In this document: positions 1-64,000 of the stretch, in pieces
Layout: every line of letters begins with the position of its first letter
Position numbering within the stretch: position 1 is the first letter of the stretch
Assembly (NCBI GenBank): GCA_016218045.1
Contig: JACRFB010000015.1
Coordinates: forward strand, 1-64,000
Reading direction: 5' to 3'
Length of the DNA stretch: 64,000 bases
DNA from: Ignavibacteriota bacterium
GTDB taxonomy: Bacteria > Bacteroidota > Ignavibacteria > SZUA-365
The notes under the pieces: generated by a model
The model's input: only the letters and a program-made list of their open reading frames with translations
Databases searched by the model: none
Told to the model about the DNA's origin: nothing
Program-made: the position numbers and the translations under genes

Positions 1-2
1 CT

Positions 3-74
3 GCGCGCGCCGCCGTTCTGCCGAACGTCTCACCCGAGCCCGCCCTGCGCCGCCCCAGCCAGTCCGAGTTATGA
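3..74 (+). CDS. Possible C-terminal end of a gene entering from the left edge
   Basis: Frame 3 is open from the window edge to a TGA at 72-74 and reads as a plausible protein tail ending in SQSEL. The other two forward frames are also open over most of this short stretch, so composition cannot decide. No function can be given. Confidence 0.25.
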   Translation, partial: ARAAVLPNVSPEPALRRPSQSEL

Positions 75-128
75 GTGAAAAAGAAATAACAGAAAAAACT
101 CTCGTGCTCTTGTGTGTTAACATAAAAG

Positions 129-226
129 CGGGAGAGCGGGAGAGCGGGAGAGCGGGACAGCGGGAGAGCGGGACAGCGGGAGAGCGGGACAGCGGGAGAG
201 CAGGACAGCGGGAGAGCAGGACAGCG
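129..226. repeat. Octanucleotide tandem repeat (GGGAGAGC/GGGACAGC), array 1
   Basis: About twelve 8-bp units, mostly GGGAGAGC or GGGACAGC with two degenerate CAGGACAGC-type junctions. The same unit returns at 3617-3729, so the two arrays flank the paralogous gene pair 748-3606. A forward ORF (71-310) through the array only translates the repeat (AGERESGRAGQRES type) and is not considered a gene. Confidence 0.9.
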
Positions 227-249
227 TTCATCCTGGTTACCCCTTCACC

Positions 250-308
250 TCTTTACCCCTTTACGCCTTTACCCCTTTACGCCTTTATGCCTTTACCTCT
301 TTACGCCT
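250..308. repeat. Octanucleotide tandem repeat (CCTTTACC/CCTTTACG)
   Basis: About seven units of the form CCTTTAC plus C or G run up to and into the 3' end of the minus-strand gene at 301-561. The TAA stop of that gene is formed by a TTAC of the last unit. The rest of 1-300 holds array 1 and no gene that I can support. Confidence 0.85.
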
Positions 309-561
309 GAAGACTGAGGTCCACGAGCTTCGACTCCACGCCCGGAATCACTGCAACTTTGCGGGCGAGTTCCTCCTTCTGTTCGTCGCTGCCGTGTAGT
401 TCAAGAATCAGCAGTCCCTCGTCGGAACAGTTGTCGAGTACGCCGTCGTGAATGCCCAGGCGTGTCTTGATGATACAGCCCCAGGCGGTAAGAACTTTCT
501 GCACATTGACCGCGGCTTCACCACGTTTTCCGATGAGGATGAGGAGAATGGATTTTTTCAT
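301..561 (-). CDS. Small ACT-like protein of the TM1266 (iron-only hydrogenase system regulator-like) type
   Basis: The 86-residue protein begins MKKSILLILIGKRGEAAVNVQKVL and contains GCIIKTRLGIHD and VIPGVESKLVDLSL. This matches the length and pattern of the small ferredoxin-like/ACT-like TM1266 family: a first beta strand, then WGxIIxxRxGI, then a C-terminal xxPGVxxK strand. In some bacteria members sit beside [FeFe]-hydrogenase maturation genes, but no hydrogenase gene is visible here, so a regulatory role is only inferred. The start is supported by GGGAG seven bases upstream of the ATG. The stop codon lies inside a CCTTTAC repeat array, so the 3' end may be subject to repeat-length change. 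The gene stands alone and divergent from its right-hand neighbour. Confidence 0.7.
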   Translation of the reverse strand: MKKSILLILIGKRGEAAVNVQKVLTAWGCIIKTRLGIHDGVLDNCSDEGLLILELHGSDEQKEELARKVAVIPGVESKLVDLSLQA

Positions 562-616
562 GAGGTGCTCCCGATTGAGGTGCGGAACATTTATTGGTGC
601 AGAAAAATACGAAAAA

Positions 617-664
617 GTCCCTACTCCCTACTCCCCACTCCCTACTCCCTACTCCCCACTCCAC
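617..664. repeat. Heptanucleotide tandem repeat (CCCTACT/CCCCACT)
   Basis: About seven 7-bp units, CCCTACT alternating with CCCCACT, lie in the gap between the divergent genes at 301-561 and 748-2103. The same heptamers reappear in the longer array at 3917-4047. Confidence 0.85.
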
Positions 665-665
665 C

Positions 666-694
666 TTGTCTCACGCCATAAAATGCAGTAAGTT
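666..694 (+). promoter_or_regulatory. Candidate promoter for the gene at 748
   Basis: TTGTCT (666-671), a 17-bp spacer, then TAAGTT (689-694). The predicted transcript would start near 701, about 47 bases before the ATG. The heptamer array ends immediately upstream of the -35 box. Confidence 0.4.
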
Positions 695-747
695 ATTTCA
701 GACCTGTTAGTGCGATACGATGTAATACGGTGGATAAACACGGGGGT

Positions 748-2103
748 ATGATGCGAACTGTGCGTGTATTCCTGCTTATCGGAGCGGCCGTTGTTTTATG
801 CGGAGTCGAGAGCGTGGGGCAGCGGGTGGCGGTGCCGCTCGATTCTGCCGGACGTGTCCTACGCCTGTCCGGCGAGACGGTCGACCGGCTCGACCTGCTG
901 CCGGAGTATCGCGGCCTCTCCGAGCTGCGTCTGTTCCGGAATCCCGATTCCACATACTCACTCGACATCGAATACACACAGGACGGACGCACAGCGCGGC
1001 TGTCCATCCCCATGAGCACAGCCGATGGCGACGCCTGGCGTTTGCGGACGGCACAGCTCCTGACGCGCAAACCCGCGGCACTCGCCTTCGATCAGGAGGG
1101 CCGCACGCGATTTCTCGTGGGCATGGCCGGACTCTCGATCGGTCTCTATTCCTGGTCGCTGCCCGTGATCCTCGACGCGGATGGCGGCGGCGCCGTGGGT
1201 GTCGGACTCGCCATGGGAGCCGGAAGTTATTTCTTTGCCTCCGCCGTCACGGCGAACCGTTCGCTCACCGACGGGATGGCCACACTCGCGCTGCAGGGTG
1301 GGTACCGCGGCAGTGTCGACGGACTTCTATTCGCCTCTCTCATCGATCCCGACATGGATGTGCAGGGTGTTGTTGCGTTGGCGACCGGCGCGAGCGTGGC
1401 GGAAATGTACGCGGGATATGTGATCGCGCGTGACAACGCGTTTACGCGCGGACGGGCGGCCACCATTGCCACGTACGGCAATTTCGGCCTGGGCATCGGA
1501 CTCGGCGCCGGCATAGTTGCGGAGAGTGATCCGTTCGACGATGCCGGCGGCGCTGCATGGCTGCTCGGCGGCAGTGCCATCGGCTACGGTCTCGGCGCGT
1601 ACCTGAGCGCCGAATCGAACTACTCGACAGGTGATGTGGATGTTGTCACAACCACGGGGCTGCTCGGTGCGGCAGTGCCCGCCTGTGTCCTCGTTGCGAC
1701 ACGTTCGGAGGACGAGCGTGTGTTCGCGGGCGCGATGTCGCTCGGGTCGATGGTCGGACTCGGTCTCGCACACACGTATCTGCGCGACCGCGACTACTCT
1801 GCGAGCCAGGGCTATTACGTGTACGGCGGCACACTCGCGGGCGGACTCATCGGCGCGGGCCTGGGATTTCTCCTCGCACCGGACGACACGCCGGAACCCG
1901 TCATCGCCGTTGCCACGCTGCTCGGATCTGCGTCGGGCTTCGCCACCATGCTGCTGTCGTTCGACGACGAGGCCAAGGCGGCAGCGCGCTCGTTTTCGTT
2001 GCGCGTCAATTTTGCGCCCGAGGTGCTGGCGCTCACACTGGCCGACTCGCCGGCCACACGCCGCCAGACGCTGCCATTTCTCTCTATCCACGCGACCTTC
2101 TGA
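748..2103 (+). CDS. Exported protein of unknown function, first of a tandem paralogous pair
   Basis: I do not recognise this ~450-residue protein. It starts with a signal peptide (MMRTVRVFLLIGAAVVLCGV, probable cleavage after GQ). A soluble N-terminal stretch of ~100 residues contains an LRLFRNPDSTY motif. The remainder consists of many Gly/Ala-rich hydrophobic segments with recurring GxGxG patterns (LSIGLYSW, GNFGLGIGLGAG, GTLAGGLIGAGLGF), suggesting a polytopic or glycine-zipper-like membrane domain. ATG at 748 or 751 is preferred over an upstream GTG at 730, because GGGGG precedes it and the signal peptide then starts cleanly. The next gene (2197) is a clear paralogue: both share the order xLFP/LLPxxxGxxExRLF, DREGRT/DQEGRT, then VTEGMAALAFQGG or LTDGMATLALQGG. 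The pair is probably co-transcribed. Confidence 0.75.
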   Translation: MMRTVRVFLLIGAAVVLCGVESVGQRVAVPLDSAGRVLRLSGETVDRLDLLPEYRGLSELRLFRNPDSTYSLDIEYTQDGRTARLSIPMSTADGDAWRLRTAQLLTRKPAALAFDQEGRTRFLVGMAGLSIGLYSWSLPVILDADGGGAVGVGLAMGAGSYFFASAVTANRSLTDGMATLALQGGYRGSVDGLLFASLIDPDMDVQGVVALATGASVAEMYAGYVIARDNAFTRGRAATIATYGNFGLGIGLGAGIVAESDPFDDAGGAAWLLGGSAIGYGLGAYLSAESNYSTGDVDVVTTTGLLGAAVPACVLVATRSEDERVFAGAMSLGSMVGLGLAHTYLRDRDYSASQGYYVYGGTLAGGLIGAGLGFLLAPDDTPEPVIAVATLLGSASGFATMLLSFDDEAKAAARSFSLRVNFAPEVLALTLADSPATRRQTLPFLSIHATF

Positions 2104-2196
2104 GGTGTGAGCATGTGTGCGAAGAAAAAGATCGACGCGTCGCGAATGTGGAATACCATGACCGCACATCCAACAAACAAAGCAGGGAAGGGACGT

Positions 2197-3606
2197 ATGG
2201 ATTCGGGCACTGAGAGTTCGCGGCATCGATGGCGGCAATTCCGCCGCGACGCGATGCGTGGAGCCGTGTGCTGTGTGCTGCTTCTATTCGGAACCGCGTG
2301 TTCAGCACGCGCGCAGGATCTGCTCATCCCTGTTGATGCGGAGGCGCGGCTCGATCATCTGAGCGCCGAATTGGAGCGGCGCATCCATCTTTTCCCCGAT
2401 GTCAGCGGTTTCCTCGAGGCGCGCCTGTTCGAAAGGGCCGATTCCACCTATGTGCTGGTCATCGATCACGGCACCGATACAGCGCCGTTGCGCAGCGAAC
2501 GTGTGATGACACGCGAACAGATGCAGGATCTGCGGCGCGAGGTCACCAACCGCGCGCATCTGTACATGCCCGAGATGGTTGTGGACCGCGAGGGCCGCAC
2601 CGCCTTCATCGCCACATGCGCCGGACTTGGCGGCACTTTCTGGGGACAGCTCATTGCCGATGGATTCGAGATACGCGGTGAACGGCAGCGCATCGGCACA
2701 TCCCTGCTCACAGCGGGAATGAGCTTTGTTGTTCCCTATGCGCTGACACACAGCCATCGGGTCACGGAGGGCATGGCCGCACTGGCGTTTCAAGGTGGTC
2801 TTCGCGGACTCGTGGACGGTGTATTCCTCGTGAATATTCTGGACCTGCGGGACGATACCTACGCGTTTATTCCCCTCGCATTGAGTCTGGGCGAACTTTC
2901 CGCGGGTTACATGATCGCCGATGCCTACAACCTCGACGCGGGCCGCGCGAGCAGCATAGCGATAGGCGGCAATCTGGGTTTCGGCATCGGCAGTTCGGCC
3001 GCCGTCATGGTGGCGGGTGGGGACGCATTCAACGGCGATGGAGTGCCCGGAAAAGTTGCGGCGCTAGCAGGATCGGCAGTCGGCTATGCAACCGCCGCGC
3101 ACATAACCAGCACCTCGCACTACACCACGGGCGACGCCAATGTGCTTGCGACGTTTGCGGTGATGGGTGCGGCTGTGCCCAGCACGGCCCTTGTCCTGGC
3201 CGAAGACGAAAAGCTAAGCCACTACGGCACCGCGTGGGTCATAGGCGGAATCGCGGGCATGGTGTACGCACATTCCTACCTCGAGCGGCGCGATTTCCTC
3301 ACGTCGGAGGCAACCTTCGTGCAGCTCGGAACAGGTGTCGGAGCACTCGTCGGTTTAGGGGTTGGTGCAATTGCAGAAGAGGCACAGGATCGCAGCGAAG
3401 GCCGCATTCTCATGGCCTGCACAATGGGCGGTGCCTTGGCCGGATTTGTCCTCACGCTGAGCGCGTACGACCGCGACGCGCGCGCACATGCGCAGGAAGA
3501 GCGCAGCCGTACATCCATCGATATCTCGATCAATCCCGCCGCTTTGTTTGTTACCTCACGCACCATCAGGCCGCTGCCGTTTCTGAGTGTGTTCGGGCGC
3601 TTCTAG
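2197..3606 (+). CDS. Exported protein of unknown function, second of the tandem paralogous pair
   Basis: This ~469-residue paralogue of the preceding gene has the same architecture: signal peptide (MRGAVCCVLLLFGTACSARAQ), a ~100-residue soluble region with EARLFERADSTYVL and DREGRTAF, then a long Gly/Ala-rich hydrophobic part (GGLRGLVDGVFL, GNLGFGIGSS, GTGVGALVGLGVGA). An upstream start at 2107 is possible, but ATG 2197 has the good ribosome site AGGGAAGGG and gives a basic n-region (RHRWRQFRRD) before the hydrophobic core. Spacing to gene 1 is 93 bases. The protein ends in LPFLSVFGRF, where gene 1 has LPFLSIHATF; ending in an aromatic residue is compatible with an outer-membrane beta-barrel, but this is only a possibility. 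The function is unknown. Confidence 0.75.
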   Translation: MDSGTESSRHRWRQFRRDAMRGAVCCVLLLFGTACSARAQDLLIPVDAEARLDHLSAELERRIHLFPDVSGFLEARLFERADSTYVLVIDHGTDTAPLRSERVMTREQMQDLRREVTNRAHLYMPEMVVDREGRTAFIATCAGLGGTFWGQLIADGFEIRGERQRIGTSLLTAGMSFVVPYALTHSHRVTEGMAALAFQGGLRGLVDGVFLVNILDLRDDTYAFIPLALSLGELSAGYMIADAYNLDAGRASSIAIGGNLGFGIGSSAAVMVAGGDAFNGDGVPGKVAALAGSAVGYATAAHITSTSHYTTGDANVLATFAVMGAAVPSTALVLAEDEKLSHYGTAWVIGGIAGMVYAHSYLERRDFLTSEATFVQLGTGVGALVGLGVGAIAEEAQDRSEGRILMACTMGGALAGFVLTLSAYDRDARAHAQEERSRTSIDISINPAALFVTSRTIRPLPFLSVFGRF

Positions 3607-3616
3607 CGAGCGCGAC

Positions 3617-3729
3617 GGGACAGCGGGAGAGCGGGACAGCGGGAGAGTGGGACAGCGAGAGAGCGGGACAACGGGAGAGCGGGACAGCGGGAGAGTGGGA
3701 CAGCGGGAGAGTGGGACAGCGGGAGAGGG
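3617..3729. repeat. Octanucleotide tandem repeat (GGGACAGC/GGGAGAGC), array 2
   Basis: About fourteen 8-bp units start just after the stop codon of the gene ending at 3606. The repeat unit is the same as in array 1 (129-226) with a few point differences (GGGAGAGT, GGGACAAC, GAGAGAGC). Between this array and the next (3730-3916) there is no convincing gene; a TACTTT at 3831-3836 could be a -10 box but has no good -35 partner. Confidence 0.9.
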
Positions 3730-3916
3730 TGACGGATCTTATATGTTCTGTGCGGTGTATCGTCGCGCGTGAGTTGGAAAGCTTCACCTGCGAGTTGGTG
3801 AGGACGTATGTGTTACAGGAAACGAATTGGTACTTTACGTCTTCAGTAGTCCCCAGTGCCGTCGCACTTTCCGCCAGAGGCGGACTCAGTGAGACACCAC
3901 GTCGCGTAACCGCCTT

Positions 3917-4047
3917 CGTCCCTCGTCCCTACTCCCCAGTCCCTCGTCCCCAGTCCCCAGTCCCCAGTCCCCAGTCCCCCGTCCCCAGTCCCCCGTCCCC
4001 AGTCCCCCGTCCCCACTCCCCACTCCCAACTCCCAACTCCCTACTCC
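3917..4047. repeat. Heptanucleotide tandem repeat (CCCCAGT and variants) abutting a start codon
   Basis: About eighteen 7-bp units: CCCTCGT, CCCCAGT, CCCCCGT, CCCCACT, CCCAACT and CCCTACT. The array ends five bases before the ATG of the GH31 gene at 4052 and so replaces the region where a Shine-Dalgarno sequence would be. The form and the CCCCAGT unit resemble the heptanucleotide STRR repeats known from heterocystous cyanobacteria. Confidence 0.9.
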
Positions 4048-4051
4048 ACAA

Positions 4052-6430
4052 ATGCTCCGCATCCCACTCCTCCTCCTCGTACTCGCGGCGTACACCTCGG
4101 CGCAGGAACTCGTGCAGCCCGGACGAATCGTGTCGGCGAAACAGAACGGCAATACCGTCGAGCTTCGCTGTGACAACGCGCGCGCCACGCTGACGTGGTA
4201 TTCCGACGAGATTGTGCGTGTGCGCTTCGCGCGCGACGCCTTCGACGCCGAACGTTCATCCGCGGTGGTGCTGACATCCGGCCGGGCCATCAGCCCGCAT
4301 GTCGAAGAAACGGATACATCGATCCGATATTCCACCGCGGCGATCACCGTGGAGATAACGCGCGGCACGTCACGCCTCCGCCTGCTCACGCCCGACGGCC
4401 GTGTGCTCACCGAGGACAACGCGGGCTTCGGCGTGACCTGGCAGGGGAGCGACGTCACCAGTCATCGGACCCTGTTCCGCGACGAACATTTCCTGGGGAT
4501 GGGCGAGAAGACCGGTCCGCTGGACAGGCGCGGCCGCCGTTTCGTGAATTGGAATACCGACTTCCCCGCATACGGCATCGAGCAGGATCCGCTGTACGTG
4601 AGCATCCCGTTTTTCATCGGCGTGCACGATTCGCTCGCCTACGGAATCTTTTTCGACAACACACGGAAAACCGTCTTCGACTTCGGCGCGTCGAGCGACG
4701 GACGCTTCATGAGTTTCTCCGCGCCCGCGGGCGATCTCGATTATTACGTCTGTGCGGGTCCGACCGTTGCCGACGTGATCCGGCAATACACCACGCTGAC
4801 CGGCCGCGCGCCCATGCCGCCGCGCTGGGCACTCGGATATCAGCAGTGCCGGTGGAGTTATTATCCGGAGTCCGAAGTCCTGAATCTCGCCCGCACCTTC
4901 CGCGAGAAAGACATTCCCTGCGACGTGATCACGCTCGATATCCATTACATGGACGCCTACAAAATTTTCACGTGGCATCCCGATCGTTTCCCTGATCCCA
5001 AACGTCTGGCTGATTCGCTGCACGCACTGGGTTTTCGTCTCGTCACCATCGTGGATCCGGGCATCAAGATCGAAAAGGGATATCCCGCGTACGAGGAGGG
5101 TCTGCGCGATGGTCACTTTGTGACGTATCCCGACGGCACACTCTACATCGGCGAGGTGTGGCCCGGCCGCTGCCACTTCCCGGATTTTACGAATGAAAAG
5201 ACGCGGCTCTGGTGGGGCCGCTCCATGCGCGCGCTGACCGACGCGGGAGTGGACGGTTTCTGGAACGACATGAACGAACCCGCGGCCTGGGGACAGAACA
5301 TACCCGACGTTGTGCGTTTCGGGTTCAACGGTCTGCCGGCCTCGATGCGCGAGGCGCACAACGTGTACGGCCTCGGCATGGCGCGCGCCTCGTACGAAGG
5401 CGCGCTGAAGCTCCGTCCCAACATCCGACCCTATACCCTGACACGCGCGGCATACGCGGGCGTGCAGCGCTATTCCGCGGTGTGGACGGGCGACAATCTC
5501 GCATCGGACGAACATCTCATGCTGTCGTCGCGCATGGTGCAGGGGCTCGGACTCTCCGGTGTGCCCTTCACCGGATCCGATGTCGGCGGCTTTATCGGCG
5601 ATCCTTCGCCCGATCTCATGACACGCTGGATGAACCTCGGCGTATTCACGCCCTTCTTCCGTGCGCATAAACATTACGGTGGCAAGTCGGCCGAACCCTG
5701 GGCCTTCGGCCGCGATGCCGAGAACACGATGCGCTTGCTGATCCGCCTGCGCTATCGCCTGTTGCCCTACATCGAAGCGGCCTTCCGCACGCATGAACGG
5801 ACGGGTCTGCCCGTGGCGCGTTCCCTCGCCATCGAATGGTCGCACGATCCCATGGTGTACGACTGGCGTTTCCACAGCGAGTACCTGTTCGGCGACCATC
5901 TGCTCGTCGCGCCCGTGCCCTCGACCGACCGCCGCGCGGATGTGTATCTGCCCGCCGGCATCTGGTACAGATTCGGATCGGACAGTCTTTTTCTCGGAGG
6001 AAGCATCCACACCGTCACGGCGCCCATCGCCGACCTGCCCGTGTTTGTGCGCGCCGGCGCCATCATACCGATGCGCCCGGTCGGGCGGAGCACGAGCGAT
6101 AGTATCGGCGATACACTCGAGCTGCACGTGTGGGAGGGCGGTGCCATCACCGCGATGGTCTATCGCGAGGACGACGGCATCAGCGTGGCCGCGCCCTCGG
6201 CATCGACACTTGTCGAACACAATCCCGCGTCCCGCTCGCTGAGCTGGGGAAATACCGAGGGACGGGGCAGTTTCCGCGCGCGCGTCGTGCGCCTCGTGCA
6301 GCACGGATCGAACAAGGAAGGATCCGCGTCGGTGAACGGCGTTTCGGTTCCGTGGACCGTATCCACGCCGAAGCAACGCTCGCTGACCGTGCCCTTTACG
6401 CCGCAGACGACCATCACGTGGCGGGATTGA
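4052..6430 (+). CDS. Secreted glycoside hydrolase family 31 (alpha-glucosidase-like)
   Basis: The 792-residue protein begins with a short signal peptide (MLRIPLLLLVLAAYTSAQ), so it probably acts on alpha-linked gluco-oligosaccharides in the periplasm or outside the cell. An N-terminal beta-sandwich is followed by the GH31 barrel with WNDMNEP, whose Asp406 is the family nucleophile, and WTGDN, whose Asp481 is the family acid/base. GSDVGGF follows at ~508, then C-terminal beta domains. The length is typical of bacterial GH31 enzymes. Exact substrate (alpha-1,4-glucan, xyloside, sulfoquinovoside) cannot be read from the sequence. No Shine-Dalgarno sequence precedes the ATG, because a CCCCAGT-type repeat array runs up to it. 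The prolyl oligopeptidase gene follows 71 bases downstream on the same strand. Confidence 0.92.
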   Translation: MLRIPLLLLVLAAYTSAQELVQPGRIVSAKQNGNTVELRCDNARATLTWYSDEIVRVRFARDAFDAERSSAVVLTSGRAISPHVEETDTSIRYSTAAITVEITRGTSRLRLLTPDGRVLTEDNAGFGVTWQGSDVTSHRTLFRDEHFLGMGEKTGPLDRRGRRFVNWNTDFPAYGIEQDPLYVSIPFFIGVHDSLAYGIFFDNTRKTVFDFGASSDGRFMSFSAPAGDLDYYVCAGPTVADVIRQYTTLTGRAPMPPRWALGYQQCRWSYYPESEVLNLARTFREKDIPCDVITLDIHYMDAYKIFTWHPDRFPDPKRLADSLHALGFRLVTIVDPGIKIEKGYPAYEEGLRDGHFVTYPDGTLYIGEVWPGRCHFPDFTNEKTRLWWGRSMRALTDAGVDGFWNDMNEPAAWGQNIPDVVRFGFNGLPASMREAHNVYGLGMARASYEGALKLRPNIRPYTLTRAAYAGVQRYSAVWTGDNLASDEHLMLSSRMVQGLGLSGVPFTGSDVGGFIGDPSPDLMTRWMNLGVFTPFFRAHKHYGGKSAEPWAFGRDAENTMRLLIRLRYRLLPYIEAAFRTHERTGLPVARSLAIEWSHDPMVYDWRFHSEYLFGDHLLVAPVPSTDRRADVYLPAGIWYRFGSDSLFLGGSIHTVTAPIADLPVFVRAGAIIPMRPVGRSTSDSIGDTLELHVWEGGAITAMVYREDDGISVAAPSASTLVEHNPASRSLSWGNTEGRGSFRARVVRLVQHGSNKEGSASVNGVSVPWTVSTPKQRSLTVPFTPQTTITWRD

Positions 6431-6501
6431 CGCGCCTCCTCCCCGTATCTTTCCACCCCCGTTCCACGTACACAGACGATTCTCAACTCTGGAGCACCCA
6501 T

Positions 6502-8625
6502 ATGTGCCGTATCCCAAGCGCCGCCCTTTTTCTCACACTCCTGATGCTGCTCGCACGTCCGCTCACCGCGCAGAAGCTCACGTATCCGCACACACCGAAA
6601 GTGGATCATGTGGACGCCTATCACGGCGAGAAGGTCGCCGATCCATACCGATGGCTTGAAAGCATGGATTCAAGCGCCGTGGCTGATTGGGTGAAGGAGC
6701 AGAACGCGGTGACTTTCGAATATCTCGGAAAGATTCCGTTCCGCGAAAAATTGCGCTCGCGCCTCAGTGCCATCTGGAATTATCCACGCCAGAGCGCGCC
6801 GTGGCGCGCGGGAGAGTATTGGTTCATGAGCCGCAATACCGGTTTGCAGAATCAAAGTCTCGTGTACGTGCGCAAGGGCCTCGACGGCGCGGAACGTGTA
6901 TTCCTCGATCCGAACACACTGTCGAAGGACGGGACCGTGGCGCTCGGCGGGCTGTTCGACTCCCACGACGGCACATACATGGCCTACACGATATCTCGCA
7001 GCGGCTCCGACTGGCAGGAGATACACGTGCAGAACATCGCCACCGGAGAAAAACTTTCCGATCACATCACCGGCGTAAAATTTTCCGGCGCGAGCTGGCA
7101 CGGCAACGGCTTCTACTACAACCGCTACAGCGATCCGACGAAGGAGGACCTCTCGCTCTCGGCGGTGAACGAGCGGCAGAAAGTGTACTACCACAAGCTC
7201 GGCACGCCGCAGTCCGCCGATGTGCTGATCCATGAAGACTCGGAACATCCGCGCCGCACCTTCTCGGTGAGCAGCACCGACGACGAACGCTTCCTGATTC
7301 TTGCCGTCTCCGAACAGGGCAAGGACGGCAACGCCTTGTATGTGCGCGATCTCGCCAAAAAGGAGACTACGTGGCGGCCGATCGTCGAGACGTTCGACGA
7401 CGACTTCTGGGTGATCGATCACGAGAACGGTGTACTTCTCGTCAACACCAACAAGGGCGCGCCACGCCGCACGGTGGTGCGGATCGATCCCGCGCATCCC
7501 GAGGAAAAAAACTGGACCGTGCTGCTGCCGCAGAAAAATGACGTGCTCGCCTCGGCGGGGACGGTGGGCGGGCGATTGATCGCCGTCTATATGCACGACG
7601 CGCATCACGCGGTGTTCCAATACACACTCGACGGAAAACTCGAGCGCGAGATAACGCTGCCCACGCTGTGTACCGTGGGGGGCTTCGGCGGGAAAAAAGA
7701 GGACCAGTTTACCTTTTATTCCGTCACATCGTTCACCTTCCCGAACGCCGTGTACAAGTATGAGATCACAACGGGGAAGTCCACGCTGTACTGGCGTCCC
7801 GACATCGCCGCCGACCTCGAAACCTACGAGACCCGGCAGGTGTTTTACCGCAGCAAGGATGGAACGCGCGTACCGATGTTTCTGGTGCATAAGAAGGGCC
7901 TGAAGCTCGACGGCACGAATCCGACGCTGTTGTATGCGTATGGCGGATTTAATGCGAGTATGACACCTTCGTTCAGCGCCGCGCGCCTGGTGTGGCTCGA
8001 GAATGGCGGTGTGTACGCGATGGCCTGCCTTCGTGGCGGAGGCGAGTATGGCGAGGAGTGGCACAAGGCGGGCACGCGCCTGCGCAAACAGAACGTGTTC
8101 GACGATTTCATCGCGGCCGCCGAATATCTTGTGAAAGAGAAATACACATCGCCGTCCAAACTCGCCATGCAGGGCGGATCGAATGGCGGACTGCTTGTTG
8201 GCGCGGTGGCGAATCAGCGTCCGGACCTGTTTGCGGTGGCCCTTCCGGCAGTCGGTGTGATGGACATGCTGCGTTTTCACACCTTCACGATCGGCTGGGC
8301 GTGGGTGAGTGATTACGGATCGAGTGACGATCCCGCCGAGTATCGCGCGCTCAAGGCCTATTCACCCTTGCACAACATCCGCAGCGGCGTCGACTATCCC
8401 GCCACGCTTGTCACCACCGCCGACCACGACGACCGCGTGGTGCCCGCGCACTCCTTCAAGTACATCGCGACCCTTCAGGAAAAGTACACGGGTAACAAAC
8501 CTGTCCTTATCCGCATCGACACAAAGGCCGGACACGGCGGCGGCAAGCCGATGAGCAAAATCATTGAAGAAACCGCCGATGTCTATGCGTTTACGATGTA
8601 TCATCTGGGGATGAATGCCGAGTGA
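6502..8625 (+). CDS. Prolyl oligopeptidase (S9A family) with signal peptide
   Basis: This serine peptidase cleaves short peptides after proline. The 707-residue protein has a signal peptide (MCRIPSAALFLTLLMLLARPLTAQ), then the typical S9A start YPHTPKVDHVDAYHGEKVADPYRWLE, a seven-bladed beta-propeller region (~70-420) and an alpha/beta-hydrolase domain. The catalytic serine is in GGSNGG (Ser560), the acid lies in DHDDRVVP (~641-648) and the histidine in AGHGGG (His678), so the triad is intact. The start at 6502 is preferred over longer open frames because GGAG precedes it and a clean signal peptide follows. It is probably periplasmic and may process peptides made by the secreted C25 peptidases encoded downstream, which is an inference. 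Confidence 0.93.
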   Translation: MCRIPSAALFLTLLMLLARPLTAQKLTYPHTPKVDHVDAYHGEKVADPYRWLESMDSSAVADWVKEQNAVTFEYLGKIPFREKLRSRLSAIWNYPRQSAPWRAGEYWFMSRNTGLQNQSLVYVRKGLDGAERVFLDPNTLSKDGTVALGGLFDSHDGTYMAYTISRSGSDWQEIHVQNIATGEKLSDHITGVKFSGASWHGNGFYYNRYSDPTKEDLSLSAVNERQKVYYHKLGTPQSADVLIHEDSEHPRRTFSVSSTDDERFLILAVSEQGKDGNALYVRDLAKKETTWRPIVETFDDDFWVIDHENGVLLVNTNKGAPRRTVVRIDPAHPEEKNWTVLLPQKNDVLASAGTVGGRLIAVYMHDAHHAVFQYTLDGKLEREITLPTLCTVGGFGGKKEDQFTFYSVTSFTFPNAVYKYEITTGKSTLYWRPDIAADLETYETRQVFYRSKDGTRVPMFLVHKKGLKLDGTNPTLLYAYGGFNASMTPSFSAARLVWLENGGVYAMACLRGGGEYGEEWHKAGTRLRKQNVFDDFIAAAEYLVKEKYTSPSKLAMQGGSNGGLLVGAVANQRPDLFAVALPAVGVMDMLRFHTFTIGWAWVSDYGSSDDPAEYRALKAYSPLHNIRSGVDYPATLVTTADHDDRVVPAHSFKYIATLQEKYTGNKPVLIRIDTKAGHGGGKPMSKIIEETADVYAFTMYHLGMNAE

Positions 8626-8641
8626 CACAACGATTTGCTGT

Positions 8642-8930
8642 ATCCTCATACGCCTGTAAGGAGTCAGGATAAAGGAGTCAGGATAAAGGAGTCAGGAGAC
8701 AGGAATCGACACGGTGCGTGTCTCCTGTCTCCTTCCTCCTGTATCCTCACACGAGTGTTAGGAGTCAGGAGACAGGAGTCAGAAGACAGGAATCGACACA
8801 GTGCGTGTCTCCTGTCTCCTACATCCTGTATCCTCACACGAGTGTTAGGAGTCAGGAGACAGGAGTCAGAAGACAGGAATCGACACGGTGCGTGTCTCCT
8901 GTCTCCTTCATCCTGTATCCTCGCACGAGT
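8642..8930. repeat. Three palindromic repeats of the AGGAGACAGGA family (87-bp period)
   Basis: Three copies, the last two nearly identical with an 87-bp period (CGAGTGTTAGG starting at 8752 and 8839). In each copy a purine-rich arm (AGGAGTCAGGAGACAGGA) is followed after GACACRGTGCGTGTC by its complement (TCTCCTGTCTCC), so each can fold into a long hairpin. ORFs through it on both strands only translate the repeat. Related elements lie at 12480-12670 and 27410-27488. Together with the terminator at 8959 this accounts for the whole gap 8626-9005. Confidence 0.85.
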
Positions 8931-8958
8931 AGGAAAGATCCCACTCGCGGAAACAAAA

Positions 8959-8987
8959 ACGAGCGGCCGGCGGCCGCTCGTTTTTTG
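8959..8987. terminator. Bidirectional rho-independent terminator
   Basis: ACGAGCGG pairs with CCGCTCGT around a short GC-rich loop. The hairpin is flanked by an A-run on the left and six T on the right, so it can end transcription from both sides. It lies between the convergent genes ending at 8625 (+) and 9006 (-). Confidence 0.85.
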
Positions 8988-9005
8988 TTCGTCCACTCGA
9001 AAAAA

Positions 9006-11345
9006 TTACTTGATCAGCGTCATACTCCGCGTAATCACCGTATTACCCGCAACGAGCCGCGCAACATACGTGCCCGATGCGAGGGCGCCACTGTTCCATG
9101 TCGCGGTGTACGTGCCGGCGGCCTTGTCGTCGTCGGCAAGACGGGCGACTTCGCGGCCCATCATATCGGTCACAACAAGCGTCACGCGCGAGGCGGCCGG
9201 GATGCTGTACACAATGGTGGTCGCGGGATTAAACGGATTCGGATAATTCTCGAGCACCGCGAAGCTGGTGGAGAGGGGAGCGTCCACCGCTGTGAGAATG
9301 TCGTCGACGACATAGTGATCGTTTACCTGCAGCACCTCGCCGATGCCGTTCGCCGTGCTGCGATGGACAAAGGCCACGAGTTCCGCGTTCTCGGGAATCG
9401 AGTCCTTCGAGACGAACGAATATTGCTGCGAGAAAATCGTGCCGGCCGCGCCGGGATTCGTTCCGAGCACTTCCGTTCCGAGCGCATCGGGGAGCAACTG
9501 CTTCACGACGTGTTCGTGGAAGAACGGATTGATGATGGTCTGGTTCGGATTGCCGAAGAGTTTGTGCAGATAATTCTGGCCGCTCTCCATAAGCAGGAGG
9601 TTCAGTCGCAGCGGCGGCTGCACGTCTTCGAGGAACTTCACGTTGACGGTGATGGTGGTCTGTTTTGTCGCACGGTCGTAGGTCTTGTTCGAGAAGGTGA
9701 TGTCGACCGGTGTGGTCTTTGCAGCCTGCGCTTCGACATACTTGCCCCACACATCGCGGCCGACCATGGTGTACTGCTCGCCGGCGTAATAATTACGATC
9801 CACAAAACCACCGGGGAAGAACTTCACGCCGAGCCAAGTCTGGTCTGCGTCGGAGATGAATTCCATCGCGTCACCGTTGTGATAGGAGGCGACAACGAGA
9901 TTGTCGGGATAACGCTCCATGATCGCGTGGATGCTGTCCACACCGTAGGGACACCAGCCGCACCAGGTTCCGGTCCACTCTTCGAGGAAGACACGTTTCC
10001 CGACGCGATACGGATTTGTGACGGTGAACGAGAGGGGCAGTTTGTAGGTCGCGTGCAGGGGATCACTGCTCGTGAAATCGACACTGGCGGTGTGCGGACC
10101 GGCCGCAATGCCGTTGGCGTCGATGATGATGGTCACCTGACCATACTCGTCCGTGCGCAATGTGCCCTGCGACTGCACCACTCTCACCGCGCTCGCGCCT
10201 TCGCCCGACACCGCCGCGCTCCATGTGCACGAACCGGTGCCGGTGTTTGAAATCGTCACGAGGAAGCGCTTGGCGTCGCCCGGCTTCACCTGCGTGTTGA
10301 TGTTTACACCCGCGACGGCGAAGTTCGGCGAGGCCTTGGTCTGAATCGCCTCGGTCGCGTCGGACTGTCCGCTGCCCATCGTGCCGCCGAACACGTACAG
10401 GAGCCCCGTGCCGTCGTAAATGAAGCGTGTGGTGGAATGTGTACCCGAGGGTTTGTCGGACTGCGCTTCCCAGGTGTCGGTTGCCGGATCGTAGGTAAAG
10501 GCCTTGGAGCTGACGCCGGAGTTCGTGCGTCCGCCCGCGAGCCAGATCTTGCCTTCGGCCGCGCCGACACTCGCGCGTTCGATGCCTGCCGGTGTGCCGG
10601 CGGGGAAATCCGCTACCTTGGTCCAGGTGATCGTTGTGCCCGATACTTCGCCCTTGTACACTTCCTTTTTCACCGCGGGCTGCACCTTGTTGTTGTAGCC
10701 GCCGATGATGTAGCAGGTGTTGCCGATGGCCGTGGCGCCGATGTTGCGCGCCGCGAAGGGGAGCGGCGTTCCCGCTTCCCACTTGTTTGTTGCGGGATCG
10801 AATATCTGCACGAGATCCTTGTAGTCGGTGTTGAATCCGCCGCTGGCCGATCCGCCAACCACGTAGATTTTGTTGTCGACCACAAAGGAACCCGCGGCCG
10901 CCACAGGCGTGGGCATCGGCGACAATTCCTTCCACTGATTTGATGCCGGATCAAATTCGGACACCGGATTCACCAGTCGGAAAATGGGGGAGAGTGTCGA
11001 GTACCCGCCGATAAAATACACCTTGTCGTTGATCGATTCCGCGATGCCGTAGTTGCGGTTCAGCGGCGATGGAATGCCGCGCGTCCACGTGTCGGTGCCG
11101 AGGTCGTAAATGTATGAATCGAGTGATGCGTCTGTACCAGTGGTGCCACCGAGGACAAACACTGCTCCGCCGATACGTGCGGCGGCATGATTGATTTTCG
11201 CGACAGGCATCTTCGTGAACGTCGTCCACTGACCCGCGACGCGATTGCCTTCGCCCTGACCCTGCGCGAGCAGTGTGGATGGCATGGCGGAAACAAACAC
11301 GCCCGTTGCAAACAACAGGGCGAGAAGCGTGTACACACGTCTCAT
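9006..11345 (-). CDS. Exported kelch-repeat / Omp28-type thioredoxin-fold protein with T9SS sorting tail
   Basis: The 779-residue protein starts at an ATG preceded by AAAGGAG and a signal peptide (MRRVYTLLALLFATGVFVSA). Residues ~35-330 hold about six kelch repeats (VFVLGG, VYFIGGY, IYVVGGS, CYIIGGY, IWLAGGR, LYVFGGT), expected to form a beta-propeller. An ASH/CARDB-like Ig domain follows. A thioredoxin-like domain has EEWTGTWCGWCPYG with the redox pair Cys462/Cys465, as in Omp28-related proteins. The C-terminus is a typical T9SS type A sorting domain (NYPNPFNPATT, then YVARL and a final MTLIK). It is therefore expected to be secreted and attached to the cell surface. The gene is monocistronic, with its own promoter at 11461-11489 and a terminator at 8959. 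Confidence 0.88.
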   Translation of the reverse strand: MRRVYTLLALLFATGVFVSAMPSTLLAQGQGEGNRVAGQWTTFTKMPVAKINHAAARIGGAVFVLGGTTGTDASLDSYIYDLGTDTWTRGIPSPLNRNYGIAESINDKVYFIGGYSTLSPIFRLVNPVSEFDPASNQWKELSPMPTPVAAAGSFVVDNKIYVVGGSASGGFNTDYKDLVQIFDPATNKWEAGTPLPFAARNIGATAIGNTCYIIGGYNNKVQPAVKKEVYKGEVSGTTITWTKVADFPAGTPAGIERASVGAAEGKIWLAGGRTNSGVSSKAFTYDPATDTWEAQSDKPSGTHSTTRFIYDGTGLLYVFGGTMGSGQSDATEAIQTKASPNFAVAGVNINTQVKPGDAKRFLVTISNTGTGSCTWSAAVSGEGASAVRVVQSQGTLRTDEYGQVTIIIDANGIAAGPHTASVDFTSSDPLHATYKLPLSFTVTNPYRVGKRVFLEEWTGTWCGWCPYGVDSIHAIMERYPDNLVVASYHNGDAMEFISDADQTWLGVKFFPGGFVDRNYYAGEQYTMVGRDVWGKYVEAQAAKTTPVDITFSNKTYDRATKQTTITVNVKFLEDVQPPLRLNLLLMESGQNYLHKLFGNPNQTIINPFFHEHVVKQLLPDALGTEVLGTNPGAAGTIFSQQYSFVSKDSIPENAELVAFVHRSTANGIGEVLQVNDHYVVDDILTAVDAPLSTSFAVLENYPNPFNPATTIVYSIPAASRVTLVVTDMMGREVARLADDDKAAGTYTATWNSGALASGTYVARLVAGNTVITRSMTLIK

Positions 11346-11460
11346 AGGAACTCCTTTAAAAGTGTATCGCCGTGTCGCCGGACGGAATGCCGCCTCGGCG
11401 TCTGAATTTCCTGGGGTTGGGAGGTGTAAGGGCGGGATGCCTAGTACTGCACAATGAAGC

Positions 11461-11489
11461 AATGTAGGGAGGACACGTTTGAAGGTCAA
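11461..11489 (-). promoter_or_regulatory. Promoter of the kelch/Omp28 gene
   Basis: On the minus strand TTGACC (11489-11484), a 17-bp spacer and TACATT (11466-11461). The predicted start is near 11454, leaving a ~110-base 5' leader. No convincing promoter was seen for the divergent gene at 11590. Confidence 0.6.
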
Positions 11490-11589
11490 GCAGGAAAAAA
11501 CAGGACCGGCTACAGCGACTTTTCTTTCACCGGAATCGCAGGTCATGCGGGAATCCCGTATTTTTTTCCAGCACAATCGGAGGTACACC

Positions 11590-12444
11590 ATGGCGATCCG
11601 CTTCTCGTTTCGTAGTGCTTTGATCCGCTCCCTCGTTTTTATAGTGCTTGCGGTCTCGTGTACGATATCCGCGGCGCTGGCGCAGAAACCCCTGGTGTCG
11701 TTTGGTGTCGTGGCCGACGTGCAGTGGTCCGACCGCGACGCGGACGGCCCGCGCGACTATCGGGGTTCGCTCGCGCGGCTCAGGACCGTGCTTGCCGCGC
11801 TGAGTGTGGAAGGTGTGGCGTTCACGGCCTCGCTCGGCGACAATATCGACGGGTGGGAGACCGATTCGCTGCGCTCCGGTCGCGACATCGACACCGTGAT
11901 GCGTACCTTCGCCGCTATCAAAGGCCGCACAGTGTACGTGGCGGGCAATCACTGCCATCGTGCCGGGGCGTCGGTATTGCGGAAGAAGTGGAAACTGAAG
12001 TCGCTGTACCACGACTTTGTCCTGCCGGCGGCCAAGGGCTGGCACTTCGTTGTGCTCGACGCCAACGACGGCGCTGGCGCCGAAATCGGCGAGAAGCAGA
12101 AGCTCTGGCTGCGCGGAGTGCTTGCCGCGGCGGCAAAAAAGCGCGAACGGGTGATTGTCTTCTGCCACTACCCGCTGCTCTTCGAGGCCTCGCCCAATCA
12201 CCGTCTCGACAATCCCGCCCCGATACTGTCCATCCTCGATTCTTCCCGCTGCGTTGTGGCCTGGATAGCGGGCCACGACCACATAGGCGGCTACGCACTC
12301 AGAAACGGCGTTCATCACATCACGGTGAAAGCGCTTGTCGAATATCCCGAGAAGCCGCCCTTCGCCGTCTTTAAACTCTATGCGGATCAAATTGTGGAAG
12401 TCGGCTACGGCGCCGAACCGATGCGGATATGCCGGATTGAGTAG
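11590..12444 (+). CDS. Exported calcineurin-like phosphoesterase (ADPRibase-Mn-like)
   Basis: A metal-dependent phosphoesterase of 284 residues, with a signal peptide (RSALIRSLVFIVLAVSCTISAALAQ). The metallophosphatase motifs are in order: GVVADVQW, GDNIDG, AGNH, CHYP and GHDHIGGY. The pattern FGVVADVQWSDRD...YRGSLARL resembles the manganese-dependent ADP-ribose/CDP-alcohol diphosphatase subgroup, so a nucleotide-diphosphate substrate is likely but not proven. The start is chosen because GGAGG precedes ATG 11590; the frame remains open further upstream. It is divergent from the kelch gene and followed by hairpin repeats. The signal peptide implies a periplasmic location, which is less usual for this subgroup. 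Confidence 0.85.
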   Translation: MAIRFSFRSALIRSLVFIVLAVSCTISAALAQKPLVSFGVVADVQWSDRDADGPRDYRGSLARLRTVLAALSVEGVAFTASLGDNIDGWETDSLRSGRDIDTVMRTFAAIKGRTVYVAGNHCHRAGASVLRKKWKLKSLYHDFVLPAAKGWHFVVLDANDGAGAEIGEKQKLWLRGVLAAAAKKRERVIVFCHYPLLFEASPNHRLDNPAPILSILDSSRCVVAWIAGHDHIGGYALRNGVHHITVKALVEYPEKPPFAVFKLYADQIVEVGYGAEPMRICRIE

Positions 12445-12479
12445 TGGTGCTGCTGTTTCTTTAAACTCTCTGTGCCGGA

Positions 12480-12670
12480 TCTGTGTCCTGTCTCCTAACA
12501 CGAGCGTGAGGATACAGGATACAGGATACAGGAGTCAGCAACTGAATCAACCCATGTCTCCTGCATCCTTTCTCCTGATTCCTAACACGAGCGTGAGGAA
12601 ACAGGATACCGGATACAGGAGACAACAGCCGGTCGACATATTACTCCTGTATCCTGTGTCCTAACTCCTC
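12480..12670. repeat. Two palindromic repeats of the AGGAGACAGGA family
   Basis: Two tandem copies joined by TCCTAACACGAGCGTGAGGA-like near-palindromes (around 12490-12515 and 12578-12602). Purine arms (GGATACAGGATACAGG) are followed by pyrimidine arms (TCTCCTGCATCC, TCCTGTATCCTG), so each copy can form a hairpin. The rest of the gap 12445-12788 holds only the lexA promoter region. Confidence 0.8.
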
Positions 12671-12729
12671 ACACGCGCACACGTAGTAAACCTTGTAGAG
12701 ATGGGAAAACGGACTGATTTCAATCCCAC

Positions 12730-12758
12730 TTGCATCGAATCCCCGGACAGCGTAGATT
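12730..12758 (+). promoter_or_regulatory. lexA promoter
   Basis: TTGCAT (12730-12735), a 17-bp spacer, and TAGATT (12753-12758). The predicted start at ~12765 falls inside the dyad at 12761-12779, as expected for an autoregulated repressor gene. Confidence 0.5.
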
Positions 12759-12760
12759 CG

Positions 12761-12779
12761 GTTAGACAAATAGCTAAAC
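12761..12779. promoter_or_regulatory. Candidate LexA operator (dyad GTTAG-N8-CTAAAC)
   Basis: An imperfect inverted repeat with perfect TTAG/CTAA arms lies between the -10 box and the ribosome site (AGGAA) of lexA. Its position fits autoregulation. No second copy was found in the window, so the assignment rests on position alone. Confidence 0.3.
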
Positions 12780-12788
12780 AGGAAAACG

Positions 12789-13427
12789 ATGCCGGTACAG
12801 TGGACGGAAAACAGAAAAAAGGTCGCGCGATTTTTGGAGCGCTACGTGGACGAAAACGGGCGCGCGCCGAGTCTGGATGAGATCGCCGACGCGACAGGTC
12901 TCTGGAAGCGCAGCGTCGAAATCGTGCTGAAGGGCCTCGAAAAAATGGGCGTGATCGAAATCACGCCGGGCATCAGTCGCGGCATCCGGTTGATGCGCCA
13001 CATGGAGGTGCGCGTGCCGATACTCGGGGATGTGCGCGCAGGCGCGCCCGCACTCGCGCAGGAGGAGGCGCTCGAGTTCCTGACCTTCGACAAACGCATC
13101 GTGCCCTTTGAAAATCCCGTTGCACTGCGTGTGCAGGGTTTCAGCATGAAGGACGCGGGCATTCTGCCTGGGGACGTGGTGCTGCTGCGCGAACAGCGCC
13201 ATGCCTCGACGGGGGAAACCGTGGTTGCCTGGTACAACGGCGGTTTGACCGTGAAGACGTTCTCGCAGAGCGGGCACAGGGTGCGGCTTTTGCCGGCCAA
13301 TCCCTCGTTCAAGGAGATCGAGGTGGAAAAAGAGGATGAGTTCTTTATTGTCGGAAAGGTGATGCTCGTGCTTCGCGATCTCGGGAACTGTTTTGACTTC
13401 CGTACCGAATCGGCGAAATTGAACTGA
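12789..13427 (+). CDS. lexA: LexA-type SOS repressor / self-cleaving S24 peptidase
   Basis: A transcriptional repressor of DNA-damage genes that is inactivated by self-cleavage. The 212-residue protein has an N-terminal winged-helix domain (to ~70, with APSLDEIADATGLWKRSVE as the helix-turn-helix) and a C-terminal S24 domain. The Ala84-Gly85 scissile bond is present in VRAGAP. The nucleophile is Ser119 in GFSMKDAGI and the general base is Lys156 in TVKTF, so self-cleavage should be possible. GFSM in place of the usual GDSM is a small variation. The start has AGGAA at a good distance. A dyad directly upstream may be its operator. A DnaE2-like polymerase lies 11 kb downstream, but no imuB is seen. 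Confidence 0.85.
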   Translation: MPVQWTENRKKVARFLERYVDENGRAPSLDEIADATGLWKRSVEIVLKGLEKMGVIEITPGISRGIRLMRHMEVRVPILGDVRAGAPALAQEEALEFLTFDKRIVPFENPVALRVQGFSMKDAGILPGDVVLLREQRHASTGETVVAWYNGGLTVKTFSQSGHRVRLLPANPSFKEIEVEKEDEFFIVGKVMLVLRDLGNCFDFRTESAKLN

Positions 13428-13437
13428 TCAATTCGCC
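13412..13437 (+). terminator. Hairpin over the lexA stop codon
   Basis: GGCGAAATTGA (13412-13422) pairs with TCAATTCGCC (13428-13437) with one bulge. Only a weak T stretch follows, so it may be a weak terminator or an mRNA 3'-end structure. Confidence 0.3.
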
Positions 13438-13478
13438 TTGTATCACGGTCGCCGGGGGCCGACGTCCGCCTCTCCACT

Positions 13479-16400
13479 ATGAAGTTCCAATTACCTTCCG
13501 TTTTCCATGTATCACACTTCAGCCGCGCGGTAATTCTTGCCACGCTGTTGCCGCTCGCCTTTACCGTACAGACACGTGCGCAGACCTCGCGGATCCGCGT
13601 CACGAACGACGTGTACACGCATCATGTGACACGTGTGGGTGCGGCGGATGTGTTTGTGGTGGACGGTATAGCTCCCGATGCGGATGGACCTGTCCGCCGT
13701 CCAGTGCGGCGTATCCGGTTTGCCGAAGCCCCGGAGGGGGCGGTGGTGGCGCTGCGCGCGGTGGAATACGGCGCCTCGTACAAGGCCTGGCCCTACTACG
13801 GCGCGCGGTATGTGTTGCAGGCGGATTCCTCCCTGGCGGCGGTCCACATCCGTCGCGAGGCGCCGTCGTCCGACACCGGCGTCTCTATCCTCTCGCAGCG
13901 CCTGACATATGAGGACGGTGTGCTGCGGCCCGAGGTCGAAGTGCCGCTGCTGGACTTCGATGCCGCGCGCGGAGAGACGCGTTGGGTGCGCACCTATGAA
14001 TTCGAGTATGTGTTTGCTGCGGGTCCGGCCGGCTCCCTGCCCGCGCCCACAGCGCGCGGGCCGTACAGGGCGCAGCCCTTCATACGGCGCTCGGCGGATC
14101 TCGACACCAGCGGCGCGTGGATCGACCGGGGTGCCGAGGCGCTGCGCTTTGACATCCGCACCGACGGCATCGTTAGAATCGACGCCGCGTGGCTGCGCGC
14201 GGCGGGAGTTGATCCCGCGTCAATCAATCCCGCGGGCGTGCGTCTGGTCAAACGCGGCACCGAAATCCCTCTGCATGCCGTGGGCCTCGACGACGGAAGT
14301 TTCGGAGATCAGGATGCGTTTTTCTTTTATGGCAAGCGCCGCTACGACGACGGCGGCTACCGCTTTGTGCCCGCCGATCCCGACGATCCTTGTCCGCAGT
14401 ACATCAACAAGTATGGTGACTCGTCCGCCTACTGGCTCTTTCTCGGAACCGCGTCCGGCCGCCGTGCGCAGGTGATTGCGGCGCCCGCCGTGCCGCCGCG
14501 CGACACGGTGAACTGGGCCTTCGAACTTGTGCATCACGAGGCCGACAACTATCTCTTCGCCGTTTCCACCGATCCGGTCCGCCAGCAGGTAAACGCATGG
14601 ACGGCCGACAAGACGTGGTTCGAAACCTGGCTCGGCATCGGAAAGGCCTCCTTCGCCTTCCAGGCCGACAACGTGCGGAGCGGTCCGCGCGCGCGTATCT
14701 GGCAGAAGTCCGGCAGTTGGACCGCGCCCACATCCTTTACCCCGAATCATCGCGTGACGGTGGCGTTGAACGGCGGCCCCGTGCTCGATTCCGTCGTGTA
14801 CAACGTGAACCGCCAGGGTTTGGTGGTGGCGCGTGGCAGTGGCACCGACATTAAAAACGGCGAGAACCTGCTCGACGTGCGCAACGTCAAATTCTATGAG
14901 GGCGACAACGCCCTGTATCTCGACTGGTTCGATGTCGAGTATCCGCGGCATCTCGTTGCGCGCGGTCCGCGCCTCGATTTCGGCGTGGATCCCGACATGG
15001 GCTCCGGCCCCGCACTGTTCCGTATCACGGGCCTCTCGGCAGCGAACCCTCTGATCCTCCGCCGAAAGGGGAACGATGTCGTTTCTCTCGCGCCGGTCTC
15101 CATCAGCGCCACTGCACCGTTCACCCTGGTGTTTGCCGACACACTGGTCGCGGGTACGCAGTATTCCGTGCACGCACTCGACAGTGTGCCGGCCGCTCCT
15201 CCCGCGCAGAAGCGTGTTATCGCCGATCTCCGTTCGACGGCGTCACAGGCGGTGTATCTGGTGATCACAGCGCGCGATTTCCTTGCGGAGGCGCAGGAAT
15301 ATTCGCGCTTCATCACGCAGTCGTACAATGTGAGCACACGTGTTGTGGCCGTGGAGGATGTGTACGATAACTACAGCTTCGGGCAGTTCCAGCCGGAAGC
15401 GATAAAGGTGTTCCTCTTCGACGCGATGAACACGTGGACGCAACAGACACCACGCTATCTGCTGCTTGCGGGCGACGCCAATTACAACTACAAAAACGCT
15501 TCCACGCCGCAGTCGTTCAACTTTGTGCCGACCTACGGTTTCCCGGTCAGCGACATCTGGTTCGGAAGTTTCGACACGCTCAGCATCGAGCCCTCGCTGG
15601 CCATCGGCCGTATCACCGCGCACAGCGGGGCCGAGCTGCTCGCGTATCGCGACAAACACGCGCGTATGCTCGCGGCGCCGCCCGACGTGTGGGACAAGAC
15701 CTCGCTGCATTTCAGCGGAGGCACAACCAACATCCCGCAGGAGAAAATCGACGAACTGCGGCGTATCAACGAGTCCGTGATTCGCGAGGCCGTGCTACCC
15801 GCGCCGTACGCGGGGAATCCCGTGCATTTTTACAAGACCAAGACTCCGCCCACCGATTTTGGTCCCTTCACCGCGTCGTATGTGCAGGAAAAAATCGGCG
15901 AAGGCGGCATCATCATTTCGTACATCGGGCACGCGGCCATACGGACCTGGGACAACACCATCGGTGATCCGGCACAGCTTTTCAACAATTCCGGGCGGGC
16001 CTCTCTGGTGTCGGATTTCGGCTGCTCGACCAGCAAATTCGCCGATCCCGACGGCAGCGCCTTTGCCGAGCTGTTTGTGGTGCCCGAGGGCACGCAAGCA
16101 ATCGGGTATATCGGCAATGCGGCCATCGGCTACACGAGCACCGCGGCCATCATGCCCGTCCTGTTCTACCGCTCGCTGCTGCGCGAGGGTGCGCCGTCGA
16201 TAGGTGATGCGCATCTCGCCTCGAAGCGCGAACTGCTGCGTCTGTACGGCAATTCCGTCGTCAATCGTATCGCGATACAGTCGAACACCCTGATCGGCGA
16301 TCCCATCGCTCGGCTGCCCGTGCCGCGCGCGCCGAATCTTGTGGCGCGCGCCGAGTGGGTGAGACCGGGGACGGACATCTTCACAAATGCGATGGACACA

Positions 16401-18797
16401 CTCGCCTTCCGCATCGTGCTCGCGAACTTCGGCACATTGACACCGGACTCCGTCACCATCGTCGTGCGCGACATGGTGGCCGGTTCCGCCCGTGTTGAAC
16501 GCCGTTTCCGCCGTCCGCTTCCCTCGCTGTACGACACGCTCGACGTGTCCATTCCGGGCGGCGACGTGCCGGGCGCGCATGTGCTGCGCGTGATGGCGGA
16601 TGCCGACTCCCGCGTGGACGAGTCGCGCGAGGACGACAATACGGCCGATTATCCGTTCACCGTGTTGAGCACGCATCTGCAGATCGCAAACGTCTCGCTG
16701 GTGCAGACCGCGGACGGACGGCCCGAGGCGGTGATGTTGAATCCCATTCTTAATCCCGGGGATGTGCGCGAGGTGCTGGTGGAGTTCGACACCACCGTCT
16801 CCTTTGTATCGCCGTTGCTGCAACGCCTGCCATACCAGCGCACGACCACACGTATCGACATGCCCGCCTCTTTGCCGCCCGGCGCGCGTGTGTACTGGCG
16901 TGCGCGCCTCGACGCGCCTGCGGCTGAATACGTGGGCCCGTACAGCTTCTGGAACACGACCGCGCGGCTGCCCTTTGTGCAGCGCGACTCGGCGGCGTTT
17001 GCGACGGTGCAGCGCGAAAACGCGCTGTTGACACGCGAGGGTATCACGCTTGCGCCGGGCGCGCGCGCCCTGCGCGTGATCGGCTCCGGATATAACGACG
17101 GCAACTACGGCACGGTGTCGCTGGACGGTCGGAACCTACTGCCGACAACCTTCGGACGCGGATACTACATCGTGATCCTCGACAGTGTCACGATTACACC
17201 AGATACGATCGCCATCTACGACACATACGAAAATCCCGGCGAGTGCCAGCGTGCCGCGGCCTTTCTGCAGTCGGTGCCCTTCGGCAAGATCATCGCCATA
17301 GCGACCATGGATGATCCCTTCTCGTATCACCCGTCGCTCCCCGCCGCGCTCAAGGGCATCGGCAGTCTACACGCCGACACACTGTTGAACTACGACTATT
17401 CGTACCGCGGAAACTACGCCATCATCGGGCGGCGCGGGGCCGCGAGCGGCACGGTGCAGGAGGGCTTCAACTCCAAATTTCAGGGCCGCGTGCTGCTCGA
17501 CACAAGTTATGTGGTCGATTCCGATACCGCTCTCGTGGTGTCTCCGTTTTTTGGGCCGGCGCGCCGGTGGACGACCGCGTATCTTGAACGCACACCGACG
17601 GCGGCAACCGGCATAGCCGTGATGGTGGAAGGGCAGCGCCGCGACGGCACGATCGAGACGGTGCTTGCCCGCGCAAATCCCGACACGCTCGATCTTTCCG
17701 CAATCGACGCGGCGCGTTATCCGCGCCTGCGCCTTGCCGCGTCGTTGATTCCCCGTCCCGGCTCAACACCTCCTGTGCTTAAAGGCTGGAGCGCAGGATA
17801 TGTGTTCCTTCCTGAACTGGCGCTGAACTATCAGTCCGTGTCCATCAGCCCAGATTCCGTGGCGCAGGGTGATCCCGCGCACCTGGCGGTGTCGGTGACA
17901 AACGCGGGCGAGAGTGATGCGGCCGGCTTTGTGGTGCACGTCGAGACGACCGGACCAGACAATATCCGCCGACCGATCGCCGCGATGCCCGTCGTGTCGT
18001 TGCGATCCGGCGCATGGTTCGACACAACTCTCACACTCGCGACAGCCGGATTTTCGGGCCCGCAGAACGTGGCGGTGTATGTGGACCGTGACGGCGCCGT
18101 GAGCGAACAATATGAGACGAACAACTCCTTTATTACGCGACTGAAAGTGCAGCGAGACACGGTGCCTCCGATGTTGACGGTGCTGTTCGACGGCCAGGAT
18201 CCGCCGGAAGGCGACTACATCCGTCCAACACCCGCGGTGCTTCTGCGCCTCGCCGATGCGAGTCCGCTGCGTGTCACGAGTCCCGCCGCCTTCACCATCA
18301 CGCTCGACGATTCGGCTGTTTCGACGGCCGGCCTGCCGTTTACGCCGATGAGCGCGACGGGTCCTGCCGAGCTGCAGTACACGCCGCAACTCGCGACAGG
18401 GGAGCATGTGTTCCGATTTAATGCGCGCGACGAATCCGGCAATCCCGCAACACCCGACGATGTTGTGGTGCGGGTGCTCGTCGACACCGACGGCAAGGTG
18501 CTGTCGCTTGTGAACTATCCGAATCCCTTTGCCGACAACACGGCGTTTGTGTTCACACTCACGGGTGAAGCGCCGCCGGAAGCGATCGAGGTCAAGCTCT
18601 ACACCGTGGCGGGTCGTCTGATTCGTACTATTATCGCCGACCCCGGCGCGCTGCGCCTCGGACAGAATGTGCTCCCCTGGGACGGACGCGACGAGGATGG
18701 GGACGTGATTGCCAACGGCGTCTACTTCTACAAGTTCATTACACGCAGCAATGCCGCGACGCGCGAGATACTCGGGCGTTTGGCTAAACTCCGCTGA
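13479..18797 (+). CDS. Giant T9SS-type C25 (gingipain-family) cysteine peptidase, copy 1
   Basis: The 1,772-residue protein begins with a signal peptide (IL/ATLLPLAFTVQTRAQ region). A ~350-residue pro/beta domain precedes the C25 caspase-like peptidase domain (~590-960), with YLLLAGDANYNY, then the catalytic His818 in SYIGHAA and Cys849 in DFGCSTSKF. CARDB/Ig-like domains follow (~980-1100 and ~1460-1570, with NTADYPF and VYVDRDGAVSEQYETNN). The C-terminus is a FlgD-like/T9SS sorting module with NYPNPF, VKLYTVAGRLIRT, WDGRDEDGD and NGVYFYKF. It could be a secreted protease or a PorU-like sortase, but is longer than typical PorU. A paralogue lies 46 bases downstream, indicating tandem duplication and co-transcription. 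Confidence 0.88.
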   Translation: MKFQLPSVFHVSHFSRAVILATLLPLAFTVQTRAQTSRIRVTNDVYTHHVTRVGAADVFVVDGIAPDADGPVRRPVRRIRFAEAPEGAVVALRAVEYGASYKAWPYYGARYVLQADSSLAAVHIRREAPSSDTGVSILSQRLTYEDGVLRPEVEVPLLDFDAARGETRWVRTYEFEYVFAAGPAGSLPAPTARGPYRAQPFIRRSADLDTSGAWIDRGAEALRFDIRTDGIVRIDAAWLRAAGVDPASINPAGVRLVKRGTEIPLHAVGLDDGSFGDQDAFFFYGKRRYDDGGYRFVPADPDDPCPQYINKYGDSSAYWLFLGTASGRRAQVIAAPAVPPRDTVNWAFELVHHEADNYLFAVSTDPVRQQVNAWTADKTWFETWLGIGKASFAFQADNVRSGPRARIWQKSGSWTAPTSFTPNHRVTVALNGGPVLDSVVYNVNRQGLVVARGSGTDIKNGENLLDVRNVKFYEGDNALYLDWFDVEYPRHLVARGPRLDFGVDPDMGSGPALFRITGLSAANPLILRRKGNDVVSLAPVSISATAPFTLVFADTLVAGTQYSVHALDSVPAAPPAQKRVIADLRSTASQAVYLVITARDFLAEAQEYSRFITQSYNVSTRVVAVEDVYDNYSFGQFQPEAIKVFLFDAMNTWTQQTPRYLLLAGDANYNYKNASTPQSFNFVPTYGFPVSDIWFGSFDTLSIEPSLAIGRITAHSGAELLAYRDKHARMLAAPPDVWDKTSLHFSGGTTNIPQEKIDELRRINESVIREAVLPAPYAGNPVHFYKTKTPPTDFGPFTASYVQEKIGEGGIIISYIGHAAIRTWDNTIGDPAQLFNNSGRASLVSDFGCSTSKFADPDGSAFAELFVVPEGTQAIGYIGNAAIGYTSTAAIMPVLFYRSLLREGAPSIGDAHLASKRELLRLYGNSVVNRIAIQSNTLIGDPIARLPVPRAPNLVARAEWVRPGTDIFTNAMDTLAFRIVLANFGTLTPDSVTIVVRDMVAGSARVERRFRRPLPSLYDTLDVSIPGGDVPGAHVLRVMADADSRVDESREDDNTADYPFTVLSTHLQIANVSLVQTADGRPEAVMLNPILNPGDVREVLVEFDTTVSFVSPLLQRLPYQRTTTRIDMPASLPPGARVYWRARLDAPAAEYVGPYSFWNTTARLPFVQRDSAAFATVQRENALLTREGITLAPGARALRVIGSGYNDGNYGTVSLDGRNLLPTTFGRGYYIVILDSVTITPDTIAIYDTYENPGECQRAAAFLQSVPFGKIIAIATMDDPFSYHPSLPAALKGIGSLHADTLLNYDYSYRGNYAIIGRRGAASGTVQEGFNSKFQGRVLLDTSYVVDSDTALVVSPFFGPARRWTTAYLERTPTAATGIAVMVEGQRRDGTIETVLARANPDTLDLSAIDAARYPRLRLAASLIPRPGSTPPVLKGWSAGYVFLPELALNYQSVSISPDSVAQGDPAHLAVSVTNAGESDAAGFVVHVETTGPDNIRRPIAAMPVVSLRSGAWFDTTLTLATAGFSGPQNVAVYVDRDGAVSEQYETNNSFITRLKVQRDTVPPMLTVLFDGQDPPEGDYIRPTPAVLLRLADASPLRVTSPAAFTITLDDSAVSTAGLPFTPMSATGPAELQYTPQLATGEHVFRFNARDESGNPATPDDVVVRVLVDTDGKVLSLVNYPNPFADNTAFVFTLTGEAPPEAIEVKLYTVAGRLIRTIIADPGALRLGQNVLPWDGRDEDGDVIANGVYFYKFITRSNAATREILGRLAKLR

Positions 18798-18843
18798 TAC
18801 AGCCAGAAGCGGCCCGTGTGCCGCACAGACGAGAGGACATCCC

Positions 18844-21800
18844 ATGATACTTTCAGCCAGCCGCAGCACGCTTTGCGCGTTTGTTCTTGCCGCAGCGCTC
18901 AGTATGTCCGCGAATGCCCAGCAGCCGTTGCGTGTCGACAATAGCGCATACAAATACCGTGTCGTAGAAACGGGAGGTACTGCGCTTCTCCGTGTCGACG
19001 GCATACAGCCGTCGATACATGATATGATACGCTACCCGCATCGCATCGTCGAGCTGCCCTGCCCTGACGGGGTGTGCGCGGAGTTGGAGATGGCCGACCT
19101 TCGGCTGTCCGCTCCGATGCGCGCGACTCCGCATGTGTACTACGAACAACGGCTTGGTGTCGATTCGATAATCACCGCCGAAGCGCGTCCGCTTCCCGAC
19201 GGTCCAGCCATCCGGCCCGTGGTGATATCGCAGACCGACGGTGTACGCGACGGCGCCCCGTATGTGCGGCTTGTTGTGCCTCTCGTGAGTTACGATCCGT
19301 CGACGAACGAACTGCGTTGGATCGAGAGTTTCTCCCTGCGTCCCCGGCAGGGTAGCCGGCTCGCGGCCGCTCAGCCCCTTCCCGCCGCCGCAGCTCCCTA
19401 CAACGGGCAACCCTTCGTGCGCCGCAGCCGCCACCTCGACACGAGTGGCGCGTGGATGAATTATGCGGACAAGAGTCTCCGTTTTTATGTGAAAAACGAC
19501 GGCCTCGTCAAGCTTCCGAAGACGTGGTTTGCCGCCTCAGGATTTTCGCTTACCGGTGTGAATCCGGCGAACCTGCGTCTGATGCGGAAGGGCATCGAGG
19601 TACCGATGCTCGCGGTGGGTATGGACGACGGCTCCTTCGACGATGCGGACTATTTCGTCTTTCTCGGCGAACGAAACTATGAGGATCCGAATTACCGCCG
19701 CGTCCCGACATACGAGGAGCGTGACGAACCGTATCCGGAATACCTCAACAAGTACACGGATTCAGTCGCGTACTGGATTGTGCCCGGAATCACCGCGGGT
19801 GCGCGGATATCGACCGCGGCAGCGGCGGGAACCGCGGGTTCGGACACGCTCGACTGGTACTACGCGCTGAATCGCTACGAACTCGAAGACGAATTCCACT
19901 GCCTCCACACGTCGCAGACCCGCATCCAAACCTCCGACTGGACCTCCGAGGACACCTGGCATATCGGTGGAGCCGGCTATGTCCGCTACGGGCAGGTACG
20001 GACCTACAGGACCACACTCACGAATCCGAAGCCCGGCATCGACGCACGTTTCTGGGGCAAGTTTTTTTCGTGGTATTCCGAGGCGCCGGCCCGTCCACAT
20101 TACCGGATCCTGGCGCGGCTCAACGGCGGGCCGTGGCTCGATTCGGTCGAGTTCAACATTAACGAGCAGTCGCTGCTCAGGACCACCATTCCAACGGCGA
20201 ACATACTCGCGGGGGAAAATCAGATCGAAGTGTTCAACCGTGATGTCTACCCGGGGTATGACGGACCGCAGATTCAGATCGTCTCCGATTGGTTCGACAT
20301 AGAGTATCCGCGCTACCTGACCGCGACGTCAAACATCCTTCTCTTCGGTTTGGAAAACGCCCTCGGTGCGGGAATCAGGCGTATAAAGGTATCGAATGTC
20401 ACGGCGGCCGATCCGCTGCTTCTGAAACGTACCAGTGCGGGTATCACACGGATAAGCGCTCTCGATCTCGCCACTTCCGACAAGACTCTCAGTTTTGTGG
20501 ACACAGTGACCGACGGCGCGACGTACGCGCTCGCATCAATCGCCGGCATGGCCACTCCGTTTCCCGGCCGTACACGAAACGTTCCACAACTTCGCGTCCC
20601 GGCGCCACAGGCGAAATATATCATCCTCACGGCGGATGAACTCCAGACTGCCGCGGAAGAATATGCCGCCTTCATCCGGTCGCAGTACAACACCACCACG
20701 CGGATTGTGACAGTCGAGGACATCTACGACAATTATTCTTTCGGCACGTTTAATCCAGAGGCACTGAAGCTCTTCCTGCTGGACGCGCGGAATACGTGGA
20801 CGCAGGAGGAGCCGGAGAACGTGCTGCTTGCGGGAGATGCAAACTGGAACCTGAAAAACAAGGCGAGTGCATGGTCGAGGAATTATGTGCCCACGTACGG
20901 CGCGCCTGCCTCCGACACATGGTTCGTGTGTTTTGATACACTCGGCATCGAACAGGAAATCAGCATCGGCCGACTGCCGGTGGCCTCAGCAGCCGATCTG
21001 CGTCGCTATCTCGAGAAACACCGCGCGTACGTGGCGATGGTCCCCGACATCTGGAACAAGACGACCTTGCACTTCAGCGGCGGCGACGCAAACAAGGGCC
21101 TTGAGAGCATACTGCGCCTTCGCGAGGTAAACAGCGCGGTGATTCGCGACATCGTGGAACCTGCGCCCATGGCGGGTCAGTCATTCCATTTCTACAAAAC
21201 GGTTTCTCCATTGTCGAATTTCGGACCATACACAGTCGAGCAGATCAAGAAACGCATTTCCGACGGCGGCATCATGATCTCGTATATCGGGCACAGTGGT
21301 ACCGACGTATGGGACAACGCCATACAGGAAACGCAGCAGCTCGACAATGCACGCGCGCGTGCTTCGTTGGTGACGGACTTCGGCTGTTCGACAGGCAAAT
21401 TCGCCGAGCCGGACATCGTATCCTTCTCCGAAAAATTCGTGACGTCGAAGGACGGCCAGGCCATCGCGTATGTCGGTAATTCCTCACTGGGCTTCGAGGC
21501 CACATCGCTGGTGCTTCCCAGCGAATTTTACACGGAGTTGATTCTCTCGGATTCGCTCAGCATCGGCGAGGCACATCGAAGGGCGAAGGGGAATCTCATC
21601 CGGAAGTTCGGATTGTCCACAATCAACATGATCGCGATCCGCTCGAACGCCCTGATTGGTGATCCCATCATGCGTATCGCTTTCCCGCATAAGACCAATC
21701 TCGTGGCCCGTCCCGACTGGATGCATCCGGTGGAAGAATTGTTTACCGACGTCGCCGACTCACTGCATTTTGATGTCGCCTACTGGAATGAGGGCCGTTA

Positions 21801-24174
21801 CAGCGCAGATACTCTGACCCTCGTCATCGAGGATTTGCAGCAGAACACCGTGCTGCATCGTGTCGAAACCCGCCGGGCTTCGCCCCTGCTAAGCGACACC
21901 GTCCGTGTGGCGTTCCCCGTCAACGGCATTGCCGGAACACGCCGCATACGCGTGACGTTGGATACCGAGGGACGCATCGATGAGAGCAGCGAGACCGACA
22001 ACACCGCCATCGCCGAATACTTCGTGTACAGCACACAGATCAAGGCGGTGAACGAACCGCTCGGTACCAGCATTGGAAATCTTCGTCGGATTGCCGTGCT
22101 CAATCCGATTTCAGATCCTGGTGCCGTTTCCAACGTGAAATATGAGTTCAGCACCAGTCCGGGCTTCGAAGCGCCGACGGTTGTCCAGGGACCGTACGGG
22201 AAAACGCAGTCGGTACTCGACGCGGTACCCTCGACCGGCGCCGATGGCAAGTATTACTGGCGCGCCTCGCTGCCCACCAGCAGCACATTGTACGCCGGAC
22301 CCTTCGCGTACTGGAAGGGGAGCGGCAACGCGTTGTTCGTGCAGCGCGATTCCGCCGAGTTTGCTCGCGCGGAAATACGATCCGCGCTCTACGACGCCGC
22401 GAAAGGTATGACCGTGCTGCCGCCATATCGGAAAATCGCCGTATCGTCCGCGGGTATTCAGGATGGCGGCTACGCGACCGTCGAAATCGACGACTTCAAC
22501 GTTCTGCTCACGACATACTTTCAAGGGTATGCGGTGGTGGTATTCGACAGTCTCACACTCCAGTTGAAGCGGCAACGCAATTTCGAAACGCTGAACAACT
22601 GGGTCGCGAGCAACGCCTTCAAGGCCTATGTCGACTCCATTCAGCCCGGTGAATTGGCGGCGATCACGTCGGCCTATGACCCGCGCAGCAATCTCGCAGT
22701 GTTTCAATCCGCGCTGAACGCGCTGGGCGGCTCGGGAATCGACAGCGTGGCTGCACTCGGATCGTATTGTATGATCGGGTGGCGCGGAGCCGCCCGTGGC
22801 AGTGTGCCCGAGGCACGCGGACTTCCCGGAAAGGGAAAATCATACACATCCTCCATCTTCTATCTGCGTCCCGACACGGCTGTGGTGACCTCGCCGCCCA
22901 TCGGTCCCGCGGCGCGATGGGTCAGTGCGCGCCTCGTGCGCAGCGGCAAGGATACAACCGTCATCGCCGTTACCGTGCGAGGCATCGACACCGCGGGAGT
23001 GGAGACGGAAGTACTTGCAGCAGCGAATCCCGACTCGCTGGATCTTTCCTCCTTGGACGCGAAACGGTATCCGCAGCTCCGCCTCCGCGCCGTCATGGCT
23101 CCGCGCTTCGGCGCCGGTCAGCCGGCGCTGCGCGCCTGGGCCGTCGACTATCGCATGGCTCCTGAGCTCGCGGTGAACTATCAGTCCATCGCCGTCGTCA
23201 ACGACACGGTGGGGCAGGGTACGGCAGTGGAACTGCACGCGGATGTGCTCAACGCGGGAGAGACCGACGCGGGCCCCTTCACGCTTCAGGTGGACATCGT
23301 CGGCGAGGACAACATACGCAGGCAGATCGAGACAGTGCCCGTTCCGGGTCTCGCACATGGCGCATGGTACGAGGGGCGCGTGCAGATACCCACGGCGGGA
23401 CTCGCGCACGGATATCAGGCGCTTGTTGTTGTCGACAAGGACGGGACCGTCCAGGAACAATTCGAAGACAACAACACGATATCGGCGCGTTTTGTTGTAC
23501 GCTCCGACACAACGCGTCCGATGCTCGATGTGCTGCTCGACGGGTATCCTCCGCTTGACGGCGAGATTGTGAGTCCGACGCCACGTATCGTTCTTACTCT
23601 TGTGGACCGCAGTCCGCTGCCTGTCACGAGTTGCAACAAATTCACTGTCCGCCTCGACGAGCAGCCATTTCATTGCGATTCGATGACCTTCACGCCCGGG
23701 ACGGCGACAAACGATGCGAGCGTTGCACTTATGCCGCACCTGTCGCCTGGTGATCACATCTTCCATTTCAACGCGGAGGACGCCAGTGGAAACAAGGTTG
23801 CGGAGACCGACCGCGAGCTTCTCGTGCGTGTTGTCACCGAGGCCTCGATACGCGACGTGTACAATTTCCCGAACCCCTTCGCCGGCGCCACAACATTCAC
23901 GTTCACCCTGACCGGCACAGGTGCTCCCGACGAGGTGCAGGTGAAAATATACACAGTGGCCGGGCGGCTGATACGCACAATGAAGTCCTCCGACGGTTCG
24001 GCGCGATTTATCGGTCCGTCGAACACGCCGCGCGTAGGGCTCAACGCGGTCGCGTGGGACGGCACCGACGAGGATGGTGACGTGCTTGCCAACGGCGTGT
24101 ATTTCTACAAAGTGATCGCAAAAAGCGGCGCGGCATCGCAGGAATTCATCGGCCGCCTCGCCGTGCTGCGCTGA
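18844..24174 (+). CDS. Giant T9SS-type C25 (gingipain-family) cysteine peptidase, copy 2
   Basis: A 1,776-residue paralogue of the preceding gene with the same domain order: signal peptide (LCAFVLAAALSMSANAQ), pro/beta domain, C25 domain with VLLAGDANWN, catalytic His817 in SYIGHSG and Cys848 in DFGCSTGKF, CARDB-like domains (VVDKDGTVQEQFEDNN), and a C-terminal sorting module with NFPNPF, VKIYTVAGRLIRT, WDGTDEDGD and NGVYFYKV. The His-Cys spacing (31 residues) is identical in both copies. ATG 18844 is preferred to upstream in-frame starts because AGAGGA precedes it and a signal peptide follows directly. Both copies keep the catalytic dyad, so both may be active, perhaps with different substrates. 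Confidence 0.88.
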   Translation: MILSASRSTLCAFVLAAALSMSANAQQPLRVDNSAYKYRVVETGGTALLRVDGIQPSIHDMIRYPHRIVELPCPDGVCAELEMADLRLSAPMRATPHVYYEQRLGVDSIITAEARPLPDGPAIRPVVISQTDGVRDGAPYVRLVVPLVSYDPSTNELRWIESFSLRPRQGSRLAAAQPLPAAAAPYNGQPFVRRSRHLDTSGAWMNYADKSLRFYVKNDGLVKLPKTWFAASGFSLTGVNPANLRLMRKGIEVPMLAVGMDDGSFDDADYFVFLGERNYEDPNYRRVPTYEERDEPYPEYLNKYTDSVAYWIVPGITAGARISTAAAAGTAGSDTLDWYYALNRYELEDEFHCLHTSQTRIQTSDWTSEDTWHIGGAGYVRYGQVRTYRTTLTNPKPGIDARFWGKFFSWYSEAPARPHYRILARLNGGPWLDSVEFNINEQSLLRTTIPTANILAGENQIEVFNRDVYPGYDGPQIQIVSDWFDIEYPRYLTATSNILLFGLENALGAGIRRIKVSNVTAADPLLLKRTSAGITRISALDLATSDKTLSFVDTVTDGATYALASIAGMATPFPGRTRNVPQLRVPAPQAKYIILTADELQTAAEEYAAFIRSQYNTTTRIVTVEDIYDNYSFGTFNPEALKLFLLDARNTWTQEEPENVLLAGDANWNLKNKASAWSRNYVPTYGAPASDTWFVCFDTLGIEQEISIGRLPVASAADLRRYLEKHRAYVAMVPDIWNKTTLHFSGGDANKGLESILRLREVNSAVIRDIVEPAPMAGQSFHFYKTVSPLSNFGPYTVEQIKKRISDGGIMISYIGHSGTDVWDNAIQETQQLDNARARASLVTDFGCSTGKFAEPDIVSFSEKFVTSKDGQAIAYVGNSSLGFEATSLVLPSEFYTELILSDSLSIGEAHRRAKGNLIRKFGLSTINMIAIRSNALIGDPIMRIAFPHKTNLVARPDWMHPVEELFTDVADSLHFDVAYWNEGRYSADTLTLVIEDLQQNTVLHRVETRRASPLLSDTVRVAFPVNGIAGTRRIRVTLDTEGRIDESSETDNTAIAEYFVYSTQIKAVNEPLGTSIGNLRRIAVLNPISDPGAVSNVKYEFSTSPGFEAPTVVQGPYGKTQSVLDAVPSTGADGKYYWRASLPTSSTLYAGPFAYWKGSGNALFVQRDSAEFARAEIRSALYDAAKGMTVLPPYRKIAVSSAGIQDGGYATVEIDDFNVLLTTYFQGYAVVVFDSLTLQLKRQRNFETLNNWVASNAFKAYVDSIQPGELAAITSAYDPRSNLAVFQSALNALGGSGIDSVAALGSYCMIGWRGAARGSVPEARGLPGKGKSYTSSIFYLRPDTAVVTSPPIGPAARWVSARLVRSGKDTTVIAVTVRGIDTAGVETEVLAAANPDSLDLSSLDAKRYPQLRLRAVMAPRFGAGQPALRAWAVDYRMAPELAVNYQSIAVVNDTVGQGTAVELHADVLNAGETDAGPFTLQVDIVGEDNIRRQIETVPVPGLAHGAWYEGRVQIPTAGLAHGYQALVVVDKDGTVQEQFEDNNTISARFVVRSDTTRPMLDVLLDGYPPLDGEIVSPTPRIVLTLVDRSPLPVTSCNKFTVRLDEQPFHCDSMTFTPGTATNDASVALMPHLSPGDHIFHFNAEDASGNKVAETDRELLVRVVTEASIRDVYNFPNPFAGATTFTFTLTGTGAPDEVQVKIYTVAGRLIRTMKSSDGSARFIGPSNTPRVGLNAVAWDGTDEDGDVLANGVYFYKVIAKSGAASQEFIGRLAVLR

Positions 24175-24191
24175 CACGCGAAGGTGCAGGT

Positions 24192-27100
24192 ATGCACCTG
24201 CATGCGCACAGTTATTATTCGTTTCTCGCCGGGACGCTCTCGTTGGAGCGTCTCGTCGCGTATGCACAACGCAACGGTCATGCCGCGCTGGCGCTCACCG
24301 ACACAAACAACGTGACGGGAGCGACCGAATTTGTCACGCGATGCCGCGAGGCTGGGATACAGCCGATAGTCGGGGCCGATGTTCGCGCGGGCGCCTCACG
24401 CGCCGTGCTTCTGGCGCGCAACTGGGACGGATACCAGCGGCTCTGCGAGGTCGTCACACACGCGGCGGCGCAGCAGCCCCCGGCGCGTATCACGGAAGAC
24501 GCGGCATGGGCCGAGGATGCAACGCTGCGCGCGGACGCGGCCCGCAGGTCTGTCGCTGAGGCGGATGCGCCCGCGCGGAACGGCCGATCTGAACGGATCG
24601 AACTTGTGGACATACTCGAGGAGTTTGTCAGCGACGACCTGGTGGTGATGACCGAGGACCGCGGCGTGCTCGAGGCATTGCGGCCGCTGTGCGCCCGGGA
24701 TACTTTGTACGCAGAACTTGTGCCCGCGCGCGAGTCGCGCTGGCCCGCGCTGCTGCGCGACGCGGAACGGCTGCGTGTGCCGCTCGTCGCGGCAAACGAC
24801 GTCTACTTCGGCGAACCGGGAGGCCGCACCCTGCATTCCGTGCTGCGCGCGATCTCAACCAATACCACTATGGGAACACTCGACGACACCGAAGTGGCGC
24901 ACCCGTCGCAGTATTTTATGTCGGAGGAGGAAACCCGCGCGTTGTTCCACTCGCTGCCGACGGCGCTCGAGAATCGCGCATGTATCGCCGCGCTCTGCGA
25001 CCTGCAATTGGACTTCACCACATCGAAGTTCACAACATTCGGAAACCGCACGGCCGACGAGAAACACATGCAGCTCCGCGCCCTCGCGGAAAAAGGCGCG
25101 GCGGGCCGGTATCCCGCAGGAGGCAGGGATGTGCACGACCGTCTTGAAAAGGAATTCCGCATCATCGCCGAGCTGGGCTTCGCGGACTATTTCCTCGTGG
25201 CATGGGATCTCGTTCGTTACGCGAAACACAGGAACTATCCGTACGTGGGCCGCGGATCCGGCGCGAACAGCATCGTGGCATACTGCCTCGAGATCACCAA
25301 TGTGGATCCGATCGAACTCGATCTCTTCTTCGAACGATTTCTGAATCCCGAGAGGAAATCTCCTCCCGACTTCGACATCGATTTTTCGTGGCGGAATCGC
25401 GACGACGTGATCGACTATGTGCTCGGAAAATACGGTCACGAACGCACCGCCATGATCTGCACGCTGTCGACCTACAGTCCGCGCGGAGCGATGCGCGAAA
25501 CAGGCAAGGCGCTCGGGTACAGCGAGGCCGAGGTGAAACAATGCACGTCCCTGCTCTCGAGTTACGGCTCTGCGCGCGATCTGCACGATCCGCAGTCCCC
25601 GTTCCGGCGCCATGCAGGCGTCATACTGCAATCGGAATACGGCGCGCGCTGGATCGCGCTCGCCACGCGTATACTCGATTTCCCGAACCACTATGGTATA
25701 CACTCGGGCGGAGTCATCCTCGCTCCCGAGAAGATGACGCGGTACACGGCCACGCAGATTGCGCCGAAGGGCGTCCGTATCACGCAGCAGGACATGTTCT
25801 CGATAGAGGACTGGCGCCTCGAGAAACTCGACATCCTTTCGACGCGCGGCCTCGGGACATTCGAGGATACGATGCGCGCGGTCGAGAAGAAACACGGGCA
25901 CACGCCGCCGGTGCTGCGGTATACAAACGCCTGCGAGGATGCGGAAACACGTCGCATCATGCGCGAGGGCAAGACGATCGGCTGTTTCTATGTGGAATCG
26001 CCCGCCATGATACAGCTCCTGCGAAAACTCCGCACCGACACGTTCGAGATGCTCACGGCTGCCAGTTCCATCATCCGTCCCGGCGTGGCCCAATCGGGCA
26101 TGATGCAGGCCTTCATCGAGCGCTACCACGATACGTCAAAAATAAGACCACCACATCCGAAAATGGCCGAGTTGCTGCACAGCACCTTCGGTGTGATGGT
26201 GTATCAGGAGGATGTGATCAAGGTGGCGCATTTTATCGGCGGCATGTCGCTGGGCGAAGCCGACGTGCTGCGCCGCGCCATGTCGGGCAAGATGCGCTCG
26301 CAAGACGCGATGCGCGCGCTCAAGGACGGTTTTTTCCGCGGCTGTGCGTCCAGGGGCATCGACGAGTCCGTGACCGCCGAGATCTGGCGGCAGATGGAAT
26401 CTTTCGCCGGGTATTCGTTCTGCAAGGCCCACTCGGCCTCGTACGCGGTGCTTTCTTTCCAGGAGGCCTATCTCAAGGCGCATTATCCCGCCTATTTCCT
26501 CTGCGCCGTACTGAACAATCAGGGCGGATACTACCGGCCCGAGGTATATGTGCAGGAGGCCCGTCGGTTGAACATTAGCATTCTCCTGCCGAGTGTGAAC
26601 GAGAGTGCAACGCTGCACACATGTCCCGACGAAAGCACCATACAGCTTGGCTTTCTGCACGTCAAAGGACTGTCCGACAGATCGGAGCAGGCCCTGCTCG
26701 CGGCACGGCAGGAGGTCGGGCGCTTCAACGACATACAGGACTTCCTGGCGCGCGGCGGTGTGACCTTCGAGGATGCGTGTATACTGATACGCTGCGGCGC
26801 ATGCGACTGTCTGGGTGGCGAGCGGCCTGCGATGCTGGTGCTCGCGCGCCTCTTCCTCGCCAGGGGCGGAGCGGGAGGTACGCCCGAACTGCCGCTCGAG
26901 CGGCCGCTGTTCGACGACGAGCTGTCGGGTCTCCGGCCTTACAGCACCACGCAGATTGCGGAGATAGAACTGGAGACGTTTTCGTACACCGTGTCGGCGC
27001 ATGTGCTCGAGAATTTCCGCGAACAACTGGCGGGCACAAAGCGGGCGGGTGAGTTGGCCTCACTGGTCGGACGCAGGGTGTCGGTGGGAGGATGGATGGT

Positions 27101-27320
27101 CGCCGCGAAAATGTCGCGTACAAAAAAAGGCGAACGAATGATGTTCATGAACCTCGACGATTCCACCGGCATGATCGATGTGGTCGTGTTTCCGAAATGT
27201 TATCACGAATTCGGGCATCTCCTCCGCAGCGCCGGACCGTATCTGGTCACCGGCCGCGTCGCACGTGAATATGGCGTGATCAACGTCGTTGCGGAGAAGA
27301 TCGAGAGGTTGGCTTCGTAA
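24192..27320 (+). CDS. DNA polymerase III alpha-family protein, DnaE2/error-prone type
   Basis: A C-family replicative-type DNA polymerase of 1,042 residues, shorter than housekeeping DnaE (~1,160). Domains: a PHP domain (1-~260), a palm with PDFDIDF carrying the catalytic Asp395 and Asp397, fingers/HhH (MSGKMRSQDAMRALKDGFFRGC), and a C-terminal OB-fold (GERMMFMNLDDSTGMIDVVVFP). The PHP metal-site motif usually written TDHGN is TDTNN here, so proofreading by PHP is unlikely. The TIGCFYVESPAMIQLL and SSIIRPGVAQSGMM motifs resemble the second, DnaE2/ImuC-like copy of Bacteroidota, which acts in translesion synthesis. It starts 18 bases after the C25 peptidase (ribosome site AAGG). lexA is 11 kb upstream on the same strand. 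Confidence 0.85.
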   Translation: MHLHAHSYYSFLAGTLSLERLVAYAQRNGHAALALTDTNNVTGATEFVTRCREAGIQPIVGADVRAGASRAVLLARNWDGYQRLCEVVTHAAAQQPPARITEDAAWAEDATLRADAARRSVAEADAPARNGRSERIELVDILEEFVSDDLVVMTEDRGVLEALRPLCARDTLYAELVPARESRWPALLRDAERLRVPLVAANDVYFGEPGGRTLHSVLRAISTNTTMGTLDDTEVAHPSQYFMSEEETRALFHSLPTALENRACIAALCDLQLDFTTSKFTTFGNRTADEKHMQLRALAEKGAAGRYPAGGRDVHDRLEKEFRIIAELGFADYFLVAWDLVRYAKHRNYPYVGRGSGANSIVAYCLEITNVDPIELDLFFERFLNPERKSPPDFDIDFSWRNRDDVIDYVLGKYGHERTAMICTLSTYSPRGAMRETGKALGYSEAEVKQCTSLLSSYGSARDLHDPQSPFRRHAGVILQSEYGARWIALATRILDFPNHYGIHSGGVILAPEKMTRYTATQIAPKGVRITQQDMFSIEDWRLEKLDILSTRGLGTFEDTMRAVEKKHGHTPPVLRYTNACEDAETRRIMREGKTIGCFYVESPAMIQLLRKLRTDTFEMLTAASSIIRPGVAQSGMMQAFIERYHDTSKIRPPHPKMAELLHSTFGVMVYQEDVIKVAHFIGGMSLGEADVLRRAMSGKMRSQDAMRALKDGFFRGCASRGIDESVTAEIWRQMESFAGYSFCKAHSASYAVLSFQEAYLKAHYPAYFLCAVLNNQGGYYRPEVYVQEARRLNISILLPSVNESATLHTCPDESTIQLGFLHVKGLSDRSEQALLAARQEVGRFNDIQDFLARGGVTFEDACILIRCGACDCLGGERPAMLVLARLFLARGGAGGTPELPLERPLFDDELSGLRPYSTTQIAEIELETFSYTVSAHVLENFREQLAGTKRAGELASLVGRRVSVGGWMVAAKMSRTKKGERMMFMNLDDSTGMIDVVVFPKCYHEFGHLLRSAGPYLVTGRVAREYGVINVVAEKIERLAS

Positions 27321-27328
27321 TAGCGGAA

Positions 27329-27543
27329 GGTAGATGGTAGATGGTAGTTGGGTAGATGGTAGATGGTAGTTGGTAGATCAGTAGCTGGTAGGTGCGTGAT
27401 CTGCTCTACGTGAGTGAGGAGACAGGAGACAGGAGACAGACTTTGGCTTGATGGCCTCCTTCCTCCTGTATCCTGACTCCTCACACGGACAGAGTAGACC
27501 GATCTAGCATCTACCATCTACCCAACTACCATCTACTATCTAG
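27329..27543. repeat. Inverted heptamer arrays (GGTAGAT ... ATCTACC) around an inner repeat
   Basis: The left arm (27329-27379) is built of GGTAGAT/GGTAGTT units and the right arm (27504-27543) of their complements ATCTACC/AACTACC. Together they can form a long stem that closes over the AGGAGACAGG hairpin at 27410-27488. This accounts for the gap between the convergent genes ending at 27320 and 27548. Confidence 0.8.
27410..27488. repeat. Palindromic repeat of the AGGAGACAGGA family, nested copy
   Basis: GTGAGGAGACAGGAGACAGG and the complementary CTCCTTCCTCCTGTATCCTGACTCCTCAC flank a ~20-base spacer. It is the third locus of this repeat family in the window, nested within the GGTAGAT inverted arrays. 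Confidence 0.75.
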
Positions 27544-27547
27544 CGCT

Positions 27548-28027
27548 CTACCACCCCTTGACCATCCGGCAATCCGAGATTTGCCGCACGTGATGCTCGC
27601 CGTGCCGCGCATAGGTCCGCAGCACATCCATGGCCGTCATCGTTCCATTCTCAGGATGAAAGGCCGTGCGCTCGAGGGCCGCTTCATCAAGCGTCTCAAT
27701 GAGGCGCGACCAGCGGTCGTGTATCCCTTCGAGCATCGCGAGCGAAGCTGCGATGGGAGCGTGCGCGGCATCGGACAGCGCGGCCCACAGATCCTGATCG
27801 TAGGGCTTCAAGGTCGGATTGTCCTCGGTGAGGATGAGCCGGAAGCGGATGTAGGCATTTGCGTGGGAATCGGCGAGGTGATGGAGCACCTGCCGTATTG
27901 TCCAGCCCCCCTCGCGGTAGCGTGTGTCAAGTTGTTCCTCGGTGAAACCGTGCACTGCTTCACGCGCAAAAGAAGGTAGTTGGCGAATGGCGCGCGCGTA
28001 ATCGGCCCGCTGTCCTGCGTCGATCAT
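27548..28027 (-). CDS. DinB-superfamily protein (YfiT/BstA-like putative thiol transferase or metal-dependent hydrolase)
   Basis: The 159-residue four-helix-bundle protein belongs to the DinB/YfiT group. It carries the three expected metal-binding histidine positions: WTIRQVLHHLADSHAN in the middle (one of the HH pair) and ARHGEHHVRQI near the C-terminus. Relatives include bacillithiol S-transferase and putative hydrolases; the thiol used in this organism is not known. ATG 28027 is chosen because AAGGAG precedes it; the longer open frame would run into the tRNA-Pro gene. It is convergent with the dnaE-like gene. Confidence 0.85.
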   Translation of the reverse strand: MIDAGQRADYARAIRQLPSFAREAVHGFTEEQLDTRYREGGWTIRQVLHHLADSHANAYIRFRLILTEDNPTLKPYDQDLWAALSDAAHAPIAASLAMLEGIHDRWSRLIETLDEAALERTAFHPENGTMTAMDVLRTYARHGEHHVRQISDCRMVKGW

Positions 28028-28046
28028 AGTTGCTCCTTGTGTATTG

Positions 28047-28120
28047 TCGGGGAGGCCGGATTTGAACCGACGATCTCCTGCTCCCAAAGCAGGCGCGATA
28101 CCGGGCTACGCTACTCCCCG
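28047..28120 (-). tRNA. tRNA-Pro (anticodon TGG)
   Basis: On the minus strand the acceptor arms CGGGGAG/CTCCCCG pair perfectly. The anticodon arm CCTGC-TTTGGGA-GCAGG gives anticodon TGG, and the T arm GTCGG-TTCAAAT-CCGGC is intact. CCA is not encoded; the discriminator A is followed by CAAT. It lies between the YfiT-like gene and the UMF1 transporter on the same strand. Confidence 0.95.
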
Positions 28121-28193
28121 GGGGAAATAACAAGGTACGTCGATTTCACCGAAATGCGAAATCGGTTCCTCGCTCATGTGTCACGGGCGGCAC

Positions 28194-29534
28194 TCAGACG
28201 CCCGCTATCTTGTCCGCCAGAACCACGCTTTCGGCCCGCGCGGCTTTGAGGTTCAGGAAGAGCAGCGCGATGCCGCCGACGAGGAAGAAGACGACAAGCG
28301 AAATGATGGAGTCGCGCGAGGATCCGGTGGTCTGACGTACGACTGCAAACACGATGGGCCCCCATATCGCGCTGAACTTTTCGAACACCGAGAAGAAACC
28401 AAAAAACTCCGCGGCTGCTTCCACTGGAATGATGGAGCTGTACAACGAACGCGACAGCGCCTGGCTGCCGCCGAGTACAAGTCCGACAACGCCGCCGAGT
28501 ATCCAGAATTCGAAGGGCTGACTCATGAAGTAGGCGTATACCACCACTGCGGTCCAGATCAGCAGCGAGAGCAGGATCGCGTTTTTTGTCCCAGTGCGTT
28601 TGGATATCCGTGCAAACATCTGCGAGCCAGCAACACCGACAAGTTGCACCATGAGCAGGCAGCCCATGAGTGTGAGAGTGTCGAAATGCAACTCGTCGCT
28701 GCCGTACACCGTGGCCATCGCGATCACGGTCTGTATGCCGTCGTTGTACACCATGAACGCAAGCAGGAACAGCACGAGCTGCCTCATTCTTCCGACGATA
28801 CCCGCGGTGCGCGCGACACGCGCAAAGCCGGCCCTTGCGAGCGCGCTCCACGATTGCCGGACGCCGTCGTGGTGGTCCTCCCGCAAATGATGGAAGGTGA
28901 TGAGGGAGAAGCCCGCCCACCAGAGGCCGACGCTGCCGAGCGAGATACGAAGCGCCATGGTGACATCGCTGATGCCCACGGCGTCGTGGAACTGCACGAG
29001 CAGCAGGTGCAGGATAAAGAGCAGCCCGCCGCCGGCGTAGCCGTACGCATACCCGCGCGCGGAGACGGCGTCCTGTTCCTCGGGTCCCGCGAGATGCGGC
29101 AGGAAGGAGTCGTAAAACACGTTGCCTGAGACGAAGCTGAAGTTGGCCACCAGAAAGAGGCCGAGCGCAAGCGCCACGTCGCCCTGCCCGACGAGGAAGA
29201 ACAAAGTGGATGCGGTCGATCCCAGGATGGCAAAGACGGCGAGGAAACGTTTGCGCGAGGAACCGGCGTCGGCAATGGCGCCGAGCACGGGGGACGAGAG
29301 CAGGACGGCAAAGGCGGAAATCCCCAGCGCGTATCCGTACAGCGACGTCGCGCTCAGCGGCGTTGTGCCGATCAGCGGAAGGACGTATCCGCTTGCGGGA
29401 ACAACAACCTTGTCGAGATAGGGACCGAACAGGGCGGCGAGTATTGTCACGGCGAAGGCGGAGTTCGCCCAATCGTACATGTACCATCCGAAACGCTGCT
29501 TGTGCAGCGGATGGGGCTTCGTCGCGATCCTCAT
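28194..29534 (-). CDS. UMF1-family major facilitator transporter
   Basis: The 446-residue membrane protein starts KQRFGWYMYDWANSAFAVTI, the signature of the UMF1/Atg22-like MFS family. About twelve hydrophobic segments are visible, including LYGYALGISAFAVLLSSPVLGAIAD and the GGSQALSRSLYSSIIPVEAAAEFFGFFSVFEKFSAIWGP segment typical of the C-terminal half. The substrate is unknown; eukaryotic Atg22 exports amino acids from vacuoles. It is the last gene of the leftward operon that begins with mutT, nine bases after nusB. Confidence 0.88.
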   Translation of the reverse strand: MRIATKPHPLHKQRFGWYMYDWANSAFAVTILAALFGPYLDKVVVPASGYVLPLIGTTPLSATSLYGYALGISAFAVLLSSPVLGAIADAGSSRKRFLAVFAILGSTASTLFFLVGQGDVALALGLFLVANFSFVSGNVFYDSFLPHLAGPEEQDAVSARGYAYGYAGGGLLFILHLLLVQFHDAVGISDVTMALRISLGSVGLWWAGFSLITFHHLREDHHDGVRQSWSALARAGFARVARTAGIVGRMRQLVLFLLAFMVYNDGIQTVIAMATVYGSDELHFDTLTLMGCLLMVQLVGVAGSQMFARISKRTGTKNAILLSLLIWTAVVVYAYFMSQPFEFWILGGVVGLVLGGSQALSRSLYSSIIPVEAAAEFFGFFSVFEKFSAIWGPIVFAVVRQTTGSSRDSIISLVVFFLVGGIALLFLNLKAARAESVVLADKIAGV

Positions 29535-29543
29535 GATAAAAAA

Positions 29544-30020
29544 CTACGCGCCGATTATCCCGCGGCCGGTCTTGGTCACAAGGCCCTGGCCGCGCAGGTC
29601 CTGAAGCACCGCGTCGAGCATGCCGTTCAGGAAGCCGCTGCTTTTGTTAGTGCTGTAGCGCTTCGCGATGTCGACGTACTCGTTGATGGTAACCTTGACG
29701 GGAATGTCGGAAAAGTACATGAACTCGCAGAAGCCCATCCGAAGCAGGATGCGGTCGAGCACGGCGATACGCTCGAAATCCCAGTTCGCCGTCAGACGTT
29801 TGATCACGGGATCGCTTTCGTGCCGATGGTTCAGAACGGAGTAGACAAGCTGCTGCGCGAAGGTGTACAGTTCCGGTTCGGAGTCCAGCTCGATGCCCGC
29901 GATGGTTTCCATCAGCATTTCGATGGGCTCCTGCGAAATCTCGTACGCGTAGAGCACCTGCATTGCCCGCTCGCGCACATCGCGCCTGGTTGTCTGTCTG
30001 CCGTGTGTGTGTGTCGTCAT
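29544..30020 (-). CDS. nusB: Transcription antitermination factor NusB
   Basis: NusB binds boxA RNA with NusE (S10) and helps antitermination of rRNA operons. The 158-residue helical protein shows the family pattern RRDVRERAMQVLYAYE at the N-terminus, DPVIKRLTANWDFERIAVLDRILLRMGFCEF in the middle and VTINEYVDIAKRYSTNKSSGFLNGMLDAV near the C-terminus. The start is one base away from the stop of the ABC ATPase upstream, so the genes are probably translationally coupled. Confidence 0.95.
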   Translation of the reverse strand: MTTHTHGRQTTRRDVRERAMQVLYAYEISQEPIEMLMETIAGIELDSEPELYTFAQQLVYSVLNHRHESDPVIKRLTANWDFERIAVLDRILLRMGFCEFMYFSDIPVKVTINEYVDIAKRYSTNKSSGFLNGMLDAVLQDLRGQGLVTKTGRGIIGA

Positions 30021-30021
30021 A

Positions 30022-30876
30022 TCATGTCAAAATATCACGCGAATCGCTCCCGATGAAATCGGAGGCAGCGGGCGCGGCGCCGGGCACCACTATCAGGCCG
30101 TCGTTTTCGTCGCGGTACACACGCACGGGGGCCTCGAACGCGGAACTCAAGAGTGATTCCTTCAGCACGTCGCCCGGCGCGCCAATCTCGCGTATCGTGC
30201 CGCCGACGAGCAGGGCCACCCGTGTCGCGTAGGAAGCGGCGAACTGCAGATCGTGTGTCACGCATACCGCGCAGCGCCCGCGACTGCAGAGCTCGCGCAG
30301 CAGCTCGAACAACGCGATGCGGTGGCGGAGATCGAGGTGCGCGCTCGGCTCATCGAGCAGCAGCAGTGGGGTGTCCTGCGCCAGGACGCGCGCGATAGCG
30401 GCGCGATGCTGTTCGCCTCCGGAAAGATGTGTGACAGGCCGGCGCGCGAGTGAAGCAAGCTGTGTCGCGCGCAGCGCCGCGTCGCAGGCGGCGGTGTCGT
30501 CCTCGCTTTCGAAGCCAAGGCCCGCCGCGTGCGGATAACGGCCGAGAAGGACCAGTTCGCGGACGGTAAACGCGAATGTGTGCGGTTCACTCTGCGGCAC
30601 GAGGGCGATGCGTTTCGCTCGTTCGAGGGCGGAATAAGAGGACACGTCCCTGCCGTCGAGCGACACGCGTCCGGCTCGCGGCGTGATGTATCCTGTGGCG
30701 AGCCGCAGGAGCGTCGTCTTGCCCGCGCCGTTGGGTCCCACGATACACAGCAGCTCCCCAGGATTCACGGAGAAGGAGAGTTTCGACACGACGTCTTCGG
30801 TGCGGAAACCGAAACACACATCCTCGAAGACGAGCGACGGCGCGGCCTGTTCTGTATCACGGGGTGTTTGCATCAT
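30022..30876 (-). CDS. ABC transporter ATP-binding protein (FecE/BtuD-like), no permease adjacent
   Basis: The 284-residue ATPase has Walker A GPNGAGKTT, the Q-loop in LVPQSEPHTF, signature LSGGEQHR, Walker B LLLLDEPSAHLD and the switch histidine CVTHD. The SEPHTFAFTVRELVLLGRYPH stretch resembles ATPases of siderophore, haem and cobalamin importers. No permease or binding protein is in the window, so its partners are elsewhere or absent. ATG 30876 forms an ATGA overlap with the stop of the upstream glycosylase; a second ATG follows directly. The open frame extends far upstream but only as an overlap with that gene. Confidence 0.88.
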   Translation of the reverse strand: MMQTPRDTEQAAPSLVFEDVCFGFRTEDVVSKLSFSVNPGELLCIVGPNGAGKTTLLRLATGYITPRAGRVSLDGRDVSSYSALERAKRIALVPQSEPHTFAFTVRELVLLGRYPHAAGLGFESEDDTAACDAALRATQLASLARRPVTHLSGGEQHRAAIARVLAQDTPLLLLDEPSAHLDLRHRIALFELLRELCSRGRCAVCVTHDLQFAASYATRVALLVGGTIREIGAPGDVLKESLLSSAFEAPVRVYRDENDGLIVVPGAAPAASDFIGSDSRDILT

Positions 30877-31511
30877 TTTAAAATAGCCCCGGTCTCCCGG
30901 CTCCACAACACGAGATCGAGTTCGTCGGGAGGAATGCCGCACTGCGCGGCAAGATCTTCGAAGATTTCCTCGATCTGCAAATACCGCGTGCGTGAGATGC
31001 TGCGCGGCCACTCGTCGAGCGCGCCGACACGCACGAGGTTGCGCAGTATGTGCCTGTCGACGATGGTGCAGCCGGGGCGTCCGATGTTCCGCAGGAAGTG
31101 ACTGGCCTCCTTCATGCCGAGCCCGCTGATGTCGGCGACAAGCGCGTCGCGCACATCCTTGGCCTGTGGAATCGTGTCGAGCAGGTGCAGCACGGCCGCA
31201 AAATTCTCGCGCGCCTCGGCGAGATGCCGCGCCTTCGTATTGTGGAAACGAACGTACCCGCCCGCGTGTGACCGCAGCAGCGGAGCTGCATCGAAAGCCG
31301 CCTCGAGGAATCCGCGGCGTTCGAGTTCTTCCGCGACAGCGAAACACTGCACGGCGCTGCTCTGCGGTGTCATCAGACAGAAACACAATTCGTAGAAGTA
31401 CCGCTCGCGCGGCACAGCACGGAATTCCTTCAGCCGCGCGCGCGCGCGTGCGCGCACCTCCGTGTGTATTCCGCGCAATTCGTCTATGTGTGCTGTGTCG
31501 ATGGATGTCAT
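30873..31511 (-). CDS. 8-oxoguanine DNA glycosylase / AP lyase of the Ogg2 family
   Basis: A HhH-GPD superfamily glycosylase of 212 residues that should remove 8-oxoguanine paired with cytosine. It has the Ogg2-type helix-hairpin-helix and active-site motif ISGLGMKEASHFLRNIG, with the catalytic Lys in MKEA, followed by VDRHILRNL with the catalytic Asp. CLMTPQSSA is the first conserved helix. No FeS-cluster cysteines are present, as expected for Ogg2. The family is best known from archaea and Thermotoga. ATG 31511 overlaps the mutY stop (ATGA), which fixes the start over a longer open frame. It completes a mutT-mutY-ogg GO-repair operon. Confidence 0.88.
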   Translation of the reverse strand: MTSIDTAHIDELRGIHTEVRARARARLKEFRAVPRERYFYELCFCLMTPQSSAVQCFAVAEELERRGFLEAAFDAAPLLRSHAGGYVRFHNTKARHLAEARENFAAVLHLLDTIPQAKDVRDALVADISGLGMKEASHFLRNIGRPGCTIVDRHILRNLVRVGALDEWPRSISRTRYLQIEEIFEDLAAQCGIPPDELDLVLWSRETGAILK

Positions 31512-32485
31512 TCCGGGAGCCGGATCTGTATCGTGGAACACGCGCGTGTGGACGGAAGGGTCTCCTCGGCTTTGATTACAAAAGAAACTCCGTGCTTCCA
31601 CGCTTCGATGAGTCCGTCCTTCTGAAGGGTCGCCACGATGTCCATAAGCCATGGAATGTGCAGCACGCTAAAATCCTCGACGAGTGAACGGCCCACCTCG
31701 AGCAGCGGTGCGCTGTGCCCCGGATACGACCGCAGCAGCGCAAGGACGCGTCCGCGATGGATGCGCCGCGGCACCGTTCCGTCGCCGCGTCCGGACCGCG
31801 GCGTTGCGCCGATCCGTCCCGCGGACGGGCATACACCGCGCAGCGGACACTCTCCGCACGAGGGTGATGACGCGGTACAGACCATGGCGCCAAGATCCAT
31901 CAGCGCCTGATTCCAATCGTAGTAGGCGCGGGCGGGAAGCCACAGTTCGGCCAGCGTCCACGAATCCTTTTCCTGCATAAGATCATGTCTGTCGCTTCGT
32001 CGTACCGAGAGGCGCGAGAAAATCCGACGCACATTCACATCCACCACCGCCGCGCGCTTGCGGAAGGCGAAACATGCGAGCGCGTGAGCGGTGTATCGGC
32101 CCACTCCCGGCAGTCGGCGCAGGGCCTCGATGTCGTCGGGCACCCGTCCCGCGTGTTCCAGCGTGAGTATCCGTGCCGCTTCGTGGAGGTGCAGGGCGCG
32201 GCGGTTGTACCCGAGTCCCGCCCATGCGAGCAACACGTCGCGCTTCGATGCCGCTGCGAGGGCCGCGGGATCGGGGAAGCGCTCCATCCACGCATCGAAG
32301 ACGGGGAGCACACGCGCCACCTGTGTCTGCTGCAGCATGATCTCGCTTACAAGAACGCGATAGGGATCGCCCTCGATGCGCCAGGGCAGCGGACGCCCGT
32401 GTTTCCTATACCAGCGGAGGAGCAGCCGATGCAGCGTCGACGCGCGTCTGTCGGTGCCGCCGCGCGGGACGCCGGCCGCCGTCAT
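31508..32485 (-). CDS. mutY: Adenine DNA glycosylase MutY (without recognisable Nudix-like C-domain)
   Basis: MutY removes adenine mispaired with 8-oxoguanine. The 325-residue protein has EIMLQQTQV with the catalytic Glu, LPGVGRYTAHAL as the helix-hairpin-helix, VDVNVRRIFSRL with the catalytic Asp, and the four-cysteine [4Fe-4S] loop C-X6-C-X2-C-X5-C (CTASSPSCGECPLRGVC). After the cluster only ~100 residues follow; they look like a winged-helix segment (LHIPWLMDIVATLQKDGLIEA) and not like the Nudix-fold 8-oxoG reader of classical MutY. Its start lies one base after the stop of the Nudix gene. It could also be a MIG-like mismatch glycosylase. Confidence 0.85.
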   Translation of the reverse strand: MTAAGVPRGGTDRRASTLHRLLLRWYRKHGRPLPWRIEGDPYRVLVSEIMLQQTQVARVLPVFDAWMERFPDPAALAAASKRDVLLAWAGLGYNRRALHLHEAARILTLEHAGRVPDDIEALRRLPGVGRYTAHALACFAFRKRAAVVDVNVRRIFSRLSVRRSDRHDLMQEKDSWTLAELWLPARAYYDWNQALMDLGAMVCTASSPSCGECPLRGVCPSAGRIGATPRSGRGDGTVPRRIHRGRVLALLRSYPGHSAPLLEVGRSLVEDFSVLHIPWLMDIVATLQKDGLIEAWKHGVSFVIKAEETLPSTRACSTIQIRLPE

Positions 32486-32486
32486 G

Positions 32487-32894
32487 TTACGCTTGGAGGT
32501 AGGGAAGAATGGGGAAGGAGCCCTCGAGCATGTCGTATTCCGCCACGCGGTCGACCGGCACCCATTCCACGCGTTCAAATACCTTGTTGCGTATCTCGCC
32601 GGTAAAATCGGTCACGAGGAAAAAAGTGATGAGAAACTTCCCGCCGTCGAAATAATCGGCCTGCACCGTCTTGAGCTCCCGCGCGACAGTCGGGACGATT
32701 CCAAGTTCCTCGTCCAGCTCCCGTTCGAGGCATTCCGCCATGCTTTCGTCGGGGTACGATTTCCCCCCGGGAAATTCCCACTTCAAACCATAACGGTGAT
32801 TGATGCCGCGCTGACATAAAAGGACATCATTGCCTTTTTTTATGATGCCAGCCGCCACACGAACCGGGGCTTCACTGTCTCCGTACATGGACAT
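32487..32894 (-). CDS. Nudix hydrolase, MutT-like (8-oxo-dGTP diphosphatase)
   Basis: The 135-residue protein carries the complete Nudix box: GGK(S)YPDES...ECLERELDEELGI, with the REXXEE core as RELDEE. The start PVRVAAGIIKKGNDVLLCQRG and the WEFPGGK segment are typical of MutT. It probably hydrolyses oxidised (d)GTP to clean the nucleotide pool. It is the first gene of the operon mutT - mutY - ogg2 - ABC ATPase - nusB - UMF1 and has a promoter at 32983-33010. ATG 32894 is preceded by GAGA; a second Met lies two codons in. Confidence 0.88.
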   Translation of the reverse strand: MSMYGDSEAPVRVAAGIIKKGNDVLLCQRGINHRYGLKWEFPGGKSYPDESMAECLERELDEELGIVPTVARELKTVQADYFDGGKFLITFFLVTDFTGEIRNKVFERVEWVPVDRVAEYDMLEGSFPILPYLQA

Positions 32895-32982
32895 ACGTCT
32901 CGTTGCCGGTGAGTAATGAGAACGTCGACCGCGCGTCGGTCCGGCCGCCAGGCGCTCTGTGTCGCGTCACTCCGAAAGACCG

Positions 32983-33010
32983 AATATACCGATTTCCTTG
33001 TGTGATTCAA
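32983..33010 (-). promoter_or_regulatory. Promoter of the mutT-mutY-ogg operon
   Basis: On the minus strand TTGAAT (33010-33005), a 16-bp spacer and TATATT (32988-32983). It is divergent from the citrate synthase promoter 39 bp away. The remainder of the gap 32895-33130 shows no gene. Confidence 0.5.
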
Positions 33011-33048
33011 GGCCATTTGCGTCCCGCATGTTTGCCGGTACAGGGTAA

Positions 33049-33077
33049 TTGACTCTCGGCGCGCCATTTGGTACTTT
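33049..33077 (+). promoter_or_regulatory. Promoter of citrate synthase
   Basis: TTGACT (33049-33054), a 17-bp spacer and TACTTT (33072-33077). The predicted start near 33084 gives a ~47-base leader before the ATG. Confidence 0.6.
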
Positions 33078-33130
33078 TCCCATCCCAATAATCTTCTCTT
33101 CCTTCACTCTTTCACCATAAGGGTTGATCC

Positions 33131-34408
33131 ATGTCCTTACTGTATGACAAGCTTGCAGCGGCGTACGCGGCGGCAGGCGCAGAGGTAAAAGCACTTGTCA
33201 AGGATCACGGCGATAAGGTGCTCGGCGACGTCACCGTGGCCCAGGTCTATGGCGGCATGCGCGGCGTAAAAGGCCTCGTGTGCGACACTTCGGAAGTTCC
33301 CCCCGACAAAGGACTCATCATCCGCGGGATCGAACTGAAACATCTCACCGAAAAACTTCCCGAGGAGATCTACTGGCTGCTCCTTTCGGGCGAACTGCCG
33401 AACGAGGCCGAACTCGCCGAACTGCAGCAGGAACTGCGCGCCCGCGGGGAAGTCCCGCAGTACGTGTGGGACGTGTTCGACGCCATGCCGGCGGATTCCC
33501 ATCCCATGGCCATGTTCAACACGGCCATCCTTATCATGCAGAAGGAGTCCGTCTTCGCCAGCCGCTACAACGCGGGTATGAAGAAGGACGAGTACTGGAA
33601 GGCGACGCTGGAAGACGCCCTCAACATCGTCGCGAAGCTGCCGGCCATCGCGGGCGGCATCTACCGCAAGCGTTTCGGCAAGGGCGCGCGCATCACCTCC
33701 GATCCCACGCGCGACTGGTCGGGCGATTACGTGCATCAGCTCGGCCTCGGCGATCCGAACGGCGAATTCACAAAGCTCATGCAGCTCTACCTCGTCCTTC
33801 ATTCGGATCACGAGAGCGGCAACGTGAGCGCCTTCTCGGCCGCAACGGTTAATTCCGCGTTGTCGGATCTGTACTACTCGCTCTCCGCCGGACTCAACGG
33901 CCTCGCGGGTCCTCTCCACGGCCTTGCGAATCAGGAGTGCCTGAAGTGGGTGCTCGACACGAAGGAGCGTTTCAACGGCGTTCCGACTGCCGAGCAGCTC
34001 GAAAAGTTTGCGTGGGAAACGCTGGAATCCGGCAAGGTTGTGCCGGGTTACGGTCACGCTGTGCTGCGCATCACCGATCCGCGCTTCGACGCGTTCCTCG
34101 CCTTCGGCAAGAAGTACATGCCCGAGGATCCCGTATTCCAGATCGTGTCGAACGTGTTCGACACGGTGCCGAATGTGCTGCGCCAGGTCCAGAAGATCAA
34201 GGATCCCTGGCCTAATGTCGACGCGGGCAGCGGCGCGCTCCTGTATCACTACGGCCTCGTGGAATTCGACTACTACACAGTGTTGTTCAGCGTCAGTCGC
34301 GCGCTCGGCATCACCGCACAGGCGGTTGTGAATCGCGCGATGGGCTACCCGATCACACGGCCCAAATCGGTTCCGACCTCGTGGATCAAAAAGACGGTTG
34401 CCGGCTGA
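33131..34408 (+). CDS. gltA: Citrate synthase (eukaryote/mitochondrial-like type)
   Basis: Condenses acetyl-CoA with oxaloacetate as the first step of the TCA cycle. The 425-residue protein shows HSDHESGNVSAFSAATVNSAL, GPLHGLANQE with one active-site His, and PGYGHAVLRITDPRF with the second. The sequence around GLAGPLHGLANQECLKW, and the N-terminal ~60-residue extension with DTSEVPPDKGLIIRG, place it nearer to the mitochondrial-like citrate synthases than to the allosteric hexameric E. coli enzyme. AGGG precedes the ATG. It is monocistronic, with its own promoter and terminator. Confidence 0.95.
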   Translation: MSLLYDKLAAAYAAAGAEVKALVKDHGDKVLGDVTVAQVYGGMRGVKGLVCDTSEVPPDKGLIIRGIELKHLTEKLPEEIYWLLLSGELPNEAELAELQQELRARGEVPQYVWDVFDAMPADSHPMAMFNTAILIMQKESVFASRYNAGMKKDEYWKATLEDALNIVAKLPAIAGGIYRKRFGKGARITSDPTRDWSGDYVHQLGLGDPNGEFTKLMQLYLVLHSDHESGNVSAFSAATVNSALSDLYYSLSAGLNGLAGPLHGLANQECLKWVLDTKERFNGVPTAEQLEKFAWETLESGKVVPGYGHAVLRITDPRFDAFLAFGKKYMPEDPVFQIVSNVFDTVPNVLRQVQKIKDPWPNVDAGSGALLYHYGLVEFDYYTVLFSVSRALGITAQAVVNRAMGYPITRPKSVPTSWIKKTVAG

Positions 34409-34436
34409 CGGTTCAAATACGTTCCGCTGCAAATAC

Positions 34437-34470
34437 ACTCCGCGCCGCGACCCGGCGCGGAGTTTTTTTT
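34437..34470 (+). terminator. Rho-independent terminator after citrate synthase
   Basis: ACTCCGCGCCG (34437-34447) pairs with CGGCGCGGAGT (34453-34463) over a five-base loop and is followed by seven more T. Confidence 0.95.
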
Positions 34471-34586
34471 GCGCGAATGGACAGGTGTGGTGGACAATCA
34501 GGTACACATTGGACCGCACCCACAGAAACGCGATATTTCCAAGTTGAATGGAGTTGTTCCCCACGCTTACCGAACGGTGTTTCCGC

Positions 34587-37500
34587 ATGTCCGTCGCCCG
34601 CCAGAAATACAACTGCATCCTAGCTTACGCCGCTCTGCTCGTACTCGCCACCTCACTCGCAGCATACGCGGATAATGTGCCCGCCGCGGCGCAGCGTGCG
34701 CGGCGCATTCCTGACGGAGCGGGAATTTCCCCGGCCTCCGTCGCCACGTCGGCTCTGCGTCCGCCGGCCTTTGTCGAGAACCGCGGTCAAATCCGTGCTC
34801 AAGATGGTGCGGCGCGGGATGATCTGCACTTCCTGTACGCCGAATCCGGTTTCCATCTTCAACTGTCACGCAACGGTTTCAGTTACGAACTGCTGCGTTA
34901 CGAACGGAAAAATCCGGAGGGTATCTCGGAAGCGTCAGGCAAGGGCATACAACCCGGAGACAACGGTCACACACCTCCTCCGGAATATTTCGTGACCGTC
35001 GAACGAGTGGATGTGCAACTGGTGGGAGCATCGTTCACGTGTACACCGGAGGGCTTCGACAGAAAAACCGACACGGATCACTACTATCTCGAGGGCCTCG
35101 GAGAACAGGGCGTAAGACACGTGGTCCGTTTCGGCGGTGTGCGGTATCGCGACGTGTATCCCGGCATCGATCTCGAATTCCATGTGTCGAAGGCGGGGAA
35201 CAATACCGGATCAGTAAATCTGAAATACAATTTTATTGTACATCCGGGCGCAGATCCATCCATGATCCGCCTGAAATACAATGGCGCGATGCCTGCGATC
35301 GAGGGAAACACCTTCGGAAACGGAAACCATGCGTCACGGCAGTTGACACTGCCCTTGGAGGGCGGACGCATTGTGGAGCAGATACCGCTCGCCTATGTCT
35401 CTGTGCGGACGCCGGACGGAAATTCGACAGCGCTTCCCGCGCAATCACGCGAGGTGTCGTGCGGTTACAAGCGCGAGTCGGGAATGATCGGATTTACCGC
35501 GGATGCGCCAACGGGCGACTCCGTGCTTGTGATCGATCCGACACTGATGTGGGCTACGTATTACGGGGGTTCCTTTTCCGATGAAACAAACGGTGTCGCC
35601 ATAGATCCGAGCGGTAATGTGTACGCCGCCGGCACCACTCTCAGTTCCGCAAACATCGCCACGGTGGGTACGTATCAATCGTCCTACACCGGCATGGGCG
35701 ACGCCTATGTCGTGAAATTCAATTCGTCAGGCGTGCGTCAATGGGGCACGTATTTCGGCGGAGGTGGATCGGAAACGGCCTACGCCATCTCGGCAAAGGT
35801 GGCGAACACGATCGTAGTTGCCGGTGTGACTACCAGCACGACGGCTATTGCGACGTCGGGTGTCTACCAGACTGTCCACGGCGGCGGCACATATGACGGG
35901 CTCATATTCCAATTGACGGCTGCAGGCGCGCGCACATGGAGCAGCTACGTCGGCGGCGCATCGTCGGACTACCTTTTCGATGTCGCGATGAACTCGAACG
36001 CACAGATCGTGACCGTGGGCACGACCACCGGGAGCACAGGCCTCGCCAGCGGCGGACATCAGGGATCGCCCGGCGGCGGAGCGGGGGACGGGATCGTGTT
36101 CCGTTTCACCACCGCGGGTGCGCGTACCTGGTCGTCCTACTTCGGGGGTTCGGCCGACGATCAGGCCCTCGGGTGTGATATCAACAATTCCGGCGACGTG
36201 CTTGTTTCCGGCTTGACCAGCAGCACCACCGGCATAGCGACGACCGGTGCTATGCAAGCCGCCATCGCAGGCGGACAGGATGCCTTCATCGCGCGATTCA
36301 CCTCGACAGGCGCTCTCTCCGGGGCCACATACTTCGGCGGCACCTCGACCGATGTCGGCCGCGATTGCGCCTTTAATGCAAACGGCGACCTCCTCCTTGT
36401 CGGTGGCACGAACAGCACCACGGGCATCGCGACCTCCGGTTCATACAAGAGCACATATCAGACAAACGGCGACGGCTTCCTGGCGAAATTTCCTGACACG
36501 GGGAGCCAGGACTGGGGAACATATCTTGGCGACGCGTCGCAGGACGACGCGTCGAGTCTGGCGGTGGACGCCAGCGACAACATTTTTGTCACGGGCTGGA
36601 CCAACAGCAGCACGGGTATCGCCACCGGAAGTGTGCATCAGGGGAATCCTGGCGGCATGCTCGATGCGATGCTGCTGAAGTTCGACGCATCCGGCACAAT
36701 AGAGTGGGCCACATATTACGGCGGCGGATCCGACGATCGAGGTTTCGGCATCGCGCTTATGCCGGGCGGAAGTCCCGTCATCTGCGGCAGCACATCGAGC
36801 AGCGCATTCATCGCCACAACGAGCGCGCATCAGTTGATTCTCGGCGGACAGCAGGACGGTTTTGTTGCAAGATTTTTCGGGAGTTCATCGGGCAACGACA
36901 TTCTTATCCAGTACGTCGACAAGGACACACTCTGCGCAGGCGAGACAATCACGGTGTATTACGCCGCGGCGGGTTCCTATCAGCCGATGAACATGTTCAC
37001 GCTCGAACTGTCGAATGGCGCGGCAAGCTGGGCCACACCGGTCTCGATCGGTCAGGTCCTGTCGACGACCTCGGGCGTCGTCATCGGTACAGTGCCTACG
37101 AACACGCCGACCGGAACCAATTACCGCGTTCGAATCGTATCGTCCCTTCCGCAGATCACCAGCGCCGACAACGGCAGCGAGATCGTAATCTTCGCACTGC
37201 CCGACACGGCCCTGCAGGTCACGGGTTCGACCACCATTTGTACGGGCGACAGCGTGCGCATCTGCGCGGTGTACAGACCGACATACACCTATCAGTGGAA
37301 GCGCAACGGTCTCGCCATCCCGAACGAAACGCAGTCCTGCATAGCCGTGCGCGATTCCGGACTGTACTCGGTGATGATCATCAATCAGAACCGCTGCCCG
37401 CTGTCATCGGGGAGTGTGCGGGTACGACTCGACGATGCGCCCACGGTGCTTGTCACGCCTCTCGACTCCGTGTCGATCTGTGAAGGTGACAGCGCGACGC

Positions 37501-40500
37501 TGCAGTCCGCCGCCAATCCGCTGTACATCAAACAGTGGAAACGAGACGGCGTCGTCCTGCCCGACGATACTTCCGCCACGCTGCGCGCGACAGTGGCCGG
37601 GCTGTACCACATCGAGGTGCAGTCGCCCAACGGATGCACCGCCGTGTCGAATCCAGTGCGTGTGCGTGTGTTCCCAAAACCCGATGCGAGTGTCACACCA
37701 CCCGGCCCCCATGCGCTCTGCAACAGGGACTCGGTTCTGCTGCAGACCTCGGTGGTGGCGGGCCAGACGTATCAATGGCGCAGGAACGGCACCGCCATAC
37801 CCGGGGCCGTGTCGTCGTCGCTGCGCGTGCGTGATGCGGGCGAATACACGGTGGTGGTGACAACAAAGGCCGGCTGCACATCCACATCGCCAGTGATGTT
37901 GGTCAGCACCGACACGGTCCCGAAGCCGCGGGTATCACCCGCAGGGCCACATACCATCTGCGAGGGCGACAGCGTGCGTTTGAACGCCGATCCGCCTGGA
38001 TCGTGGACGATACAGTGGTATCGCAACGGAACACCAATTCCCGGCGCGACGCAGCCGCGTTTTGCGACAGCACAGCCGGGGGTCTTCTCCGTAATTTTCA
38101 CCGCGACACCCACGTGCACCACATCCTCGGGAGATATTATCGTCGATGTGAAGCCGCGGCCTGCCATCAACATTTCTTCCGACAAGATCGACGCCTGCGC
38201 GGGTGACAGCGTGGTGCTGCGCGCGGTGAAGGTGTTTGCATCGGACCTGCAATGGCTGCGCGACGGCACCGATATCCCCGGGGCTGTATCCGACACATTA
38301 ACCGTCCGCACATCGGGTGTGTACTCGGCGCGTGTGCGCAGTCCTTTCGGCTGCACGGTTCTCTCGGCCGCGCTACCGGTGCGTTTTGCCGCTCGTCCCA
38401 CTACCGCGCTTACCGTGCAGGGGGCGAATCCTGGCTGTGAGGGCGACACGATACGACTGCGTTCGGCGGGAGAATCCGGAGTCCAGTATCAGTGGTTGCT
38501 GAATGGCGTCCTGATGCCCGACACCGGATCCGTGTACCGCGCCCGAGTTTCCGGCATCTACCGGCTTGTGGCATCGCGTTCGGGTGTATGCCCCGACACG
38601 TCGGCCGCGCTTCAGGTCACATTCAACTCCCGGCCCGTGGTTGCCGCTGCCGGTCCGAATTCGGTCTGTATCGGAACGCGCGCGCTGTATCACGCGACAC
38701 GCAGATCGGAACAGACCGTGCGCTGGTCCATTACGGGCGGCATGGCGGAGTCGTCCTTGACGGGCGACACCCTGGCCGTGCGCTGGAACAATCCGCTGAC
38801 AGGTCGTGTGCAAGTGCGCGTCACCGATATACGCACGGGATGCGCTTCCGACACTATCATCGAAGTGCTTGTTGCTCCCTCGCTGACGCCGCGCATTACG
38901 GCCGACCGCGCAGCGCGATTCTGTGCCGGCGACAGCGCCACACTCGACGCAGGCGAGGGGTACGTGTCGTACCGCTGGAACACCGGCGACACCACACGAC
39001 GCATCGTGATACGCAGCGGTGGCTCCTACACCGTGCGTGTCGAGGACGCCGGTGGATGTTCGGGCTCCTCGACTGCGGTTTCATTTGTGGTACAGCAGCC
39101 GCCCGCCCCGCGTGTGTTCCCTGAGGGACCGCTGGATATGTGCGAAGGGGACTCGGTTCTGCTCGACGCGGGAGGCGGGTACGCGATGTACCGGTGGAAC
39201 ACGGGCGACACCACACGCGCCATTCTCGCACGGGCAATATCCACGGCAGCGCGATATCATGTCACAGTGCGCGACAGCATCGGCTGCGAGGGCGTCTCGA
39301 CCGATGTTGAGATACGCGGCATGACACGTCCCGTTGCTGCCATCGTCGCGTCCGGACCTCTGGAATTCTGCGAAGGCGACAGCGTGCGCCTCCGCTCCGA
39401 CAGCCCGCAGCCGTCGTACCTGTGGTCGACTGGCGACACCACCGAGAGCATACTCGTGAAACGCGGCGGCCTGTACATTCTGACTGTCAGCGCCGGAGCC
39501 GGTTGCCGGGCGGCCGATACAGCCGCGGTGTTGATGCACGCGCGACCCGACACGATCATACGCGGACCGCGCAATGTCTGTATCGGATCCGAAGCCGAGT
39601 ACACCGTCGGAGCAACAGGCGGCGCGAGATATCGCTGGGCCGGACCCGGCACCGTGCTCGACGATACGGGTTTAACCACGGTGCGTTTCACCTTCGCAAC
39701 AGCGGGACGACACACAATCACGCTCGATGTTGACGCACCCGGACCCTGCGATGCCAGCGCGTCCATTGTTGTGGACGTGGGCAGCACGCTGCAGGTGGCG
39801 CTCGATCCCGCCGGAGATGCGACACTCTGCGAGGGTGACACACTCGTCCTCTCGGGTCCCGACGGATACACGTCATACCGCTGGTCCACCGGCGACACCA
39901 CGCGTGTATTGCGCATACACACGAGCGGCGCCTTTGCGCTCGAAGTGTCCGACGGGCGCGGCTGTTCGGGTGTTTCCGACACTGTACGCGTCGCCGTGTC
40001 GACGAAACCAGCTCCTGTGATACAGGCCTCGCCCGGTCGCACTGCGTGCCTCGGCGACAGCATCGTGCTTCAAACGGCGCGGCCGTACGCGCGCTACCGC
40101 TGGTCCACCGGCGACACCACCGCGCAGATCGTTCTCCGTGCCCGCGCTTCAGTATCCGTCGCGGTGTTCGATTCCAACGGATGCACGGGTCTTTCCAGCG
40201 TGGACGAGTATTTCTTCCTTCCGAAAGCCCTGCCGCGCATCCTCGCATCGGGTCCGCTGTCATTCTGCGAAGGCGACAGTGTGACACTGAGCGCTGACGG
40301 AGTGTACGACCGATACGTGTGGAGCAATGGTGCGAGCACGCGCGTCATCGTTGTGCGCACGAGCGGTGTGTACTTCCTGCGCGTCGACAGCGCGGGAACC
40401 TGCGAAGGGATCACGGATACGCTGCGGGTTGTCGTGTATCCCCGACCCGCCGTGCCGCGCATCGTGCTTTCAGGCGACACGCTGTACGCGGATCCTTCCG

Positions 40501-41309
40501 ATACGTATCGCTGGTATCGCGACGGCGTCCTGCTGCCCGGTGAAAGCGCGCGGACCCTGCAACCCGCGCAGGCCGGCGCGTACGTCGTGGAAGTTGCGAA
40601 CACCTTCGGCTGTGCGAACAGATCCCTGCCGTTCCCCTACACTCCCGCCGCAACGGCATCCACCGTGATCGGTGTGCCGCACATCGAGGCGGCTCCGGGC
40701 GACCGCATCCGCATACCGCTCGTCTTGCAGAACACGCAGAACTTCGCGCGCGGTCTTTCCTCGTTCACCACGCGCGTGTCGTTCCGGGCGGATCTCCTGG
40801 TGCCGCAGAACGTCGCCTTTGCGGACACGGGTCTGCTGCGGCATGTCACACTCACGGGACGCGATACAGGAGCGGGGGACTCACTGCTGTTCCTGGATGC
40901 GATCGTGGCGCTGGGCGCGGTCGAGCGCAGCGAAATACGCGTCGAGAGTTTCGTCTGGTCCGGCGCTCCGGTCAGCGTACGCACGAACAGCGGCGAACTG
41001 CGGGTGAAGGTGTGCGAGGAGGGCGGGGCGCGACTTGTCGATATGTCGCAGACCCTCGCCCTGCGGGCGCAGCCCAATCCCTTTAATGCCGGCGCGCGGC
41101 TCGAGTTCAACACGGTCGAGACCGGGTACACCGTGCTGCGCATCTACGATTCGTTCGGGCGTTGTGTGGCGGAACCTGTCAACGGCCTCATTGCCGCGGG
41201 CGGACATCAGGTGTATTTCGACGCTTCCAACATTGCCAGCGGCGCGTATTACTGCGTGCTGCTGACAGGTACTTTACGCGCGGACCTGCGCCTCGTGGTT
41301 CTCAAATAA
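34587..41309 (+). CDS. Giant SBBP-repeat and Ig-like-repeat surface protein with T9SS sorting tail
   Basis: The ~2,240-residue protein has a signal peptide (CILAYAALLVLATSLAAYA) and a ~250-residue N-terminal domain starting FVENRGQ (DUF7948-like). SBBP beta-propeller repeats (~315-770) follow, of the form WATYYGGSxxDxxxGVAxDxSGNVYVxGxT. About fourteen Ig/PKD-like modules come next (~870-2020), each opening with a CEGDSVxL-type motif and most containing YxWSTGDTTxxI. Near the C-terminus there is a cohesin-like segment (~2025-2140) and a T9SS sorting domain (QPNPFNAGARLEF ... SGAYYCVLL ... LRLVVLK). It is probably an exported adhesin or surface-layer component. ATG 34587 is chosen because the signal peptide begins directly after it; ATG 34548 is the alternative and neither has a strong ribosome site. 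The gene is monocistronic. Confidence 0.85.
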   Translation: MSVARQKYNCILAYAALLVLATSLAAYADNVPAAAQRARRIPDGAGISPASVATSALRPPAFVENRGQIRAQDGAARDDLHFLYAESGFHLQLSRNGFSYELLRYERKNPEGISEASGKGIQPGDNGHTPPPEYFVTVERVDVQLVGASFTCTPEGFDRKTDTDHYYLEGLGEQGVRHVVRFGGVRYRDVYPGIDLEFHVSKAGNNTGSVNLKYNFIVHPGADPSMIRLKYNGAMPAIEGNTFGNGNHASRQLTLPLEGGRIVEQIPLAYVSVRTPDGNSTALPAQSREVSCGYKRESGMIGFTADAPTGDSVLVIDPTLMWATYYGGSFSDETNGVAIDPSGNVYAAGTTLSSANIATVGTYQSSYTGMGDAYVVKFNSSGVRQWGTYFGGGGSETAYAISAKVANTIVVAGVTTSTTAIATSGVYQTVHGGGTYDGLIFQLTAAGARTWSSYVGGASSDYLFDVAMNSNAQIVTVGTTTGSTGLASGGHQGSPGGGAGDGIVFRFTTAGARTWSSYFGGSADDQALGCDINNSGDVLVSGLTSSTTGIATTGAMQAAIAGGQDAFIARFTSTGALSGATYFGGTSTDVGRDCAFNANGDLLLVGGTNSTTGIATSGSYKSTYQTNGDGFLAKFPDTGSQDWGTYLGDASQDDASSLAVDASDNIFVTGWTNSSTGIATGSVHQGNPGGMLDAMLLKFDASGTIEWATYYGGGSDDRGFGIALMPGGSPVICGSTSSSAFIATTSAHQLILGGQQDGFVARFFGSSSGNDILIQYVDKDTLCAGETITVYYAAAGSYQPMNMFTLELSNGAASWATPVSIGQVLSTTSGVVIGTVPTNTPTGTNYRVRIVSSLPQITSADNGSEIVIFALPDTALQVTGSTTICTGDSVRICAVYRPTYTYQWKRNGLAIPNETQSCIAVRDSGLYSVMIINQNRCPLSSGSVRVRLDDAPTVLVTPLDSVSICEGDSATLQSAANPLYIKQWKRDGVVLPDDTSATLRATVAGLYHIEVQSPNGCTAVSNPVRVRVFPKPDASVTPPGPHALCNRDSVLLQTSVVAGQTYQWRRNGTAIPGAVSSSLRVRDAGEYTVVVTTKAGCTSTSPVMLVSTDTVPKPRVSPAGPHTICEGDSVRLNADPPGSWTIQWYRNGTPIPGATQPRFATAQPGVFSVIFTATPTCTTSSGDIIVDVKPRPAINISSDKIDACAGDSVVLRAVKVFASDLQWLRDGTDIPGAVSDTLTVRTSGVYSARVRSPFGCTVLSAALPVRFAARPTTALTVQGANPGCEGDTIRLRSAGESGVQYQWLLNGVLMPDTGSVYRARVSGIYRLVASRSGVCPDTSAALQVTFNSRPVVAAAGPNSVCIGTRALYHATRRSEQTVRWSITGGMAESSLTGDTLAVRWNNPLTGRVQVRVTDIRTGCASDTIIEVLVAPSLTPRITADRAARFCAGDSATLDAGEGYVSYRWNTGDTTRRIVIRSGGSYTVRVEDAGGCSGSSTAVSFVVQQPPAPRVFPEGPLDMCEGDSVLLDAGGGYAMYRWNTGDTTRAILARAISTAARYHVTVRDSIGCEGVSTDVEIRGMTRPVAAIVASGPLEFCEGDSVRLRSDSPQPSYLWSTGDTTESILVKRGGLYILTVSAGAGCRAADTAAVLMHARPDTIIRGPRNVCIGSEAEYTVGATGGARYRWAGPGTVLDDTGLTTVRFTFATAGRHTITLDVDAPGPCDASASIVVDVGSTLQVALDPAGDATLCEGDTLVLSGPDGYTSYRWSTGDTTRVLRIHTSGAFALEVSDGRGCSGVSDTVRVAVSTKPAPVIQASPGRTACLGDSIVLQTARPYARYRWSTGDTTAQIVLRARASVSVAVFDSNGCTGLSSVDEYFFLPKALPRILASGPLSFCEGDSVTLSADGVYDRYVWSNGASTRVIVVRTSGVYFLRVDSAGTCEGITDTLRVVVYPRPAVPRIVLSGDTLYADPSDTYRWYRDGVLLPGESARTLQPAQAGAYVVEVANTFGCANRSLPFPYTPAATASTVIGVPHIEAAPGDRIRIPLVLQNTQNFARGLSSFTTRVSFRADLLVPQNVAFADTGLLRHVTLTGRDTGAGDSLLFLDAIVALGAVERSEIRVESFVWSGAPVSVRTNSGELRVKVCEEGGARLVDMSQTLALRAQPNPFNAGARLEFNTVETGYTVLRIYDSFGRCVAEPVNGLIAAGGHQVYFDASNIASGAYYCVLLTGTLRADLRLVVLK

Positions 41310-41399
41310 CTACGAAGTCTCCGCGGAATTTGCGATATTGGTGTTTTCCGGGCCGCTTTTTGTGGTCCGGTCCTCCCAGTACGAGTTCCAGGACACTCC

Positions 41400-42482
41400 A
41401 TGCAGATAGGCATCGTCGGCCTGCCCTACAGCGGCAAATCGACCTTATTCCAGACGCTTTCACGCACGCACCTCGATGAAGGGGCGGCGCACCGCCAGCA
41501 ATCGAACATCGCCACGGTGAAGGTTCCCGACGCGCGCATCGACACATTGGCGGGGATTTTCAATCCGAAAAAGAAGGTGTACACGTCCACCGAGTTTGTC
41601 GACGTGGTGGGCCTGAAAAAGGGCGACCGCGATTCGACGCAGTTCACCAGCGCCTTCCTCGGCAGCGTCAAAACCAACGACGCCTTTATCCATGTCGTCC
41701 GTCAATTCGACGATCCCATGTATCCGCATCCCGAGGGTTCCATCGATCCCGCGCGCGATATTCGGATCCTTGAATCCGAATTTCTGCTCAGTGATCTGGC
41801 CATGATGGAGTCGCGCATCGACAAGCTGCGCAAACAGATTCAGAAGACGCAGGATGAGAAGCAGAAGTTCGAATTGCAGGTGCTCGAGAAGGGTTTTGCC
41901 GCGCTCGAACAGGAGATGCCGCTGCGCATGCTCGAACTCGATCCGAACGAAAAGCGCGCCATCCGCGGCTATCAATTCCTGACGGAGAAGCCGCTGCTTG
42001 CCGTGTTGAATCTCGACGAGAGCGCCATCACCTCGCGTGAATCACACATAGAACCGCTGCGCGCCGCCTTCGGGGGCGCGGGCATTGCGGTGGATGCGTT
42101 CTCGGGCAAGGTCGAGATGGAACTCGCGCAATTGTCGGACGAGGACGCGGGCGCGTTTATGGCCGATTACGGCATCACGGAATCGGCCCTCGTGCGCATC
42201 ATCGGCGCGGCCTACCGCATGCTCGGACTCATTTCCTTCCTCACGTACGGCGAGGACGAATGCCGCGCGTGGACAATCCGCCGCGGGACCAGCGCGCAGG
42301 AAGCGGCAGGCGTGATTCACACCGATCTCATGAACCGGTTCATACGCGCCGAGGTTGTGCACTTCGACGACTTCGTCGCGCTCGGATCTCTTGCTGCTTG
42401 CAAGGACAAGGGCCACTGGCGCCTTGAAGGCAAGGAGTACGTCGTCAAGGATGGCGACATGATGCTTATTCGTCACGGCTGA
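41400..42482 (+). CDS. ychF: YchF/Obg-like ATPase (OLA1 family)
   Basis: A ribosome-associated P-loop ATPase of 360 residues. Walker A is GLPYSGKST (residues 7-15; usually GLPNVGKST), G2/G3 equivalents are present (EFVDVVGL, where most members have VDIAGL), a helical coiled-coil domain spans ~130-200, and a C-terminal TGS domain ends DFVALGSLAACKDKGHWRLEGKEYVVKDGDMMLIRHG. The NxxE-type specificity motif appears as NLDE, in line with ATP preference. The changed P-loop (YS for NV) and VVGL for IAGL show a divergent member. AGGA precedes the ATG. The efflux operon follows 28 bases later. Confidence 0.93.
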   Translation: MQIGIVGLPYSGKSTLFQTLSRTHLDEGAAHRQQSNIATVKVPDARIDTLAGIFNPKKKVYTSTEFVDVVGLKKGDRDSTQFTSAFLGSVKTNDAFIHVVRQFDDPMYPHPEGSIDPARDIRILESEFLLSDLAMMESRIDKLRKQIQKTQDEKQKFELQVLEKGFAALEQEMPLRMLELDPNEKRAIRGYQFLTEKPLLAVLNLDESAITSRESHIEPLRAAFGGAGIAVDAFSGKVEMELAQLSDEDAGAFMADYGITESALVRIIGAAYRMLGLISFLTYGEDECRAWTIRRGTSAQEAAGVIHTDLMNRFIRAEVVHFDDFVALGSLAACKDKGHWRLEGKEYVVKDGDMMLIRHG

Positions 42483-42510
42483 CACAGGGCAGCGCAGGAC
42501 GCCGCGATCA

Positions 42511-43743
42511 ATGAAGAGACACGCACCTTTCCTCCCAACACTGTTACTGCTCTCCGCCGTTCTCCCGCTTGCCGGGCGCGGACAGACCCTCGGCTTGCGC
42601 GACGTGATACGCCGCGCTGAGGCGGCACATCCACGCATACTCTACGCTGAGGCGGGCGCCGACGCCACGCGCGCGCGCCGACTGCAGGCGCTGTCGCCCG
42701 AGAGTCCGACACTCTCGTACAGCGAGGAGGAAATTCCCGGCCGGGGCGGCATCGGCGACGGCATGATGCGGTATTACACTATCAGCCAGTCCTTCGACAT
42801 TCCGCTGCTGATCGGTGCGCGCGCCTGGCAGTACCGGCATCTCGAGAGTGCCGATGTGCTGCGTCTTGCACGCGCCCGCCGCGAAACACGCGCGGATGCC
42901 ATTGTGGCATTCGCCGAGGCCTCGGTCGCATTTCGGAAACGCGAGATCCTGTTGCAAAATCAAATGCGGCTCGACACTCTCGCGGCGTTTGCTTCCAAGC
43001 GTACTGCGGCCGGACAGGCCTCCCGACTGGAGGAGTTGCGCTTCCGCGCGGAGCGAGCGGATGCGCGCGTGTTGTACACCCGCGCGGAGGAAGCATCGAT
43101 CTCCGCCGAGCGCCGGCTGCGTTTGCTCATGGGGAACGCCGACCTTTCGGCCGGCAATCTTCAGCACACGGATCTCGAGGCAGTGCTCGCAGTCGGTGAT
43201 CCGCAGGTGACAGGATATCCGCCGCCGGATCCGGCTTTGGACGAAGCGCGGGCGGCGCGCAGTGACGCGTCGTGGCGATGGCTCGAGTATCTTCCTCGAT
43301 TCAGCGCCTCGTGGTTCAGGCAGGAGGCCGTGGGTGCGGGCTGGTTCTGGGGTGCGGAGTTTTCGGCCCAGGTGCCGCTGTGGTTCCTGCTCGGTGAAAG
43401 GGGAAGGGCGGAAGAGGCCGAGGCCGTGGCGCGTGCGGCGGAGACCGCTGCGACGCTGGCTCAACGCGAGTGGATGGATGCACACCTCGCAGCACTGGGC
43501 GAATTACGCGCGAGCCGGAACGCCGCGCGCACCTATGCCGACATGGTGAAAACGGACGCGCGCGACATCCTCCACGCTGCGGAGGTCTCGTTTGCAGCGG
43601 GCCGGATCTCGTACATGGAACTGCTCGACGCGCTGCGCAGCGCGCATTCAATGGAACTCGCGTATCTCGACGCACTCCTGGATTTCGGGAGAGCCGTCGC
43701 CGAATACGAACGGACAAGCGGCTCAACCCTCATCAACGAATAA
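42511..43743 (+). CDS. Outer-membrane efflux protein (TolC/CusC family)
   Basis: The outer-membrane channel of a tripartite metal efflux system. The 410-residue protein has a signal peptide (FLPTLLLLSAVLPLAGRG), then two long alpha-helical OEP repeats with heptad-like Ala/Glu/Arg-rich segments (RAEAAHPRILYAEAGADATRARRLQAL, VAFAEASVAFRKREILLQNQ). Residues SPTLSYSEEEIPG fit the CusC/CzcC-type pattern. The adaptor gene follows after four bases and the RND pump after that, so the three form one operon. AGGA precedes the start. Confidence 0.85.
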   Translation: MKRHAPFLPTLLLLSAVLPLAGRGQTLGLRDVIRRAEAAHPRILYAEAGADATRARRLQALSPESPTLSYSEEEIPGRGGIGDGMMRYYTISQSFDIPLLIGARAWQYRHLESADVLRLARARRETRADAIVAFAEASVAFRKREILLQNQMRLDTLAAFASKRTAAGQASRLEELRFRAERADARVLYTRAEEASISAERRLRLLMGNADLSAGNLQHTDLEAVLAVGDPQVTGYPPPDPALDEARAARSDASWRWLEYLPRFSASWFRQEAVGAGWFWGAEFSAQVPLWFLLGERGRAEEAEAVARAAETAATLAQREWMDAHLAALGELRASRNAARTYADMVKTDARDILHAAEVSFAAGRISYMELLDALRSAHSMELAYLDALLDFGRAVAEYERTSGSTLINE

Positions 43744-43747
43744 CATC

Positions 43748-44902
43748 ATGAAAATCGGAAACGCAGCTCTTGTATCGCTCCTGCTCCTCGCCGCCTGCGG
43801 CGGGGGGGATTCCGGACAGACGAAGGACGCGGCTCCGGAGAAGTCCCTCGCCGACCGTGTGCAGATAGACGCCGACACGCGCGCGCGCATCGGACTCGAA
43901 TTCGACACCGTCGATGCGGACTCGCGATCGCGGAGCATTCGTGTGCCCGGAACCGTGATACTCGATCCGTCGCGTTCGGCCACCGTGGGGTCGCTCGTGG
44001 AGGGCCGCGTGCGCGCCATTCATGCGCGGCTCGGGGCGCGCGTGTCGAAGGGTGCGGTGCTCGTCGAAATCGAGAGTCCCGCCCTCGGCGAGATGGTCGC
44101 CGAATGTATTCGCGCCATGGCGGATGAGCGCGCTGCAGGCGCGGAGGCCGAGCGGGTGACACTGCTCCATCGCGAAAAGGTGGCTTCGGATCGTGAACTG
44201 CAAAACGCGGAAAGTGCGGCCGTCTCAGCGCGCATGCGCGTGTTTGCCGCGCGGAAACGCCTGACCGGCGCGGGCATGGCGCAGGCGGATCTGGACGCGC
44301 TGCTGCGCGCTCCCGGTGAGGGCGAAACACTTCTGCGCTTGCGCGCGCCGATCACGGGTGTTGTGAGCGCGGTTCATGCCAATATCGGCAAGCGCACCGA
44401 CGCTGCCGCCGATCTTGTCAGCATTGTCGATCCGTCGGTGGCAGTGGTCGAAGGCGGAGTGTTCCTCGAGCAGATCGACCTGGTGCATCCCGGACTCTCC
44501 GTCACTTTCGAAACCCGCGCGTATCCGGAACAGAGCTTTCAAGGACGTGTCAGCGATGTCGGGTCGGTCCTCGATCCCGCCTCGCGCGCGCTGCCGCTGC
44601 GCTGCGCCTTTCAAAACAACAAAGGACTCCTGCGTCCGAATCTGCCCGGCACCCTGATCATCGCGACCGACCGGCTCGCGGCGCTCTCCATCCCGTCCTC
44701 GGCGCTCGTGCGCGACGGAAATCGCGCCTTCGTGTTTGTGCGGAGCGACGACAGCACCTTCCTCTACCGCGAGGTGCGCATCGCAGCCGAACACGACGAC
44801 CGCGTGGACCTGCGCGAGGGCATACAGCCGGGTGATATTGTGGTCCGCCGCGGCGGATTCACGTTGAAATCCATGCTCAAAGTCGCGCAGGACGAGGAGT
44901 GA
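43748..44902 (+). CDS. RND efflux periplasmic adaptor, lipoprotein (CusB/CzcB type)
   Basis: The membrane fusion protein links the inner-membrane pump to the outer-membrane channel. The 384-residue protein has a lipoprotein signal with lipobox LLAAC (Cys17) followed by a GGGDSG linker. Barrel-sandwich halves are seen at ~75-110 (VEGRVRAIHARLGARVSKGAVLVEIESPAL) and ~195-225 (LRAPITGVVSAVHANIGKRTD), separated by a helical hairpin, and followed by beta-barrel and membrane-proximal domains. No obvious Met- or His-rich metal-binding N-terminal stretch is present. The start is four bases after the channel gene. A 19-codon ORF follows four bases after its stop, then the pump. Confidence 0.88.
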   Translation: MKIGNAALVSLLLLAACGGGDSGQTKDAAPEKSLADRVQIDADTRARIGLEFDTVDADSRSRSIRVPGTVILDPSRSATVGSLVEGRVRAIHARLGARVSKGAVLVEIESPALGEMVAECIRAMADERAAGAEAERVTLLHREKVASDRELQNAESAAVSARMRVFAARKRLTGAGMAQADLDALLRAPGEGETLLRLRAPITGVVSAVHANIGKRTDAAADLVSIVDPSVAVVEGGVFLEQIDLVHPGLSVTFETRAYPEQSFQGRVSDVGSVLDPASRALPLRCAFQNNKGLLRPNLPGTLIIATDRLAALSIPSSALVRDGNRAFVFVRSDDSTFLYREVRIAAEHDDRVDLREGIQPGDIVVRRGGFTLKSMLKVAQDEE

Positions 44903-44905
44903 GCC

Positions 44906-44965
44906 ATGCAACGTTGTTGCGGCATCACGACCAAACATCGCGCATCCGGGGCTGAGCGGGCATGA
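44906..44965 (+). CDS. 19-codon mini-ORF coupled to the RND pump gene
   Basis: ATG 44906 has a strong ribosome site (GAGGAG) and encodes a 19-residue peptide beginning MQRCCGITTKHR. Its TGA overlaps the ATG of the pump gene at 44962 (ATGA). It lies in the same frame as the adaptor, three bases after that stop. It may serve as a translational coupler that brings ribosomes to the pump start, or as a small product; the Cys-Cys pair and His residue are compatible with metal binding, but that is speculation. Confidence 0.4.
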   Translation: MQRCCGITTKHRASGAERA

Positions 44966-47900
44966 GCGCGCGCATCATCAACTTTGTGCTGAAGAACCGG
45001 CTCTTTGTGATCGGTTTTCTTCTCACCATCGTCGGGCTGGGTATTATCGCGCTGCAGAAAATTCCCATCGACGCGTTTCCCGACGTGACCAACAATCAGG
45101 TGCAGGTCATCACCACCGCGCCGACACTCTCGCCTCTCGACGTGGAACGTTTCGTCTCGTATCCGATCGAGAATGCGATGAACGGTTTGCCCGATGTCGA
45201 GATAGTCCGCTCCATCTCGAAACACGGGCTGAGCGTTGTGACGGTGGTGTTCAAGGACCGCGTCAACGTGTATTTCGCGCGGCAGTTGATTTCGGAGCGC
45301 TTGAGCGGCATGCGGTCGGAACTGCCGGAGAGCGCGGATCAACCCGTGCTCGGACCGATCTCGACGGCCCTCGGAGAGATATACCAGTACGTGGTCGAGG
45401 GCGCCGATCGCAGCGCCATGGAGCTGCGCAGCATTCAGGAATGGATCATCAAGCCGCAGTTGAAGACCATACCCGGCGTGACGGAAGTGAACAGTTTCGG
45501 CGGATTTGTGCGCCAGTATCATATCCTGGTGGACGCGGAGAAACTGGCCGCGGCCGGACTCACGCTCGAGGAAGTCCAGGCCGCCGTGGCGCGCAACAAT
45601 CTGGGCGTCGGGGGCAATTTCCTCGAGGCGAACGGCGAGTCGTATATCATCCGGGGTCTGGGATATCTCGCGGGTGAAGCCGACCTGCGTCGTCTGGTGG
45701 TCTCGTCGCGCGGTGGCGTCTTTGTGCGGATCTCCGATGTGGCTGATGTGCGCGTGGGCCCCGAGACGCGCGCCGGCGCGGTGACAAAGGACAGCTCGGG
45801 CGAAGCTGTGACGGGCATCGTGATGATGCTTCGCGGCCAGAACAGCCGCGATGTGATCGAGCGGATCAAGACCAAGGTCGAGGAGATAAATGCCTCTCTA
45901 CCTCCCGGTGTTGTGATCCGTTCCTTCTATGATCAGACCGAACTCGTCAACAACACGATCGCGACGGTCGAAACGAATCTCATCGAGGGTGGTATTCTTG
46001 TCATCGTGGTGTTGTTCTTCTTCCTCGGCAACTGGCGCGCGGCGCTGATCGTCGCGGGAGTGATCCCGCTCGCCATGCTCTTCACCTTCATCGGGATGGA
46101 GTGGCTGGGCCTTTCCGCAAATCTCATGAGTCTCGGAGCGCTCGATTTCGGCATGATCGTCGACGGCGCCGTGGTGTTGATCGACAACTACGTGCGGTCG
46201 ATGCAGGCGCAACGCGGACTCGCGCGCAGGCGCATCGACATCATCGCCGAGAGCACGAAGGAGGTCGCGCGTCCGATCACTTTCGGCGTGCTGATCATAC
46301 TCATGGTGTACATCCCCATCCTGAGTTTCCAGGGCATGGAAGGGAAGATGTTCGCACCGATGGCATACGCGGTGGGATTTGCGATACTCGGATCCCTTAT
46401 TCTCATTTTTACCTTCGTTCCCGTCGTCTCGTCGTTTTTCCTCACCGTGCCCGAGCGCATTCGCGAGAACATCGTGATCCGTCACCTCACGCCGCTGTAC
46501 CGTCGCGCGCTGGTCTGGTCGCTGAGGCACTACAGCCGCACGTTCGGTACGGCGTTCGGCGTACTCGCGGCATCGCTGCTGCTGCTCGGCTTTCTCGGGT
46601 CGGAATTCCTGCCGGAGCTGGACGAGGGCTCCTTCCTGCTTGAAGTCAAACGCCTTCCGAGTGTCGCGCTGTCGGAATCAGTGGAAAGGGGAATCGCGCT
46701 GCAGAAGAAAATACGCGCCATTCCGGAAGTGCGCGCCGCGGTGTTCAAAACCGGCAGGCCGGATCTTGCGAACGACTACATGGGCGTGCATGAGACGGAC
46801 TGCTTCATCATGCTTCGTCCGCGCAAGGAATGGCGGGACGGCGTGACCAAGGCCGACATAGGGGCGCAGATCGAGGAGATCGTCGCGCGCGAGCCCGGCA
46901 TCAGCTACAACATCACACAGCCCATAGCCATGCGTGTGGACGAACTCGTGGCCGGTGTCAAGTCGGACATCGCGGTGAAGGTGTTCGGCGAGGACTTCGA
47001 TGTTTTGAACGCGGTGGCCCGCGATATTTCGGCGCTCGCGTCATCGATCGAAGGCACGGGCAATGCGATAGTGGAACAGACATCGGGGCAGACCTACCTC
47101 GACGTCACCATGGATCAGGAACAGCTTGCCCGCTACGGACTCGATGCGGCCGCCGTGCTCGACGTTGTGGAGATGGCGATAGGCGGCAAGGCGGTGTCGG
47201 AGGTGCTCGAAGGCACGCGCCGCACGGCGGTGGTGCTCCGCCTCGGTGAAGCGCACCGCAACTCGATACAGGCGATACGCGACGTGCTGGTGGATCTTCC
47301 GTCCGGCGGACGCGTCCCGCTCTCCTCCCTTGCCCGCGTGGAGGCGGTGGAGGGGCCCGTGCAGATCAGTCGCGAAAAAGGACAACGCCGCATGGTGGTC
47401 GGCATCAATCTCGCGGATCGTGATGTCGGCAGCTACGTACAGGATCTGCGCGCGAGCATCGGGACCTCCCTGAAGCTGCCTCCAGGCTATTTCCTCGAGT
47501 ACGGTGGACAGTTCGAGAATCAACAGCGCGCGATGAGCCGCCTCCTGCTTGTGGTGCCTCTTGCACTGCTCATCATCTACCTGCTGCTTTTCACCATGTT
47601 CGGCAAACTGCGGCACGCCATGCTTATTCTGACGAATCTGCCCTTCGCGTTGAGCGGCGGACTCATCGCTTTGTGGCTGCGCGGACTCAACATCAGTGTC
47701 ACCAGCGCCATCGGGTTCATCGCGCTGTTCGGCGTGGCTGTGCTGAATGGCGTTGTGCTGGTGGAACACCTCAATCACCTGCGCCATACCGGTCGTCCGT
47801 TGGATGAGGCGGTGACCGAGGGCTCCATCGACCGCCTCCGTCCGGTGCTGATGACGGCCCTTGTGGCGAGTCTGGGCTTCCTGCCCATGGCGCTGAACAC

Positions 47901-48084
47901 GTCGCAGGGCAGCGAGGTGCAGAGGCCGCTTGCCACGGTGGTGATCGGCGGTCTCATTACATCGACGCTTCTCACGTTGCTGGTGCTTCCGACACTCTAT
48001 GCGTGGATTGAACGACGCGTGGAACCCTCGATGAGCGGCATGCAGACCTTGCGCCGCATCGTTCTGCCGAAGTCGTTCTGGTGA
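44962..48084 (+). CDS. Heavy-metal efflux RND pump (CusA/CzcA family)
   Basis: A proton-driven inner-membrane pump for heavy-metal cations. The 1,040-residue protein starts IINFVLKNRLFVIGFLLTIVGLG and continues KIPIDAFPDVTNNQVQV, the HME-RND hallmark. Twelve transmembrane segments surround two large periplasmic loops. The TM4 signature GALDFGMIVDGAVVLIDNYVRSM contains the Asp residues of proton translocation. The metal (copper/silver or cobalt/zinc/cadmium) cannot be fixed from what is visible. It ends without the long C-terminal extension of some CzcA. The start is coupled to a 19-codon ORF; its own ribosome site is only GAGCGGG. Confidence 0.93.
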   Translation: MSARIINFVLKNRLFVIGFLLTIVGLGIIALQKIPIDAFPDVTNNQVQVITTAPTLSPLDVERFVSYPIENAMNGLPDVEIVRSISKHGLSVVTVVFKDRVNVYFARQLISERLSGMRSELPESADQPVLGPISTALGEIYQYVVEGADRSAMELRSIQEWIIKPQLKTIPGVTEVNSFGGFVRQYHILVDAEKLAAAGLTLEEVQAAVARNNLGVGGNFLEANGESYIIRGLGYLAGEADLRRLVVSSRGGVFVRISDVADVRVGPETRAGAVTKDSSGEAVTGIVMMLRGQNSRDVIERIKTKVEEINASLPPGVVIRSFYDQTELVNNTIATVETNLIEGGILVIVVLFFFLGNWRAALIVAGVIPLAMLFTFIGMEWLGLSANLMSLGALDFGMIVDGAVVLIDNYVRSMQAQRGLARRRIDIIAESTKEVARPITFGVLIILMVYIPILSFQGMEGKMFAPMAYAVGFAILGSLILIFTFVPVVSSFFLTVPERIRENIVIRHLTPLYRRALVWSLRHYSRTFGTAFGVLAASLLLLGFLGSEFLPELDEGSFLLEVKRLPSVALSESVERGIALQKKIRAIPEVRAAVFKTGRPDLANDYMGVHETDCFIMLRPRKEWRDGVTKADIGAQIEEIVAREPGISYNITQPIAMRVDELVAGVKSDIAVKVFGEDFDVLNAVARDISALASSIEGTGNAIVEQTSGQTYLDVTMDQEQLARYGLDAAAVLDVVEMAIGGKAVSEVLEGTRRTAVVLRLGEAHRNSIQAIRDVLVDLPSGGRVPLSSLARVEAVEGPVQISREKGQRRMVVGINLADRDVGSYVQDLRASIGTSLKLPPGYFLEYGGQFENQQRAMSRLLLVVPLALLIIYLLLFTMFGKLRHAMLILTNLPFALSGGLIALWLRGLNISVTSAIGFIALFGVAVLNGVVLVEHLNHLRHTGRPLDEAVTEGSIDRLRPVLMTALVASLGFLPMALNTSQGSEVQRPLATVVIGGLITSTLLTLLVLPTLYAWIERRVEPSMSGMQTLRRIVLPKSFW

Positions 48085-48112
48085 TACGTTCGGGTGTGAT
48101 TTTCTCGTGAGA

Positions 48113-48538
48113 ATGTCGTACTCTACAACTGCTATGACACCTGATTATCAATACCGGTCCCTGCCGCGGCTCGCCGCGCGCTGCCTGATTCTCGGGGCTG
48201 TTATTGCAGGCATGCTCGCGTGGCATGCCGGTCAGTGGCGCTACGACGACACCGGCGCCGCGCGTCATCATCTCAATGTCTTTAATCCCTGTGCCGTGCC
48301 CCCCGCGGCGCCGGATCATGACAAAGGCGCGTCCTACCGGTCGAACGCCGTCGCGGTTTGCGCGACCCATAAACGTGCTGTCCGTCAGGTGCGCAGCGCC
48401 GGGATCGACTCCCGCCGTGCGCGTGTGCGCGTCGTGTATGACGTCTACATCTGTCCGGAATACGTCCCGCGTAGAGGAAACGAACGGCTTACAAGGGCGC
48501 CGCCCGCCGGCGTGTGGATGAACGCATACACCTGTTGA
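48113..48538 (+). CDS. Possible small membrane-anchored protein of unknown function
   Basis: An open frame of ~141 codons lies 28 bases after the metal pump on the same strand. It has one hydrophobic segment (CLILGAVIAGMLAWHAG) followed by a His/Cys-containing basic region. It has no strong ribosome site and no recognised family. A minus-strand open frame of similar length covers the same bases, so this call is weak. It could encode an accessory of the efflux operon or be non-coding. Confidence 0.35.
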   Translation: MSYSTTAMTPDYQYRSLPRLAARCLILGAVIAGMLAWHAGQWRYDDTGAARHHLNVFNPCAVPPAAPDHDKGASYRSNAVAVCATHKRAVRQVRSAGIDSRRARVRVVYDVYICPEYVPRRGNERLTRAPPAGVWMNAYTC

Positions 48539-48573
48539 ACGCGTCATTTCTCACGCCATTCCGGAGGTTTTCC

Positions 48574-48687
48574 ATGGCCGAACAAGAAAAGGGCGGAAGC
48601 GCATTTCCGCGCGAATTTCTATTCATGGCACTCGTGATAGCAGCGGGTCTCGCCGCGCTGCTCCTCAAACTCCTGGGAGTGTTCTAA
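48574..48687 (+). CDS. 37-residue single-span membrane miniprotein
   Basis: ATG 48574 follows an excellent ribosome site (CCGGAGG at 48560-48566). The product has a charged start (MAEQEKGGSAFPREF) and one transmembrane segment (LFMALVIAAGLAALLLKLLG). A rho-independent terminator lies 50 bases downstream. No family is recognised. Such proteins often bind larger membrane complexes; the nearby RND pump is a candidate partner by position only. Confidence 0.6.
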   Translation: MAEQEKGGSAFPREFLFMALVIAAGLAALLLKLLGVF

Positions 48688-48731
48688 CACACGGGAGTAT
48701 CGGATCGGATACTCTGATATCACCGAAGCAG

Positions 48732-49154
48732 TTACTGCGGACGTCCCCCGGGGCGTCCGTCTTTTTTTCTGGCCCGCATCTCGAGTCCGTACACCAGCAT
48801 CGCCCCCGCACACGCGCCGACAAGATCCGCGAAGGCGTCGAGCATGCTGGCCGAACGCGCGACGGCGAGCATCTGCAGCACCTCCGTCGCTGTGCCGAAG
48901 GAACTGGTTGCGAGCGCCACGGCGACGGCCGCGAAGAGGCGGTCTCCGCCCTCGGCCACCGTGATGGATTTCCGCAGACACACGGCCTGCACGAAGAACA
49001 GGACGGTGTGTACGGTTTTGTCGTACGGGACGGGGAACGGCCAGTAGGGCAGTGTTGGAACAGAGTCACCGGGCACGAGAAGCACAAAAAGAATCATGGC
49101 CGCCCAGCCGGCCGCGAGCATACGCCACAGGGTGACGTTTTTCGAAAGGGTCAT
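48732..49154 (-). CDS. VanZ-like family membrane protein
   Basis: The 140-residue protein has about four hydrophobic segments and the VanZ-family pattern: PYDKTVHTVLFFVQAV, then TEVLQMLAVARSASMLDAFADLVGACAGAML. VanZ relatives have been linked to low-level teicoplanin resistance in Gram-positives, but most are of unknown role. ATG 49154 overlaps the stop of nnr (ATGA), so it is the last gene of the nuo-nnr operon; a longer open frame upstream is only overlap. Confidence 0.8.
   Translation of the reverse strand: MTLSKNVTLWRMLAAGWAAMILFVLLVPGDSVPTLPYWPFPVPYDKTVHTVLFFVQAVCLRKSITVAEGGDRLFAAVAVALATSSFGTATEVLQMLAVARSASMLDAFADLVGACAGAMLVYGLEMRARKKDGRPGGRPQ
48738..48768 (+). terminator. Rho-independent terminator after the efflux region
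   Basis: CGGACGTCC pairs with GGGCGTCCG (one G-U pair) and is followed by TCTTTTTTT. It ends the rightward transcription unit and overlaps the last codons of the convergent VanZ-like gene. Confidence 0.75.
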
Positions 49155-50713
49155 GCCGTGGAAGGTGTGAGCAGGCGGAGCGTTTCCGGGATATGGTCGA
49201 GAATGTCGCCTGCGATCAGTGAATGAATCCCCGTCACCGCCGCGCTGCGGTCGCCCGCCTGGCCATGGACAAAGGCGCCACAGATCGCGGCGGCGACAGG
49301 ATCTAATCCCTGTGCAAGAAATCCGGCGAGCAAGCCCGTCAGGACATCTCCTGACCCGGCCGTAGCCATTCCGGGGTTCCCGGTGCTGTTGACGAACACA
49401 CGGCCGTCGGCCGTCGCGATCACAGTGGGTGCGCCTTTTAAAAGCAGCGTGCAGCCGTGCGCGCGCGCGAAACTTCGCGCGCACTCGACGGGATCGCGCG
49501 AAACATCCTCGCGTGTCATGCCGCTGAGCCGCTGGAATTCACCCGCGTGTGGTGTGAGTATCGAACGACCCGCGTTGGCGGCCAGCACGTCGAGGTGTCC
49601 TGTCAGCGCGTACAGCGCGTCGGCATCGATGACGAGCGGAAAATCGGCCGCGCCGATCAGCTCACGCGCACACGCCTGCGTCTCCTCGTCACGGGAGATG
49701 CCGGGACCGATGGCGGAGGCGCGTGACGTCCGCATGCGTTCGAGCAGGCCGGACACCGCGTCGCGCGCGAAGGCAGCACCCGAGGTCGCGGGCATGGGGC
49801 AGAGAATAACTTCAGTGAGTTTCTGAACGAGCGCGTCGTGCAGGGGCGCGGGTGTTGCAAGGAAACTGATGCCCGCCCCGGCTCGCAGTGATGCGAGTCC
49901 TGCAAGCGCTGCCGCACCTGTCATCCCGTATGATCCCGCGGCAATACAGACGCTGCCGGCCGCGTACTTGTGTGCGTCGACGGCTCGCCGCGGCAGCATC
50001 CCCGCAACGTCGCCTGATTCTATCAGCCAGGTGGATGTCGCTGCGGAGTAATATCCCGCGCGCGGCATGCCGATGTCGATGACGTCCGTGATACCGCTGT
50101 GGTTCCGTCCGTCCGCAAACAGATGTCCGCGCTTCAGGCCGCCCATGGCAGCCGTCCAGCGTGCCATGATGGCTCCGCCCGTCGCCTCGCCTGTGTCGCT
50201 GTTCACTCCGGTCGGAATATCGACGGCAAGGACGGGGAGAGCGGCGTCGTTCACCTGGCGCACGTAGGCGCTCACCGGATCATGTAAGGCGGATGTCAGT
50301 CCTGTGCCAAGCAGCGCGTCGATCAGCAGATCCGGGCGCGTATCGAGCGCGGCCTGCAGCGATCCGTCATCCAGTACGTCGAGCCGCCCCAGCGTTGTGT
50401 CCGCCAGAGCAGCGCGCAGCATCGTCAGGTTCGCTTCGGCATCGCCGTGGCTATCAAAGGCGAGCGCGAGCACTGTCGCCCTTGCTCCGCGGTTCAGCGC
50501 GTGGCGTGCCATGGCATATCCGTCGCCGCCGTTGTTCCCCCGCCCGCACAGAAACAGGAGGTGTTTATCCTGTAATCCGCCGAGGCACTCTTCGGCAAGA
50601 TCCACCGCGCCTCGCGCGGCGTTTTCCATCAGCACTATACCCGGCACGCCGTAGCGCGTGGTGGCTGCCTCGTCGCAGCCGCGCATTTCTGCCGCGGTGA
50701 AGACGGGTTTCAT
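49151..50713 (-). CDS. nnr: Bifunctional NAD(P)HX epimerase / ADP-dependent dehydratase
   Basis: Repairs hydrated NADH and NADPH. The 520-residue protein joins an N-terminal YjeF_N epimerase domain (1-~215, with LFLCGRGNNGGDGYAMARHAL) and a C-terminal ribokinase-like dehydratase domain (~230-510, with GPGISRDEE, TPHAGEFQRL and the ATP/ADP-site motif GSGDVLTGLLAGFLAQG). Both active regions look intact. ATG 50713 overlaps the stop of nuoN, so an NADH-repair enzyme is translated together with complex I subunits that consume NADH. Confidence 0.93.
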   Translation of the reverse strand: MKPVFTAAEMRGCDEAATTRYGVPGIVLMENAARGAVDLAEECLGGLQDKHLLFLCGRGNNGGDGYAMARHALNRGARATVLALAFDSHGDAEANLTMLRAALADTTLGRLDVLDDGSLQAALDTRPDLLIDALLGTGLTSALHDPVSAYVRQVNDAALPVLAVDIPTGVNSDTGEATGGAIMARWTAAMGGLKRGHLFADGRNHSGITDVIDIGMPRAGYYSAATSTWLIESGDVAGMLPRRAVDAHKYAAGSVCIAAGSYGMTGAAALAGLASLRAGAGISFLATPAPLHDALVQKLTEVILCPMPATSGAAFARDAVSGLLERMRTSRASAIGPGISRDEETQACARELIGAADFPLVIDADALYALTGHLDVLAANAGRSILTPHAGEFQRLSGMTREDVSRDPVECARSFARAHGCTLLLKGAPTVIATADGRVFVNSTGNPGMATAGSGDVLTGLLAGFLAQGLDPVAAAICGAFVHGQAGDRSAAVTGIHSLIAGDILDHIPETLRLLTPSTA

Positions 50714-52137
50714 GATCCGGGGAGCTGCTTCACCACGTCGATAAAGAGGCGGGGGAAAAGTCCGAAGAGCAGCACGCCGGCCGCTGAAAGGAGCAGCGAG
50801 GCGAGGCCCAGCCCGCCGACCGGCACGGCAGCGCTATCCTCATCCGTCGTGAAATACATAACAACGATCACGCGCAGGTAATAGTACAACGAGATCATAC
50901 TGGTCACCACGCCCGCGATGGCGAGCCAGATCGCGCCGTCTTTCACCGCGGCGAAGAACACGTAGTATTTTCCGAAAAATCCGCTGAGCGGCGGAAGGCC
51001 GATAAGAGAGAGCAGAAACAGGGTCATCAACGCGGCAAGCAGCGGCGATGTGCGGCCGAGTCCCGCAAAACGTTTCACGGATGCGTCGCCGTCGTTTGCT
51101 GACTCGACCAGCGCCACGAGACCGAAGGACCCCGCGGTGGTGAACACGTACGAGAGCAGATAGAAGAGCACGCCAGTCATCCCGTCGAGCGACAGCGATG
51201 AAATTCCGACGAGCATGTAGCCTGCGTGTGCGATGCTGGAATAGGCGAGCATACGCTTCACGCTGTCCTGCGCAAGCGCGGCGACGTTGCCGACCAGCAT
51301 CGAGGCAGTGGCGAGCACGGCGATCGTGATCCCTATGCGGTTGTCGCCGGTGTCGAACGTCATCGAGAAAAAGACGATGATCGCGGAAAATGCGGAGGCC
51401 TTGGCAGCCGTGGCCATGAAAGCGGTGACGAGCGTGGAGGAGCCGTCGTACACATCGGGCACCCACATGTGGAAGGGAACCGCGCCGATCTTGAAGGCGA
51501 AACCGACCAGCAGCAGACCGAGTCCCGCAAGAAAGACGGGCGTGCCATGCGAGGCCGTTGAACGCATGATGATCTCATATCCCGTGCCACCGGTTGCGCC
51601 GTATATCAGCGCGATGCCATAGAGCATGAAGCCCGTCGAAAAGGCGCCGAGCAGGAAGTACTTCAGGGCCGCCTCGTTTGCGCGGCGCTGCGCGCGCAGC
51701 AGACCCGCCAGAACGTACAGCGAAACCGACATGATCTCGAGTCCGATAAACGCGGCGACGAGATCGTACGCAGTGGCCAGCGTCACCATACCCGTGAGGG
51801 ACAGCATCACGAGGATGTAGAACTCGCCGTAATGCGCGCCGATCTTCGGCAGAACTTCGCGCGCGTGCAACAACGCGAGCGCGGCCGCAAGCAGCAGGAT
51901 GACCGTGATGATGCTCGCGTAGCCGCCTGTCACGATCATGCCCGAGAAGGCGATCCCGCGTTCTGGAAACATCAGCACGGCGTAAACGAGCGCAGCGGCG
52001 ATGCCCGCGAGCGACAGCAGGAACACGCCGTGCTCCGCGTCCTTGCGGAACGTGTGCAGGAGTATCACGAGCAGACTGCTGACAATGAGGGCGCTGAGGG
52101 GCGCGGCGGCGAGTGTGTCGGTGAGGAGTTGCTGCAT
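50710..52137 (-). CDS. nuoN: NADH-quinone oxidoreductase subunit N
   Basis: An antiporter-like proton-pumping subunit of complex I. The ~475-residue polytopic protein shows the family pattern: EFYILVMLSLTGMVTLATAYDLVAAFIGLEIMSVSLYVLAG, with the TM5 Glu, then KIGAVPFHMWVPDVYDGSSTLVTAFMATAAKASAF with the key Lys, and a VGNVAALAQDSVKRMLAYSSIAHAGYMLVG segment. ATG 52137 is used in preference to a TTG nine codons upstream. It is separated from nuoM by an NhaD/CitMHS-type antiporter gene. Confidence 0.92.
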   Translation of the reverse strand: MQQLLTDTLAAAPLSALIVSSLLVILLHTFRKDAEHGVFLLSLAGIAAALVYAVLMFPERGIAFSGMIVTGGYASIITVILLLAAALALLHAREVLPKIGAHYGEFYILVMLSLTGMVTLATAYDLVAAFIGLEIMSVSLYVLAGLLRAQRRANEAALKYFLLGAFSTGFMLYGIALIYGATGGTGYEIIMRSTASHGTPVFLAGLGLLLVGFAFKIGAVPFHMWVPDVYDGSSTLVTAFMATAAKASAFSAIIVFFSMTFDTGDNRIGITIAVLATASMLVGNVAALAQDSVKRMLAYSSIAHAGYMLVGISSLSLDGMTGVLFYLLSYVFTTAGSFGLVALVESANDGDASVKRFAGLGRTSPLLAALMTLFLLSLIGLPPLSGFFGKYYVFFAAVKDGAIWLAIAGVVTSMISLYYYLRVIVVMYFTTDEDSAAVPVGGLGLASLLLSAAGVLLFGLFPRLFIDVVKQLPGS

Positions 52138-52173
52138 GAGGTCTACGGGACTGTCGGGTTGCAAAATCGGAGT

Positions 52174-53667
52174 CTAGTGTGCTGAAAAGAACAGCAGCCA
52201 CACGAGCGTAAAAATCGGTATGAGTACGGGAATTGAATAACGCACCATGTATCCGAAGAACGACGGCATACGCACGCCGAGCTGCTCGGAGATGGATTTC
52301 ACCATAAAATTCGGCGCGTTGCCGATGTAGGTGTTCGCGCCGAAAAACACGGCGCCGATGCTGATCGCCTGAATGTATATCGGGTGCATCGCCATCAGGT
52401 AACTGACCTGGATGTCGGCCACGGGCACCGACTTCGCGGCCACCATGTCGGCATGATGTGATACCAGCATCGCGTAGGTCTGCTGCACGTCGTGCGCGTG
52501 AGCCGCAACGGTGGGCGCGCCCGAGTTGACAAGGGCCTGTACCGCGTCGATCGTGGCGGGTGTCACGAACAAGCCGAATGCCGCGCTCAGAAAGTTCAGG
52601 TAGGTCGGGGCATTGTCGAGGAACGACGAGAGCGCGCCAGAGCCCCAGTAGAAATGGCCCGGGGAAGTGATGCCGAGCGACACGGCGTTCGCTTCAAGCC
52701 AGTCGAGCGCGGGGACCATCGTTGCAAAAAGACCGATAAACAGGAAACCCACTTCCTTGATGGGCGCGAAGTTGAAATCGTTCGCCTTGTGAATATTCCG
52801 GTTGGTCGTGAGATACGAGCCCGCCGCCGCGGCGAGCATCAGTGCTTCGCGCAGATACGGCGGCTCCTGGATGAACACGGCGAGGAGTATTACCAGCAGA
52901 AATCCCATGTTGTGCCAGCCCTCGAACTTCGCGTGTTCCTCGCCGGCATGCAGCGACGCGCGCACACTGGCGGGAACCTTGCGGTAGTAGCGGGTGTCGA
53001 TCACCACAAACACTGCGAGTATCAGGGCTATCGACAGCAGCCAGATCGGCCAGAGATTCGTGAGCACCCAGAAAAAGGGTATGCCGCGCAGATATCCGAG
53101 GAACAGCGGCGGGTCGCCGATGGGCGTCAGCGATCCGCCCATGTTGCTCACGATGAAGATAAAAAAGACGACGTGGTAGGGATGGATGCGATATCTGTTG
53201 TTCCTGATGTATGGGCGGATCAGCACCATCGAGGCGCCCGTCGTGCCCACGAGATTCGACAGCACGGCGCCGAACAGCAAGAGGATGGTGTTCGACACGG
53301 GTGTCGAATATCCCTTCAGACCGATATGCATGCCGCCGGCAACAACAAACAGGGATCCCACCAGACAGATAAAGCTGAAAAATTCGATGCCCGAATGCAG
53401 CATACGCACCGGATTCGACAGCACCCCGACGTAGTACACGATGGTGACAAGCGCAAGCGCAACGGAGACGTGCGCGTAGTACTTCTCCCACCAGTGTTTG
53501 TGAATGAAGGGCATGAGCGCGATGGCCAGCAGCAGAAGAATGAACGGGGCTATCATCGCGGGGTGCGGCTGCGACACCGCATGCGTCTCGGAGGCGCGCG
53601 CGGTAACGACGGGAATCATCGCGGCCGCAGTTGCCGCGAGTCCGAATGTGCGGAGTCGGAACGTCAT
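52174..53667 (-). CDS. NhaD/CitMHS-type sodium:proton antiporter-like protein inserted in the nuo cluster
   Basis: The 497-residue polytopic protein has a possible cleavable N-terminal segment (FGLAATAAAMIPVVTARA). It carries the ion-transporter pattern NLVGTTGASMVLIRP ... VVFFIFIVSNMGGSLTPIGDPPLFLGYLRGIPFFW, typical of NhaD-like antiporters annotated as putative citrate/Na+:H+ transporters. A second repeat half contains GSGALSSFLDNAPTYLNFL and NTYIGNAPNFMVKSI, and the DNAP and GNAPN motifs fit the ion-translocation site. It probably exchanges Na+ for H+. It lies 10 bases after nuoM and 36 bases before nuoN, in the same operon, so a link between complex I and sodium cycling is possible. Confidence 0.85.
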   Translation of the reverse strand: MTFRLRTFGLAATAAAMIPVVTARASETHAVSQPHPAMIAPFILLLLAIALMPFIHKHWWEKYYAHVSVALALVTIVYYVGVLSNPVRMLHSGIEFFSFICLVGSLFVVAGGMHIGLKGYSTPVSNTILLLFGAVLSNLVGTTGASMVLIRPYIRNNRYRIHPYHVVFFIFIVSNMGGSLTPIGDPPLFLGYLRGIPFFWVLTNLWPIWLLSIALILAVFVVIDTRYYRKVPASVRASLHAGEEHAKFEGWHNMGFLLVILLAVFIQEPPYLREALMLAAAAGSYLTTNRNIHKANDFNFAPIKEVGFLFIGLFATMVPALDWLEANAVSLGITSPGHFYWGSGALSSFLDNAPTYLNFLSAAFGLFVTPATIDAVQALVNSGAPTVAAHAHDVQQTYAMLVSHHADMVAAKSVPVADIQVSYLMAMHPIYIQAISIGAVFFGANTYIGNAPNFMVKSISEQLGVRMPSFFGYMVRYSIPVLIPIFTLVWLLFFSAH

Positions 53668-53677
53668 GGGAATGGGA

Positions 53678-55228
53678 TCACTTCGACGCGGCGGCGGGTG
53701 CGGGAGCAGTCGCGGGCGCGGAAACGCTGTGATACTGCCCGACGATGCGTTTCATCGTCGGTTCTGTTTTTGAAAGGAAGGTGGAGGGAAACACGCCGAT
53801 CCACACGATGAAGACGAGAATCGGAATAAGCAGTCCGATTTCCCGGCGCGAGAGATCCGCGATGCGTGTGTTCTCGTCATTGCGCGTCGTGCCGAACACC
53901 ACGCGCTGGAACATCCACAGCATGTACACGGCCGATAACACGACACCTGTGGATGCAAACACGGTGTACCAGATGGAACCGAGTGTCACGGAGCCGAAGG
54001 ACCCGAGCAGGATCAGGAATTCACCCACAAAACCGTTGAGTCCCGGCAGCCCTATCGACGAGAGGGTGACGATGAGGAAGATGGTCGAAAAGACCGGCAC
54101 GTGGCGCGCCAGGCCGCCGAAATCCTCGATCATACGCGTATGCCTGCGGTCGTAGATCATTCCCACAAGGAGGAAGAGCGCGCCCGTGGAGAGTCCGTGG
54201 TTGATCATTTGAATGAGTCCGCCCTGCATGCCCTCGACGGTCAATCCGAAAATGCCGAGCAGGATGAAACCCATGTGGCTGACGGACGAGTATGCCACGA
54301 GCTTCTTCACGTCTTTCTGCACCATCGAGACGAGAGCGCCGTAGATGATGCCCGCCACGCCGAGCCCCGCGAGCCATCCCGCGTACTCGAGCGTCGCGCC
54401 GGGAAAGAGCTGCACGTTGAAACGCACCAGGCCGTAGGTGCCGAGTTTCAGCAGCACACCCGCGAGTATGACCGATCCACCCGTGGGCGCCTCGACGTGT
54501 GCGTCGGGAAGCCATGTGTGAAGCGGGAACGCGGGCACCTTGATCAGGAAACTCAGGGCGAAGGCCGCGAACAGCCAGGCCTGCGCCGGTGCGGGAATCT
54601 GCGGGGCAAGGGCAAGCAGCGCGGTGAAGTCGGTGGTGAAAACACCTCCGGGCAGCGTGGACGCGTACCATCCCATCCAGAGTATCGCAATCAGCATGAG
54701 AAGGGAGCCGACCATCGTGAAGATGAAGAACTTCACGGTGGCGTACACGCGGTTCTTTCCGCCCCAGATGCCGATGATGAAGTACATCGGGATGAGGATC
54801 ACTTCCCAGAACACGTAGAAAAGGAACGTATCGAGCGAACAGAAAACACCCAGCATGCCTGTCTCGAGCAGCAGCATCAGGAAGAGGTACAGCGGCACCT
54901 GCTTTGTGACGGACTTCCACGATGACACGATGACGATCGGTGTCAAAAACGTCGTGAGCAAAACCAGCAGCAGAGAAAGTCCGTCGATTCCCACATGGTA
55001 ACTGACGTTGAACGACGGGATCCACAACGTCTTTTCGATGAACTGCATCGAGGCGTTCGCGGGATCGTAGGCGAAGTAGAGAGGCAGGGAAAGGAAAAAC
55101 AGCGCGGCGCTAATGGCGACGGCGCCGGCCTTCATGACGCGCTCGTTGCGGCGCAGAAGTAACAGCAACACGCCGGCGGCCGCGGGCGTGAAGATCAGAA
55201 TGCTCAGCAGGTTCGGGATCATGGGCAT
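53678..55228 (-). CDS. nuoM: NADH-quinone oxidoreductase subunit M
   Basis: A proton-pumping antiporter-like subunit of complex I, 516 residues and about fourteen transmembrane segments. Diagnostic stretches include YHVGIDGLSLLLVLLTTFLTP, FYVFWEVILIPMYFIIGIWGG with the TM5 Glu, IKVPAFPLHTWLPDAHVEAPTGGSVILAGVLLKLGTYG with the essential Lys, and VAYSSVSHMGFILLGIF. It starts two bases after the nuoL stop. The C-terminus carries an Ala/Pro-rich tail (APATAPAPAAASK). Confidence 0.96.
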   Translation of the reverse strand: MPMIPNLLSILIFTPAAAGVLLLLLRRNERVMKAGAVAISAALFFLSLPLYFAYDPANASMQFIEKTLWIPSFNVSYHVGIDGLSLLLVLLTTFLTPIVIVSSWKSVTKQVPLYLFLMLLLETGMLGVFCSLDTFLFYVFWEVILIPMYFIIGIWGGKNRVYATVKFFIFTMVGSLLMLIAILWMGWYASTLPGGVFTTDFTALLALAPQIPAPAQAWLFAAFALSFLIKVPAFPLHTWLPDAHVEAPTGGSVILAGVLLKLGTYGLVRFNVQLFPGATLEYAGWLAGLGVAGIIYGALVSMVQKDVKKLVAYSSVSHMGFILLGIFGLTVEGMQGGLIQMINHGLSTGALFLLVGMIYDRRHTRMIEDFGGLARHVPVFSTIFLIVTLSSIGLPGLNGFVGEFLILLGSFGSVTLGSIWYTVFASTGVVLSAVYMLWMFQRVVFGTTRNDENTRIADLSRREIGLLIPILVFIVWIGVFPSTFLSKTEPTMKRIVGQYHSVSAPATAPAPAAASK

Positions 55229-55230
55229 TG

Positions 55231-57168
55231 TCAGGCGAGGAGAAGCAGTCCGAGTACGATGAGGATGCCGGCGACAATCATGGTCGCATAGGTCTGCACG
55301 ACGCCGGTCTGGATCAAACGCATACCGGCCGCCGTCCTGCCGGTGATGGTGGCGAGTCCGTTGACAAATCCATCGATGAGACGTGTGTCGACGATTCGCG
55401 CGAGCACGCGGTCGGAGACTCCGACCAGCGGACGGACGATGGCGCCTAGATAGGCCTCGTCGATGTAGTATTTGCGGGCGAGGGTCCGCTGCACACCGCC
55501 GGCGCGCGCCACGAAGGACTCATCGGCCGAGGGATTTGCGCGGTAGATTTTCCGGCCGAACCAGAATCCTGTCACCCCGATGGCCACACTCACGGCCATG
55601 AGAATGTACTCCGTCGCATGGCTGTATTCGTGGCCCGCGTGCAGATGCGCCGCGGCCGGAGCAAAGATGGGATGCAGCCACTGATGCAGGGCGTTGCCGC
55701 CGCCCAGAGCCGCGGGCACGCCGAGGAAGCCGCCCACCACGGCCAGCGCGGCCAGCAGTATCAGCGGTATCGTCATCGTCGCGGGCGACTCGTGCGGATG
55801 TTTGCCGGCCTCCCAACGCGGGGCGCCGTCGAAGGTCAATGTGACCATGCGGAACATGTAGAACGCCGTCATCAGCGCGGCGGCCGCACCTATCATCCAC
55901 AGCAGCACGGATCCATCAGCGAAGGCGCTCCATAATATCTCGTCCTTGCTGAAAAATCCCGACAGAGGCGGGAAGCCCGCGATCGCGAAACTCGAGATGA
56001 GGAAGGTCCAGTACGTGCGCGGCATCACGGATTTGAGTCCGCCCATGCGGCGGATGTCCTGTTCCTCGTGCATGGCGTGTATCACCGATCCGCTGCCGAG
56101 GAAGAGGCAGGCCTTGAAAAACGCGTGTGTCATCACGTGGAAAATGCCCGCGGTGAATGCGCCGACACCCAGGGCGAGAAACATGTACCCGAGCTGGCTC
56201 ACTGTCGAATAGGCAAGCACTTTCTTGATGTCGTTCTGTGCGATGCCGATCGAGGCGGCCACTATGGCGGTCAGGGCGCCGATCACGGCCACCACGGCCA
56301 TCGTGTCGGGTGCAAGCGCGTACAGCAGCGAATTGCGCGCCACCATGTACACGCCGGCGGTGACCATGGTCGCGGCATGGATGAGGGCGCTCACGGGAGT
56401 GGGACCCGCCATGGCGTCGGGCAGCCAGATGAACAGAGGAATCTGCGCGCTCTTGCCGGTGGCGCCGATGAAGAGCAGCAGCGTGGCCCACATGATGGTA
56501 GAATTGCCCGGACTGTATGAGGCCGCTCCTTCAAAGACTTCGCGGAAAGTCAGCGAACCGAATTCGCGGAAGATCAGGAACATGCCGAGCATAAAGGCGA
56601 AGTCGCCGATGCGGTTCACCCAAAAGGCCTTGTTGCCCGCGTCGCCGGTCCACACAATGCCCGTGCCTTCGAAATTCCTGTCGTACCAGAAGCCGATCAG
56701 CAGATACGAGCACAAGCCCACGCCTTCCCACCCGAGGAACATCAGCACATAATTGTCCGCGAGCACAAGATTGAGCATCGCGAAAATGAAGAGGTTCAGG
56801 TAGGTGAAGAAGCGCCAGAAGCCCCGGTCGCCGTGCATGTAGCCGATCGAGTAAATGTGGATCAGGAAACCCACTCCCGTGACGATGAGCGTCATAAGGA
56901 TCGAGAGCTGATCCACCTGATACGCGGCCGACACGGTGAAGGAGCCCGCGGTGAGCCAGGTGAACAACGGCACGATGTGGCTGCGGTGTTCCGGATCCGC
57001 GCCGAGCAGCGAGAAGAAAATGGCAGCGGCAACCACGAAGGGAATGCCGACCGCAAGACTGCCGATCCAGCCGATCAGGTTTTCATTACGGAGCTTCCGG
57101 CCGAACAGGCCGTTGAACAGAAAACCGAGCAGCGGGAAAAGGACGATGAGGGGCGTGTAGGCGTGCAT
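55231..57168 (-). CDS. nuoL: NADH-quinone oxidoreductase subunit L
   Basis: The largest antiporter-like subunit of complex I, with the lateral C-terminal helix. The 645-residue protein contains FIHIYSIGYMHGDRGFWRFFTYLNLFIFAMLNLV (as FLIHIYS...), FLGWEGVGLCSYLLIGFWY with the TM5 Glu, and KSAQIPLFIWLPDAMAGPTPVSALIHAATMVTAGVYMVAR. The HTWLPDAM of many homologues appears as FIWLPDAM. The C-terminal ~90 residues include RKYYIDEAYLGAIVRPL, typical of the extended helix region. It starts 30 bases after nuoK. Confidence 0.96.
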   Translation of the reverse strand: MHAYTPLIVLFPLLGFLFNGLFGRKLRNENLIGWIGSLAVGIPFVVAAAIFFSLLGADPEHRSHIVPLFTWLTAGSFTVSAAYQVDQLSILMTLIVTGVGFLIHIYSIGYMHGDRGFWRFFTYLNLFIFAMLNLVLADNYVLMFLGWEGVGLCSYLLIGFWYDRNFEGTGIVWTGDAGNKAFWVNRIGDFAFMLGMFLIFREFGSLTFREVFEGAASYSPGNSTIMWATLLLFIGATGKSAQIPLFIWLPDAMAGPTPVSALIHAATMVTAGVYMVARNSLLYALAPDTMAVVAVIGALTAIVAASIGIAQNDIKKVLAYSTVSQLGYMFLALGVGAFTAGIFHVMTHAFFKACLFLGSGSVIHAMHEEQDIRRMGGLKSVMPRTYWTFLISSFAIAGFPPLSGFFSKDEILWSAFADGSVLLWMIGAAAALMTAFYMFRMVTLTFDGAPRWEAGKHPHESPATMTIPLILLAALAVVGGFLGVPAALGGGNALHQWLHPIFAPAAAHLHAGHEYSHATEYILMAVSVAIGVTGFWFGRKIYRANPSADESFVARAGGVQRTLARKYYIDEAYLGAIVRPLVGVSDRVLARIVDTRLIDGFVNGLATITGRTAAGMRLIQTGVVQTYATMIVAGILIVLGLLLLA

Positions 57169-57198
57169 GAGACCTCGAGAGACGGCGGATGCCGCGTG

Positions 57199-57501
57199 TC
57201 ACCACTTGAGAATGTTCACGTCGTTGATGTCGACTGTCTGTTTGTTGCGGAAAAGCGCAATCACGATGGCCAGGCCCACCGCCGCTTCGGCGGCGGCCAC
57301 CGCCATCACAAAAAAGACGATGATCTGTCCCGCCGCCGAGCCCAGATAGGCCGAAAATGCGACAAAGGTCAGGTTCACGGAGTTGAGCATCAGCTCGATG
57401 CACATGAAGATGATGATGGCGTTCCGACGCGTCAAAACGCCTGCAACGCCGATCACGAACATCACCGCGCTCAGGATCAGATACCATTCGATGGGAATCA
57501 T
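57199..57501 (-). CDS. nuoK: NADH-quinone oxidoreductase subunit K
   Basis: A small three-helix membrane subunit of complex I, 100 residues. It has the expected conserved glutamates in [18 protein letters not shown] and in [23 protein letters not shown] 57501 is chosen because the product then has the normal NuoK length and start ([20 protein letters not shown]); the upstream open frame overlaps nuoJ. It starts 19 bases after the nuoJ stop. Confidence 0.96.
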
Positions 57502-57520
57502 AGTCGCGTGGGGCAGGGGT

Positions 57521-58042
57521 TCAGGGGAATCGTTTCTTCGCCAGCACCACCGCGCCGACAATGGCGGCGAGGAGCAGCAGCGAAGCCATTTCAAAGGGGA
57601 AAAGGAAGTTGCGGAACAGCTCGTTGCCGATGCTCTCGACCGTGCCCAGCGTGGCCGGATTCGACTGCGCGTGCGCAAGCGCCTCGGTCGTGAACGCACC
57701 GGAACCGCCAAGAAGCGGGATCAGTGCAGCCAGAACGGCCACGGCGAGTCCCGCGCCGCTGTATTGACGCCACGAGCGCGTGTCGTGCAATCGTGCCTCG
57801 TCCTGCAGGTTCAGGAGCATGATAACAAACAGCACCAGCACCATGATGGCCCCCGCGTAGACGAGCACCTGCATGATGGCGACAAATTGCGCGTGCAGGG
57901 TGAGATAGATGCCCGCCAGCGCGATGAAATTCACGATGAGCAGCAGCGCGCTGTGCATCGGATTCACGCGCGTCACAAGCAGGACGGCTGAAACAACGGC
58001 CGTGACGGCCAAAATCACGAAAAAAATGGTCTCAATTGTCAC
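57521..58042 (-). CDS. nuoJ: NADH-quinone oxidoreductase subunit J
   Basis: A membrane subunit of complex I with five transmembrane helices, 173 residues. Key stretches are [52 protein letters not shown], containing the VYAGAI motif of helix 3. The GTG at 58042 is used as start because GGAG precedes it; the open frame upstream has no ribosome site. nuoJ is the first gene of this nuo block, and subunits A-I are not in the window. A promoter lies at 58086-58114. Confidence 0.94.
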
Positions 58043-58085
58043 GATTTCTCCACCGGGTAGGAGGGGCGGAAATGGATATCGTTTC

Positions 58086-58114
58086 AATATACTCGCGCAC
58101 CGCCTTCAAAACAA
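58086..58114 (-). promoter_or_regulatory. Promoter of the nuoJ-to-vanZ operon
   Basis: On the minus strand TTGTTT (58114-58109), a 17-bp spacer and TATATT (58091-58086). It lies between the pabC stop (58148) and the nuoJ start (58042), so the nuo block need not depend on pab transcription. Confidence 0.5.
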
Positions 58115-58147
58115 TCGAAGCCGGCTCCGAATTGGGGAAAACAGGCG

Positions 58148-58972
58148 CTATTTGTGGCTTCCGCGGATAATCATTGCCTCGCGCAACTCCGCGGGAGGCA
58201 GGGGTACGGGCCCGCGAATGAGCCAATCGTCGATGCCTGTCACGGGTTGGACAAGACGAAGCGTGTTGCACGCCCACATGGCGCGATACGTCGGGATGTC
58301 CTGCGAACGTGGAGCGGACCTCGAAACACGAAACCCGCGTTCCTCTAGAAACAAACAGATGTGACGCGCGGCGATGCTGTCGAGGCGCTGATCGGATGGA
58401 GTGATGAGCCACTGTTCGCCGTCCCATGCGATCAGCGCCGCGGTGCTGGTCTCGAGCAACGAGCCGTCCGGGGTCCGGAACACGGCATCGTCGAATCCGT
58501 TGCGCCCGGCGTTCAGCCAAGCCGCGCGATACATGCCGTAGCTGAGTGTTTTCCAACGGGCGAACGGGGATGGATGCGCAACATCCACTGTCTGCAATCG
58601 GTACGGAGCCGACACCGCGGGCCGTATGTATCGAGTTGCCGTGATGCAGAGTGTCGGATCTTGTTCAGGACCGGAAGCGCGGCTCACGATGATTTTGACG
58701 CGCGCCTCGTCATTCGCGAGAGCGTTGGCGCGCAGAACCGCGTCGATCGCGGCATCCAGCTCGGCATCCGCGGGGACCGGTGTGATATCCAAAAAGGACA
58801 AGGTGGTCCGCAATCTTTCGTAGTGGTCGGCCCGGAACTGCGGCCGCCCTTCGCGCGCGAGGAGTGTCTCGAACGCGCCGTCACCGTATTGAAAGCCGGC
58901 GTCGAGCGGGGAGATGGCGGCCTCCGCTGCGGGGACAAGCCGACCGTTCAGATACAGAACCGCCATGTTCAT
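58148..58972 (-). CDS. pabC: Aminotransferase class IV, aminodeoxychorismate lyase type
   Basis: A PLP-dependent enzyme of 274 residues that probably releases pyruvate from aminodeoxychorismate to make p-aminobenzoate for folate. It shows ISPLDAGFQYGDGAFETL near the N-terminus, WKTLSYGMYRAAWLNAG with the PLP lysine, and GSLLETSTAALIAWDG. The sequence alone would also fit a branched-chain or D-amino-acid aminotransferase of the same fold; the pab operon makes PabC the best choice. ATG 58972 overlaps the pabB stop (ATGA). Confidence 0.88.
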   Translation of the reverse strand: MNMAVLYLNGRLVPAAEAAISPLDAGFQYGDGAFETLLAREGRPQFRADHYERLRTTLSFLDITPVPADAELDAAIDAVLRANALANDEARVKIIVSRASGPEQDPTLCITATRYIRPAVSAPYRLQTVDVAHPSPFARWKTLSYGMYRAAWLNAGRNGFDDAVFRTPDGSLLETSTAALIAWDGEQWLITPSDQRLDSIAARHICLFLEERGFRVSRSAPRSQDIPTYRAMWACNTLRLVQPVTGIDDWLIRGPVPLPPAELREAMIIRGSHK

Positions 58973-60381
58973 AGGGCGCTCCCGGGGCCGTGGGTGTCCT
59001 CGTGCGAGGGGAGGAAGTTCCGGGCCTTTGCCAGAGTCTCCTCGTATTCCGCATCCGGATCCGAGTCGTGCACGATGCCCCCGCCGACGGACAGGTGGAA
59101 ACGTCCGCGTGCCAGTATCATGGTCCGTATCGCCACGCTGAGATCGATGTCGCCGTCGGCCGCCGCGTGGCCAATGGCGCCGGTGTACACGTGCCGCGCA
59201 ACTTTTTCGAATTCCTCGATAAGCTCCATCGCGCGGATGCGCGGACAGCCCGTGATGGACCCGCCCGGGAACATGGCGCGCATCCATTCGGCAAAACCGG
59301 CTCCGTCGTGTTGTATTCCGCGCACTGTGCTCACCAGATGATGCACGTTTGCGTACGATTCAACGCGTTTGTGTTCGTGCACGACAACGCTTCCGGGGAG
59401 GCACACCCTGCTCATGTCGTTGCGTATGAGGTCAACAATCATCGAGAGTTCCGCGTCATCTTTTGCACTGCGGAGCAGCTCCTCGACTATGGCAGCGTCG
59501 GATGCGGGATCCTTGCCCCTCGGCCGTGTACCCTTGATGGGACGCGACTGCACCGCGTCACCCTCGCGGCGCAGAAACTGCTCCATCGACGTCGAAAGCA
59601 CGAGGTGATCACCCGCGTTAATCCACGCGTAATACGGGGCGGGATTCGAACGGAAACGCGCGGTCCAGTACGCGAACGGATCTCCCTCGAATTCACCGTC
59701 GAAGCGTTGCGAGAGATTGATCTGATAGATGTCACCATCACGGATGTGTGTGCGTGCTTTTTCCACCATGCGGCAGTATTCGTCCCTGCCATGTGTGGAA
59801 TGGTTGGCGCGAAGCCGCGGTGTTTTGCCGTGTGGAATCGGGTCCGCCGTTGCGCCCAGCACATCGAAAGCGCTGCCGTGCACGTCGGTGTAGGTGACGC
59901 GGAATTCACGCATCCGATGTGTTGCGCGTTCGTGAATGCGTATGAGCGTCGGCAGCATGAGCCACATTTCCGGCAGGGACAGGTCGTCGGTCGCCGTGCG
60001 GAGCAGGCGTTCGATGCTGTCCTTCAACTCGTACGCAAAATATCCTGCGAACCGCGGGGTCGGCATATCTCTACCGAAATCCGTCCGCAGTTGCTCGAGC
60101 ATGCCGTCCACGGCGTCGAGCGGATGTGCCGCTACATGTCTGACACCGCTGCTGTCGCGCCATTCCAGCGAGCCGGGTTTGTATGTGAGCAGGGCTGCGG
60201 GTTCCGCAAAAAGCCAGGACCGCCGTGCCTCGGCCGATCCGCCTCCGCTGAGCAACAGCACTGTGTTTGCGCGCCGACATGCCTCGTCGCAGAGGGCGAC
60301 AAATTCCTCGTCGCCGAGAAGCGCGGGAGCAGCACTCTCGGTGATCGATGCCACACGGATATGCGGAAGCGCCGCCGTCAT
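58969..60381 (-). CDS. pabB: Aminodeoxychorismate synthase component I
   Basis: A chorismate-using enzyme of 470 residues. The catalytic domain has SRPIKGTRPRGKDPASD, whose PIKGT lysine marks PabB rather than anthranilate synthase (PIAGT), followed by ELSMIVDLIRNDMSRV, YANVHHLVSTVRG, MFPGGSITGCPRIRAMELI and YTGAIGH. The N-terminal ~150 residues are the divergent TrpE-like part. The ATG at 60381 overlaps the pabA stop, which fixes the start over a longer open frame. It works with PabA, which supplies ammonia from glutamine. Confidence 0.93.
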   Translation of the reverse strand: MTAALPHIRVASITESAAPALLGDEEFVALCDEACRRANTVLLLSGGGSAEARRSWLFAEPAALLTYKPGSLEWRDSSGVRHVAAHPLDAVDGMLEQLRTDFGRDMPTPRFAGYFAYELKDSIERLLRTATDDLSLPEMWLMLPTLIRIHERATHRMREFRVTYTDVHGSAFDVLGATADPIPHGKTPRLRANHSTHGRDEYCRMVEKARTHIRDGDIYQINLSQRFDGEFEGDPFAYWTARFRSNPAPYYAWINAGDHLVLSTSMEQFLRREGDAVQSRPIKGTRPRGKDPASDAAIVEELLRSAKDDAELSMIVDLIRNDMSRVCLPGSVVVHEHKRVESYANVHHLVSTVRGIQHDGAGFAEWMRAMFPGGSITGCPRIRAMELIEEFEKVARHVYTGAIGHAAADGDIDLSVAIRTMILARGRFHLSVGGGIVHDSDPDAEYEETLAKARNFLPSHEDTHGPGSAL

Positions 60382-60968
60382 ATTTTGCCTCGTGATGCGG
60401 CTAAGTGCGCCAGACGGAGCACGTTCGAGGCCAGCATATCCCCGTGCGCCGTCATGAAGGATTCGGGATGGAATTGTACGGCGTTGATCGCCAACGACGT
60501 GTGTTCGAGGGCCATCGCGACGCCGTCCGACGCTCGCGCTGTGATGCGCAATCCCTCGCCGAGATCTCCGATGCACAGCGAATGATAGCGCGCCGCGGTG
60601 AAAGGGGACGGGATGTCGGAGAAGACACCTTGTGCCTCATGAGTTATTGAATCGGTCTTGCCGTGCACCGGACACGGGGCATGGATGGTGCTTCCACCGA
60701 AGACTTCGTTGATCACCTGCATGCCGAGGCAGACGCCGAAAATCGGCAGCCGGCCCGCGAATTTCCCGACCAGGGCGGCGCTGACGCCGGCGTCACGCGG
60801 CGTGCCGGGTCCGGGTGACAGCGCCAGCAGGTCTGGTAAAGAGCCCTCGACGAATGTGTCGTCCACCTCGTCATTGCGTCGCACCACAACCTCGGCGCCC
60901 GCGCGGCGGAACAGGTGCACGAGGTTGTGTGTAAACGAATCGTAATTGTCGATGAGCAGGATGCGCAT
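60378..60968 (-). CDS. pabA: Aminodeoxychorismate/anthranilate synthase glutamine amidotransferase
   Basis: A class I glutamine amidotransferase of 196 residues that feeds ammonia to PabB. It starts RILLIDNYDSFTHNLVHLF, has the LSPGPGTP motif, the nucleophile Cys in FGVCLGMQ, and the His-Glu pair in VQFHPES. It could also serve TrpE if this organism lacks a separate TrpG. ATG 60968 is chosen by family start; no strong ribosome site is seen. It heads the pabA-pabB-pabC operon with two ATGA overlaps. Confidence 0.93.
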   Translation of the reverse strand: MRILLIDNYDSFTHNLVHLFRRAGAEVVVRRNDEVDDTFVEGSLPDLLALSPGPGTPRDAGVSAALVGKFAGRLPIFGVCLGMQVINEVFGGSTIHAPCPVHGKTDSITHEAQGVFSDIPSPFTAARYHSLCIGDLGEGLRITARASDGVAMALEHTSLAINAVQFHPESFMTAHGDMLASNVLRLAHLAASRGKI

Positions 60969-61039
60969 GCGGGAAAATATCGAGAAAGGAAACCAACACG
61001 AAACTGCCGTGGCCTCCCGCAGGCCATGCGGGTCCGCTC

Positions 61040-61068
61040 TTGCGTCGGCAGGCGTCAACGATTATATT
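61040..61068 (+). promoter_or_regulatory. Promoter of tRNA-Thr
   Basis: TTGCGT (61040-61045), a 17-bp spacer and TATATT (61063-61068), ten bases before the mature 5' end of the tRNA. Confidence 0.6.
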
Positions 61069-61078
61069 ACATCGCTAT

Positions 61079-61154
61079 GCCATCCTAGCTCAGTTGGTAG
61101 AGCAGCTCACTCGTAATGAGCAGGTCGTCGGTTCGAGTCCGATGGATGGCTCCA
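61079..61154 (+). tRNA. tRNA-Thr (anticodon CGT)
   Basis: Acceptor arms GCCATCC/GGATGGC, D arm GCTC/GAGC, anticodon arm GCTCA-CTCGTAA-TGAGC with anticodon CGT, T arm GTCGG-TTCGAGT-CCGAT, discriminator T and an encoded CCA. The gene is 76 bases with CCA. Confidence 0.96.
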
Positions 61155-61157
61155 CAA

Positions 61158-61183
61158 AACAGGTCCCCGCGCAGGGACCTGTT
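61158..61183 (+). terminator. Hairpin after tRNA-Thr
   Basis: AACAGGTCCC (61158-61167) pairs perfectly with GGGACCTGTT (61174-61183). No long T-run follows, so it may be a weak terminator or a processing hairpin. Confidence 0.5.
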
Positions 61184-61208
61184 CCATTGTGTGCTCCACG
61201 TTTCCGCC

Positions 61209-61238
61209 TTGACACGGAAGGGGAACCCGTGTTACATT
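61209..61238 (+). promoter_or_regulatory. Promoter of the SAM-riboswitch operon
   Basis: TTGACA (61209-61214), an 18-bp spacer and TACATT (61233-61238). The predicted start at ~61245 is about a dozen bases upstream of the riboswitch P1 stem. Confidence 0.7.
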
Positions 61239-61256
61239 ACTGTGCGTTGTTGAACG

Positions 61257-61376
61257 CTTCTCTTATCAAGAACGGCTGAGGGATCAGGCCCTGTGACGCC
61301 GTAGCAACCGGTTCCGTCAACCTCACGGAATGACAGGTGCTCCATCCTGCCCCCGCGAGGGGGAAAGATGAGACGA
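61257..61376 (+). ncRNA. SAM-I (S-box) riboswitch aptamer
   Basis: Contains the conserved SAM-I core in order: CTTATCAAGA at 61262, GAGGGATCAGGCCC, then TGACGCCGTAGCAACC ending at ~61309. A P3-like hairpin (GGTTCCGTCAACCTCACGGAA) follows, then a P4 hairpin with CCCCCGCGAGGGGG, and GAAAGATGAGACGAAG closes P1 with the 5' CTTC. It should bind S-adenosylmethionine and turn off the downstream genes when SAM is plentiful. Confidence 0.92.
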
Positions 61377-61398
61377 AGACGGCATCCGGTTCCCGGCC

Positions 61399-61429
61399 AC
61401 CTCTTCCGATCATCGTGAAGAGGTTTTTT
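61399..61429 (+). terminator. Riboswitch expression-platform terminator
   Basis: ACCTCTTC (61399-61406) pairs with GAAGAGGT (61417-61424), followed by a run of T to 61429. It lies 23 bases after the aptamer and 28 bases before the first start codon, the layout of transcriptional control by SAM. Confidence 0.9.
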
Positions 61430-61456
61430 ATTGGCCGCCGGCCGAAGGAGTTCATC

Positions 61457-61690
61457 ATGAGTGCAGTACACAATAACAATCCGCGACACGTCCACATTCT
61501 TGTCACACACGCGCTGTGTGATCCGGGCGGATCGGCCGCGATTACAGTGACGGTTGACCCACGCATAGGTCTCGACGTGTGCATCAGATCGTCCGGTGTT
61601 GTCCGGGGCGTGGAAGCTCCCATCGAGACGAACAACTCACGGGACGGGCGCAGCGACGTACCGGAGGCCCTGTACCTCTACGTGCAATAG
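61457..61690 (+). CDS. 77-residue protein of unknown function under SAM-riboswitch control
   Basis: I do not recognise this protein. ATG 61457 follows a strong ribosome site (AAGGAG, seven bases away) and is the first start codon after the riboswitch terminator. The product begins MSAVHNNNPRHVHILVTHAL, with four His in the first 18 residues, then CDPGGSAAITVTVDPRIGLDVCIRSSG, and ends EALYLYVQ. It has two Cys, no signal peptide and no membrane segment; it looks like a small beta-rich soluble domain. GC at third positions is lower than in the neighbouring genes. metK starts 99 bases downstream, so the three genes probably share the riboswitch. A role in methionine/SAM metabolism is inferred from context only. 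Confidence 0.6.
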   Translation: MSAVHNNNPRHVHILVTHALCDPGGSAAITVTVDPRIGLDVCIRSSGVVRGVEAPIETNNSRDGRSDVPEALYLYVQ

Positions 61691-61789
61691 TCCATTCTCC
61701 TGCAGTCGCCCTTTCTCCGCATCCGGGAAAGCGGTATATTGATACAATTTTGTGAAAACGCACAATATTTTCTCCCAAAAGGACACACA

Positions 61790-62935
61790 ATGTCATACCT
61801 CTTCACATCTGAATCCGTTTCAGAAGGGCATCCCGACAAGGTCTGCGACCAGATATCGGATGCAGTGCTCGACGAGATACTGAAAGCCGATCCCACAGCC
61901 CGCGTCGCCTGCGAATGTTTTGTGACGACCGGCTTCGTCCTGGTCGGCGGTGAGATAACCACGCGCACCTTTGTCGACATCCCCGAGGTTGTGCGTCGCA
62001 CGATCCGTGAGATCGGGTACACGAAGGCGGAGTACCGCTTTGATGCCGACAGTTGCGGCGTCGCGTCGCATGTGCATCAGCAGTCCGGCGACATCGCGAT
62101 GGGTGTGGACACAGGCGGCGCCGGTGACCAGGGCATGATGTTCGGCTACGCGACGAACGAGACCCCCGAATACATGCCCATGGCCATCGTGTACGCGCAC
62201 AAGCTGGTAGCGCGGCTCGCGGAAATCCGGAAAATGAAATCCTCGCCCATGCCGTACCTGCGGCCCGATGCGAAGTCGCAGGTCACGATCGAATACAACG
62301 GGCGCAAACCCGTGCGTGTGCACACCGTCGTGATTTCGACACAACACGATCCCGACGTCTCCCAGAAGCGCATCCGCGAGGATGTGGTCAAACATGTCAT
62401 CAACAAGGTGATTCCCAAGAAGCTGCTTCCTGTCGCACCCGTCATACATGTGAATCCGACAGGCAAATTCGAGATCGGCGGACCGCACGGCGATTCCGGA
62501 CTCACCGGCCGGAAGATCATCGTCGACACGTACGGCGGCCGCGCACCGCATGGCGGCGGCGCGTTCAGCGGCAAGGATCCCTCGAAGGTTGACCGCAGCG
62601 CCGCCTATGCGGCGCGGCATCTCGCGAAGAATGTGGTCGCCGCGGGACTCGCCGACGAGTGTACCATACAGGTAAGCTACGCGATCGGCGTCGCCCAGCC
62701 CGTCTCGATCAATGTCGACACGCACGGCAGCGTCAGGCAGGGCCTCACCGACGAGCAGATCGCGGATTTTATCCTGCACAACATCGACATGACGCCGACC
62801 GGCATCATCAAGCGCCTCAAGCTCCGCCGCCCGATATATCGCAACACCGCCGCCTACGGACATTTCGGACGATCGAATCCGGAATTTACCTGGGAAGGCC
62901 TCGATCTCGTGAAAACCTTCAAGAAAATCGGCTGA
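61790..62935 (+). CDS. metK: S-adenosylmethionine synthetase
   Basis: Makes SAM from methionine and ATP. The 381-residue protein contains [24 protein letters not shown] with the ATP-site His, [32 protein letters not shown] and [19 protein letters not shown], all the family signatures. ATG 61790 has AAAAGGA upstream. It lies downstream of a SAM-I riboswitch and a 77-residue ORF and 60 bases before ahcY. The order gives feedback control of SAM synthesis by its product. Confidence 0.97.
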
Positions 62936-62995
62936 CGTCCGCTGCAACTCCGCACGCGGCTCATTTTTCCACACCACACACTATCCCCCCAACCC

Positions 62996-64000
62996 ATGCC
63001 TACACCCAGCAAGAAGAACTACAAAGTCAAGGACATCCGCCTCGCCACGGAAGGCCGCATGAAGATCCAGTGGGCCGAGAGCCGCATGCCCGTTCTCATG
63101 GCTCTGCGCGAAAAATACAGCAAGACCAAGCCCCTGAAGGGTTTCCGCATCGCCGGCTGCCTGCACGTCACGAAAGAGACGGCGGTGCTGGTCGAGACAC
63201 TCTCCGCGGCCGGCGCCGACGTGAGCTGGAGCGGGTGCAATCCATTGTCGACAAACGACGAAGTCGCCGCCGCTCTCGCGGCAAACGGCACCTCCATCTA
63301 TGCGTGGCACGGCATGAGCGTGAAGGAATTCTACTGGGCCATCGAGCGGACACTCGACTTCAAGCCCAATCTTACGCTCGATGACGGCGCGGATCTCATC
63401 TTCACCATTCACAGCAAACATCGCGACCTCATTCCCGCGGTGCTCGGCGGCACCGAGGAAACAACCACCGGCGTGCACCGCCTCCGTTCCATGGCCGCGG
63501 CCGGCGAACTCAAGTATCCGATCATCGCCGTGAACGATGCGGAGACCAAGTGGGACTTCGACAACGTCTACGGCACGGGGCAGTCGACTCTCGACGGCAT
63601 TCTCCGCGCCACGAGCGTGTTGTTCGCAGGCAAAAACGTGGTCGTCGCGGGCTTCGGACATTGCGGCCGCGGTGTTGCCGAGCGCGCGAAGGGACTCGGT
63701 GCAAACACCATTGTGACCGAGGTGAAAGCCACAGCCGCGCTGAAGGCGACCCTCGAAGGCCACGAAGTGATGACGATGGACCAGGCCGCGAAGGTCGGCG
63801 ACATCTTTATCACCGCGACGGGCGTGAAGGACGTGATCCGCGACCGCCACTTCCGTTCGATGAAGGACGGCGCCATCGTGTGCAACACCGGCCACTACGA
63901 TTGCGAGATCAACATCCCCGAACTCGACGCCGTCGCCAAATCCAAGCGTACCATCCGTACGAACAACGAAGAGTATCTCATGAAAGACGGACGCCGCATC
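62996..64000 (+). CDS. ahcY: Adenosylhomocysteinase (cut by the window end)
   Basis: Hydrolyses S-adenosylhomocysteine to adenosine and homocysteine, closing the methyl cycle with MetK. The first 335 codons are present; the 3' end lies outside the window. It begins KNYKVKDIRLATEGRMKIQWAESRMPVL, then GCLHVTKETAVLVETLSAAGADVSWSGCNPLSTNDEVAAAL, the substrate and NAD sites VHRLRSMAAAGEL, NDAETKWDFDNVYGTGQS and the Rossmann motif VVAGFGHCGRG. The AWHGMSVKEFYWAIE segment, with only a short spacer to DDGADL, indicates the shorter archaeal/Thermotoga-like form rather than the form with the ~40-residue insertion. No strong ribosome site is visible. Confidence 0.95.
   Translation, partial: MPTPSKKNYKVKDIRLATEGRMKIQWAESRMPVLMALREKYSKTKPLKGFRIAGCLHVTKETAVLVETLSAAGADVSWSGCNPLSTNDEVAAALAANGTSIYAWHGMSVKEFYWAIERTLDFKPNLTLDDGADLIFTIHSKHRDLIPAVLGGTEETTTGVHRLRSMAAAGELKYPIIAVNDAETKWDFDNVYGTGQSTLDGILRATSVLFAGKNVVVAGFGHCGRGVAERAKGLGANTIVTEVKATAALKATLEGHEVMTMDQAAKVGDIFITATGVKDVIRDRHFRSMKDGAIVCNTGHYDCEINIPELDAVAKSKRTIRTNNEEYLMKDGRRI

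Follow-up and report, generated by a model that had tools for sequence, protein, structure and literature searches.

Arrays of G-rich heptamers have been described in Xanthomonas (unit GGGAATC) and Nostoc PCC 7120 (GGGGA(C/T)T), and CD data on G-quadruplexes have been published for (GGGGACT)n (PMC4692102); for the octamers, no published CD data were found in the literature. The preference of bacterial microsatellites for 7-bp units and their presence in unrelated genomes have been open questions since the LSSR surveys. The two Xanthomonas strains in which GGGAATC arrays were investigated are also listed as carriers of RAYTs and REPs (PMC2817692), and Nostoc punctiforme has RAYT-linked REPINs (PMC3116915), which in either case is a correlation only. 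No paper joining REPs and heptamer arrays was found in the literature; if the REP/RAYT link proposed below is true, two repeat classes that have been treated separately become joined.

The window analysed here, a stretch of 64,000 nucleotides from an Ignavibacteriota genome, starts with several such arrays. An earlier note on this DNA had considered arrays of this kind to be known mainly from heterocystous cyanobacteria, but they have been published also for Xanthomonas, Burkholderia, Beggiatoaceae, and Bacteroidetes (PMC4692102, PMC4679880). That reading missed the strand polarity of the arrays, their nesting into palindromes, and their REP/RAYT neighbourhood.

Arrays and genes at the start of the window

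All five arrays that the earlier note had placed around a pair of paralogous genes were recovered by TRF and direct reading (Table 1). The paralogy is well founded (34% identity over 456 aligned positions, E 4e-62), and the array coordinates bear out that octamers and heptamers lie on either side of the pair. The FCB-type affiliation of the chromosome also stands, the closest named homologue of the GH31 glycosidase being that of an Ignavibacteriae MAG (54%). The claim that the arrays all lie between genes holds for the others but not for array 237-308, which reaches into the stop codon of a small gene of the CPF_0552 family (301-561, minus strand); this gene takes its TAA from the first unit of the array. 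As at 301-308, a gene next to an array can thus owe its stop codon to it, and stop codons are overlapped by 24 arrays in this genome and start codons by only two.

Table 1. Features of the window. The five arrays at the window start were located by TRF and direct reading; for these arrays, the strand is that of the G-rich sequence.
Feature	Position	Strand	Details
Octamer array GGGAGAGC/GGGACAGC (GGGASAGC)	127-226	+	12.5 copies
Octamer array GTAAAGGG/GTAAAGGC (TTACSCCT = CCTTTACC/G)	237-308	-	9 copies
Heptamer array GGGAGTA/GGGAGTG (TCCCYAC)	618-662	-	6.4 copies
First paralogue	about 748/760-2103	+	No match in Pfam or NCBIfam
Second paralogue	2107-3606	+	No match in Pfam; weak, sub-cut-off NCBIfam match to an OmpA-family lipoprotein model
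Octamer array GGGASAGC	3616-3727	+	7 x 16 bp
REP-B-like palindrome remnant (GTGTCTCACTGAGTCCG...CGGAAAGTGCGAC)	3861-3898	-	Between arrays 3616-3727 and 3916-4047; by sequence reading
Heptamer array GGGGACT/GGGGACG/GGGAGTA (TCCCCAG/TCCCCCG/TCCCYAC)	3916-4047	-	
GH31 glycosidase	4052-6430		Downstream of the paralogue pair
Prolyl oligopeptidase	6502-8625		Downstream of the GH31 gene
Three E2 hairpins in tandem, 87 bp each	8658-8930		(AGGAGAC-type)4 - loop - (GTCTCCT-type)4, GTGAG/CACAC flanks; one unit fold z -3.9
Two E2 hairpins, AGGATAC arms	12497-12678		Fold z -4.3 and -3.7
Nested palindrome, 225 bp	27329-27553		Between convergent genes; GGTAGAT array - AGGAGAC array - loop - TCCTGT array - ATCTACC array

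The two arrays at either end of the gap between the second paralogue and the GH31 gene belong to different unit families. As a whole, this gap (3607-4051) folds no better than its shuffles (z 0.14), a specific hairpin there is not supported, and the window arrays alone form no computed Watson-Crick fold; they do contain the repeated motif G3+ N3-5. The REP-B-like remnant between the two arrays has a fold z of -2.8, and a second exact copy was not found among the fetched loci. Far downstream, the window encodes a SAM-I riboswitch (RF00162, 71.9 bits; 61260-61374, plus strand) near a tRNA-Thr gene and upstream of a gene at 61790.

Array load across the genome

The genome comprises 4.77 Mb on 72 contigs; the following statistics are based on 1.90 Mb that were partly picked for array hits. 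This portion contains 269 intergenic arrays with a period of 7 or 8, and 261 arrays share about 75 distinct majority units among them. Of the 255 arrays with a period of 7 or 8 (or multiples thereof) in the first 1.55 Mb, 245 are intergenic, and these two periods account for 208 of the 251 intergenic arrays of any period (139 and 69, respectively). The load of arrays is unusual, and they are not rare: their density is 10.4 per 100 kb when only stretches not chosen for arrays are considered. When 268 kb of sequence were shuffled locally, the same detector found no array with at least three copies, and the arrays are LSSRs in the sense of tandem units of 5-11 bp that extend beyond chance length. 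Searches for 2.5 units of GGGASAGC and CCCCNGT yielded 437 and 41 matches genome-wide, with none for either reversed control.

The identity of CCCCAGT with a cyanobacterial unit, which the earlier note had brought forward, probably carries little weight. Its complement GGGGACT predominates in only 2 of 261 arrays among about 75 units, so that a chance match, given the many G-rich heptamers, would suffice as an explanation. The notion of a shared maintenance machinery is not supported. The genes mutS and mutL both occur without in-frame stops, and defective mismatch repair was rejected as an explanation for the arrays. An SbcD-like match (G000:C20:7165-7404) is weak in this hairpin-rich genome (29.9 bits, below cut-off), and SbcD matches are stronger in some relatives and weak or absent in others; possibly, this hairpin nuclease has been lost here. 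Another intergenic repeat of the genome (CGTATTCCCCGCACGCGCGGGGATGAACCGG, 25 copies) resembles a CRISPR direct repeat.

Strand polarity of the arrays

The G-rich strand is directed away from the nearest gene, as called with a frame-specific hexamer model, in 160 of 186 arrays (160:26, p ~1e-24). This polarity is present in convergent (43:3), co-directional (84:16), and divergent spacers (33:7), and holds up in a flip test at the level of whole spacers (z 7.9). Within 50 bp of a stop codon, the G-rich strand is sense in 62 cases and antisense in 3; within 50 bp of a start codon, it is antisense in all cases but one (27:1). Together with the ratio of 12:2 on three held-out contigs (C1, C46, and C50), for which the rule had been set before they were analysed, this is the placement known from Xanthomonas and Nostoc.

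Most unit families follow the rule when taken singly (GGTAGWT, 29:0; GGGASAGC, 30:2; GGGAGTN, 21:2). It is weaker in the AGGAGAC hairpin family (20:9) and is not followed by the weakly skewed AACGTG family (1:6). When purine skew replaces G skew, this genome has a ratio of 190:40 and other Bacteroidota one of 12:2; the loci of the latter had been fetched for an unrelated reason; 10 of those 12 rule-following arrays lie between convergent genes. Spacers with several arrays show the order '+-' 21 times and '-+' as a simple pair never, and the typical layout is a purine array followed by a pyrimidine array, with hairpins or REPs in between where present.

At the window start, the three arrays 237-308, 3616-3727, and 3916-4047 obey the rule. 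Array 237-308 is directed away from the CPF_0552-family gene with its G-rich strand in sense. Array 3616-3727 begins 10 bp past the stop codon of the second paralogue (sense), and array 3916-4047 stops 4 bp short of the ATG of the GH31 gene (antisense). Array 618-662, located between divergent genes, breaks the rule by directing its G-rich strand toward the closer gene.

Since the polarity is independent of gene orientation, extends to most unit families, and is seen again in other Bacteroidota, it seems to reflect the element itself or the boundaries of spacers rather than one sequence. The rule can be tested on any genome.

Palindromic elements and REPs

Many arrays are parts of larger palindromes. 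Element E2 is a hairpin of 80-87 bp, with GTGAGGA and about four heptamers in the left arm, a loop, complementary heptamers, and CACAC at the end. It is frequently enclosed by an outer pair of GGTAGAT and ATCTACC arrays, and 97 left arms are present in the 1.90 Mb. The nested palindrome of the window has a DNA fold of -71.2 kcal/mol (z -11.6). Element E1 combines a REP-like palindrome (GTGTCTCGCTGAGCGGAGTCGAAGCGCGAC) with a GGGASAGC array and the hairpin GCGGCCGAAGGCCGC; its core has 18 array-linked copies in the same 1.90 Mb, where REP-A and REP-B have 92 and 38 intergenic matches, respectively. E1 and E2, but not every array, resemble REPs and BIMEs in being high-copy extragenic palindromes in inverted or tandem clusters.

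The outer arms of a spacer belong to the same family in 12 of 39 pairs, against 4.0 expected, and to different families in the other 27. All 54 combinations of a REP-B copy and an array with clear skew within 150 bp have the same orientation, although this count includes tandem clusters and its members are not all independent. REPs are about twice as frequent in spacers with arrays (17/110 vs. 23/316, p 0.02). With a recognised REP within 150 bp of only 51 of the 269 arrays and an enrichment of about twofold, REPs are ruled out as a universal driver of array formation.

Y1 transposase loci

The genome has five matches to Y1_Tnp (PF01797). Three of the five loci have an array to the left and to the right at a distance of up to about 1 kb, compared with 3.1% of ordinary genes (p 3e-4), and the intact Y1 genes among them sit amid tandem REPs. 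In locus L193, the Y1 gene is flanked on both sides by REP doublets and E2 arrays, and L195 is similar. Within positions 5700-6800 of L193, the intact gene has four tandem two-hairpin REPs per side in opposite orientation (GAGCCC...GGGCGACATTCACCAACCCACGCC...). Tandem REP copies bracket the Y1 gene also in L220; those of L193 are inverted across the gene. The island in L193 resembles a textbook arrangement of REPs and a RAYT, in an FCB genome. Locus L194, which comprises two adjacent Y1 genes, has neither arrays nor REPs.

A second genome of the same family (G004) has a single Y1 gene, located in a cluster of two-hairpin REPs with a pyrimidine heptamer array to the right and a degenerate purine stretch to the left (p 0.002, a statistic limited by the choice of this stretch for its Y1 gene). 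The Y1 proteins match IS200/IS605 models, and none of the four that were scanned reaches the NCBIfam cut-off for RAYTs. A Y1 transposase is the best lead for the enzyme that disperses the elements, rather than a result.

Arrays in related genomes

The unit sequences of the arrays are largely confined to this genome. The GGGASAGC pattern is absent from all 99 relatives searched, including 11 of the same family, and GGTAGNT, with 82 matches here, has 1-10 matches in only 5 of 394 other genomes of the phylum, which rules out retention of the unit sequence for both patterns. The style of the arrays is nevertheless shared, and arrays as such are not absent from relatives: 220 kb of G004 contain nine arrays with other units (AAACGTT, CGATTCA, ACGATTT, GTGAAAAG/TACCTTTT, and ACTCTTT), including one inverted octamer pair. 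The array style is common to the two genomes, with turnover of the units. By contrast, the REP-B core TGAGCGNAGTCGAAG itself is shared: this genome has 95 copies and G004 has 38, with further copies in other orders of the class, and REP cores seem to be older than the arrays, whose units are private.

Origin of the arrays

The reading we favour, with moderate confidence, is that the arrays are arms and borders, expanded by slippage, of extragenic palindromic elements of the REP/BIME type that gather in spacers. An element with a purine 5' arm would land in a spacer, and the arm would then multiply in steps of 7 or 8 bp by replication slippage. Later palindromes would insert at the centre of the element, which would create concentric arms and polarity and might also account for the unlike outer arms. 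A purine-first palindrome in a spacer would have one and the same polarity irrespective of how the genes on either side are oriented, as observed. With less certainty, the dispersing enzyme may be a Y1 transposase (IS200-like/RAYT), which is proposed because islands of REPs and arrays surround Y1 genes in both genomes. More tentatively still, the arrays may be multimerised recognition arms of REP-type elements, with a Y1/RAYT single-strand transposase both dispersing them purine-first and driving their growth in 7/8-bp steps; the heptamer arrays of Xanthomonas, Nostoc, and Bacteroidota would then form one RAYT-linked class and not be passive microsatellites.

A possible but less probable explanation is that the arrays are plain LSSRs, created in spacers by polymerase slippage and purged of the wrong orientation by selection against harmful sense leaders (purine-rich, Shine-Dalgarno-like, or G4-forming), with REPs and RAYTs as bystanders. 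Heptamers dominate the LSSRs of many genomes, which has been ascribed to the contact length of the polymerase (Mrazek 2007, as cited in PMC4692102 and PMC4679880), and the lack of a Watson-Crick fold in the window arrays fits this explanation. In array-free spacers, too, C exceeds G in the sense strand ahead of genes (skew about -0.09 to -0.13), but there is little skew downstream of stops, where arrays are most polar; background composition therefore does not explain the polarity at stops. Moreover, same-family arms pair up more often than expected by chance, and many arrays belong to dispersed elements. Slippage combined with selection on leaders and trailers explains the starts well, the stops poorly, and the divergent spacers only in part. 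We consider it unlikely that the arrays are selected mRNA elements, i.e., G-rich trailers after stops (RNA G-quadruplexes or bidirectional terminator hairpins) and C-rich unstructured leaders before starts that act on the formation of transcript ends or on transcript stability. The strong placement at stops and starts would agree with such a role; it is the same as in Xanthomonas and Nostoc, for which G4 structures of oligonucleotides have been reported in vitro (PMC4692102), and so would the preponderance of convergent genes among the rule-following arrays of other Bacteroidota. However, polarity holds also in divergent spacers, where no gene ends, several of the about 75 units lack G-runs, and there is turnover of the units within the family.

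Repeats collapsed or invented by short-read assembly, an artefact that the earlier note had considered, are a highly improbable source. Many of the 72 contigs end in or near arrays, and the window itself begins at base 1 of its contig, with the first array about 130 bp from the assembly end. Yet the arrays contain ordered unit variants and have intact genes on either side, and an artefact is unlikely because the same style recurs in G004, which is a single contig of 5.24 Mb.

Comparison with known systems

Cyanobacterial STRRs and the TAACTGA repeats of Beggiatoaceae, Cyanobacteria, and Bacteroidetes are spacer heptamers with mixed families and a patchy distribution among relatives, as here, but their unit sequences differ. 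TAACTGA in Beggiatoaceae is located mostly just upstream of starts in a single orientation, unlike here, and a palindromic element, as found in this genome, is not reported in the accessible part of the source (PMC4679880). REPs, BIMEs, and REPINs with their RAYTs (Y1, IS200-like; PMC3116915, PMC2817692) share with the present elements the dispersed extragenic palindromes, the inverted doublets, and the clusters beside a single-copy Y1 gene. They differ in that the arms found here are tandem arrays of 7 or 8 bp with variable length; the Y1 proteins score below the cut-off of the RAYT model, and the REPs found here are candidates.

The closest precedents are the G-rich heptamers of Xanthomonas and Nostoc, which have the same polarity. 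Like the arrays described here, they are intergenic, show unit variants and convergent inverted pairs, and have the G-rich strand in sense up to 50 bp after stops and in antisense up to 50 bp before starts; the GGGGACT unit of Nostoc is identical to CCCCAGT of the window. Whereas that work dealt with a single dominant unit in each genome (PMC4692102), the present genome has about 75 units, including octamers, together with nested palindromes of several families, adjacent REPs, and a polarity that extends to spacers between divergent genes. The short tandem repeats themselves are of a known kind; what is new is their polarity across many unit families and their nesting with transposase-linked (REP) hairpins.
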